Assembly (NCBI GenBank): GCA_024644015.1 | Contig: JAHELV010000041.1 | Coordinates: 1-36,622 of the forward strand | Length of the DNA stretch: 36,622 nucleotides | Reading direction: 5' to 3' | DNA from: Nitriliruptorales bacterium | Lineage (GTDB): Bacteria > Actinomycetota > Nitriliruptoria > Euzebyales > JAHELV01 | Shown here: positions 1-36,622 of the stretch, one piece after another | Layout: every line of letters begins with the position of its first letter | Numbering within the stretch: position 1 is the first letter of the stretch | The notes under the pieces: generated by a model | The model's input: only the letters and a program-made list of their open reading frames with translations | Databases searched by the model: none | What the model was told of the DNA's origin: nothing | Made by a program: the position numbers and the translations under genes

Positions 1-146
1 ACACGGTGTCGCGCGTGGCGTCGATGCTGGGCTTCGGTCACTTCGGACGCTTCGCCGATCAGTACAGGCAGCTGTACGGGGAGCATCCGTCGACGACCCT
101 GAAGTCTGGCGCGGCCGCGGCAGGTCGTGTACCCACAGCGGCATGA
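1..146 (+). CDS. AraC-family transcriptional regulator, C-terminal end (partial)
   Basis: The reading frame enters from the left edge and stops at TGA 144-146, leaving about 47 residues. The part around SRVASMLGFGHFGRFADQYR, followed by LYGEHPSTTL, is the typical second helix-turn-helix of AraC/XylS regulators (GF-x-H-x-GRF-x3-YR-x3-GE-x-PS). The protein would bind DNA through this domain. The sensor domain lies outside the window, so ligand and targets cannot be judged. The gene ends only about 10 nt before a duplicated phospholipase D scrap, so it sits at a rearrangement boundary. Confidence 0.8.
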   Translation, partial: TVSRVASMLGFGHFGRFADQYRQLYGEHPSTTLKSGAAAAGRVPTAA

Positions 147-155
147 TGCGACGCC

Positions 156-246
156 GATAGCGCTTCACAGCTGCGACTCGATGGGCAGCATCCGCTGCAC
201 CGCCATCGCGGCCCGCAAGCCCAGACCCGCACGGGGCTCCGACGCA
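156..246 (-). pseudogene. Remnant of phospholipase D gene 3' end (duplicate of 3898-3988)
   Basis: On the minus strand this segment encodes ASEPRAGLGLRAAM followed by MLPIESQL and a stop. It matches the C-terminus of the intact phospholipase D gene at 3907-5427 (ASEPYAGLGLRAM, LPIESQL). By eye the DNA match to 3898-3988 is about 80-85 % over 91 bp without gaps, in the same orientation. No other part of the gene is present, so it is a non-functional fragment. The two copies are direct repeats bracketing the sulfatase gene and the IS1380 relic. Confidence 0.75.
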
Positions 247-278
247 TGGAGAATCAGGGTCAGCCATGTGAGGAGACA

Positions 279-342
279 GTGGCGGGAGTGCCGCAACAGG
301 GCACTCGATGGTGGCGGGGGTGCCGCAACAGGGCACTCGATG
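279..342. repeat. Two tandem 32-bp repeats, each with a small hairpin
   Basis: Positions 279-310 and 311-342 are two adjacent copies of a 32-nt unit differing at one base (A287 versus G319). Each unit contains AGTGCC or GGTGCC, then GCAACAG, then GGCACT, which can form a 6-7 bp stem with a 7-nt loop. The repeats lie about 110 nt upstream of the sulfatase start. Either an operator-like or transcript-folding role, or a simple duplication scar, is possible. Confidence 0.7.
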
Positions 343-451
343 ATCGTGCCGATAACGGATTGCCGCTGTCGCAGGTCCGTCTCATCCTCTGGAAGTACGA
401 GAAACGGACGCGGGGCGGCGTGAGTGTCGCGGCTGCCGATTGGAGTACACG

Positions 452-2815
452 ATGAGCGATGACTTCGTGATGTATGGGCTCGATGAGCCGTTTCCAGGGA
501 GGATCGGCAAGACCATCGACGATTCCGAGGAGGCCTGGCCCATGGCGAGGCAGGCTCCCGAAGGTGCACCGAACGTGCTCTTCTACGTTCTCGACGACGT
601 CGGGTTCGGACAACTGGAGCCGTTCGGCGGCCTGGTGAAGGCACCGAGCGTCAAGCGCATCCTCGATCGCGGCCTCGCCTACACGAACTTTCACACCACA
701 GGGCTGTGCTCACCGACTCGCACCTGCATCATCACCGGCAGGAATCACCACTCGAACGGGATGGGAGCGATCAGCGAATGGTCCACCGGCTTCCCCGGTT
801 ACGACGGCCGAATCCTCCCCTCCCACGGGTTCATCTCCGAGATCCTCAACATGAACGGCTACAACACGTTCGGTCTCGGGAAATGGCATCTCAGCGTTGC
901 GACCGAAGAGACCATGGCCGGTCCGTTCGACACGTGGCCGTCGCGACGGGGCTTCGAGCGCTTCTACGGGTTCCTCGGCGCCGAGACCGACCAGTGGTAT
1001 CCGGACCTCGTCTACGACAACCACAACATCACGCCGCCGGCCACCCCGGACGAGGGCTATCACCTGTCGAAGGACCTGACTGACAAGGCGATTCAGTTCA
1101 TCGGCGACGCCCACTCCATCACGCCGGACAAGCCGTTCTTCATGTACTTCTGCCCGGGTGCCGGGCACGCTCCGCATCACATCTTCAAAGAAGAGGCGGA
1201 CAAGTACAAGGGCAAGTTCGACATGGGGTGGGACAAGCTGCGCGAACAGATCTTCGCCAAGCAGAAGGAAATGGGCATCTTCTCCCAGGACACCGAGCTG
1301 TCACCGCACGACCCCGATGTCCAGGTCTGGGACGAGCTTCCCGATGACCAGAAAAAGCTGTTCACACGGATGATGGAGGTGTGGGCGGGCTTCGTGAGCT
1401 ACACCGACGAACAGTTCGGCCGGATCCTCGACATGCTCGACGACATCGGCGAGCTCGACAACACCTTGATCATGATCATCTCCGACAACGGGGCCAGCCC
1501 GGAGGGTGGCGACGTCGGTACTCTCAACGAGAACGACTTCTTCAACAACATCACCACGGACATCAAGGCGAATCTGGCCGCGCTGGACACGCTCGGTGGC
1601 CCGGAGAACTACAACCACTACGCCTGGGGGTGGGCCAACGCCGGGAACACGCCGTTCAAGCGGTGGAAGAAGGAGACGTTCCGAGGCGGCACGTCCGATC
1701 CGTTCGTGGTGTCGTGGCCGGCGAAGATCGACGCCAGCGGCGAGTTCCGTACCCAGTACGGGCACGCCATAGACATGGTGCCGACCGTGCTCGACCTCCT
1801 CGACATCGACCCGCCGGAATCGATCAAGGGCGTCAAGCAGGACCCGATCGAGGGTGTCAGCCTGGCCTGGACGATCAAGGACGCCAGCGCGGCCGATGTG
1901 CACACCACGCAGTACTACGAGGTGCTCGGGAGTCGCTCGATCTACAACGACGGCTGGCGAGCCGAGTGCGGGTATCCCGGGGCGAACTACGCCGCGGGCG
2001 CTGAGCATGGCCGCCACGTCGGCGACCCGATCCACGCCGACGACATCGTGGAGCTCGACAAGGAGTGGGAGCTGTACGACCTGAGGAACGATCCAACCGA
2101 GTGTCACGATCTCGCCAAGGAGCACCCGGACAAGCTCAAGGAGATGATCGATCTCTGGTACCAGGAGGCGACCACGTACAACGTGCTTCCCCTCCAGGGC
2201 ACGGTCGGCTCGCGAGTCAGCTTCCCCAGGCCGATGCCGGGCAGGGCAACCGACAAGCACATCTTCTTCCCCGGAGCACCCGTCCCGGCGCTCGTCTCGC
2301 CGAACACGTACAACCGACCGCACACCATCACCGCTGAGGTGAGTGTTGCCGACGGTGACGTCGACGGAGTGATCTACGCCATGGGATCCAATGCAGGCGG
2401 TTACAGCCTGTTCGTGAAGGACGGCAAGCTCAACTTCGTCTACAACTACGAAGGGCACAAGAGGTACCGCATCGTGTCCGACACGGACCTGCCGACCGGT
2501 GACCTGACCATTCAGTACGGCTTCGAGGTCACCGGGGATCCGGATTTCGAGAACGGAAGTGGTGCACCCGGCACCGGCACCCTCGCGGTGAACGGCAAGA
2601 AGGTCGGCTCCGTGGACATGGACAAGACGACCCCGTACATCTTCTGTATCGAGGGCGTGAGCATCGGCTACGACTACGGCGATGCCGTGGACCACGAGAA
2701 CTACCACGACTCCTTCCCGTTCGCCGGAACGATCACGAAGGTCACCTACGACGTCTCCGGCGAAGCCATCCACGACGCCAAGGCGATTGCCCGGAGACTG
2801 CTCGGCAGGCAGTAG
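452..2815 (+). CDS. Type I sulfatase (arylsulfatase, formylglycine-dependent), 787 aa
   Basis: Hydrolyses sulfate esters. Residues 86-90 read CSPTR, the C-x-P-x-R signature in which Cys86 is converted to the catalytic formylglycine; it is followed by TCIITGRNHHSNGMG. Asp48-Asp49 (VLDDVG) and a later SDNGASPEGG supply likely calcium ligands. The core occupies roughly residues 38-560. The last ~200 residues are beta-rich (SLFVKDGKLNFVYNYEG) and resemble a lectin/LamG-like sandwich, making the protein longer than classical ~535-residue arylsulfatases. No signal peptide is visible. ATG 452 is preferred over an in-frame TTG at 440 because GGAG (442-445) lies 6 nt upstream of it. No sulfatase-maturing enzyme is in the window. 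Its release of sulfate could feed the assimilation operon near 30 kb, which is only inference. Confidence 0.9.
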   Translation: MSDDFVMYGLDEPFPGRIGKTIDDSEEAWPMARQAPEGAPNVLFYVLDDVGFGQLEPFGGLVKAPSVKRILDRGLAYTNFHTTGLCSPTRTCIITGRNHHSNGMGAISEWSTGFPGYDGRILPSHGFISEILNMNGYNTFGLGKWHLSVATEETMAGPFDTWPSRRGFERFYGFLGAETDQWYPDLVYDNHNITPPATPDEGYHLSKDLTDKAIQFIGDAHSITPDKPFFMYFCPGAGHAPHHIFKEEADKYKGKFDMGWDKLREQIFAKQKEMGIFSQDTELSPHDPDVQVWDELPDDQKKLFTRMMEVWAGFVSYTDEQFGRILDMLDDIGELDNTLIMIISDNGASPEGGDVGTLNENDFFNNITTDIKANLAALDTLGGPENYNHYAWGWANAGNTPFKRWKKETFRGGTSDPFVVSWPAKIDASGEFRTQYGHAIDMVPTVLDLLDIDPPESIKGVKQDPIEGVSLAWTIKDASAADVHTTQYYEVLGSRSIYNDGWRAECGYPGANYAAGAEHGRHVGDPIHADDIVELDKEWELYDLRNDPTECHDLAKEHPDKLKEMIDLWYQEATTYNVLPLQGTVGSRVSFPRPMPGRATDKHIFFPGAPVPALVSPNTYNRPHTITAEVSVADGDVDGVIYAMGSNAGGYSLFVKDGKLNFVYNYEGHKRYRIVSDTDLPTGDLTIQYGFEVTGDPDFENGSGAPGTGTLAVNGKKVGSVDMDKTTPYIFCIEGVSIGYDYGDAVDHENYHDSFPFAGTITKVTYDVSGEAIHDAKAIARRLLGRQ

Positions 2816-2830
2816 TCCCCACGGAACGTT

Positions 2831-2872
2831 GCAGGCACCCGTTCCTCCGCTGGCAGGAGTTCGGGTGCCTGC
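2831..2872 (+). terminator. Hairpin terminator after the sulfatase gene
   Basis: GCAGGCACCCG (2831-2841) pairs perfectly with CGGGTGCCTGC (2862-2872), and an inner CTCC/GGAG pair lies in the loop. It starts 15 nt after the stop codon. It lacks a T-run, as is common in GC-rich bacteria. Confidence 0.65.
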
Positions 2873-3033
2873 GCATCGCCGAGCACGACGACGTCGACGC
2901 CTGTGGCACCTACAGCCGCATGAGCCGGGATCCACCGATTGGGTGACGGCCGTGTTGGGGTGAGATACGCAGAGAGGCCCCTCTGAGCTCGGATGATGCG
3001 GGATGTCGAGGACCCACGGCGAGCAGCGAGGCG

Positions 3034-3890
3034 GTGTGCGGGCATGAGATTCGCGCGCCGTCGACGATCGGCATGTGGCTGCGGGCGTTCACGTGGGCCA
3101 TGTCCGACCAGGTCGCCGCGACGCGGCTGCGGGAAGGCCGGGCCAACGATGCGCGCGGCGCCGGCCGGTTCACGGCTGAGACGCTGGCGCGGGTGGTCCC
3201 GCCGGCGCCGACGGCCCGGTCACGGTCCGCGCTGACGCTGGGTTCTACGCCGGCCCGGTCGTCACGGCGTGCCGTCGGCGGGACGTGGGGTTCTCGATCA
3301 CGGTACGGCTCAACCCGCGGTTGCACGAAGCGAACGCGGGCATCGACGAGGCCGCGTGGACCGACATCCCCGCCGAGCAGTGGGCACCCAACGACGGCGT
3401 CGCGCAGGTCGCCGAAACCGCGTTGCCCGGCGCGTTCGCGGGCGACCATTGAGCCGGTCCGCCTCGTCGTGCGTCGCGTCAACCCCAAGACCGCCAAACC
3501 CGGCGAGGACCGCCAGTTGCTGCCCGCGTGGCGGTACCACGCGTCCGTCACCGACCGGTTTGGTCGGCACCACACTGGACACCGACCGGTGGCACCGCGC
3601 CCACGCCCAGGTCGAGAACGTCATCAAGGACCTGAAGTGCCAGGGCGGGCTGGCGCACCTGCCCTCCGGCAGCTTCGCTGCCAACGCCGCGTGGCTGACC
3701 CTAACCGCGATCGCGCACAACCTGGGCCGTCACACGCTGCTGCTCGGCGACGGCATCGACTGCTGGTCGTCGACCAAGACGCTACGTCGCAAGCTGCTCG
3801 CCTGGCCCGCCCGGATCGCGCGGCAAGCCCGCCACGTCACCCTGCACGGGCCAGCCGACTGGCCGTGGGCCCGTGGATCTCGGCTGAGGC
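3034..3890 (+). pseudogene. Degenerate IS1380-family transposase
   Basis: Pieces of one transposase occur in three frames. CGHEIRAPSTIGMWLRAFTWA starts in the frame of position 3034. RADAGFYAGPVV and FSITVRLNPRLHEA follow after a frameshift near 3213, ending at an in-frame stop near 3450. EPVRLVVRRVNPKTAKPGED (around 3451) and HAQVENVIKDLK...PSGSFAANAAWL (around 3600-3700) need further shifts. These segments match the order expected of IS1380-type DDE transposases. The first catalytic-Asp region appears deleted near 3145 (LREG joins directly to ARGAGRF). Terminal inverted repeats and target duplications were not found. It is inactive and abuts the 3' end of the phospholipase D gene. Confidence 0.75.
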
Positions 3891-3906
3891 GTTCGCGGAT
3901 AGCACG

Positions 3907-5427
3907 TCACAGCTGCGACTCGATCGGCAGCGTCCGCAGCACCGCCACCATGGCCCGCAAGCCCAGACCCGCGTAGGGCTCGGAGGCGAAGGTCACGTCG
4001 GTACCATCCTGGCGGGCCGTCCACCGCAGCGACTCCCTGCCCCGGTCGTCGGTCTCGAGCGTGACCCGGAATGCCACGTCCCCGATGATGCGATCGAAGA
4101 AGTTTGCCGAGTCGCCCGCCATCTGCGCGTCGTTGATCAACAGTCCGATCTCGCTGTTGATGTCCAGTGACCGCCGGTCGAAGTTGAACGACCCGACGAA
4201 CATGGTTTCTCGGTCGAACGCCATGGTCTTCGCGTGCAGGCTCGATTTGCCCAACGCCGGCAGCCACACGAACAGCCGCTGCTTGTCGAGTCTGATGTGC
4301 TCGTCGAGTTCGTAGAGCTCGACTCCACACCGCAGGAGGGGCTTGCGGTACTTGGCGTACCCGGCGTGGACCGCGGGGACGTCGTTGGAGGCCAGCGAGT
4401 TCGTCAGGATCCTCACCCGGACACCCTGGCGGGCCAACGTGCACAGGGCGTCGGTGGCGATCGGACCCGGCACGAAGTAGGGGGACACGATCACGACGTC
4501 GGTGTTCGCCGAGACGATGGATGGGGCGAGTTGCGAGATCAGCCGTTCCTGGCGCCAGTGCGCGTCGTGTGTCTGCTTGTCCGGCGAGTCGTCGACGACG
4601 GTTGCTTCGGCCCACCGGAAGTCGACCGTCCCATCCCGCAGGGCGTGGGCCAGCGGGGAGTCCTGAACGGCTTGCACGTAGGTCGTCGCCGAGCGGTCCG
4701 CGCGAGCGATCTCGCTGCGGAAGCGCAGTTCTTCGAGGTCATGTTCCGTCCCCTGTCGAACCAGTGACGCCACCGGGACGGCGTGCTCGCTGTTCCAGTA
4801 GCGGTCGAAGACCGCCTCGACATCGTGGACCACAGGGCCCGCGGCAACGACGTCGCGATCGACAAAGGCGAGTTCGGGGTCGGCGTCAAAGAACGGGTCG
4901 GCGATGTTGCGCCCGCCCACGACCGTGACCTGGTTGTCGACGGTGAAGGACTTCGAGTGCATGCGGGAGTTCAGCTGCCTACGCCGCATGAGGTACTGGA
5001 GGGCTCGTGATCTGCCCCTGACCCAGGGGTTGAAGAGGCGCACGTCGATGTTGGCGTGCGCATCGAGTGCGACCCAGGTGTCTTCGTCCTTGTCGCCGTA
5101 GACGTCGTCGATCAGCATCCGGACCCGGACGCCACGCTCCGCCGCCTCGAGCACATGGTGCGTGAGCAGCGTCCCTACCGTGTCCTGGCGATACAGGTAG
5201 TACTGAAGGTCGATGCTGCGTTCAGCTCGCTGCGCCAGGACCGCTCGGGCGACAAACGCGTCGCGACCGCTTCGCAGCAGGAGGGTTCCGTTCTTGCCGG
5301 GGTGGGCGGACGAGCGCTCGGCCAGGTCTCGGCCGAGGCTCGTCTGCGTGCCCTGTGCGGCTGGAATCGCCCCCGTGTCCGCGCGGTCGTCGGCGTCGGG
5401 AAGGCCTCTACCACGTCCACGCAGCAT
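3907..5427 (-). CDS. Phospholipase D family protein / cardiolipin synthase (ClsC-like), 506 aa
   Basis: Two HKD motifs define a PLD-superfamily phosphatidyltransferase: HSKSFTVD (H157, K159, D164) followed by GGRNI, and HAKTMAFD (H398, K400, D405) followed by GSFNFDRRS. The overall pattern (SIDLQYYLY, GVRVRMLIDD, VRLFNPW, FDRYWNSE) matches ClsC/YmdC-type cardiolipin synthases, which make cardiolipin by phosphatidyl transfer. The length is close to E. coli ClsC (~473 aa) with a slightly longer N-terminus. No clear membrane helix or lipobox is seen. The ATG at 5427 is the furthest usable start; a shorter start before HPGKNG is possible. The last ~90 bp are duplicated at 156-246. Substrate could instead be another phospholipid head group. 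Confidence 0.85.
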   Translation of the reverse strand: MLRGRGRGLPDADDRADTGAIPAAQGTQTSLGRDLAERSSAHPGKNGTLLLRSGRDAFVARAVLAQRAERSIDLQYYLYRQDTVGTLLTHHVLEAAERGVRVRMLIDDVYGDKDEDTWVALDAHANIDVRLFNPWVRGRSRALQYLMRRRQLNSRMHSKSFTVDNQVTVVGGRNIADPFFDADPELAFVDRDVVAAGPVVHDVEAVFDRYWNSEHAVPVASLVRQGTEHDLEELRFRSEIARADRSATTYVQAVQDSPLAHALRDGTVDFRWAEATVVDDSPDKQTHDAHWRQERLISQLAPSIVSANTDVVIVSPYFVPGPIATDALCTLARQGVRVRILTNSLASNDVPAVHAGYAKYRKPLLRCGVELYELDEHIRLDKQRLFVWLPALGKSSLHAKTMAFDRETMFVGSFNFDRRSLDINSEIGLLINDAQMAGDSANFFDRIIGDVAFRVTLETDDRGRESLRWTARQDGTDVTFASEPYAGLGLRAMVAVLRTLPIESQL

Positions 5428-5872
5428 GCGGGCTCCGATCTACTGTTAGGCCATCGCGACGACGTCGCTCGGGCTTCGCCGTCCTTGACGGCGTCGCCGC
5501 GCCTGATGGGTACATGACGCGTTCGGTGTCGTCACTCATCACAGTCCATCGTTCACCGAGTTTCGGCGCCGAATCCGGAGATCCAGTGATCGAGTAGGGT
5601 CACCGTACGCAGTCTGGGAGGGGCTGCTATCCAATGACGGCACGGTTCCCGTCGCCGCTCCCGGACAGGCGACGTCGGTCGCTGGTTGGCGAGGTCGAAG
5701 ACCGAGAGCATGCCGGTGAACTGCCCAACGTCGATGATCCGTCCGCGCGGACGCGAGTGGTGACGCTCGAGGATCCGGGTCGAACGTCCCGTCGATAGCA
5801 GGCTGACGTCCCTGCGAGGTGGGTGCGGGTCGGCCAGGCTGGCCCCGTCTTTCGCCAACACCGGAGTTATCG
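5428..5872. other. 445-bp intergenic region, one doubtful short reading frame
   Basis: This separates the divergently transcribed phospholipase D and sulfur-operon genes and should contain both promoters. No convincing -10/-35 pair was identified. A 54-codon forward frame runs from ATG 5634 to TAG 5798 (begins MTARFPSPLPDRRRR) with GGGAGG about 13 nt upstream. It resembles nothing recognised and has an arginine-rich composition, so it is probably not a gene. Confidence 0.4.
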
Positions 5873-7117
5873 ATGAAGCGCATGCTCGTGCTCGGAGCCG
5901 GCACTGCAGGTACGACGGTGGTGAACAAGCTGCGTCCCCGCCTTGACAAGCGGGAGTGGGACATCACGATCGTCGACCAGGACGCGGTGCACCACTATCA
6001 GCCGGGCTACCTGTTCGTGCCGTTCGGGACCTACAGCCCCGAGGAGATCGTGCGGCCGCGTGAGCGCTTCATCCCGCCGGGCGTGGAGCTTGTCGAGGGT
6101 GAGATCGACGTGGTGAAGCCCGACGAGCGAGTGGTCCAGCTGACGAACGGCACTGTCTTGGACTACGACCAGCTCGTCATCGCAACGGGTGTGACACCCC
6201 GGCCCGACCAGACTCCAGGCATGGTCGACGAGGAATGGCGGCGCAGCATCTTCGACTTCTACACCCTCGACGGGGCTGTGGCGCTGCGCGACGCGCTCGC
6301 CACATGGAACGGCGGACGCCTGGTCGTGCACATCACCGAGTTGCCGATCAAGTGCCCCGTGGCGCCGCTCGAGTTCGCGTTTCTGGCCGACGCGTTCCTG
6401 CGCGAGCGAGGGATTCGCGACCGTGTCGAGCTGGTGTTCGTCACGCCGCTCGACGGCGCGTTCACCAAGCCGATCGCGTCGGCGCGGCTCGGCGGCATGC
6501 TCGACGAGCGCGGGATCGTGCTCGAAACGGACTTCATGATCGAGCGGGTCGATCCCTCGGCCAAGACGCTGGTCTCCTACGACGAGCGCGAGATCCCCTT
6601 CGACCTGCTCGTCACCGTGCCGGTCAACATGGGTGCCGAGTTCGTCGCTCGCAGCGGGCTCGGCGACGAGTTGAACTGCGTGCCGGTCGACAAGCACACC
6701 CTGCTGTCAACCCGCTACGACAACATCTTCGCCGTCGGTGACGCCGCCGACCTGCCGATCTCCAAGGCGGGTTCCACCGCGCACTTCTCCATCGAGCTGT
6801 TCGCGGAGAACTTCGTCCACCACGTCAAAGGTGAACCGATGACCGCGGCGTTCGACGGGCACGCGAACTGTTTCGTCGAGGCCGGCGACGGCAAGGCGCT
6901 CCTGCTCGACTTCAACTACGACACGCAGCCGCTGCCCGGCAAGTACCCCTTGCCGGTCGTCGGCCCGTTCAGCCTGCTGGAGGCGACCACGGCCAATCAC
7001 TGGGGCAAGCACGCCTTCAAGTGGGCGTACTGGAACGTGCTGTTGCCGGGCCGGCGCCTGCCGCTGCCGGCGCTGATGACCACTGCGGGAAAGACCCGCG
7101 AGGAGGTGTCGCAATGA
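5873..7117 (+). CDS. Sulfide:quinone oxidoreductase-like FAD flavoprotein, 414 aa
   Basis: Likely oxidises sulfide (or a persulfide) and passes electrons to quinone at the membrane. The N-terminus has the FAD dinucleotide fold MLVLGAGTAGTTVVNKL; a second flavin motif is VGDAADLP. Two cysteines fall where SQR redox cysteines are expected: KCPVAPLEF in the middle and HANCFVE near the C-terminus (matching the GYxxCP region of SQRs). The C-terminal KHAFKWAYWNVLLPG is typical of the membrane-associated tail. ATG 5873 is chosen because GGAG (5863-5866) is 6 nt upstream; an earlier in-frame GTG at 5819 adds residues unlike the family. The stop overlaps the next start (ATGA). The SQR subtype cannot be assigned by eye, and a related flavoprotein with another sulfur substrate remains possible. 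Confidence 0.8.
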   Translation: MKRMLVLGAGTAGTTVVNKLRPRLDKREWDITIVDQDAVHHYQPGYLFVPFGTYSPEEIVRPRERFIPPGVELVEGEIDVVKPDERVVQLTNGTVLDYDQLVIATGVTPRPDQTPGMVDEEWRRSIFDFYTLDGAVALRDALATWNGGRLVVHITELPIKCPVAPLEFAFLADAFLRERGIRDRVELVFVTPLDGAFTKPIASARLGGMLDERGIVLETDFMIERVDPSAKTLVSYDEREIPFDLLVTVPVNMGAEFVARSGLGDELNCVPVDKHTLLSTRYDNIFAVGDAADLPISKAGSTAHFSIELFAENFVHHVKGEPMTAAFDGHANCFVEAGDGKALLLDFNYDTQPLPGKYPLPVVGPFSLLEATTANHWGKHAFKWAYWNVLLPGRRLPLPALMTTAGKTREEVSQ

Positions 7118-7428
7118 CCCTGGCCACCATGAACGGGCAGGACGTCCACGTCGACGACGAGGGCTTCCTCACCGAGTACGACGAATGGGACCACGAGCTC
7201 GCAAAGACCCTGGCTGCCAACATCGGGATCGAGCTCACCGATGCGCACATGAATGTGCTCGAGTTTCTGCGCGCGGACTACAAAGAGCAGGGCGAGACGG
7301 CGACCCTGCGTCGCGTCACAACGATGGGCGGCACGCCCACCAAGGAACTGTTCCGACTGTTCCCCAAGAAGCCGGCCAAGAAGATGGCCTACATCGCCGG
7401 GCTGCCAAAGCCCGTCGGTTGCGTGTGA
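7114..7428 (+). CDS. DsrC/TusE-family sulfur carrier, single-cysteine type, 104 aa
   Basis: Small sulfur-relay protein. DDEGFLTEYDEWDHELAK, GIELTDAHMNVLEFLR and the C-terminal arm IAGLPKPVGCV are the family hallmarks. The penultimate cysteine (CysA, Cys103) is present. The second cysteine of true DsrC (CysB, 11 residues earlier) is replaced: the equivalent stretch reads KKMAYIAG. The protein therefore cannot form the intramolecular trisulfide of dissimilatory DsrC and resembles TusE or DsrC-related persulfide carriers. AGGAGGTG (7101-7108) lies just upstream and the start overlaps the flavoprotein stop by 4 nt, so the two are translationally coupled. The likely role is to accept sulfane sulfur made by the flavoprotein or DsrE2. 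Confidence 0.85.
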   Translation: MTLATMNGQDVHVDDEGFLTEYDEWDHELAKTLAANIGIELTDAHMNVLEFLRADYKEQGETATLRRVTTMGGTPTKELFRLFPKKPAKKMAYIAGLPKPVGCV

Positions 7429-7447
7429 GCCCAGGAGGTTCCCCCAT

Positions 7448-7957
7448 ATGACAACCGCCACCTCTGCAGCGCCGATTCCCTCGTTCGACGACGACGCGGG
7501 CGGACGCAAGCTGTGCATCATCTGCTCGAAGGGGTCACTCGACATGGCCTACCCGGGGCTGGTGCTCGCGAACGCCGCGCTCGGCGAAGGCGTGGAGACG
7601 CACATGTTCTTCACGTTCTGGGGTTTCGACATCATCAACCGCAAGACCATGGGGCATCTGCAGTTCTCACCGGTCGGCAACCCGGCCACGCACATGCCCA
7701 CCGCGCTGATGGGCCTGCCCGGTATGCAGTCGTTTGCAACCCACATGATGCGAAAGCAGATCGAAGGCATCGACGTACCCGAGGTGCCCGAGTTTCTCGA
7801 GCTGATCACCGACGCCGGCGGTCACCTGTGGGCGTGCCGCATGTCGGCCGACATGATGCACCTCACCAAAGACGATCTGTATGAGCGGGTCGAGGACATC
7901 ATCAGCGCGAGCGACTTCATCGAGCTGTCCGAGGGTGCCCAGACGATCTTCGTCTGA
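7448..7957 (+). CDS. DsrE2-family sulfur-transfer protein, 169 aa
   Basis: Belongs to the DsrE/DsrF/DrsH-like superfamily, DsrE2 branch. KLCIICSKGSLDMAYPGLVL, THMFFTFWGFDIIN, ACRMSADMM and the C-terminal EGAQTIFV follow the DsrE2 pattern; the cysteine in ACRMS is the conserved sulfur-carrying residue and those in LCIICS are additional candidates. DsrE2 proteins of sulfur oxidisers carry persulfide and exchange it with TusA or DsrC. A strong AGGAGG (7433-7438) precedes ATG 7448, 19 nt after the carrier gene. No TusA, rhodanese or Hdr-like genes follow in the window, so the final acceptor is unknown. Confidence 0.85.
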   Translation: MTTATSAAPIPSFDDDAGGRKLCIICSKGSLDMAYPGLVLANAALGEGVETHMFFTFWGFDIINRKTMGHLQFSPVGNPATHMPTALMGLPGMQSFATHMMRKQIEGIDVPEVPEFLELITDAGGHLWACRMSADMMHLTKDDLYERVEDIISASDFIELSEGAQTIFV

Positions 7958-7994
7958 GCGTCCTGCACCGCTGACTGCTCCTGCGGTCGCCGGC

Positions 7995-8135
7995 GCTGCA
8001 GCGCGTCATGGGCGTGGTCGGCGAGCAGGTGTGCGGCTTCGGTGTGTGCGGTGTCGGGGTTGCGGTCGTCGACGCCTACGTCGTGCGGTTCGGCGGGACC
8101 AGGTCGTCGGCGTCGCGGTCGTGTGGGGCGGGCAG
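7995..8135 (-). repeat. Inverted partial copy of the small gene at 9124-9268
   Basis: Read on the minus strand this segment matches the first ~140 bp of the small gene at 9124: its frames encode PHDRDADDLVP, then after a 1-nt deletion PHDVGVDDRNPDTAHTEAAH and LLADHAHDAL, against PHDSDVDDLVP, PHDVGVNDRDPDAAHTEAAH and LLADEAHGVL. The copy overlaps and forms the 3' end of the PRC-barrel-like gene. The 1-nt deletion shifts the frame and creates that gene's TAG stop. The two copies face each other about 1 kb apart. Confidence 0.85.
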
Positions 8136-8780
8136 GTGCGTGATCTGCTGGCGTGTGCCGCGTACCCAGACGGTCTGCTCGGACAGCTCGTCGATGGCCG
8201 CTGCGGGAACGAGGACATGCCGGTGGTGCCAGCGGTGCCCGACATCGATGATGGCCGCGGTGACGCGTCCGGTGGCGCGGTCGACCTGCAGACCTGCGAG
8301 GCGGCCGACGTCGTGGCGTTCGACGTAGATGTCGGTGTTCGCGCGGACCAGGACATCACCGTGCTCGAGATGTGGCACGACCACCGGGATGCGCACTGGC
8401 TCGGGGTGCAACAGCCACTCGTCGTAGGTGCCCGATTCGACTTCGGCCCACCACATCTGGTCGACGTCGTCGATGGTGATCGTGTCGGTCGGGCACACGC
8501 TGGCCTCTACCGCGTCGGCGGACAGGTTGACGACCACGTCGTGGTGGTCGGTGTCGCCGATGTCGCGCAGCGCCACGGGATGTTCGTCGTGTGGGCGGGC
8601 GTCGTCGCGGACGTAGATCTCGTGCAGGTGCGGCGACAGCGCCGAGCACACGAACCCACAGACGGTGCCGACGCGGGTGGTTTCGCACCATACGGCGGCA
8701 CCGAACCACAGGTCGAGCACGGTGTCTGTCGACGATGGCCTGTCGTCGGACGTCGGGGGTGGGACTGGGTTGGTATCCAT
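8076..8780 (-). CDS. PRC-barrel-like protein with a tail derived from a duplicated gene, 234 aa
   Basis: Two beta-barrel-like modules are visible. One is around FGAAVWCETTRVGTVCGFV to VVVNLSADAV. The second, NTDIYVERHDVGRLAGLQVD to RHVLVPAAAIDEL, closely follows the PRC-barrel pattern (D-x-VGRL-x3-VD-x4-V-x3-I). PRC-barrel proteins bind RNA, photosystem or other partners, so no specific role follows. The last ~16 residues (PHDRDADDLVPPNRTT) are homologous to the N-terminus of the neighbouring 91-residue protein and end at a frameshift-created stop, so the original C-terminus may differ. ATG 8780 was chosen; GGAG lies about 11 nt upstream. No transmembrane segment is seen. Confidence 0.65.
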   Translation of the reverse strand: MDTNPVPPPTSDDRPSSTDTVLDLWFGAAVWCETTRVGTVCGFVCSALSPHLHEIYVRDDARPHDEHPVALRDIGDTDHHDVVVNLSADAVEASVCPTDTITIDDVDQMWWAEVESGTYDEWLLHPEPVRIPVVVPHLEHGDVLVRANTDIYVERHDVGRLAGLQVDRATGRVTAAIIDVGHRWHHRHVLVPAAAIDELSEQTVWVRGTRQQITHLPAPHDRDADDLVPPNRTT

Positions 8781-9123
8781 GCGATCGTCGTCTCCGAAAG
8801 CTGTGATGCCGTCTGCGTTGACCGTTGAACAAGACAACCGTACGGCCGGCGGTTCTGCTCCATCCCAGCAGGACGCCAAGATCCCGACTCGACCCGACAA
8901 ATCCGCCGCCGGCGGTCGTCACGCACGCCCGATCGGTGCGCCAATCCCGTCGACCGGCCGAGGATCATGTCAGGCATCTCTCGCGGCCTCGGCGAGCCCT
9001 CCACCGCTGCCAGCTGGGCCTCGCGGTCGGCGCCGTGGTCTGTGCTCGCGGCTCGGGTGGTGCGCGGCCGCGACGGCTGGGAGATGATGTCCGGTAGCGC
9101 CTACCCGACAGGAGGTCGTGCCC
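8781..9123. other. 343-bp intergenic region between divergent genes
   Basis: Separates the PRC-barrel-like gene and the small gene at 9124. It should hold both promoters. I found no recognisable coding remnant, operator or RNA structure, only short GC-rich palindromes such as CCGCCGGCGG near 8910. Confidence 0.4.
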
Positions 9124-9399
9124 ATGCCCACCCCACACGACAGCGACGTCGACGACCTGGTCCCCATCGAACCCCACGACGTCGGCGTAAACGACCGCGA
9201 CCCCGACGCCGCACACACCGAAGCCGCACACCTGCTCGCCGACGAGGCCCACGGCGTGCTGAGCGCGCGAGGGTTCACCGACAGCGAGATCCGGCACTGG
9301 ACCGACGCGTACATCCGACAGGAGGGGTCTGGTGATGTCGATGGCTTCCTCGCCTGGATCGCCGAACAAGAACATCTCAGTGAGGCCGAGGAGGAGTAG
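9124..9399 (+). CDS. Small acidic conserved-type hypothetical protein, 91 aa
   Basis: Acidic soluble protein. The N-terminal 30 residues are a disordered Asp-rich stretch (PHDSDVDDLVP). They are followed by two predicted helices (HTEAAHLLADEAHGVL; FTDSEIRHWTDAYIRQEG) and a closing GDVDGFLAWIAEQE. The pattern GF-x-D-x-x-I-x3-(T/A)DAYI resembles short uncharacterised actinobacterial proteins; I know no function for it. GGAGG (9111-9115) sits 8 nt before ATG 9124, favouring this start over GTG 9118. Its 5' half exists as an inverted, frameshifted copy at 7995-8135. Confidence 0.6.
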   Translation: MPTPHDSDVDDLVPIEPHDVGVNDRDPDAAHTEAAHLLADEAHGVLSARGFTDSEIRHWTDAYIRQEGSGDVDGFLAWIAEQEHLSEAEEE

Positions 9400-9400
9400 T

Positions 9401-9642
9401 CCTGGGCTTTCACGACATCGAGACCGGGGACGGTGTGCCGCTGCCCGAGGCACTGGGGCGCTTCCCGTCGCTGGTATGTGCGGCCGTTCGGCCAGGTTCG
9501 GGTCGTCGTCGTCGTCGTCGACTCGACCCGGCCCACGGACCCGACGCAGCTTGCATGGCTCGAACGGCGACTCGACGCTGCGACCTTGTCGTGTCGGTGG
9601 GCACGACACGACACTGCCTCGGGCGGCCTGAGAGGCCGCTGA
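9401..9642 (+). pseudogene. Broken metallophosphoesterase fragment
   Basis: Frame 1 from about 9401 reads GFHDIETGDGVPLPEALG, then a shift near 9470 continues as WYVRPFGQVRVV, DSTRPTDPTQLAWLERRLDA. This order (GNHD-like motif, WY-x-R-FG-V, VVLDS-x-RP-x-DP-x-QLAWLE) is that of calcineurin-type phosphoesterases. The N-terminal metal-binding half is missing, and Asn of GNHD is replaced by Phe. A run of six GTC triplets (9502-9519) encodes a Val run and may be a slippage site. It is a non-functional remnant. Confidence 0.6.
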
Positions 9643-9677
9643 GACGCTGAGAGCGCGTTCAGGAACGAGCGTGATCC

Positions 9678-10412
9678 CTAGCTGTTGGCGGACCCGACTG
9701 CCGGATCACGGTCGTCAGCTGATCGTCCGAAGGCGGGGGCATCGGCCGATTCGGATTCGGATGCAGTCCTGCGAGTAACGAGGTGATCGACGACGGCCAC
9801 GATCGCAAGGATGCACGCGCCCATCTCCAAGGACTCCTCCACGATCATGCCCAGGGTGAACACCGGACCGGCGTCGCCACGACCCACCCAGCCGTTGAAG
9901 GCCTCGACCCCGATCGCTCCCGCGAAGTAGCAGCCCAGGGCGACAGCCAGGCGGTGTCTCACCACCGTCGGCAATCGGCGACCGACAGCGACAAGGCCCG
10001 CTGTCCCTGCCAGCGCGAGGACCACGCCGGGCAGCACCCAGTTGTAGGTCGGAACGTCGATGTTCAGAACGCCGAGAGGCTGCCCGAGCAGCTCATGCAA
10101 TCCGGTGGCCTCATCGATGCTGAGGTAGACCGCGGCCGCGGCGACGACGGCCCATGCGCGTTGGATGTCCGGCTGCTCCTCGTCCCAGCGTGCGACGACC
10201 GCCGCGACACCCGCCATGAGCAGGAGCGACGCATTCCACCAGGTCGGCATGTTCGCTTCGCCACCGATGTCGACCATTGCCTTGAGAGCGGGCAGCGGCG
10301 TGATGCGGTGCAGCGCGAAGACGGCCACGAACAGCAGCATCATCAGCGCCGTCACAGCCCACAGCCCGCGCCAGACGCCGCGTCCGGTCGTCGTTCGTGC
10401 GGTGGATGTCAT
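9678..10412 (-). CDS. Multi-pass membrane protein, unknown function, 244 aa
   Basis: About six hydrophobic segments are visible (for example GLWAVTALMMLLFVAVFAL, SLLLMAGVAAVVA, AWAVVAAAAVYLSI, WVLPGVVLALAGTAGLVAV, LAVALGCYFAGAIGV, MGACILAIVAVV). A polar motif SIDEATGLHE lies at the end of one helix; similar DE..HE signatures occur in uncharacterised bacterial membrane proteins and could bind a metal. The C-terminal ~30 residues are acidic and cytosolic-like. ATG 10412 was chosen over an upstream in-frame start at 10469 because the extra residues (CAHCAYW) come from a palindromic promoter-like region. No function can be assigned. Confidence 0.65.
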   Translation of the reverse strand: MTSTARTTTGRGVWRGLWAVTALMMLLFVAVFALHRITPLPALKAMVDIGGEANMPTWWNASLLLMAGVAAVVARWDEEQPDIQRAWAVVAAAAVYLSIDEATGLHELLGQPLGVLNIDVPTYNWVLPGVVLALAGTAGLVAVGRRLPTVVRHRLAVALGCYFAGAIGVEAFNGWVGRGDAGPVFTLGMIVEESLEMGACILAIVAVVDHLVTRRTASESESADAPAFGRSADDRDPAVGSANS

Positions 10413-10427
10413 GCCCCAGTATGCACA

Positions 10428-10442
10428 GTGCGCACAGCGCAC
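10428..10442. promoter_or_regulatory. Palindrome upstream of the membrane-protein gene
   Basis: GTGCGC-ACA-GCGCAC is a perfect 6-bp inverted repeat 16 nt upstream of the start at 10412, embedded in repeated TGCGCACAG-like units. On the minus strand it directly follows TTATGT, a possible -10. It may be a repressor site; no regulator is identifiable. Confidence 0.35.
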
Positions 10443-10532
10443 ATAATCAACCGGCGCGGACGATGCCATCGACCTTTCGGTTACCGGTGAGTGGACCCGC
10501 CAGCCGGGGGAGAGGTCGTTGACGGCGACCGG

Positions 10533-11252
10533 TCACGACACGTCGGCGAACCAGTCCCGGGCGATCTGCGTCCGCTGCAGGACCTCGTCGATGCCGAGGT
10601 CGGTACTGGGGGCGCGCGCCGCCGCGACGTCGTCAAGGCGTGCAATGGTCACCCGGGCCAGCTCGCCGGCCGACATTCGCAGCTCGACGACGGCCTCCGC
10701 AACGCGCCGGTCTGACTGCGCCTCGAGTCTGCGAAGCGCATCCGAGAGGCGGTCCGTGCGCACCCGGACGTCGCGAGCGCGCGGCGCTGCGTCCACGGTC
10801 GACGGCCGTTCCGACGCGGCCCCGATGAGCCAATCGGTGTCGAGCAGCACCTCTTCGCGCAGTCGCCGACGCCGTTGCGTGGCCTCGCCGCGCCGTCGTG
10901 CTGCAGCAATGATCCCGAGAATGAGCAGCAGCGCTGCGACGGCGAGCAGCGCGAGCAGCCAGAGCGGGAGACCACCCTGATCATCTTGCCCCGCGGTGTC
11001 AGCGGGCTGTGCGGCGTCTGGCTCGGCGGGCTCTTCGGCCCCGCCGGCATCCCCGCCGGAATCCGGTGCCTGCTCCTCCTGACCACCACCAAGCTCGTCT
11101 CCGAGCTGGCCGGCGGCATCGCCGACCTCGCCGGCGGCTGCGCCCACATCACTTGCGGCAGCCCCGACCCGCGCCCGATCGGCCTCTGTGCAGGCCGAAA
11201 CGGCCACCGTCATCACGGTGGCCAGCACGGCGATGGCTACTGCTCGTCCCAC
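10533..11252 (-). CDS. Predicted lipoprotein with a single transmembrane helix, 239 aa
   Basis: N-terminal signal sequence AVAIAVLATVMTVAVSAC ends in a lipobox with Cys21. It is followed by a low-complexity Ala/Gly/Glu linker (residues 22-92), a transmembrane helix (PLWLLALLAVAALLLILGII, about 95-115) and an Arg-rich stop-transfer. The cytosolic domain of ~120 residues is helical and probably coiled coil (LREEVLLDTDWLI, LSDALRRLEAQSDRRVAEAV). It has no recognised enzymatic motif. A membrane sensor or scaffold role is possible, but nothing in the context supports it. Confidence 0.65.
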   Translation of the reverse strand: MGRAVAIAVLATVMTVAVSACTEADRARVGAAASDVGAAAGEVGDAAGQLGDELGGGQEEQAPDSGGDAGGAEEPAEPDAAQPADTAGQDDQGGLPLWLLALLAVAALLLILGIIAAARRRGEATQRRRRLREEVLLDTDWLIGAASERPSTVDAAPRARDVRVRTDRLSDALRRLEAQSDRRVAEAVVELRMSAGELARVTIARLDDVAAARAPSTDLGIDEVLQRTQIARDWFADVS

Positions 11253-11370
11253 TACATGGCCTTCCAGCCGTGCTGGCGTCAGCGTCAGAGCCGGGCGGCC
11301 ACGTCACGTTACGTCACGTCGATTCCTACGCCGACTGTGCCGGTCATACTAGAGACCCGGAACAGACCGA

Positions 11371-12147
11371 TCAGACGGCGGCGACCTGCTGATCCAAGGA
11401 GCGGCCGGATCGCTGCCACGCGGCGGCGGCCAGCAGTGTCATCGCATTGAGCGCCCAGTGCGCGAGCCACGGGGTCACCACGTGGCCGCCGGCGATCCGC
11501 AGTCTGCCGAGCACCAGCCCGGCGAACGTCGTGAGCGTCACAGCCGCGGCGCATGTCCGTGTGCGCCCCGTCGTGACGTCATTGATGCGTAGCGCCGCCA
11601 GCGTCGGCCCGATGTGCCACAGCCCGAACACCACGCTCGATGCGAGCAGTCCGGCCCGTGGACCGTAGCGGACGGCGACGATGCCGAGCAGCACCCCGCG
11701 GAACGCCACCTCCTCGAAGGCGGCGGTGCCGATCGGGATGCGGATCAGTGTCTGCCACACCAGGTCCCGAGCGTCGAGTGTGGCACGGCGGTCTGCGAGG
11801 AGGCGCCGACCGAGGCGGTGACCGGCCCCTGCCGCAGTGCCGAGGAGCACTGCTGCGGCGCTGGCTGCGGCCGCGCACATGCCGACCCGCAATCCGGTCC
11901 GAGCGGATCCGAGACCGAGATCGTCCCACGTCAGACCCGACCGGCGTGCACTCGCGATCAGGCCGACACCCGTGGCGAGGTTGCGGACGACGTACCAGCC
12001 CTGACGTCCCTCGCGTCTATTGGTCAGCAGGCTGTAGGACAGCAGCGCGACTGCAGTGCCCGTGCCGCGTGGCGCGCTCACGACGCGCCGGACGGCGTCG
12101 CGAGGTTCGTCACGGTGGGCGTCATCGGCCTCATTGTCGCATGACAC
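11371..12147 (-). CDS. CPBP-family intramembrane protease-like protein, 258 aa
   Basis: Carries the three CPBP/Abi motifs in order: FEEVAFRG (EExxxR), FGLWHIGPT and LAHWALNAM, which place the glutamates and histidines of an intramembrane metalloprotease active site. Hydrophobic helices surround them (SAAAVLLGTAAGAG, AAVTLTTFAGLVLG). Substrate unknown; family members process prenylated proteins, sigma-factor regulators or bacteriocins. The predicted GTG start at 12147 overlaps the divergent gene starting at 12141, so one of the two true starts probably lies further inside. Confidence 0.75.
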   Translation of the reverse strand: MSCDNEADDAHRDEPRDAVRRVVSAPRGTGTAVALLSYSLLTNRREGRQGWYVVRNLATGVGLIASARRSGLTWDDLGLGSARTGLRVGMCAAAASAAAVLLGTAAGAGHRLGRRLLADRRATLDARDLVWQTLIRIPIGTAAFEEVAFRGVLLGIVAVRYGPRAGLLASSVVFGLWHIGPTLAALRINDVTTGRTRTCAAAVTLTTFAGLVLGRLRIAGGHVVTPWLAHWALNAMTLLAAAAWQRSGRSLDQQVAAV

Positions 12148-12884
12148 CCGCTCGCTGCGGCCGCGGCTGGGCCAGGTGTATCGTCCGCGTCTTGGACGAA
12201 ACAGGATATCTGGCCGGCGGCTACTTCCTGACGCGGCCGGCGTCGCGCGGCGACGCGTACATGGCGACCGGACTCGTCCCGCCGACCCTGATCACCCTCA
12301 GCGGGTGTCTCGCCGACTTCGCCTTCGACTACTGGTGGAACGAGCAGAACGTCGTCACTGCAGCCGAGTTCGGCGTCGACGAACGGCGATTCCCCGAACT
12401 CATCGATTGGTACGTCGAGCGGTTCGGCGACGACCTTGGTGCACCGAACGTCGCGTACTCGACTGCGGTGATCGAAGACTTCGTACAGGAGTTCGTTGAC
12501 GACAGCGAGGGGCTCGTCATCGTCGGGTGCGCCGTTTCGACCGAGCATCGAGGTCAGCTGCTCGAACGCCACCGTGCGGCTGACGACTCGGGCGAGTATG
12601 GGGTCATCGAGATGCTGGACCGCAACGAACGTCTCGATCCGGGCGCTGACGTCGCCGGGTTCGAGCCCGTGTCGTACCAATACGGCCTCGAATGCTCATG
12701 GCTGTGCAACTCGCTGGAACGCTCGGCCGAGGCGGCCCTCGGCATCCGCCCTGACCCCCGCACGGGTCTGGTGTCCACCTACGGCGACGCCGTGCGCGTC
12801 GTGGAACACATCAACCGCGACGACGTCGGAGCCGAGCCAGGCACGTGGCTGCCGTGGCTGATCGCCACGTACGCGCTGACCTAG
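12141..12884 (+). CDS. Unknown protein, 3' end replaced by a MITE-like element, 247 aa
   Basis: Soluble protein, no membrane segment. Segments such as FDYWWNEQNVVTAAEFGVDE, IVGCAVSTEHRGQL and QYGLECSWLCNSLERSAEAA look like a folded globular domain, but I do not recognise the family. The stop TAG (12882-12884) lies inside the left terminal inverted repeat of the element at 12880-13048. The native C-terminus may therefore have been lost or altered by insertion. ATG 12141 leaves no room for a promoter relative to the divergent CPBP gene; ATG 12260 is an alternative. Confidence 0.55.
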   Translation: MTPARCGRGWARCIVRVLDETGYLAGGYFLTRPASRGDAYMATGLVPPTLITLSGCLADFAFDYWWNEQNVVTAAEFGVDERRFPELIDWYVERFGDDLGAPNVAYSTAVIEDFVQEFVDDSEGLVIVGCAVSTEHRGQLLERHRAADDSGEYGVIEMLDRNERLDPGADVAGFEPVSYQYGLECSWLCNSLERSAEAALGIRPDPRTGLVSTYGDAVRVVEHINRDDVGAEPGTWLPWLIATYALT

Positions 12885-13048
12885 GGCCTGTTTGGTGGTT
12901 CCGCTCGGCATTCGGCTGCGTCTGCATCCCTGCTCGCTTCGTTGCGGCTCGCGCACATACAAGCCCGGTATGCCGCGCTCGCCGCGCCTTGTGAGCCGGG
13001 CGCAGCCGCACCCTCGGTGCATGACCGGTCCACCAAACAGGCCCTAGG
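12880..13048. mobile_element. MITE-like element, 169 bp with perfect 19-bp terminal inverted repeats
   Basis: CCTAGGGCCTGTTTGGTGG (12880-12898) is the exact reverse complement of 13030-13048. Subterminal arms also pair (CGGCTGCG on the left, CGCAGCCG on the right), so the interior can fold back extensively. It has no transposase frame. Both ends carry CTAG, which could be part of the repeat or a palindromic target duplication. The structure fits a miniature inverted-repeat element mobilised in trans, perhaps by an IS5-like transposase (inferred only from the general look of the ends). Confidence 0.75.
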
Positions 13049-13169
13049 CGTCTGCTGCACGGCTCCTGCCGAGGCACGCGGTGGCGCGACCAACGCGTAC
13101 GGACAAGGTCCCGGCGTGCCAGGGCCATTGGTCCTGACATCGAGTCCTAGAGTCGACCACTATGCGACT

Positions 13170-13586
13170 GTGAGACTTGAACTGACGCGCAAGACGGACC
13201 TGGCGTTGCGGGCGCTGCAGACGCTGCCCAGCGCCGGCGCGCTGCGCAAGGGCAGCGAGCTCGCCGACGAACTCGGCACGAGCGCCGGATTCTTGGTGCA
13301 GGTGCTTGCGCCGCTCACGTCGGCGGGATGGGTACGCTCGGTGCCGGGTCCGCGTGGCGGATACCAGGCGACCGAAGCCGCGCCCGACGCCTCTCTGCTG
13401 CAGCTCATCGAGGCCGTCGAGGGCCCGGTGGAGTCCGACCGCTGCGTGCTGCGCGAGCAGCCCTGCCCGGCGCTGGTGTCGTGCGCGTTGCACGACGCCT
13501 GGATGCCGGCGCGTGACGCGCTCGTCGCACGCCTCGCCGCAACACCCGCGCTGGCCCCAACGCGCGGTCAACAACTGAAGGAGTGA
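13170..13586 (+). CDS. Rrf2-family Fe-S regulator, NsrR-like, 138 aa
   Basis: DNA-binding protein of the Rrf2 family: N-terminal winged helix (LTRKTDLALRALQ, LADELGTSAGFLVQVLAPL, GPRGGYQ). It has three cysteines at 92, 99 and 105 (CVLREQPCPALVSC), positions nearly the same as the cluster ligands of Streptomyces NsrR. Such proteins sense nitric oxide through a [4Fe-4S] or [2Fe-2S] cluster and repress NO and nitrite metabolism. The stop is 6 nt before the nirK start, and AAGGAG (13577-13582) lies inside its 3' end, so the pair is a coupled operon. The GTG start is chosen from the family-typical first residues (xLTRKTDLAL). Confidence 0.85.
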   Translation: MRLELTRKTDLALRALQTLPSAGALRKGSELADELGTSAGFLVQVLAPLTSAGWVRSVPGPRGGYQATEAAPDASLLQLIEAVEGPVESDRCVLREQPCPALVSCALHDAWMPARDALVARLAATPALAPTRGQQLKE

Positions 13587-13592
13587 GCGAAC

Positions 13593-15239
13593 ATGGCTGG
13601 CCAGGTGCGAACCGACGACACCCCAGGGCGGGATCCCAGTCCGTGGACCCGTGGTCTGGCGCTGAGCATGATCGCTGTCGCGCTGCTCCTGGTCCTCGTG
13701 GTCGCCAATCAGATCGGCGGCATTCTGATCGCCGGGGATCTGCGTGACGAGTACCAGCAGCTCGTGAGCGACACGCGGGCGCAGCCCGGCCAACCGGTCG
13801 CGCTGACCGATACCGCACAGCCGGCGTCCGGAGATGCGCAGGGCGCCGGCGGCGCCATCCCGGAGCTGGTCGCCAAGGGCGACCTCGGGCCGGTTCCATC
13901 CGGTGAGACCAATGTGGCGGTGGCGCCCGAGATGCCTCCGCCGGCCGACCGCTCGGAGCAGGCGATCGTCGACGTGGCCTTCGAGGTCGTCGAGAACGTG
14001 TCCACCATCGACCCCGCGAGCGGCACGAAGCACGAGACCTGGGGCTACAGGATCCTCGGCGGTCCCGACGGACCTGTGGTCGGCACACCCGGTCCGGTCA
14101 TCCGTGCGCGGGTCGGCGACGTCCTGCGCTTCACGATCACCAACCCACAGGGCAACCAGAACCCCCACAACGTCGACCTGCACGCCGTGACGGGCCAGGG
14201 CGGCGGGGCAGCGGCGACGACCGTGGCGCCCGGTGAGACCCGCACCATCGAGGCGCGGCTGCTCTACCCGGGATTCTTCATGTACCACTGCGCCTACGGG
14301 GACGTGCCGGCGCACATCTCCCACGGCATGTTCGGTGGGATCCTGGTCGATCCCGACATCCCGCTGCCCGCCGTCGACCACGAGTGGTATGTCGTGCAGT
14401 CCGAGTACTACGTGGCGGACGGTGGCGCGAAAGTGGGCAAGCTCGATCGCACCGCGCTGACCGACGAGTCCCCGAGCCATGTGGTGTTCAACGGGGCGGT
14501 CGGCGCGCTGACCGATGACAACGCCCTGCAGATGCAGGTCGGCGAGCGCAGCCGGATCTACTTCGTCAACGCCGGGCTGAACCTGATCTCGAGCTTCCAC
14601 CCGATCGGCTCCCACTGGGACACCGTCTATCCGGAGGCTGCACTGCTCAACACCCCGCTGCGAGGGTCACAGACGACCCTGGTGCCCGCAGGCGGCGGCA
14701 CGGTCGTCGAGATGGTGGGTCAGGTGCCCCAGACCGTGGTGCTCGTCGACCACGCGCTGTCCCGGGCGTTCGACAAGGGGGCCATCGGTCAGGTCGTGAT
14801 CGACGGGGCAGAGAACGCCGAGATCTTCGAGGAGGTCGACCCCGCCGAGATCCCCGACGCAGGTGCCGGCACGACACCCGACGAGTCGGCGACCGCTCAG
14901 GCCGGTGCGGACGCTGCGTCCGGTGCGACCGAGACGGTGTCGATCGTGCAAGGCTCCGCCGAGTTCCAAGACGATGGTGCCGCTGACGAGTTCGCCGATA
15001 CCGAGGACCCCGCCGACTACTCGGTCAATGTGCTCGAGGTCAAGGTCGGTGACACGGTGACCTGGACCAACGAGGACCAGGGGATCATGCACACCGTGAC
15101 CGCGGTCGACGGATCGTTCGACTCCGACCTGCTGGGCACGGGGGAGTCGTGGTCGTACACGTTCACCGAGGCCGGCGAGTTCGAGTACCTGTGCACCCCA
15201 CACCCGTGGATGCGTGCAAAGGTCGTGGTGACCGGGTAG
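13593..15239 (+). CDS. nirK: Copper nitrite reductase NirK, membrane-anchored, with C-terminal cupredoxin domain, 548 aa
   Basis: Reduces nitrite to nitric oxide outside the membrane. One N-terminal helix (residues 21-45) anchors it. The core (about 125-410) resembles Neisseria AniA and has all copper ligands: type 1 H192, C233, H241, M246; type 2 H197, H232, H387; catalytic D195 (NPHNVDLH) and H336 (SSFHPIG). After an Ala/Asp-rich linker (412-446) comes a third cupredoxin domain with its own type 1 site: H500 (GIMHTV), C534, H537, M540 (YLCTPHPWM). This extra domain probably relays electrons to the core. Upstream coupling to an NsrR-like gene suggests NO- or nitrite-responsive expression. 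A hairpin terminator follows. Confidence 0.92.
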   Translation: MAGQVRTDDTPGRDPSPWTRGLALSMIAVALLLVLVVANQIGGILIAGDLRDEYQQLVSDTRAQPGQPVALTDTAQPASGDAQGAGGAIPELVAKGDLGPVPSGETNVAVAPEMPPPADRSEQAIVDVAFEVVENVSTIDPASGTKHETWGYRILGGPDGPVVGTPGPVIRARVGDVLRFTITNPQGNQNPHNVDLHAVTGQGGGAAATTVAPGETRTIEARLLYPGFFMYHCAYGDVPAHISHGMFGGILVDPDIPLPAVDHEWYVVQSEYYVADGGAKVGKLDRTALTDESPSHVVFNGAVGALTDDNALQMQVGERSRIYFVNAGLNLISSFHPIGSHWDTVYPEAALLNTPLRGSQTTLVPAGGGTVVEMVGQVPQTVVLVDHALSRAFDKGAIGQVVIDGAENAEIFEEVDPAEIPDAGAGTTPDESATAQAGADAASGATETVSIVQGSAEFQDDGAADEFADTEDPADYSVNVLEVKVGDTVTWTNEDQGIMHTVTAVDGSFDSDLLGTGESWSYTFTEAGEFEYLCTPHPWMRAKVVVTG

Positions 15240-15244
15240 CTCGC

Positions 15245-15282
15245 CGCGGCGGCCGGGCCACTCAAGTGTCCCGGCCGCCGCG
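15245..15282. terminator. Bidirectional hairpin terminator between nirK and the convergent lipoprotein gene
   Basis: CGCGGCGGCCGGG (15245-15257) pairs perfectly over 13 bp with CCCGGCCGCCGCG (15270-15282); the 12-nt loop holds an extra CAC/GTG pair. It lies between two convergent stop codons (15239 and 15300). Confidence 0.8.
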
Positions 15283-15299
15283 AGGTCCGGACTGTGCCC

Positions 15300-16085
15300 C
15301 TATGCGCACGGGTCGGTTTCGGAGCCGCCGCGAGCACACAGGCTGGTCTGCTCGACGCTCTTCAGCTCGAAGCCCTCACCCGACTCCAGCGGTTGTCCGA
15401 AGACGACCAGCCGGACGCCGGACAACGCGTCGTCGCCGAGCCCGATCACGTCGAGCGTCACCTCGCCGAGGTCGCCGACCGTGGGACCGTCGACGACTGT
15501 GATGGTCGACGCCGGGTCGGTCGACGCGCGAGCCCGCGCCACCGCCCGGCCCAGGTCCAACATCGTCTCGGCAGTCACCGCGTCGCCGAGGTCGTCGACC
15601 ACCTCGGCTGTGACGTCGTCCGTGGGTCCCAGATAGGCCAGGAACGCGACGTTGGCCCACCCCGTCGTGTCGTCCGCCTCGACTTCGGCCCAGAAGGATC
15701 GCGGTAGCTGGCGTACGGATCCGGTGGCGACCACGTCGGCGGCCAGCGGCGCGAGGGTCGCGACGATATCGGCGTCCACCCCGGGTGCCGACCGCACGTT
15801 GAGGACGTCGTCGGCCGCGACGCCGACAACGGCCAGCACATCGCCGCCGGAGTAGAAGAACTCGACGGGCTCACCCGGGAGCGCTCCGCCGGGCGACGCC
15901 TCCGGCGAGGCCGGCTCGGAGGTCGACGTCTGCGGCGTCGGTGAAGCCGAGGGCGAAGGCGCCGGCGACGCACCAACCGGACCGGACGACTCCGTACTCG
16001 CGCACGCAGTGGTCACCAGAAGCGCCGCCACGACGACCAACGTGCGCAGACCGGTCAGCGACCGCTGCGATGTCAATGTCACCAT
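15300..16085 (-). CDS. Lipoprotein with bacterial SH3-like domain, 261 aa
   Basis: Signal sequence LRTLVVVAALLVTTAC with lipobox Cys28, then a Ser/Pro/Thr-rich linker (PVGASPAPSPSASPTPQTS). An SH3b-type domain follows: DDVLNVRSAPGVDADIVATL, ending in WAEVEADDTTGWANVAFL, which is the LNVRSGPG...GWV pattern of cell-wall-binding SH3 domains. The C-terminal ~90 residues have no known motif and contain two cysteines that might form a disulfide. Probably located on the outer face of the membrane. ATG 16085 gives a standard signal peptide. Confidence 0.75.
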   Translation of the reverse strand: MVTLTSQRSLTGLRTLVVVAALLVTTACASTESSGPVGASPAPSPSASPTPQTSTSEPASPEASPGGALPGEPVEFFYSGGDVLAVVGVAADDVLNVRSAPGVDADIVATLAPLAADVVATGSVRQLPRSFWAEVEADDTTGWANVAFLAYLGPTDDVTAEVVDDLGDAVTAETMLDLGRAVARARASTDPASTITVVDGPTVGDLGEVTLDVIGLGDDALSGVRLVVFGQPLESGEGFELKSVEQTSLCARGGSETDPCA

Positions 16086-16297
16086 TCGAGATCCACCCCT
16101 CAACGTCGACCTCGGCCCACGTCGACCGAGGTCCTACGCGGATCGTAGCCTCGGTGCACGACATCTCCAGCAGCGTGTCGGCGAATCGGTGATCGCAGTC
16201 CGTGCAACGCGCGCAGCGGTTCGCAATCGATCGGACACCCGCTTGAGTTGCCGCTCCGGTCGAGCCACACTCTCGTTCGCGCTACCGGGAGGAGCAC

Positions 16298-17269
16298 ATG
16301 ACCGAGAAGGTCGGGTTCATTGGACTTGGCAACGTCGGCGGCAAGCTCGCGCGCTCGTTGTTGCGCAACGGGTTCGACCTCACGGTCCGCGACATCGACG
16401 AGACGATCGCCGAGCCGCTGATCGCCGGTGGCGCGACCTGGGGTGCGTCTCCGCGGGAGATGGCGGAGGAGTGCGACATCGTCATCACGTGTCTGCCGAG
16501 CCCCGCGGCCAGCGCGGCCGTCCTGGAAGCCGACGACGGCCTTCTCGGGGGCCTCGGTGCAGGCAAGATCTGGGCCGAGATGAGCACGACCGACGAGGCA
16601 GAGGTCCGCAGACTCGCCGGGCGCGTCGCCGCAGCCGGGGCGTCGCCCGTGGACTGTCCGGTGTCGGGGGGCTGCCATCGGGCCGCGACCGGCAACATCG
16701 CGATCTTCGCCGGCTGCGACCGAGACGTGTTCGATCGGATGCTGCCGGTGCTGACGACAATGGGACGGCAGATCCTGCACACCGGCCCGGTGGGGTCGGC
16801 TTCGATCCTCAAGTTGGTCACCAACTATCTCGCAACGGCCAACCTCCTCACCCTGTGCGAGGCGCTGGTGACGTCCATGGCCGCCGGTTTGGATCTCGAC
16901 ACGACCTACGAGGCGATCCGCATCTCGTCGGGCAACTCGTTCGTCCACGAAACCGAGGGCCAGGTCATCCTCAACGGCAGCCGAGACATCAACTTCACCA
17001 TGGATCTCGTGGTCAAGGACATGACACTTTTCCAGGCGCTCGCGGATCGTCGCGACGTGCCGCTCGAGATCGCGCCCCGGATGCTCGACATCTTCCTCGA
17101 CGCGCTGCAACGATACGGACCCCGCGAATGGTCGCCGAACGTGATCAAGCGGCTCGAGGAGGCGACCGGCCTGGACGTTCTCGCTGCTGGGTTCCCGCAG
17201 CAGATCAGCGATAACGAACCCGAAACGCCGGGGCACGAAGTCGTGCCGAGTGGCCGCGGCACTGTGTGA
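16298..17269 (+). CDS. Beta-hydroxyacid dehydrogenase (3-hydroxyisobutyrate dehydrogenase-like), 323 aa
   Basis: NAD(P)-dependent oxidation of a 3-hydroxy acid to its semialdehyde or keto product. Rossmann motif GFIGLGNVGG at residues 6-15, substrate motif DCPVSGGCHRAATGN, and catalytic lysine in GSASILKLVTNYL. The typical length is ~295, so the C-terminus is ~25 residues longer. GGGAGGAG precedes ATG 16298. The next gene is a class II aldolase, so both may act on one small hydroxy or keto acid; the substrate is not predictable. Confidence 0.85.
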   Translation: MTEKVGFIGLGNVGGKLARSLLRNGFDLTVRDIDETIAEPLIAGGATWGASPREMAEECDIVITCLPSPAASAAVLEADDGLLGGLGAGKIWAEMSTTDEAEVRRLAGRVAAAGASPVDCPVSGGCHRAATGNIAIFAGCDRDVFDRMLPVLTTMGRQILHTGPVGSASILKLVTNYLATANLLTLCEALVTSMAAGLDLDTTYEAIRISSGNSFVHETEGQVILNGSRDINFTMDLVVKDMTLFQALADRRDVPLEIAPRMLDIFLDALQRYGPREWSPNVIKRLEEATGLDVLAAGFPQQISDNEPETPGHEVVPSGRGTV

Positions 17270-17330
17270 TCGAGACGCGCCAAGGGGGCTGCTCACGTCC
17301 CACCGTCGTCGAGAATCGAGGTGTCCGGCA

Positions 17331-18140
17331 ATGCCGAGACCACACCAGGCTTTGCACAGCGCGCTCGTCCTGGATCGGTACCCCGATCTCAGCTACCACG
17401 TCCACATGCCACAGATCGACGATTCCGAGGAACTCAGGCTCTACCGCAAGTGGGAGGCGGCGATCGGGTACCGCATCTTCGCCAAGATGCGATGGGGCCA
17501 ACTGGGCGACGGTCACATCACCGCTCGGGACCCCATCCTCACGGACCACTTCTGGGTCCTCGCGCATGGCGTGCCGTTCTGGGCGGCGACCATCGACAAC
17601 CTCTCCTTGGTCGGCCCCAACGGGCACGTCGTCGCCGGCCCGACAACCGGGGGGATCAACGCCGCGGCGTACAACATCCACTGGCCGATCCTGGACGCCC
17701 GACCCGATGTGGTGTCGGCCGCACACACCCACACGCCCTTCGGCACGCCGTGGTCAGCGAACGTCCGGCCGTTCCAGGCGATAACCCAGGAGTCGTGCGT
17801 GTTCGTCTTCGACCAGTCCATCTACACGGGAGAAGACCTCGAGGTCGCCACGCTCGATGGCGGCCACGCCATCGCCCGCGCCATGGCCGACTCGACCCTG
17901 TGCATCCTCCGCAACCACGGCCTGCTGACAGCCGGAAGTTCGCCGGGCGCCGCGGTCGGCGCATTCGTGATGGCGGAACGGGTTGCTGAGGCGCACGTCA
18001 AGGCGGTCGACCCGACACCGGTGTCTGACGAGGCGGCCAAGGACGTGGCTGTGTCGCTGGCGGTTGCCGACGTCGGGTGGCGGGTCTTCCAGTGGCTCGC
18101 CCGCGACCTTGTCCCGGATCCGTCAGCGGTGCTCGGATGA
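17331..18140 (+). CDS. Class II aldolase/adducin family protein, 269 aa
   Basis: Zinc-dependent aldolase-like fold. The metal ligands are visible as HTHTPFG (VSAAHTHTPFGTPW) and NHGLL (CILRNHGLLTAG), and GDGHITARDP is the usual substrate-phosphate or ligand loop. Family members cleave sugar phosphates (fuculose-, ribulose-phosphate) or decarboxylate or dehydrate small acids. The long form with RKWEAAIGYRIFAKMRWGQL is often seen in non-sugar aldolase-like proteins. ATG 17331 has GAGGTG about 9 nt upstream. Confidence 0.8.
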   Translation: MPRPHQALHSALVLDRYPDLSYHVHMPQIDDSEELRLYRKWEAAIGYRIFAKMRWGQLGDGHITARDPILTDHFWVLAHGVPFWAATIDNLSLVGPNGHVVAGPTTGGINAAAYNIHWPILDARPDVVSAAHTHTPFGTPWSANVRPFQAITQESCVFVFDQSIYTGEDLEVATLDGGHAIARAMADSTLCILRNHGLLTAGSSPGAAVGAFVMAERVAEAHVKAVDPTPVSDEAAKDVAVSLAVADVGWRVFQWLARDLVPDPSAVLG

Positions 18141-18223
18141 CGCCACGCCATACCACATCGGGCGTCTGCGGCTAGCGTCACCGAAAGGGCACCGCCCGCC
18201 GATCGAGACCCGAGAGGATTCCG

Positions 18224-19126
18224 ATGTCGAAGGCCATCGTCTACACCGAGACCGGTCCGGCCGAAGTGCTGCACCTCGCCGAGGTCGACGAGCCGCGGGC
18301 GGGAGCCGGTCAGGTCCGGTTGACCGTGCGCGCCGCCGGCGTCAATCCGATCGACTGGAAGATCCGCAGTGGTGCATACGGCGAAGGGTCGTTGCCGGCT
18401 ACACCCGGCATCGACGTGGCGGGGGTCGTCGATCAGGTCGGCGACGGTGTCACCGACGTCGCAGTCGGCGACGAGGTGTTCGGCTTCGCTGTCGGCGGCT
18501 CGTACGCGCAGTATGCGGTCGCCTCCGACGTCGTCGCCAAGCCGCCGTCGATGCCCTGGGAGGTCGCGGCGTCACTGCCGGTCGCGGCCGAGACGGCGCA
18601 GCGCGTGCTCGACCTGCTCGACGTCGCCGGTGGTGACACGCTCCTGATCCACGGCGTGGCGGGGTCGGTCGGCGTGATCGCCGCGCAGCTCGCAATCGCG
18701 CGCGGCGCGACAGTCATCGGGACGGCCGGCGAGCGCAACCACGAGTTCCTGCGGTCGCTCGGCGTCACGCCGACCGTCTACGGCGACGGGCTCGTCGCCC
18801 GCGTCCGCGCGTTGGCGCCGGACGGTGTCGACGCAGTACTCGATACCGCAGGAAAGGGTGCGTTGCCGGCCTCGATCGAGCTGCGTGGCAACACGACCGA
18901 TCGCATCGTCACGATCGCCGACCCGATGGCGAACGAGTACGGGGTCACGGTGTCGTTCGGGGGCGGTGACCGCTCGCTGGAGGGGCTGCGCCAGGCCGCG
19001 TCACGCTACGTCGACGGCGCACTGGCCGTGCCGGTCCGCGAAACCCGTCCGCTGGCCGACGCCGCTGCCGCCCACCGCAGCAGCGAACAGGGCCATGGCC
19101 TCGGCAAGGTCGTGTTGCTCAGCTGA
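18224..19126 (+). CDS. NADPH:quinone oxidoreductase-like MDR protein, 300 aa
   Basis: Zinc-free medium-chain reductase. Features are AAGVNPIDWKIRSG, GIDVAGVVDQVGDGV, GDEVFGFAVGGSYAQYA and the NADPH-binding LIHGVAGSVGVIAAQLA. It likely reduces quinones or reactive enones. GAGAGGA is upstream of ATG 18224. The gene ends 7 nt before the stop of the convergent hydrolase gene. Confidence 0.85.
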   Translation: MSKAIVYTETGPAEVLHLAEVDEPRAGAGQVRLTVRAAGVNPIDWKIRSGAYGEGSLPATPGIDVAGVVDQVGDGVTDVAVGDEVFGFAVGGSYAQYAVASDVVAKPPSMPWEVAASLPVAAETAQRVLDLLDVAGGDTLLIHGVAGSVGVIAAQLAIARGATVIGTAGERNHEFLRSLGVTPTVYGDGLVARVRALAPDGVDAVLDTAGKGALPASIELRGNTTDRIVTIADPMANEYGVTVSFGGGDRSLEGLRQAASRYVDGALAVPVRETRPLADAAAAHRSSEQGHGLGKVVLLS

Positions 19127-19133
19127 CGGGCGC

Positions 19134-20282
19134 TCAGGCCGGCACATGGCGTTCGAGGGCGGCGACCGTGGCGGCCCACGCGGCTGACGTCGGGTCGATC
19201 ACCGCGAAGTGGTCCGCGTCCTCGAGCGCGACGACTTCGACGGTGTCACCGGCGTCGCTGGCCCGCCGGTGATAGCTGTCGGTCTGCGTGTACGGCACGT
19301 GGGTGTCGGCGGTGCCATGGACGACCAGTTGGGGGACGCCGAGCGGGACATGGAGGATCGGCGCGGCGTCGCGGTAGGCGGCGGGCATCTCATCGGGGCC
19401 GCCACCCATGAAGGTCTCGACGGAGCCCCAGCCCACGCCTTCGCGTGCGGCCGCGTCGAGGTCGAACAGCCCTGACATCGCGACCACCAGCGCCGGTGGG
19501 CGGTGCCGGTCACGCAGCTCGGCGGCCGCGCGCAGCGCGAGCTGGGCGCCCGCCGAATGCCCGAGCAGTACCAGCCGGTCGAGGTCGACGTCGCCGGCGG
19601 CGAGCAGCGCGAGGGACGTGACGGCGCGCACCACGTCATCGCCGGTGTGCGGCCAGCCGCCGCCAGTCGGCCCGCAGCGACGGTACTCGATGTTCCACGT
19701 CCCGTACCCGCGGCGCGAAAGGTCCACGGCAACGCCGTCCATCAGGTCGCGAGCCCATTCGTGGCGCCAGAATCCACCGTGGACCAGCACCACGGTCGCC
19801 CGTCGACCAGGGCCTTCGGGCAGTCGCAGGTCGCCGACCTGAGCCGGCCGGCGGCCGTACGACAGCGTGCGTGGCGCGTGGGTGCGTAGCGCGTGCAGGT
19901 GCCACAGCGCCCAGACGAACCCGCCGGTGCCCCGGCCGGCCAACGTGGCGGCGCACGCGGCCTCGACGACCGAGGTTCCCTCCCGCAGCGTGTGACGGCT
20001 GACCGCAATCACCGGGTACGCCGTGGCCGCGATGGCGGCCGCCAGCGCGTCGTCGTTCGACACGCCCGCGAGCTCGACGACGGCACCGGCGTAGCGCTCG
20101 CCCGCGAGGCGGGCCGGTAGCCCACCGACGCCGACGGGACCGACGACGTCGACCTCGACGCCGGTCCGCTCAGCCCACTCGGCGCAGCGCGCCGGCAGCG
20201 CCGCCGTCTCGTCGGAGGTGCGCAGGACCACATAGCGGTATGCGCCGTCGTATGCGTGACGGCCGCCGTGCCGATCAGTCAC
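19134..20282 (-). CDS. Fusion of a dehydroquinase-like domain with an arylformamidase-like alpha/beta hydrolase, 382 aa
   Basis: Residues ~15-135 follow the type II 3-dehydroquinase (AroQ) fold: AEWAERTGVEVDVV, YAGAVVELAGVSNDDALAAA, YPVIAVSRHTLREG and GRGTGGFVWALWHLHAL align with the second half of AroQ, but the N-terminal Arg/Tyr loop and HxSN motif are lost. Residues ~145-382 are an alpha/beta hydrolase: oxyanion motif HGGFW (168-172), nucleophile Ser243 in GHSAGAQL, and a terminal DADHFAV histidine. HGG-x-W is typical of kynurenine formamidase-type hydrolases. GTG 20282 overlaps the RidA stop by 8 nt, so it is the last gene of the leftward catabolic operon. It may open a ring-derived intermediate or release anthranilate precursors; the substrate is unknown. 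Confidence 0.75.
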   Translation of the reverse strand: MTDRHGGRHAYDGAYRYVVLRTSDETAALPARCAEWAERTGVEVDVVGPVGVGGLPARLAGERYAGAVVELAGVSNDDALAAAIAATAYPVIAVSRHTLREGTSVVEAACAATLAGRGTGGFVWALWHLHALRTHAPRTLSYGRRPAQVGDLRLPEGPGRRATVVLVHGGFWRHEWARDLMDGVAVDLSRRGYGTWNIEYRRCGPTGGGWPHTGDDVVRAVTSLALLAAGDVDLDRLVLLGHSAGAQLALRAAAELRDRHRPPALVVAMSGLFDLDAAAREGVGWGSVETFMGGGPDEMPAAYRDAAPILHVPLGVPQLVVHGTADTHVPYTQTDSYHRRASDAGDTVEVVALEDADHFAVIDPTSAAWAATVAALERHVPA

Positions 20283-20691
20283 AGCCGTCGGGGAGCACAG
20301 CGACGGCCACGAGCTCGACGAGCGCAGCGGCGTCGTACAGCCGCGCCACCTCGAACAGCGCCATTGCCGGGTAGTGGCGGCCGAGGTGTCGTCGGTATGC
20401 GACGCCGAGCGGGTCGAGGTTCGCGCGGTACTCGTCGACGCTGGTCACGAACACCTGGACCGACACCAGGTGATCAGGACGTGCGCTGACCGCGGCTACC
20501 GCGGTCGCCAGGTTGGCCGCCGCCTGATCGAACTGGGCGACCAGACCGTCGGGCAGCGAACCGTCGGCACGGTGCCCGGTCTGCCCGCCGAAGTGGACGA
20601 TCCGCCCCGGCCCGGCGACAACGGCGTGCGAGAAACCGACGGGCGGCAGCAGCGTCGACGGGTTGACGATCTCGTGCGGGGATCCAGTCAC
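20275..20691 (-). CDS. RidA (YjgF/YER057c/UK114) family protein, 138 aa
   Basis: RidA-type proteins hydrolyse reactive enamines and imines, releasing ammonia. Visible signatures are VNPSTLLPPVGFSHAVVAG, HFGGQTGHRADG, FDQAAANLATAVAAV, VQVFVTSVDEYRANL and the C-terminal VELVAVAVL. The arginine that anchors substrate in archetypal RidA (near the IxRxxVEV motif) is replaced around YDAAALVELVAV, so it belongs to a divergent subfamily. Located in an operon for an aminated aromatic CoA-ester pathway, it is a good candidate for removing the amino group. GTG start, 1 nt after the hydratase stop. Confidence 0.85.
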   Translation of the reverse strand: MTGSPHEIVNPSTLLPPVGFSHAVVAGPGRIVHFGGQTGHRADGSLPDGLVAQFDQAAANLATAVAAVSARPDHLVSVQVFVTSVDEYRANLDPLGVAYRRHLGRHYPAMALFEVARLYDAAALVELVAVAVLPDGCD

Positions 20692-20692
20692 G

Positions 20693-21517
20693 TCAGCGCC
20701 CGCTCCATCGGGGGTCGCGTCCCTCGCTGAACGCCTCGTAGAACTCGCGGTGGTCAGCGGACGTCATCAGCAGCGCCTGCACCAGCGCTTCGGTCTCGAC
20801 GGACGCCTGCAGGCTCATGTCCTGTTCGCGGGTCAGTAGCGCCTTGGTCGCGCCGTAGGCCAGGGTGGGGCCGTCAGCGAACCGCCGCGCCAGGGCATTG
20901 ACGGCCGCCGGCAGCTCGTCGTCGTCGACGACCCGGGTCGCGAGTCCGTAGGCCAGTGCGGTGTCGGCGTCGACCCGGTCGCCGAGCAGCAGCAGTTCCG
21001 TCGCGCGTGCCAGTCCGATGAGGCGGGGCAGCAGGTAGGCGATGCCCATGTCGGCGCCGGACAGCCCCACGCGGGTGAACAGCAGCTGGAACGACGCCGA
21101 GCGGGACAGGACCCGCAGGTCGGCGCCCAGTGCGATCACCGCCCCCGCCCCGGCCGCGATGCCGTTGACACCTGCGACGACCGGCAGCGGGACTTCCCGC
21201 AGGCGCTGGAGCACGGCGCCCGTCATGCGGGTGAACTCGAGCAGCCCGCGGGTGTCCATGTCGAGCAGTGCGCCGATGATCTCGTGCACATCCCCGCCGG
21301 AGCAGAACCCACGCCCGGTCCCGGTGATGACCAGCACGTCGACGTCGTCGCGCGCCGGCAGTTCGGCCAGCAGGTCACGCAGGTCGGCGTAGACCTCGAA
21401 CGTCAGCGCGTTGAGCTTCTCGGGACGGGTCAGCGTCACCGTTGCGACGCCGCCGTCGATCGCAAGGTCGAAGTGCTCCCAGTCCTGCGTGAGCGCGGCA
21501 CTGGCTCGAAACGTCAC
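20693..21517 (-). CDS. Enoyl-CoA hydratase/isomerase family protein, 274 aa
   Basis: Crotonase-fold enzyme. LTRPEKLNALTFEVY, GTGRGFCSGGDVHE and GVNGIAAGAGAVIALGADLR provide the CoA site and oxyanion hole; the region GLSGADMGIAYLLPRLIG carries the catalytic-site loop. Typical reactions are hydration of 2-enoyl-CoA or hydrolytic ring opening of cyclic beta-keto-CoA esters. GTG 21517 has GGGGAGG 6 nt upstream. Part of the leftward operon with ACAD, SDR and RidA. Confidence 0.88.
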   Translation of the reverse strand: MTFRASAALTQDWEHFDLAIDGGVATVTLTRPEKLNALTFEVYADLRDLLAELPARDDVDVLVITGTGRGFCSGGDVHEIIGALLDMDTRGLLEFTRMTGAVLQRLREVPLPVVAGVNGIAAGAGAVIALGADLRVLSRSASFQLLFTRVGLSGADMGIAYLLPRLIGLARATELLLLGDRVDADTALAYGLATRVVDDDELPAAVNALARRFADGPTLAYGATKALLTREQDMSLQASVETEALVQALLMTSADHREFYEAFSEGRDPRWSGR

Positions 21518-21542
21518 GTGGTGCCTCCCCGGCTGTGGATGG

Positions 21543-22313
21543 TCAGTGTTGGAGCCCGCCGCCGTCGAGCACCAGCGTCTGGCCGTTGATCGGTGCGGCG
21601 GCGTCGGACGCCAGGAACGCGACCGCTGCCGCCACCTCCTCGGGCGTGATCAGCCGGCCCAGTGGCTGCTCGCGCTCCAGGAACGCTCGGGCGTCGGCTT
21701 CGTCGCGGTCGGTCAGCGCCGCGATGGTCGCGATGCTGCGGTCGGTCATCGCCGTGTCGACGTAGCCGGGGCACACGGCGTTGGCCGTCACGCCCGACCC
21801 GGCGACCTCGGCCGCGAGACAGCGCGTGAACCCCAGCGCCGCGTGTTTCGACGCCGCGTAGGCGGAGATGTAGCGGGCACCGTGCAGCGCGGCGACCGAC
21901 GCCACGACGACGATGCGACCGTGGTTGCGCTCGCGCATCTGGGGGAGCGCCGCACGCGCGGACAGGAACACACCGGTCGCGTTGACCAGCAGCTGCCGGT
22001 TCCACTCGTTCAACGACGTGCGATGGACGGGCGCGGAGGCCGACACACCCGCATTGGCGACGAGCACGTCGATCGGTCCGACGCGATCGAACAGCGTGGT
22101 GATCGCGTCCTCGTCGGTCACATCGCAGCGTTGGGGCTCGACCCGCCAGCGCCGGCCGCCGGCTGACGCCGCGACGTCGGCGAGCGCGTCACGATCGCGT
22201 CCGACAGCCACGACCGACAATCCGTCCGCCGCCAGGCGCTCGACCACCGCACGACCGATGCCCCTGCTGGCGCCGGTCACCAGCGCCCGACGGGACTGCG
22301 GCGCCGCGCTCAT
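21543..22313 (-). CDS. Short-chain dehydrogenase/reductase, 256 aa
   Basis: Classical SDR: TGASRGIG cofactor loop, NAG (VANAGVSA), catalytic Ser (VVASVAALHG) and YAASK, then CPGYVDTAMTD. It resembles 3-hydroxyacyl-CoA or 3-oxoacyl reductases and would oxidise a hydroxy intermediate of the ring-degradation pathway. The arginine after the glycine motif (VGRDRDAL) suggests NADP preference. Its ATG overlaps the ACAD stop by 4 nt (ATGA). Confidence 0.9.
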   Translation of the reverse strand: MSAAPQSRRALVTGASRGIGRAVVERLAADGLSVVAVGRDRDALADVAASAGGRRWRVEPQRCDVTDEDAITTLFDRVGPIDVLVANAGVSASAPVHRTSLNEWNRQLLVNATGVFLSARAALPQMRERNHGRIVVVASVAALHGARYISAYAASKHAALGFTRCLAAEVAGSGVTANAVCPGYVDTAMTDRSIATIAALTDRDEADARAFLEREQPLGRLITPEEVAAAVAFLASDAAAPINGQTLVLDGGGLQH

Positions 22314-23464
22314 GGCCGGCGCTCGTGCCGGTCGCGGTACAGCTCGCGGGCGATGATGGTGCGCTGGATCTCCGATGTGCCCTCGTAGATCCGCAGCGAC
22401 CGCACCTCCCGGTACAGCTCCTCCAGCAGATGGCCCCGCTCGAGCCCGGCGGCGCCGTGGATCTGGATGGCGGCGTCGATGACGAACTGCGCCATCTCGG
22501 TCGCGAACAGCTTGGCCATCGCCGCCTGGCGGGTGACCCGGCCGGCGCCGCCGTCGAGCGCGCCAGCCGCGTCGAACACCAGCAGCCGTGCGGCCTGCAG
22601 GCGGGTGGCCATGTCAGCGAGTTGATGGGAGATCGCCTGGTGTGCGCGCAACGGCTGCCCGAACGCCTCACGCTGATCGGCGTGGTCGAGCGCCGCCTCG
22701 AGCGCCGCCTGTGCCATGCCGACCGCCGCGGCACCGACGCTCGGCCGGAACAGGTCCAGCGTACGCATCGCCACCGCGAAGCCGCCATCGACCTCGCCGA
22801 GCACCGCGGCGGCCGGGACCCGCACGCCGTCGAGCTCCAGTGCGCCGAGCGGGTGCGGTGCGATCAGTTCGATCGGCCTGCCATGCAGTCCGTCGGCGTC
22901 GCCCGGGACCACGAACGCGGTGACACCCCGCGCGCCGGCCCCCGGCGTCGTGCGCGCGAACAGCGTGTACACGTCGGCATCGGGTGCGTGTGAGATCCAC
23001 GTCTTCGTGCCGCTCAATCGGAACGCGTCGCCGTCGAGCTCGGCCCGCAGCTCGATCGCGGCCGCGTCGGACCCCGCGCCCGGCTCGGTCAGCGCGAACG
23101 CGGCAACCGCGCGGCCGGCGGCGACCTGCGGGATCCAGCGCCGGCGCAGCGCGTCGCTGCCCGACTGCAGGATCGGGTAGGACCCAAGCCCCTGGACCGC
23201 CAGCGTTGTCTCGGCGGTCGTGGATTCGGCGGCGATCGCCGCACGCAGAACGCACAGCTCGGTCGCCGACACGTTCCCGGTCGCAGTTCCACCGAGCGCA
23301 GCCGGGAACAGGCGCGGCAGGATCCCATGGTCGGCCAGCGCTTGGACGAGGGCGCGGTTGACCCGCCCATGCGGCCCGCGTCCGACGATCGGCGTCAGCT
23401 CGTGACGCGCGAGGCGACGCGTGTCCTCCAGCAGCCGCCGATGCTCGTCGCTGATGGAGGACAC
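22310..23464 (-). CDS. Acyl-CoA dehydrogenase, 384 aa
   Basis: FAD-dependent alpha,beta-dehydrogenation of an acyl-CoA. FALTEPGAGSDAAAI, GTKTWISHAPDADVY, the HADQREAFGQPLRAHQAIS region and IYEGTSEIQRTIIARELYRD are the standard motifs, with the catalytic base Glu in YEGT. The GTG at 23464 (VSSISDEHRRLLEDTRRL) gives the usual length and has GAGG 5 nt upstream; the longer frame to 23518 or beyond intrudes into the divergent promoter region. First gene of the leftward operon. Confidence 0.88.
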   Translation of the reverse strand: MSSISDEHRRLLEDTRRLARHELTPIVGRGPHGRVNRALVQALADHGILPRLFPAALGGTATGNVSATELCVLRAAIAAESTTAETTLAVQGLGSYPILQSGSDALRRRWIPQVAAGRAVAAFALTEPGAGSDAAAIELRAELDGDAFRLSGTKTWISHAPDADVYTLFARTTPGAGARGVTAFVVPGDADGLHGRPIELIAPHPLGALELDGVRVPAAAVLGEVDGGFAVAMRTLDLFRPSVGAAAVGMAQAALEAALDHADQREAFGQPLRAHQAISHQLADMATRLQAARLLVFDAAGALDGGAGRVTRQAAMAKLFATEMAQFVIDAAIQIHGAAGLERGHLLEELYREVRSLRIYEGTSEIQRTIIARELYRDRHERRP

Positions 23465-23582
23465 ATCGACCTCACTCGTGGCGTGCCTGGCCTTGCGATG
23501 GTAACGGATGAGTAGCATGAAACGGGATCGGTCCGGGTTGCTGTCGCAGCCGGGTCCAGCGGCGAGGCAGGACGAGGCGGAC
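23465..23582. promoter_or_regulatory. Divergent promoter region of the aromatic catabolic operons
   Basis: The 118-bp space separates the ACAD gene (left) and the monooxygenase/reductase gene (right), so both operon promoters should lie here. Repeated GGATGAG/GATGGTAAC words occur around 23497-23512, but no clear palindrome or -35/-10 pair could be fixed. No regulator gene adjoins the cluster. Confidence 0.4.
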
Positions 23583-25796
23583 GTGAAGGTCACCAGTGTC
23601 GGTGGGGGACCAGGTGGGCTGTACACGGCGATTCTGTTGCTGCTGGCCGACCCCGAGACACAGGTCACGGTCCATGAGCGCAACGCCGCGGACGACACGT
23701 TCGGATTCGGCGTGGTGTTCTCGGCCGCCACGCTCGCCGAGCTCGAGGACGCCGACGCGGTGAGCTATGAACGCCTGATGCGATCGTGCGCCCGCTGGGA
23801 CCCGGTCGAGATCCGCTACGGGGGCGCACGGGTACGGGCGCACGGCAACCGCTTCGCCGCCGTTTCGCGCCACCGGCTGCTGGCGCTCCTGCAGGAGCGG
23901 GCCGCGGAACTGGGAGCCGACGTGCGGTTCGGCAGCCAGGTCGACGACGTCGAGGCGTTGCGCGCCGACACGGACCTGCTGTTGGGGGCCGACGGTCGCA
24001 ACAGCGCGGTGCGTCGGACGTGGAGCCACGCATTCGCGCCGCAGCTGACCGTCGAGGGCAGCAAGTACATCTGGCTGGGCACCACCAAGCCGTTCGACGC
24101 GTTCACGTTCATCTTCGCCCACACCGAGCACGGCCCCTTCCAGGCCCACATCTATCCGTTCAGCGAGACGACCAGCACCTTCATCGTCGAGGCTTCCGAG
24201 CAGGTCTGGCGCGCCGCCGGGCTGGACGCGGTCGACGCCGACACGCTGGCGCCCGGCGAGAGCGACGAGCACGCCATCGCCTTCCTCACCGACCTGTTCG
24301 CCGACGACCTCGACGGCCACGGGTTGATCGCCAACAACTCGAAGTGGCTCGACTGGACCACGGTCCGCAATGCCACGTGGTGCCACGACAACGTCGTGCT
24401 GCTGGGTGACGCGGCGCACACCGCGCACTTCTCGATCGGTTCGGGCACCAAGCTTGCGCTGGAGGACGCCATCGCGCTGACCGACGCGCTCGCGCGCTGC
24501 GACGACGTCGACACGGCACTGGCCGACTACGAGGCGACTCGGCGGCCGGCGGTCGACCGGGTGCAGCAGGCCGCGGCGGAGAGCTTGGACTGGTTCGCCC
24601 GCTACCGCCGCTACTGGGGCTTCCCGCCAGCGCAGTTCGCGTACTCGCTGCTGACGCGCAGCGAGCGGATCGACTACGAGAACATGAAGCGCCGTGACCC
24701 GAACCTGGTCCTGGCCGTCGACCGCTGGTTTGCCGAGGAGGCCGAGCGCGGAAACCACGACGTGGCGATGGTGGTCGCGCCGCCGCCAGCGTTGACCGGC
24801 GTCGACATCGGTGGGCGTCGCTTCGTCAACCGTACGGTGCTGACCGTCCCGCCGGACCACGACGGGGAGCAGGGCAGGGCGTCCGACAGCCTGGTTCGCC
24901 GCTACGTGCGCCGTGCCCAGGGTGGCGCCGGCGCGGTGGTGCTCGAAGCGGTCGCGGTCTCGGCCCACGCCCGCATCAGTCCGGGCGACGCCGGCCTGTG
25001 GACCGACGCGCACGCCCAGCAGTGGGCCGCGGCGCTGGCCGAGGTGCGCGGCACGACGCCGACCCTCGTCGGCGTCCAGCTGAACCATGCGGGTCCCCGA
25101 GGCGCGACCAGGCCGCGACAGCAGGGGGTCGACCTGCCGTTGCGCGCCGGCTGGCCGCTCGTGGCGGCCTCGGCCGTGCCGTACACGGCCGTCGGCGCCG
25201 TACCGCACGCGCTGGATGCGCAGCGGCGGACCGGGATCCGCGAGGACTTCGCCGCGGCGGCCAGCCGGGCCTCCGACGTCGGTTTCGATCTGCTCGAACT
25301 GCACTTCGGTCACGGTTACCTGCTCGCCAGCTTTCTGTCTCCGCTCACCAACCGTCGTGATGACGACCTGGGCGGCGAGCTGCACGGGCGCCTGCGCTTC
25401 CCGCTCGAGGTTCTCGACGCGGTTCGTGCCGTGTGGCCGGCGGACAGGCCACTGTCGGTGTGCGTCTCCGCCAGCGACCTGCAGCCCGGCGGGCTGACCG
25501 CGCAGGACGCCGTCGACGTCGCCCGCGCACTGGCGGCGCACGGCGCGGACCTGCTCCATGTGGTGGCAGGCCAGACCACACCGCACGCGCGCCCGGACTA
25601 TGGCGGCGTCTACCACGCCGGATGGAGCGACCTCATTCGCAACTGCGGGGGTGTGCGCACGATCGCGTCCGGCAGTGTGCCGACGCTGTCGCAGGCCAAC
25701 CACGTACTCGCTGCCGGCGCGGCCGATCTCGTGATCGTCGGCCGTCCCCTGCCCGCCGAGCCGCCGTGGCTGGCCCTACAGCGGTCGCCGTCGTAG
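23583..25796 (+). CDS. Flavin monooxygenase-Old Yellow Enzyme fusion, 2-aminobenzoyl-CoA monooxygenase/reductase-like, 737 aa
   Basis: N-terminal half is a p-hydroxybenzoate-hydroxylase-type FAD monooxygenase: GGGPGGLYTAILLL, LLGADGRNSAVRRTW, and VVLLGDAAHTAHFSIGSG. From about residue 400 an Old Yellow Enzyme barrel follows: VQLNHAGPRGATRP, GFDLLELHFGHGYLLASFLS, PLTNRRDDDLGG, and LVIVGRPL. This two-domain layout is that of 2-aminobenzoyl-CoA monooxygenase/reductase, which hydroxylates and then reduces the ring of anthraniloyl-CoA. The same layout is often labelled salicylyl-CoA 5-hydroxylase/oxidoreductase. GTG 23583 starts right at the FAD motif with GAGGCGG upstream; ATG 23508 would add 25 residues. 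Followed after 29 nt by a luciferase-like gene and then an aryl-CoA ligase. Confidence 0.85.
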   Translation: MKVTSVGGGPGGLYTAILLLLADPETQVTVHERNAADDTFGFGVVFSAATLAELEDADAVSYERLMRSCARWDPVEIRYGGARVRAHGNRFAAVSRHRLLALLQERAAELGADVRFGSQVDDVEALRADTDLLLGADGRNSAVRRTWSHAFAPQLTVEGSKYIWLGTTKPFDAFTFIFAHTEHGPFQAHIYPFSETTSTFIVEASEQVWRAAGLDAVDADTLAPGESDEHAIAFLTDLFADDLDGHGLIANNSKWLDWTTVRNATWCHDNVVLLGDAAHTAHFSIGSGTKLALEDAIALTDALARCDDVDTALADYEATRRPAVDRVQQAAAESLDWFARYRRYWGFPPAQFAYSLLTRSERIDYENMKRRDPNLVLAVDRWFAEEAERGNHDVAMVVAPPPALTGVDIGGRRFVNRTVLTVPPDHDGEQGRASDSLVRRYVRRAQGGAGAVVLEAVAVSAHARISPGDAGLWTDAHAQQWAAALAEVRGTTPTLVGVQLNHAGPRGATRPRQQGVDLPLRAGWPLVAASAVPYTAVGAVPHALDAQRRTGIREDFAAAASRASDVGFDLLELHFGHGYLLASFLSPLTNRRDDDLGGELHGRLRFPLEVLDAVRAVWPADRPLSVCVSASDLQPGGLTAQDAVDVARALAAHGADLLHVVAGQTTPHARPDYGGVYHAGWSDLIRNCGGVRTIASGSVPTLSQANHVLAAGAADLVIVGRPLPAEPPWLALQRSPS

Positions 25797-25825
25797 GTTC
25801 CACCGACACCTGAGAGGGACAAACC

Positions 25826-26713
25826 ATGGACGTCGGGGTCGGACTGCCGAACGCCGTGCCGGGGGTCGACCCGGCGACGATCGTGCACTGGGCCATGCGC
25901 GCCGACGAGGGTCCGTTCGCCAGTGTGGGAACGGTCGACCGGATCGTGTACGACAACCTCGAACCGATGGTGTCGCTCGCCGCGGCGGCGGCGGTGACCA
26001 GCCGTGTCGAGCTCGTGACGTGCATCTTGATCGCGCCGTTGCGTGAGCGCTCCACGCTTGCCAAGCAGGCAATCAGCCTCGACGTGCTGTCGGGCGGCCG
26101 CCTGACCCTCGGCGTCGCGATCGGGGCACGCGGCGACGACTACGAGCGCAACGAGTTGGCCGGCCAGTCCCGGGGTGACCGCCTGACCGATCAGATCACC
26201 GAACTGCGGGCGCTGTGGGACGACGGGCGGATCACGCCGAGCGCTGCGGTGCGGGCGGCGCCCCGGGTCCTGGTCGGCGGGGGCAGCGGACCGGCGTTCG
26301 CCCGCATGGCGCGCCTGTCGGACGGATACTTCCACGGTGGAGGGCCGCCCCGGGCGTTCGCGGCGGCCGCCGCACAGGCGCGCGCTGCATGGGCCGATGC
26401 GGGTCGCCCGGGGGAACCGGAGCTGTGGGGACAGGGCTACTACGCCCTCGGTGACGCGGCCGACGCGGGGCGTGCGTACCTGCTCGACTACTACGCGTTC
26501 ACCGGACCGTTTGCGCGCCGCATCGCCGACGGGCTGCTGACGACACCCCTTGCCGTCCGCGAGTTCGTCGAGGGCTACGCCGACGCCGGCTGTGGACACC
26601 TGATCCTGTTGCCGGCCGTCGCCGATCTCGCCCAGCTCGACCGTCTGGCCGAGGTCGTCTCGAGCTGGCGCGGTGGTCCGCGCGAAAGGGCGGTGACCCA
26701 TGGCGTCGGGTGA
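25826..26713 (+). CDS. LLM-class (luciferase-like) flavin oxidoreductase, 295 aa
   Basis: TIM-barrel luciferase-like enzyme using FMN or F420: VGVGLPNAVPGVDP, RVELVTCILIAPLRE, LAKQAISLDVLSGGRLTLGV and the GGGSGPAFARMARLSDGYFHGG cofactor segment. This branch includes F420-dependent reductases and FMNH2-dependent monooxygenases. The operon position suggests a redox step on a ring-derived CoA ester, perhaps an F420H2 reduction, but the cofactor cannot be told from sequence. GAGAGGGA precedes ATG 25826. Its end overlaps the ligase start by 14 nt. Confidence 0.8.
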   Translation: MDVGVGLPNAVPGVDPATIVHWAMRADEGPFASVGTVDRIVYDNLEPMVSLAAAAAVTSRVELVTCILIAPLRERSTLAKQAISLDVLSGGRLTLGVAIGARGDDYERNELAGQSRGDRLTDQITELRALWDDGRITPSAAVRAAPRVLVGGGSGPAFARMARLSDGYFHGGGPPRAFAAAAAQARAAWADAGRPGEPELWGQGYYALGDAADAGRAYLLDYYAFTGPFARRIADGLLTTPLAVREFVEGYADAGCGHLILLPAVADLAQLDRLAEVVSSWRGGPRERAVTHGVG

Positions 26714-28238
26714 GCTGCTGAACATCGCCGACTACTACCTCGGCGATCGGCTGCGGGAGGGCCGCGGCGAACGCGTCGCGCTGCGGCTCGACGACGGCGA
26801 CCTGACCTACGCCGACACCGACCGGATGGCGTCCCGGTTCGGCAACGCCCTGCGCGCGCTGGGTGTGCGCGCGGAGGAACGGGTCATCGTGGCGTTACCT
26901 GACGGGGCGGACTACGTCGGAGCACTCTTCGGGATCCTCAAGGTGGGTGCCGTCGTGGTGATGGTGAATCCCGGCCTGGCCGTCGACAGCCTGCGGGCGA
27001 TCCTCGACTACGGGCGTGTGCCCGTCGCCATCGTCGCGCCGTCGGCGGTGTCGACGTTCGCTGCGGCTGCCGCTGGCAGCCGCGAAGCGGCTCCCCGGCT
27101 GCTCGTCGTCGGTGGCGACGGCGGCGCGCATGCCACGGTCGACGAGATCGGCGCATCCGACGAGCTGGAGACTGTTGCCACACACCGGGACGATCCGGCG
27201 ATCTGGCTGTTCTCGGGCGGCACGACCGGCCGGCCGAAGGCGGTCGTGCAGACCCACGGGTCGTACGCCAACGCCGCTGAGCGCTACGCCAAGCAGACCA
27301 TGGGCTACCGCGAGGACGACGTCGCGATCGGCGCGCCCAAGCTGTACTTCGGGTACGCGATGGGCGCGGTGCTGTTCTTCCCGTTCGCTGTCGGCGGTTC
27401 CGCCGTCCTGTTCGCGGAGCATCCCACGCCCGGTGCCATCTTCGACCGCATCGAGCGTCACCGCCCCACCGTGTTCGTCACCGTGCCGTCGATGATCGCC
27501 AGGCTGGTCGACCATCCATCGGCCGGCCGGCGCAACCTGTCCAGCGTGCGGTTCGCCACGTCCGCCGGCGAGGCGCTGCCCGTGACGCTGTATGACCGGT
27601 GGATGTCCACATTCGGCGTCGACCTGTACGACGGTCTCGGCACGGCCGAGATGTGGCACATCTTCGTCAGCAACCAACCGGGCCGCGTCCGTCCCGGGAC
27701 GCTGGGCACCGCGGTGGCCGGCTACGAGATCGAGGTCCGCGACGACGACGACCGCCGTGTCGGGCCGGGCGAGGTCGGCCGCCTGTGGGTGCGGGGCGGG
27801 TCGCGTGCCACCGCGTACTGGCGCAACATGCCCGAGACGCAGCGGGTGTTCCGTGGCGAATGGGTCGTGACCGGCGACCTGATCTCCGCCGACCAGGATG
27901 GCTACGTGACCTACATCGGTCGCGGGGACGACGCGTTGAAGGTCAAGGGCCGCTGGTTGCTTCCGGCGGAGGTCGAAAGCTGCCTTCTGACCCACGAACA
28001 GGTCACCGAGTGCGCGGTCGTCGGGGCGACCGACCGCGATGGCCTGGTCAAGCCGATCGCCTTCGTCGTGGCGCCGACATCTGACCCCGGCCTCGCCGAC
28101 CAGCTCCAACGGTTCGTGCTGCAACGGCTGGAGCCCTACAAGCATCCTCGACGCGTCGTCGTCCTCGATGATCTCCCGCGCACCCACCTCGGCAAGATCG
28201 ACCGTGCCAACCTCAAGAAGCGTGCCGCCGAGGGGTGA
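26700..28238 (+). CDS. Aryl-CoA ligase, benzoate/2-aminobenzoate-CoA ligase family, 512 aa
   Basis: ATP-dependent activation of an aromatic acid to its CoA thioester, the entry step of the pathway. ANL-superfamily motifs: SGGTTGRPKAVVQTH (P-loop), GLGTAEMWHIF, ATAYWRNMPETQRVF, VVTGDLISADQDGYVTYIGR and the terminal LGKIDR with catalytic lysine. The pattern NIADYYLGDRL and the A-x-KLYFGY segment (IGAPKLYFGYAMGAVLFFPF) is characteristic of benzoate-CoA ligases. Substrate is inferred from the adjacent monooxygenase/reductase: anthranilate most likely, salicylate or hydroxybenzoate possible. The 3' end overlaps a convergent gene by 26 nt. Confidence 0.88.
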   Translation: MASGELLNIADYYLGDRLREGRGERVALRLDDGDLTYADTDRMASRFGNALRALGVRAEERVIVALPDGADYVGALFGILKVGAVVVMVNPGLAVDSLRAILDYGRVPVAIVAPSAVSTFAAAAAGSREAAPRLLVVGGDGGAHATVDEIGASDELETVATHRDDPAIWLFSGGTTGRPKAVVQTHGSYANAAERYAKQTMGYREDDVAIGAPKLYFGYAMGAVLFFPFAVGGSAVLFAEHPTPGAIFDRIERHRPTVFVTVPSMIARLVDHPSAGRRNLSSVRFATSAGEALPVTLYDRWMSTFGVDLYDGLGTAEMWHIFVSNQPGRVRPGTLGTAVAGYEIEVRDDDDRRVGPGEVGRLWVRGGSRATAYWRNMPETQRVFRGEWVVTGDLISADQDGYVTYIGRGDDALKVKGRWLLPAEVESCLLTHEQVTECAVVGATDRDGLVKPIAFVVAPTSDPGLADQLQRFVLQRLEPYKHPRRVVVLDDLPRTHLGKIDRANLKKRAAEG

Positions 28239-29307
28239 CCGGGACCCGCAGCAACAGCTCGAACGGACCGCGGGCGGCCACGGCCCGATACACGGTCGCC
28301 ACGACGAGCGCCACCGCAGTGAAGCGGATGACGGAGATCCACGCGGGCGCGTAGGCGTCGCGCACCAGCCAGTGTGGCCACGCGTCGAGCACCAACAGGT
28401 GCAGCACATAGGCGGTGAACGCCAGTTGGCCCATCGCGACCAGCGGCCACAGCGTCCTGGGCAGCGCGCGGGCCAGCATGAGGCACCCGCCGATGACCGC
28501 GACGGCGATTCCCGTCGAGGTCAGTACCCACAGCGGCATTTCGTTGTGCGGCTCGATGACGTACAGCTGCCGCCAGTCGACCGGCGAGACCGCGGGTCCC
28601 AACAGCCCGACGAGCGCGTCGGACAGCACGAAGCCCACCGCCGCCACCGCGGCACCCCCACCCGTGAGGGCGCGCTGGACAGGCGGCGACCGCAGGTCTC
28701 TGCGACCCAGCCAGATTCCCACCACCAAAGGAGCGGTCCATACGATCACGGGGTAGTAGCCGGTCACAAAGATGTCCCGCACGATCCGCGACAGGTCGTA
28801 CCACTGGGGAACGCCCGACTCGAACAGCTGCGGCGCCACACGTTCGAGCCAGATGACGGCGCCGGAACCGAGCGTCGCGCTCGCGGCAGCCAGGATCGCC
28901 AGCCACCGGTCGGGCAGCCGCATCGCCACCACGGCCACGAGGAAGTAGACGGCGTAGTACTGCAGGATCACCGCCACGTTGACATCCAGCGTCTGTAGCG
29001 CCACGCCGGCGGGGAACAGCACGAGAGCCCGCCAGCCCAGCCCGACCGTCGCACTGTCCAGGCGCGAGCGCGAGCGGTCGCCGACCAGCAGCGACACACC
29101 GATGCCGGCGAGCACGATGAAGCCGATCGCAGCCCGCCCGTGCGTGGCGCGGTACGCCGCGCCGATCGCGCCGCCACCCGCGAGGTCGCGCGGTCCCACG
29201 TGGACCATGACCATGCCCACGATCGCCAGCGCACGCGCCACGTCGATGCCGCGTATCCGGGTACGTGCCGGCGCCGCCCGCAGGACTGGCGCTTCGAGCT
29301 GCTGCAC
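28213..29307 (-). CDS. Multi-pass membrane protein, heparan-acetyltransferase/DUF418-like, 364 aa
   Basis: Begins with RIRGIDVARALAIVGMVMVH, the motif of the DUF1624/heparan-alpha-glucosaminide N-acetyltransferase group, and has about ten membrane helices. A late segment MGQLAFTAYVLHLLVL is typical of DUF418. Such proteins may acetylate sugars across the membrane; no substrate can be inferred. Start is uncertain: GTG 29307 is used. The 3' end overlaps the ligase gene tail-to-tail. Confidence 0.65.
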   Translation of the reverse strand: MQQLEAPVLRAAPARTRIRGIDVARALAIVGMVMVHVGPRDLAGGGAIGAAYRATHGRAAIGFIVLAGIGVSLLVGDRSRSRLDSATVGLGWRALVLFPAGVALQTLDVNVAVILQYYAVYFLVAVVAMRLPDRWLAILAAASATLGSGAVIWLERVAPQLFESGVPQWYDLSRIVRDIFVTGYYPVIVWTAPLVVGIWLGRRDLRSPPVQRALTGGGAAVAAVGFVLSDALVGLLGPAVSPVDWRQLYVIEPHNEMPLWVLTSTGIAVAVIGGCLMLARALPRTLWPLVAMGQLAFTAYVLHLLVLDAWPHWLVRDAYAPAWISVIRFTAVALVVATVYRAVAARGPFELLLRVPVTPRRHAS

Positions 29308-29436
29308 GCCCCCAGTGTGACCTCCTGGGCCGGCGGCTGTGCGCACCGCGCACGATCCGCGGCGACCGTGTCGAACGTCGGTCGTCGGACGGCCCACGGC
29401 GCGTCCGTTGAACCACGCTCCACGACGTTTGCACGC

Positions 29437-29475
29437 TAGAACCCTGAGCGGTCCCACGGTGAGAAAGGGTTTCTA
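29437..29475. promoter_or_regulatory. Near-perfect inverted repeat upstream of the sulfite reductase operon
   Basis: TAGAACCCT (29437-29445) mirrors AGGGTTTCTA (29466-29475) with one missing A, separated by 20 nt, about 90 nt before the operon start. It could be an operator or the stem of an RNA element. No known sulfur riboswitch core was recognised. Confidence 0.3.
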
Positions 29476-29566
29476 CGGTATCGACGGTGGCGCCAGGTGA
29501 CCGCGTGCCGACGGTACGGCTACCAAGGTCGACGACGTTTCGTCTCCAACCGGAGCACAGATCCCT

Positions 29567-31525
29567 ATGGCCGCAGCAGGCACCACCGTGCAACCACGCA
29601 CCAGACGCCGGCGAACAGAGAAGCCGACGTGGGAGCTGGTCTACAAGCGGAATTCCATCGAGCGCCTGAAGCGTGAGAAGTTCCCGCTCGACATCGTCGA
29701 CGAGCTGCCGCAGCTCATCGCGATGGGGTACGAGGCGGTGCCCGAGGAGGACATCGTCCGCCTGAACTGGTGGGGGCTGACGCACGACAAGCCGAAGCTC
29801 GGCACCTTCATGGTGCGCATCAAGGTCTCTGGAGGTCTGATACAGCCGGCGCAGCTGCGGGAGGTCGGACGGATCTCGCAGCAGTTCGGCCGCAACTACG
29901 GCGAGCTGACGACCCGCCAGGGCCTGCAGCTGCACTGGGCGCGGCTCGACCAGTTGCCCGAGGTCATCGCCGCCATCCAGGCGACCGGTCTCACAACGGT
30001 CGGGGGAGAGGGTGACACGGTCCGCAACATCACCGGCTGCCCGGTCGCGGGTATCTCACGCGACGAGCCGTTCGACGTGACGCCGGTCATCGCGCAGGTC
30101 GCCGACTACTTCTACGGCAACCGCGAGTACTCGAACCTGCCGCGCAAGCACAAGTACACGATCGCGGCGTGCCCCGGACAGTGCAACGCGCCGGAGATCA
30201 GCGACGTCGCGCTGATCGGCGTCGTCAAGGACGGTCGTGACGGGTTCGCGCTGAGCGTCGGCGGTGGATTGTCGAACATCCCACGCCTTGCGCGCGACCT
30301 CGGCGTGTTCGTGCCGGTCGACGAGACCATCGAGGTGCTGCGGGCGGTCACCGACGCCTGGCAGTCCGACCCCAAGTACCGGGTCAGCCGGGCCAAGGCC
30401 CGGATCAAGTTCATGATGGACGACCACGGTCCCGAAGGCGTGCGGGCCAAGGTCGAGGAGCGCCTCGGACGCCGGCTCGAGGACCATACGGCACCGGAGC
30501 CGATCGACGGCGTCGACCACCTCGGGGTTCACCCGCAGCGCCAGACCGACAGGATCTACGCCGGCTTCTCGGTGCCGATGGGGTGGCTGACCGGCGATCA
30601 GATGATCGGCATCGCCGACGTCGTCGAGCCGTTCGGCGGCGACATCCGACTGACCCGCCAGCAGGACCTGATCGTCGGCAACGTGCCGGTGTCGCAGATG
30701 GGCGGCTTCCTGGAGGGCATGAAGGCGCTCGGCATGCCGATCACCCGCAACCGCGTGTACGGCAACTCGATCGCGTGCACCAGCCACAAGTTCTGCAACT
30801 ACTCGGTGGCCGAGACGAAGGGCAAGCTGAAGGACATCCTCGGCGTCCTCGAGCAACGGTTCGGCACGGCCATCGAAGACCTCAAGTTGTACGTCGACGG
30901 CTGCCCGCATGCGTGCGCCCACCACTGGATCGGCGACATCGGCCTGCAGGGCACCACGACCAAGGACCCGCTGAGCGGCAAGCGCATCGAGGCGTACGAC
31001 GTGACGTTGCGCGGGGGGCTCGGGCGGGCGGCCGCCATCGGCACGCCGCTGCTGCGCCGTGTGCCGACCGACGACATCACCGACGTGATCGTCCGGCTGC
31101 TCGACGGGTGGCTCGCCGACAGGGCGGAGCGCAACGGGTCCGGTGACGGCTTCACGTTCCGCGACTTCTGCGACGGCCGGTCTGACGACGATCTGCGCGC
31201 GATCGCGTCGGGGCAGGCCGTGACCGGCGTGGTCGACGGCGAGACGTCAGATCGCGTGATCGTGCGGGTGCCTGGGACACTGATCGAGCTGTCCGACGGG
31301 GCCGACGAAGTCGCGCTCGACGTGGCCACGGTCGGTGCGGCGCTGGATCAGCTCGCGCTTCTGCACCCGCAGTTGACCGCGTATCTGGTCAGCGCCCCGG
31401 GCCAGATCAACCCGGCCGTCAACCTGTATGTCGGCGAGGACGACATACGCGGGCTCGGCGGCTTCGACGCGCCGCTCGAACCGGGAGACGAGTTGTCGAT
31501 CCTGCCCGCGCTCGCTGGTGGCTGA
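29567..31525 (+). CDS. Siroheme sulfite/nitrite reductase fused to a C-terminal MoaD/CysO-like ubiquitin-fold domain, 652 aa
   Basis: Six-electron reduction of sulfite to sulfide (or nitrite to ammonia). Two ferredoxin-like half domains (NWWGLTHDKPKLGTFMVRIK, GRNYGELTTRQGLQLHW; GWLTGDQM, RLTRQQDLIV) flank the siroheme site. The [4Fe-4S] ligands are C404, C410 (CTSHKFC), C446 and C450 (CPHAC). Residues 562-652 form a ubiquitin-fold: VIVRVPGTLIEL, VNLYVGEDDIRGLGG, LEPGDELSILPALAGG, ending in the Gly-Gly needed for thiocarboxylate formation. The residues that form the Tyr-Cys crosslink of Mycobacterium SirA are not conserved (WWGLTH; GGEGDTVRN). Linkage to APS reductase favours sulfite as substrate. 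ATG 29567; GGAG lies about 13 nt upstream, so translation initiation may be weak. Confidence 0.88.
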   Translation: MAAAGTTVQPRTRRRRTEKPTWELVYKRNSIERLKREKFPLDIVDELPQLIAMGYEAVPEEDIVRLNWWGLTHDKPKLGTFMVRIKVSGGLIQPAQLREVGRISQQFGRNYGELTTRQGLQLHWARLDQLPEVIAAIQATGLTTVGGEGDTVRNITGCPVAGISRDEPFDVTPVIAQVADYFYGNREYSNLPRKHKYTIAACPGQCNAPEISDVALIGVVKDGRDGFALSVGGGLSNIPRLARDLGVFVPVDETIEVLRAVTDAWQSDPKYRVSRAKARIKFMMDDHGPEGVRAKVEERLGRRLEDHTAPEPIDGVDHLGVHPQRQTDRIYAGFSVPMGWLTGDQMIGIADVVEPFGGDIRLTRQQDLIVGNVPVSQMGGFLEGMKALGMPITRNRVYGNSIACTSHKFCNYSVAETKGKLKDILGVLEQRFGTAIEDLKLYVDGCPHACAHHWIGDIGLQGTTTKDPLSGKRIEAYDVTLRGGLGRAAAIGTPLLRRVPTDDITDVIVRLLDGWLADRAERNGSGDGFTFRDFCDGRSDDDLRAIASGQAVTGVVDGETSDRVIVRVPGTLIELSDGADEVALDVATVGAALDQLALLHPQLTAYLVSAPGQINPAVNLYVGEDDIRGLGGFDAPLEPGDELSILPALAGG

Positions 31526-31537
31526 GGAGGACGCGCA

Positions 31538-32335
31538 GTGCTGAAGGAACGTGTGGTCTTTGACGACCTGGAGATCGGCCAGTTGGCCGTCGACCTCGAC
31601 GACCAGGAGCCCGAGGACGTCATCGAGTGGGCGCTGAACACGTTCGGCGAGAACGTCGCCATCGTGACGGCCCTGCAGGCCGACGGCATGGCGATCCTGG
31701 ACATGGCCTACCAGATGTCTCCGGAGGTGCGGGTACTCACGGTCGACACCGGACGACTGCCGCCCGAGACGTTGGCATTCGTCGACGACGTGCGCCGGCG
31801 CTATCCGTTGGTGCGGTTCGACGTGCGCCGACCGGATCACGGTGAGGTCGACGCGATGGTACGGCGCAACGGTACGGAGCTGTTCCGCGAGAGCGTCGAA
31901 AACCGGCTGATGTGCTGCCAGATCCGCAAGGTCCGTCCGCTGACCCAGGCGCTTGAGGGGCTCGACGCGTGGTTCACCGGGTTGCGTCGCGACCAGTGGG
32001 CGTCCCGCGCCGCGATCACCAAGGTCCAGCTCGACCATGACCACGACGGCATCGTCAAGGTCAACCCGCTGGCGGACTGGTCGGCCGAGGAAGTCGACGA
32101 GTACCTGCGCGAGTTCGACGTCCCGGTGCACCCGCTGTACGCGCAAGGGTTCACGAGCATCGGCTGCCAGCCGTGCACCCGGCCCGTCCGCGACGGTGAG
32201 GACGACCGGGCCGGGCGCTGGTGGTGGGAGAGCGACGCGCCGAAGGAGTGCGGCATGCACTGCCCGATCGAGACCGGCGGGTTCGAGCACGAGGTCCACG
32301 CCATCCTTGGGGAGGCCAATGAAGACGGCTACTGA
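31538..32335 (+). CDS. cysH: Adenylylsulfate (APS) reductase, CysH family, 265 aa
   Basis: Reduces adenylylsulfate to sulfite for assimilation. The paired cysteines CC (126-127) and C210-x2-C213 (IGCQPC) are the [4Fe-4S] ligands that mark plant/bacterial APS reductases rather than PAPS reductases. Cys238 in KECGMH is the catalytic nucleophile. LTVDTGRLPPET and GLRRDQWASRA are the nucleotide- and sulfate-binding motifs. It directly supplies sulfite to the reductase encoded 12 nt upstream; GAGGAGG lies between. The stop overlaps the next start by 17 nt. Confidence 0.93.
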   Translation: MLKERVVFDDLEIGQLAVDLDDQEPEDVIEWALNTFGENVAIVTALQADGMAILDMAYQMSPEVRVLTVDTGRLPPETLAFVDDVRRRYPLVRFDVRRPDHGEVDAMVRRNGTELFRESVENRLMCCQIRKVRPLTQALEGLDAWFTGLRRDQWASRAAITKVQLDHDHDGIVKVNPLADWSAEEVDEYLREFDVPVHPLYAQGFTSIGCQPCTRPVRDGEDDRAGRWWWESDAPKECGMHCPIETGGFEHEVHAILGEANEDGY

Positions 32336-32807
32336 GGTCGACGACGCCGCGCTCGAGCTCGACGAGGACGAGCGTGAGCTGGTCAAGCTCGAGGTCGACG
32401 CGCTGTTGCCCGCGCTGGTCGGGGAGCGGCACGCGCGCTATGCGGCGCTCGGCGAGGCGGCCGACGAAGGGATCGTGCCCGGCGCGCTGGTGCCGCAACT
32501 GCAGTCCCTGCTCGAACTGGCGCTGCAGACCGCGCGCGCCCGCAAGCTGTACCGTGCCGAGGGTGAGAAGGTCCTCACCGGCCTGTTCAAACGAACGCCG
32601 GGCGGCCGCGAGCTGACGGCCCGGCTCGGTGAGATCAACAAGGCGTTGCGCGCCGTCACGGGTCACGAGCTGACCGGCGCACGGGTCGGCATGCGGACGT
32701 TGGGGCACTTCACGTTGACGCTGAGGACCGATACGGCGACCCTGACGCTGGCGCTGCGCCCCGACGGCATCAACGTCGACAGCGTCGCGGTCGGCCCCGG
32801 CAGCTGA
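32319..32807 (+). CDS. Unknown protein in the sulfate-assimilation operon, 162 aa
   Basis: No recognised family. The N-terminal ~110 residues look helical and charged (LDEDERELVKLEVDALLPAL, YRAEGEKVLTGLFKRTPGGR). The C-terminal ~50 are beta-rich (MRTLGHFTLTLRTDTATLTL, ALRPDGINVDSVAVG). There is no cysteine, signal peptide or membrane segment. ATG 32319 overlaps cysH by 17 nt with GGGGAGG just upstream, so it is co-translated and should act in sulfur assimilation, for example as an assembly or regulatory partner. This role is inference from position only. Confidence 0.7.
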   Translation: MKTATEVDDAALELDEDERELVKLEVDALLPALVGERHARYAALGEAADEGIVPGALVPQLQSLLELALQTARARKLYRAEGEKVLTGLFKRTPGGRELTARLGEINKALRAVTGHELTGARVGMRTLGHFTLTLRTDTATLTLALRPDGINVDSVAVGPGS

Positions 32808-32850
32808 GCTCGCCCTCCGACACGACGGCAGCCGCCGGGCTCGGCGAGCT
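32807..32850. terminator. Possible hairpin terminator after the sulfur operon
   Basis: AGCTCGCC (32807-32814) pairs with GGCGAGCT (32843-32850), and CGGC/GCCG pairing is possible inside. It begins at the stop codon and lies between convergent genes. No T-run. Confidence 0.4.
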
Positions 32851-32906
32851 TGTCACCACGTCGACCCGCCCCGGTCGGTTCTCCGTGCGGCGGCGCTGCT
32901 GTGCGC

Positions 32907-33365
32907 TCAGCGGTACGTTTCAGCCGGTCTGCTGGAGCGACTCGCCTCGAGACGCGCCTGATCGCGCAGCAGGCGGCGCTCGACCCGGTCGCGCCGGTAG
33001 GTCAGCCAGTCGATCAGGCTCCGGGCGGCGAGCGCAACCAGGCTGTAGACGAACATCGCGAAGATGATCGACACGTCGAGCGTCGCGCCGTCGCCGACGT
33101 CCGCCTGTGGGAAGATCCCGCGGAAGGGCTCCATCGTGTCGGCCAGGTGACGGTACACCCACTGGGTGAAGCCAGCGTCCGGGTTCGCGGCGAACAGCTG
33201 CAGCACGAACCCGAACGCAAGGATCACGAGGGAGACCACGACCCATGCGTACGCGACATAGGAGATCGCACGCGCGATTGCGAGCGTCGTCTTGCGACGA
33301 CGGAGCGACGACATCTCCTGTTTGATGTCGTTGGCGGAATCCCACGGCTCGGCGTCGCTGGTCAT
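32907..33365 (-). CDS. Small membrane protein, YggT-like, 152 aa
   Basis: Two hydrophobic helices (AYAWVVVSLVILAFGFVLQL and VSIIFAMFVYSLVALAARSL) enclose AANPDAGFTQWVYRHL followed by EPFRGIFP, the loop pattern of YggT/YGGT-family proteins (GANPxxxFxxxVYxxxxPxLxPFRxxFP). A basic, possibly coiled C-terminus follows (DRVERRLLRDQARLEA). YggT proteins are linked to osmotic tolerance and cell-division-associated membranes, without a known reaction. ATG 33365. Confidence 0.7.
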   Translation of the reverse strand: MTSDAEPWDSANDIKQEMSSLRRRKTTLAIARAISYVAYAWVVVSLVILAFGFVLQLFAANPDAGFTQWVYRHLADTMEPFRGIFPQADVGDGATLDVSIIFAMFVYSLVALAARSLIDWLTYRRDRVERRLLRDQARLEASRSSRPAETYR

Positions 33366-33465
33366 GGCCCATCCTCGGGTCGTTGTGCCATGCCATGCTA
33401 CGTGACGTCCCCGACCGTCGACATCACCCGCACGACCGGCCAATCGCGAGTCGGACCCGCGTCGC

Positions 33466-33822
33466 TCAGTCCCTGCCGAACAACGCCTCGCCGATCCACG
33501 ACACGACGGTGATCACCAGTGCGCCGAGGAACGTGGCACCGAAACCGGTCGATGTGAACCCGAGATTGAACACGCCCGAGATCCAGATCGTCAGCCACAG
33601 CATCAACGCGTTGATGACCAGCAGGAACAGCCCCAGCGTCAGCAGCACGATCGGCAGGCTCAGGATCGTGACGATCGGCCTCGCGAACAGGTTGACGACG
33701 CCGAGGATCGCAGCGATCACAAGCAGCGTCAGGAGGTCACCGGTGAAGCGGAGCCCGTCGACCAGCTGGACGGCCAACCACACCGCGAAGGCGTTGACGA
33801 CGATCTTCAACAGCAGCGGCAT
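33466..33822 (-). CDS. Phage holin family IV-like membrane protein, 118 aa
   Basis: Four hydrophobic helices: LLKIVVNAFAVWLAVQLV, LLTLLVIAAILGVVNLFARP, IVTILSLPIVLLTLGLFLLV and LGALVITVVSWIGEALF. The motif LGVVNLFARPI..LSLPI.LLTLGLFLLVINALMLWL is characteristic of the widespread chromosomal 4-TM holin-superfamily proteins. Despite the name these are usually not phage genes; function unknown. Confidence 0.8.
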   Translation of the reverse strand: MPLLLKIVVNAFAVWLAVQLVDGLRFTGDLLTLLVIAAILGVVNLFARPIVTILSLPIVLLTLGLFLLVINALMLWLTIWISGVFNLGFTSTGFGATFLGALVITVVSWIGEALFGRD

Positions 33823-33863
33823 GACGGCAGCATAGCCCACGAGGTCGGGTCCACGTGCCACGG

Positions 33864-33869
33864 TATGCT
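33864..33869 (+). promoter_or_regulatory. Candidate -10 element of the leuS leader
   Basis: TATGCT lies 7 nt before ATG 33877. Transcription would therefore start at or next to the A of this ATG, giving a leaderless leader-peptide mRNA. No good -35 hexamer is seen at 16-18 nt upstream. Confidence 0.5.
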
Positions 33870-33876
33870 TGGATGC

Positions 33877-33912
33877 ATGGCAGCAGCCCTGCTTCTTAGC
33901 CCGCCGCGCTGA
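33877..33912 (+). CDS. leuS leader peptide MAAALLLSPPR
   Basis: An 11-codon frame with three consecutive Leu codons (CTG CTT CTT; 33889-33897) ending at TGA 33910-33912. CTT is rare in such GC-rich DNA, which would sharpen sensitivity to leucyl-tRNA charging. No ribosome binding site is visible, consistent with leaderless translation from ATG 33877. Ribosome stalling at the Leu codons would cover the first strand of the downstream hairpin. Another overlapping ATG at 33873 gives MHGSSPAS and has no Leu run. Confidence 0.75.
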   Translation: MAAALLLSPPR

Positions 33913-33960
33913 CATCGGACGCAGCGCGGCGACCCTCCGTGCAGGAGGGTCTTTTCGTTT
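33904..33960 (+). promoter_or_regulatory. Transcription attenuator of leuS
   Basis: Segments: 1 = CCGCGCTG (33904-33911), 2 = CAGCGCGG (33922-33929), 3 = GACCCTCC (33931-33938), 4 = GGAGGGTC (33944-33951) followed by TTTTCGTTT. 1:2 and 3:4 each form 8-bp perfect hairpins; 3:4 with its T-run is an intrinsic terminator. An alternative 2:3 pairing (GCGCGG 33924-33929 with CCGTGC 33937-33942, one G-U) would disrupt the terminator. When leucyl-tRNA is scarce, a ribosome stalled on the Leu codons would block segment 1, allow 2:3 and let transcription continue into leuS. Confidence 0.75.
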
Positions 33961-33988
33961 CCTCACACGAACGACCCGAGGATGCATC

Positions 33989-36454
33989 GTGAGCGCCTAC
34001 GACCCCCACGAGATCGAACCCCGTTGGGAGAAGGCCTGGGAGGACGCGCGGCTCTTCGTCGCCGACGAGCGGTCCGACAAGCCGCCCTTCTACGCCCTGC
34101 ACATGTTCCCGTACCCGTCGGGCGACCTGCACATGGGCCACGTGGAGGCGTTCTCGCTCGCCGACGCGGTCGCCCGGTACCAGCGGCTCCAGGGCCGCGA
34201 GGTCATGAACCCGATCGGCTGGGACTCGTTCGGCCTGCCCGCCGAGAACGCTGCGATCAGCCGCGGCGCGGATCCCGAAGCGTGGACGTACGCCAACATC
34301 GAGACCCACGCCGCGACGATGCGTCGCATGGGCTTCGCGTGGGACTGGTCGCGCCGGCTGCACACTTCGGACCCCGAGTACTACAAGTGGACGCAGTGGC
34401 TGTTCATCCAGTTGTACGAGGCCGGCTGGGCCTACCGCGCGCAGGCCGACGTCAACTGGTGCCCCAACGACCAGACGGTGCTGGCCAACGAGCAGGTCAT
34501 CGACGGGCGGTGCGAACGGTGCGACACCGTCGTCACCAAGAAGTCGTTGACACAGTGGTTTCTGAAGATCACCGACTTCGCGGACCGGCTGCTGTCGGAC
34601 ATGGACCAGCTGACCGGCACGTGGCCGGAGCGCGTGCTGACGTTGCAGCGCAACTGGATCGGCCGGAGCGAGGGCGCCGAGGTCACCTTCACGGTCGGCG
34701 ACGAGGAGGTCGTCGTCTACACGACCCGACCTGACACGCTGTACGGCGCGACGTTCTTCGTCGTCGCGCCCGAGCACCCGTCGGCCCGCGAGTGGGCGGC
34801 GCGCGGTGGGGTCGCGGACGAGTTCGACGCCTTCCTGCGACGCGTGCAGGCGCGCACCGACGTCGACCGCCAGGCAGCCGACGCGAGCAAGGACGGGCTG
34901 TTCCTGGGCGTCCACGCCGTCAACCCCGTCAACGGCGAGCAACTGCCCGTCTACGCCGCCGACTATGTGCTGATGGGGTACGGGACCGGCGCCATCATGT
35001 GCGTCCCCGGCCACGACCAGCGTGACCTCGATTTCGCCAGGCAGTACGACCTGCCGGTGCGCATCGTCATTCGTCCCGAGGGCGACGACCTCCCCGACCC
35101 CCGGACGATGAGCGTTGCTGCGGCGGGGGACGGGCTCGTGGTCAATTCCGGCGCCTACGACGGACTTGGCTGGCGCGAAGCCAAGCAGCGGATCACCGAC
35201 GACCTCGCCGACCGGGGCCTCGGCCGGCACGCCGTCAACTACCGGCTGCGCGACTGGCTGATCTCGCGCCAGCGCTACTGGGGTGCCCCGATCCCGATCA
35301 TCCACTGCGCGGCGTGTGGCGAGGTGGCCGTGCCGGTCGACGATCTGCCGGTGCGCCTGCCAGACGCCAACGAGATCGACTTCTCGCACAGTGGCGAGGC
35401 GCCACTCGCCACCGCCGAGGCGTTCGTCCACGCCGCGTGCCCGTCGTGTGGCGGCGCTGCGCGTCGCGACACCGACACCATGGACACGTTCGTCGACTCG
35501 TCCTGGTACTACCTGCGCTACTGCTCGCCGCACCGCGACGATGTGGCATTCTCGGCCGACGCCGTCGCCCGGTGGATGCCGGTCGATCAGTACACGGGCG
35601 GCATAGAGCACGCGATCCTGCACCTGCTGTACTCGCGGTTCTTCACCAAGGCGCTGCATGACCTTGGACACGTCGACTTCGTCGAGCCGTTCACACGCCT
35701 CAAATCGCAGGGGCAGGTGATCATGGACGGGGCCGCGATGTCGAAGTCGAGGGGCAATCTGGTCGAGCCCCGGGGCATCATCGACGAGTACGGCGCGGAC
35801 ACCCTGCGAGCGACCATGTTGTTCGCGGGGCCCATCGAGGACGACGTCGACTGGGCCGACGTGTCGACGACCGGCATGTTCAAGTTCCTGTCGCGGCTGA
35901 CGCGGCTCACCGACGAGCACGTCGCATCGCCTGCCGGGCCCGCGGCCGAAGCGGCAGCAGACGAAGACCTGCGCCGCGCGACCCACCGCACCATCCGCGA
36001 CGTGACCGCCGACTTCGACGCGTTCAAGTACAACACCGCCCTGGCCAAGCTGATGGCGCTGACGAACGAGGTTTCGGCGGCGATCCGCGAGCGCGGCCAG
36101 GGTGGCGATGGTCCGCAGCACGCACTCGAGGTCATTGCGATCATGCTGTCACCGGTCGCCCCGCACGTCGCGGAAGAGATCTGGAACCGCCTGGGCCACC
36201 ATGGTTTCGTCGCGGAGCAACGCTGGCCGGAGTACGACGACAGCCTGCTCGTCGAGCACACACTCGAGGTGCCGGTACAGGTCGACGGCCGGGTGCGTGA
36301 CACGATCTCGATCACAGCCGGCGCGAGCCAGGACGACGTCGTGGCGCTCGCCCAGCAGTCCGACAATGTGCGACGACACCTTGCGGACCGCGAGACCGTC
36401 AAGTTGATCTGGGTGCCCGATCGTCTCCTCAACCTGGTGACGCGCCCGGCCTGA
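33989..36454 (+). CDS. leuS: Leucyl-tRNA synthetase, 821 aa
   Basis: Class I aminoacyl-tRNA synthetase charging tRNA-Leu in the cytosol. HIGH motif appears as PYPSGDLHMGH, KMSKS as AMSKSRGN. A CP1 editing domain lies between (TTRPDTLYGATFFVVAPEHP to YGTGAIMCVPGHDQRD). A zinc-like knuckle (NWCPNDQTVLANEQV then RCERCDTV) and a second one (CAACGE; CPSCGG) are present. The anticodon-binding and C-terminal domains are complete (VQVDGRVRDTISI). GTG 33989 begins SAYDPHEIEPRWEKAW as in the family, with GAGG 7 nt upstream; a longer frame would run back through the attenuator. Expression is probably controlled by the upstream leucine attenuator. Confidence 0.97.
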   Translation: MSAYDPHEIEPRWEKAWEDARLFVADERSDKPPFYALHMFPYPSGDLHMGHVEAFSLADAVARYQRLQGREVMNPIGWDSFGLPAENAAISRGADPEAWTYANIETHAATMRRMGFAWDWSRRLHTSDPEYYKWTQWLFIQLYEAGWAYRAQADVNWCPNDQTVLANEQVIDGRCERCDTVVTKKSLTQWFLKITDFADRLLSDMDQLTGTWPERVLTLQRNWIGRSEGAEVTFTVGDEEVVVYTTRPDTLYGATFFVVAPEHPSAREWAARGGVADEFDAFLRRVQARTDVDRQAADASKDGLFLGVHAVNPVNGEQLPVYAADYVLMGYGTGAIMCVPGHDQRDLDFARQYDLPVRIVIRPEGDDLPDPRTMSVAAAGDGLVVNSGAYDGLGWREAKQRITDDLADRGLGRHAVNYRLRDWLISRQRYWGAPIPIIHCAACGEVAVPVDDLPVRLPDANEIDFSHSGEAPLATAEAFVHAACPSCGGAARRDTDTMDTFVDSSWYYLRYCSPHRDDVAFSADAVARWMPVDQYTGGIEHAILHLLYSRFFTKALHDLGHVDFVEPFTRLKSQGQVIMDGAAMSKSRGNLVEPRGIIDEYGADTLRATMLFAGPIEDDVDWADVSTTGMFKFLSRLTRLTDEHVASPAGPAAEAAADEDLRRATHRTIRDVTADFDAFKYNTALAKLMALTNEVSAAIRERGQGGDGPQHALEVIAIMLSPVAPHVAEEIWNRLGHHGFVAEQRWPEYDDSLLVEHTLEVPVQVDGRVRDTISITAGASQDDVVALAQQSDNVRRHLADRETVKLIWVPDRLLNLVTRPA

Positions 36455-36500
36455 CGGCGGCTCCCTGGCGTCTTCGGCAACCCGCTCGGCCGCGGCGGCG

Positions 36501-36509
36501 TTGTCCACA
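36501..36509 (+). promoter_or_regulatory. Single DnaA-box-like nonamer TTGTCCACA
   Basis: Exact match to the preferred Streptomyces-type DnaA box. It stands alone between leuS and the next gene, so it may be chance, a titration site, or DnaA control of the downstream gene. It is not an origin. Confidence 0.3.
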
Positions 36510-36562
36510 GCCATCCGGCGGCGCGCTGGGCGTCACCGCGGCGGGCTGCCTACCGTGCGGTC

Positions 36563-36622
36563 ATGCAGCCGTCTTCACCGTCGCCGCTCGTCGAACGGGT
36601 GCGCCTGGCCGGCGCCGCTCTG
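36563..36622 (+). CDS. Start of an unidentified gene (partial)
   Basis: ATG 36563 opens a frame that runs off the right edge; 20 residues are visible (MQPSSPSPLVERVRLAGAAL). The end turns hydrophobic, compatible with an N-terminal membrane segment. In many actinobacteria comEA follows leuS, but this fragment is too short to support that. Confidence 0.35.
   Translation, partial: MQPSSPSPLVERVRLAGAAL

Follow-up and report, generated by a model that had tools for sequence, protein, structure and literature searches.

The DNA analysed here is a contig of 36,622 nucleotides (hereafter the window) from a draft genome of a Nitriliruptorales bacterium (4.0 Mb, 97% complete). Between positions 29567 and 31525 of its forward strand lies a single unbroken frame of 652 amino acids, a sulfite reductase of the SirA/NirA type followed by a C-terminal CysO-like carrier. 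An in-frame fusion of a sulfite reductase to a sulfur carrier had been proposed in the initial annotation, and the Pfam assignment bears it out, with two NIR_SIR and two NIR_SIR_ferr matches and then ThiS, corresponding to a pair of ferredoxin-like half domains, a pair of nitrite/sulfite reductase domains and one ThiS-family domain. The ThiS match covers residues 566 to 652 (E 2.4e-8; 34.8 bits against a Pfam cut-off of 22.5 bits).

The reductase core (residues 1–552, positions 29567–31222, + strand) was assigned by Pfam, Foldseek and phmmer, and its nearest solved structure is NirA of Mycobacterium tuberculosis (1zj8; Foldseek TMt 0.84, phmmer E 6.7e-74). Within positions 30776–30916 (+) four cysteines (Cys404, Cys410, Cys446 and Cys450) occupy invariant alignment columns and are expected to be the ligands of the [4Fe-4S]/siroheme centre. 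The core is followed by a linker (residues 553–563, positions 31223–31255, +), which is predicted to be disordered and varies in length among homologues, with 12 to 20 residues between landmarks in 15 of them. The beta-grasp sulfur-carrier domain comprises the remaining 89 residues (564–652, positions 31256–31522, +), as delimited by Pfam ThiS, structural models and Foldseek; its earlier placement at 31253–31525 was right to within a codon. The final codons of the gene are GGT GGC TGA (31517–31525), and the protein thus ends exactly at Gly-Gly (31517–31522, +) before the stop, as had been noted. This C-terminal Gly-Gly is the putative site of adenylation and thiocarboxylation. GTG codons near 31256, which have no clear ribosome-binding site, are candidate internal starts for a free tail.

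An AlphaFold2 model of the entire protein, built from an alignment of 24 sequences, has a mean pLDDT of 82.7. Residues 551–560 fall below 50, as expected of a disordered linker, and the last four residues of the protein are also predicted to be disordered. In this model the tail superposes on M. tuberculosis CysO with a TM-score of 0.86–0.87 (Foldseek). Modelled alone, the tail reaches a mean pLDDT of 90 and, among PDB entries, comes closest to M. tuberculosis CysO (3dwg and 3dwm, TM 0.85 and 0.88) and Amycolatopsis CysO (4n6e, 0.88). Its closest solved relatives by sequence are likewise CysO proteins (E ~1e-9). The tail therefore almost certainly has a CysO-like fold, in agreement with the ubiquitin-fold pattern recognized earlier. 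The original label, MoaD/CysO-like, holds in its second half only: MoaD and ThiS were considered as nearest kin and rejected, because the PDB ranking, like the sequence ranking, puts CysO first.

The next gene downstream is cysH (31538–32335, +), identified as an APS/PAPS reductase by Pfam/NCBIfam, which starts with GTG. Its likely ribosome-binding site, GAGGAGG, read from the sequence at 31524–31530 (+), overlaps the stop codon of the fused gene. Synteny analysis reveals that cysH adjoins the reductase gene in fused and unfused relatives alike. The fused gene is the only siroheme reductase gene of the genome, and this context, together with the adjoining cysH, points to sulfite as the predicted substrate of the core. 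The same contig has further sulfur genes: at window positions 5819–7957 (+), the gene of a Pyr_redox_2 protein that may resemble sulfide:quinone oxidoreductase precedes one for a DsrE-family protein. A sulfatase with an SGSH-like C-terminal region (440–2815, +) is a possible source of sulfate. At 12942–15239 (+) the gene of an Rrf2 regulator precedes that of a multicopper oxidase which, with its plastocyanin-like domain at the C-terminus, resembles a NirK-cupredoxin fusion.

The initial annotation had suggested looking in the same genome for MoeZ/MoeB, CysM and Mec+ homologues and for a free CysO, and all of these are present. Four genes of the genome belong to the ThiS family. One of them, which shares an operon with the genes of a JAMM protease and CysM, encodes a free CysO of 93 amino acids; this protein ends in ILPAVAGG and has about 40% identity to the tail. 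The free CysO holds the mec-cysO-cysM position while the fused gene lies beside cysH, and the idea that the tail is the missing CysO of the genome was therefore rejected. The sole E1 is of the MoeZ type, with a C-terminal rhodanese domain assigned from sequence and length, and is encoded on another contig than the fused gene. With a free CysO in its own operon and a MoeZ-type E1 available, the tail appears as a second, dedicated carrier, one that the CysO pathway itself does not need. Another frame of this genome (positions 502–2121, −, of locus L003 on contig C110) is a second carrier-enzyme fusion. Its ThiS-like domain, which has an internal SGG, runs directly into a PP-loop ATPase that starts with a CxxC motif, and the whole resembles a TtuB-TtuA fusion for tRNA thiolation; similarly long frames of this kind are present in three other genomes (G001, G003 and G047). 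A JAMM protease was found in 20 of 20 and an E1 in 18 of 20 distinct fusion genomes. However, tail-less sister genomes are equally rich in partners (JAMM in 16/18, CysO-like proteins in 17/18), so the presence of these genes does not prove a link to the tail, and co-occurrence was dropped as an argument.

Surveying sulfite reductases for the same tail, a check already envisaged in the initial annotation, uncovered 20 further distinct fusions in Actinomycetota, Chloroflexota, Armatimonadota, Acidobacteriota and Tectomicrobia, that is, in at least five phyla. One of them (L045) belongs to a named strain, Pyrinomonas methylaliphatogenes K22. Since these loci come from independent assemblies and share the architecture, a frameshift, an assembly artefact or a local sequencing error was rejected as its cause. 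Gly-Gly is kept in all 21 distinct tails, including those outside Actinomycetota that are only 33–58% identical to the tail of the window. Four tails have two residues past it (GA, AV, AR and AC); by analogy with JAMM-processed carriers, we count these extensions in favour of a carrier function. Such extensions are also frequent in free CysOs of the same phyla: those of Chloroflexota and Armatimonadota genomes at loci L094, L096, L136, L138, L139 and L160 have one to eight residues past Gly-Gly, which implies processing before activation. The ratio pN/pS, within and between neighbouring genera, is 0.14–0.57 for the tail, comparable to 0.15–0.42 for the core and 0.21–0.50 for free CysO, and the tail is thus under purifying selection.

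The fusion is uncommon in Actinomycetota. In an evenly drawn sample of 396 genomes, 136 had a SirA-type C-terminal match, and at least six of these have the tail. Six is a lower bound, since the C-terminus was examined in about 63 of the remainder; these approximately 63 showed no tail beyond the six, which belong to the clade of the window. Fusions reported in 2006 from Nocardioides and Acidothermus were not recovered in this sample. Among plasmid records there are 24 reductase matches, all below 60% identity, and none of the best ten of these 24 extends into a tail.

Other arrangements of the same domains were also observed. In an Anaerolineae MAG (locus L046, positions 4965–7748, +), sulfite reductase, carrier domain and CysH are joined through a linker in one frame of 927 amino acids; here Gly-Gly lies inside the protein and, as with MoaX, a cut would be needed to expose it. 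The one relative found ends at a contig end. In Pyrinomonas-type genomes (L141 and L142), the genes of CysM and a JAMM protein lie upstream of one in which CysO forms the N-terminal part of a fusion with a MoeZ-like E1. At locus L066 (4992–5780, +) the frame of a sulfite reductase of this family, with 74% identity, stops short at residue 243 and the next frame is rhodanese-like, which may be an assembly join.

Phylogenetic analysis places all tailed reductases in one clade (support 100/99), and this clade has one origin. Its sister is a tail-less group from Gaiellaceae, Latescibacterota, Gemmatimonadota and other Acidobacteriota. In the tail tree, the 21 tails lie on one side and 40 free CysOs on the other (branch support 100/95), which makes the tail a CysO-like paralogue and not an orthologue. 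The simplest history would be a single fusion of an old CysO-like gene followed by long retention, probably with some horizontal transfer of the fusion.

The tailed reductases are also altered beside the siroheme. Thr72 (codon 29780–29782, +) and Glu148 (codon 30008–30010, +) occupy the positions of Tyr69 and Cys161 of M. tuberculosis NirA. Thr/Glu is found in every tailed reductase and Tyr/Cys in 49 tail-less ones, the whole sister clade included. We take Tyr69 and Cys161 to be the numbers of the cross-linked residues of NirA, which would fit the 1zj8 chain if the construct has 11 extra residues. The exceptions are two Rieske-containing nitrite reductases with Phe/Gly, two distant proteins with Cys/Cys and one truncated sequence. 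Lys194 and Lys196, the counterparts in the alignment of the E. coli SiRHP substrate lysines, remain invariant, as do the four cysteines Cys404, Cys410, Cys446 and Cys450; the enzyme is therefore expected to have remained a siroheme reductase. A Tyr-Cys cross-link beside the siroheme of M. tuberculosis NirA was reported in a 2005 study cited in PMC8092218. Between the tailed and the sister tail-less reductases there are six fixed differences among 528 core positions, two of which are this pair; a simple count puts the probability that both lie among the six at about 1 in 10,000. The tail and the active site have changed in the same lineage. Because both changes fall on one branch, they amount to one historical event and not to a statistical association. 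In two genomes (L040 and L059), the nitrite reductase with a Rieske-like extension and Phe/Gly at these positions is encoded next to the fused sulfite reductase in divergent orientation, which suggests a division of labour.

We propose an assimilatory sulfite reductase that has a CysO-type carrier dedicated to it and tethered in cis: MoeZ would activate the carrier, which would capture sulfide made by the reductase it is fused to. We give this reading a probability of roughly 0.52. Its computed parts are the siroheme/[4Fe-4S] core, the flexible linker, the CysO fold, the invariant Gly-Gly, the one origin, the purifying selection and the partner genes. In the proposed sequence of events, CysH would supply sulfite, which the core would reduce to sulfide. 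The C-terminal glycine of the tail would be adenylated by the MoeZ-type E1, and the acyl-adenylate would be attacked by bisulfide from the same enzyme molecule, giving a C-terminal thiocarboxylate. The carrier could then swing on its linker and deliver the sulfur to CysM or another sulfurtransferase; by the CysM route, O-phosphoserine would be used and a Mec-type protease would finally free cysteine. Krishnamoorthy and Begley (2011) reportedly described a comparable step in Wolinella, where bisulfide supplied by Sir attacks the acyl-adenylate of HcyS. Retention of the fusion in at least five bacterial phyla suggests that sulfide may pass directly to the protein carrier instead of being released. 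There is precedent for the chemistry in CysO, whose thiocarboxylate is installed by MoeZR (PMC3227635), and in MoaD, which free sulfide can convert to the thiocarboxylate at millimolar concentrations (PMC11323500). The parts of the proposal differ in strength: activation of Gly-Gly in vivo is likely, whereas the chance that the sulfur of the tail comes from its own core, which would amount to channelling, is only slightly better than even. Against loading in cis stands the free CysO system of the genome, which is complete without the tail.

The sulfur source is where the closest alternative parts from this proposal. As the E1 has a rhodanese domain, persulfide rather than sulfide is possible as the source, and the tail might be an active thiocarboxylate carrier loaded by the MoeZ rhodanese like free CysO, with no contribution from the sulfide of the core; the fusion would then ensure only equal amounts or co-location. 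The sole E1 of the genome fits such loading, and no fused reductase is needed for MoeZR to load CysO in E. coli (PMC3227635). Nevertheless, we regard this alternative as unlikely, for it leaves unexplained both a carrier-sulfite reductase fusion spread over five phyla and the coincident change of two residues next to the siroheme. More demanding than our proposal is a direct hand-over, in which the activated C-terminus of the tail would reach into the siroheme pocket of its own reductase, a pocket that losing the Tyr-Cys cross-link would have reshaped, and take up the sulfur as thiocarboxylate, no free sulfide leaving the enzyme. We consider this distinctly unlikely; if true, it would be a DsrC-like relay made from a ubiquitin-like carrier.

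Two other alternatives concern what the tail is for. It might never be thiocarboxylated and be instead a ubiquitin-like module for docking or stabilization, through which MoeZ, CysM or ferredoxin partners are recruited. Many fused domains are docking modules, and the free CysO of the genome also serves all the carrier partners. A docking domain, however, would not need Gly-Gly. Yet all 21 distinct tails keep it, even though the final four residues are predicted to be disordered and contribute nothing to the fold; this counts against such a role, which we think quite improbable. A true carrier in cis might instead supply tRNA thiolation, molybdopterin or a thiosugar, leaving cysteine to the free CysO. 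CysO of Amycolatopsis is shared with thiosugar synthesis (4n6e; PMC6225789), the tRNA-thiolase-like PP-loop protein of the genome analysed here has its own fused ThiS-like domain, and tails and free CysOs form separate families. Against this, gene order associates the fusion with cysH alone, and a thiolation gene was not found next to it; this use of the carrier seems to us improbable. The reading we prefer stays with capture of the reductase's sulfide by its own carrier. If it is true, assimilatory sulfur would be kept protein-bound, bypassing toxic, volatile sulfide. A study of CysO loading in 2011 called the sulfur source of CysO unknown (PMC3227635), and a natural fusion of a CysO-like carrier to a sulfite reductase offers one answer that is testable in a single polypeptide, with the coincident loss of the Cys-Tyr pair as a precise, mutable handle on the active site.

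The architecture itself is not new. The initial annotation was not aware of a characterization of the fusion; this holds in that our literature search found no experimental study of a sulfite reductase-carrier fusion, but Iyer, Burroughs and Aravind had already reported a SirA-ThiS fusion in Nocardioides and Acidothermus in 2006, in one sentence and a table note (PMC1779556). As far as the searched literature shows, the fusion is thus known but not characterized. For related operons, the same paper proposed a part in sulfur assimilation and a transfer of sulfite sulfur to such carriers. It describes, as we do, an actinobacterial sulfite reductase with a C-terminal ThiS-like domain, but covers two genera and includes neither a Gly-Gly survey nor an account of distribution, phylogeny or changes at the active site. 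What appears not to have been described before is how widely the fusion is distributed, that its carriers form a clade of their own, that Gly-Gly is conserved, and that Tyr-Cys has changed to Thr-Glu.

The CysO-CysM-Mec-MoeZ system of M. tuberculosis (3dwg, 3dwm; PMC3227635) has the same carrier fold and Gly-Gly end, and all its partner genes are present in this genome; here, however, a second carrier of its own clade is fused to a sulfite reductase, beside cysH and not mec/cysM. NirA/SirA of M. tuberculosis (1zj8) shares the core fold and the cofactor cysteines. It differs in having no carrier tail and in its Tyr69-Cys161 pair, where the fused enzyme has Thr72 and Glu148. Its gene adjoins cysH as the fused gene does here. 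The HcyS/HcyF/HcyD/Sir methionine pathway of Wolinella succinogenes is similar in that its thiocarboxylate is probably formed with Sir bisulfide and its carrier has a JAMM-processed C-terminus, and different in that HcyS and Sir are separate proteins. DsrC also differs, as a separate protein of another fold with cysteines on a C-terminal arm. Like our carrier domain as proposed, it is a small protein taking sulfur from a siroheme reductase, and DsrC with DsrAB (2v4j) is among the Foldseek matches. The E1 of Hcy-type operons has no rhodanese domain (PMC1779556), whereas the sole E1 here has one and is not encoded with the carrier. A related idea is realized in some NirA proteins of haloarchaea, which carry a fused rhodanese domain (PMC11237513). 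Finally, MoaX of M. tuberculosis, a fused MoaD-MoaE (PMC4326299), likewise joins a sulfur-carrier domain to its partner enzyme; its Gly-Gly is internal and must be cut to work, whereas in the fusions described here, except the triple fusion L046, Gly-Gly is terminal.
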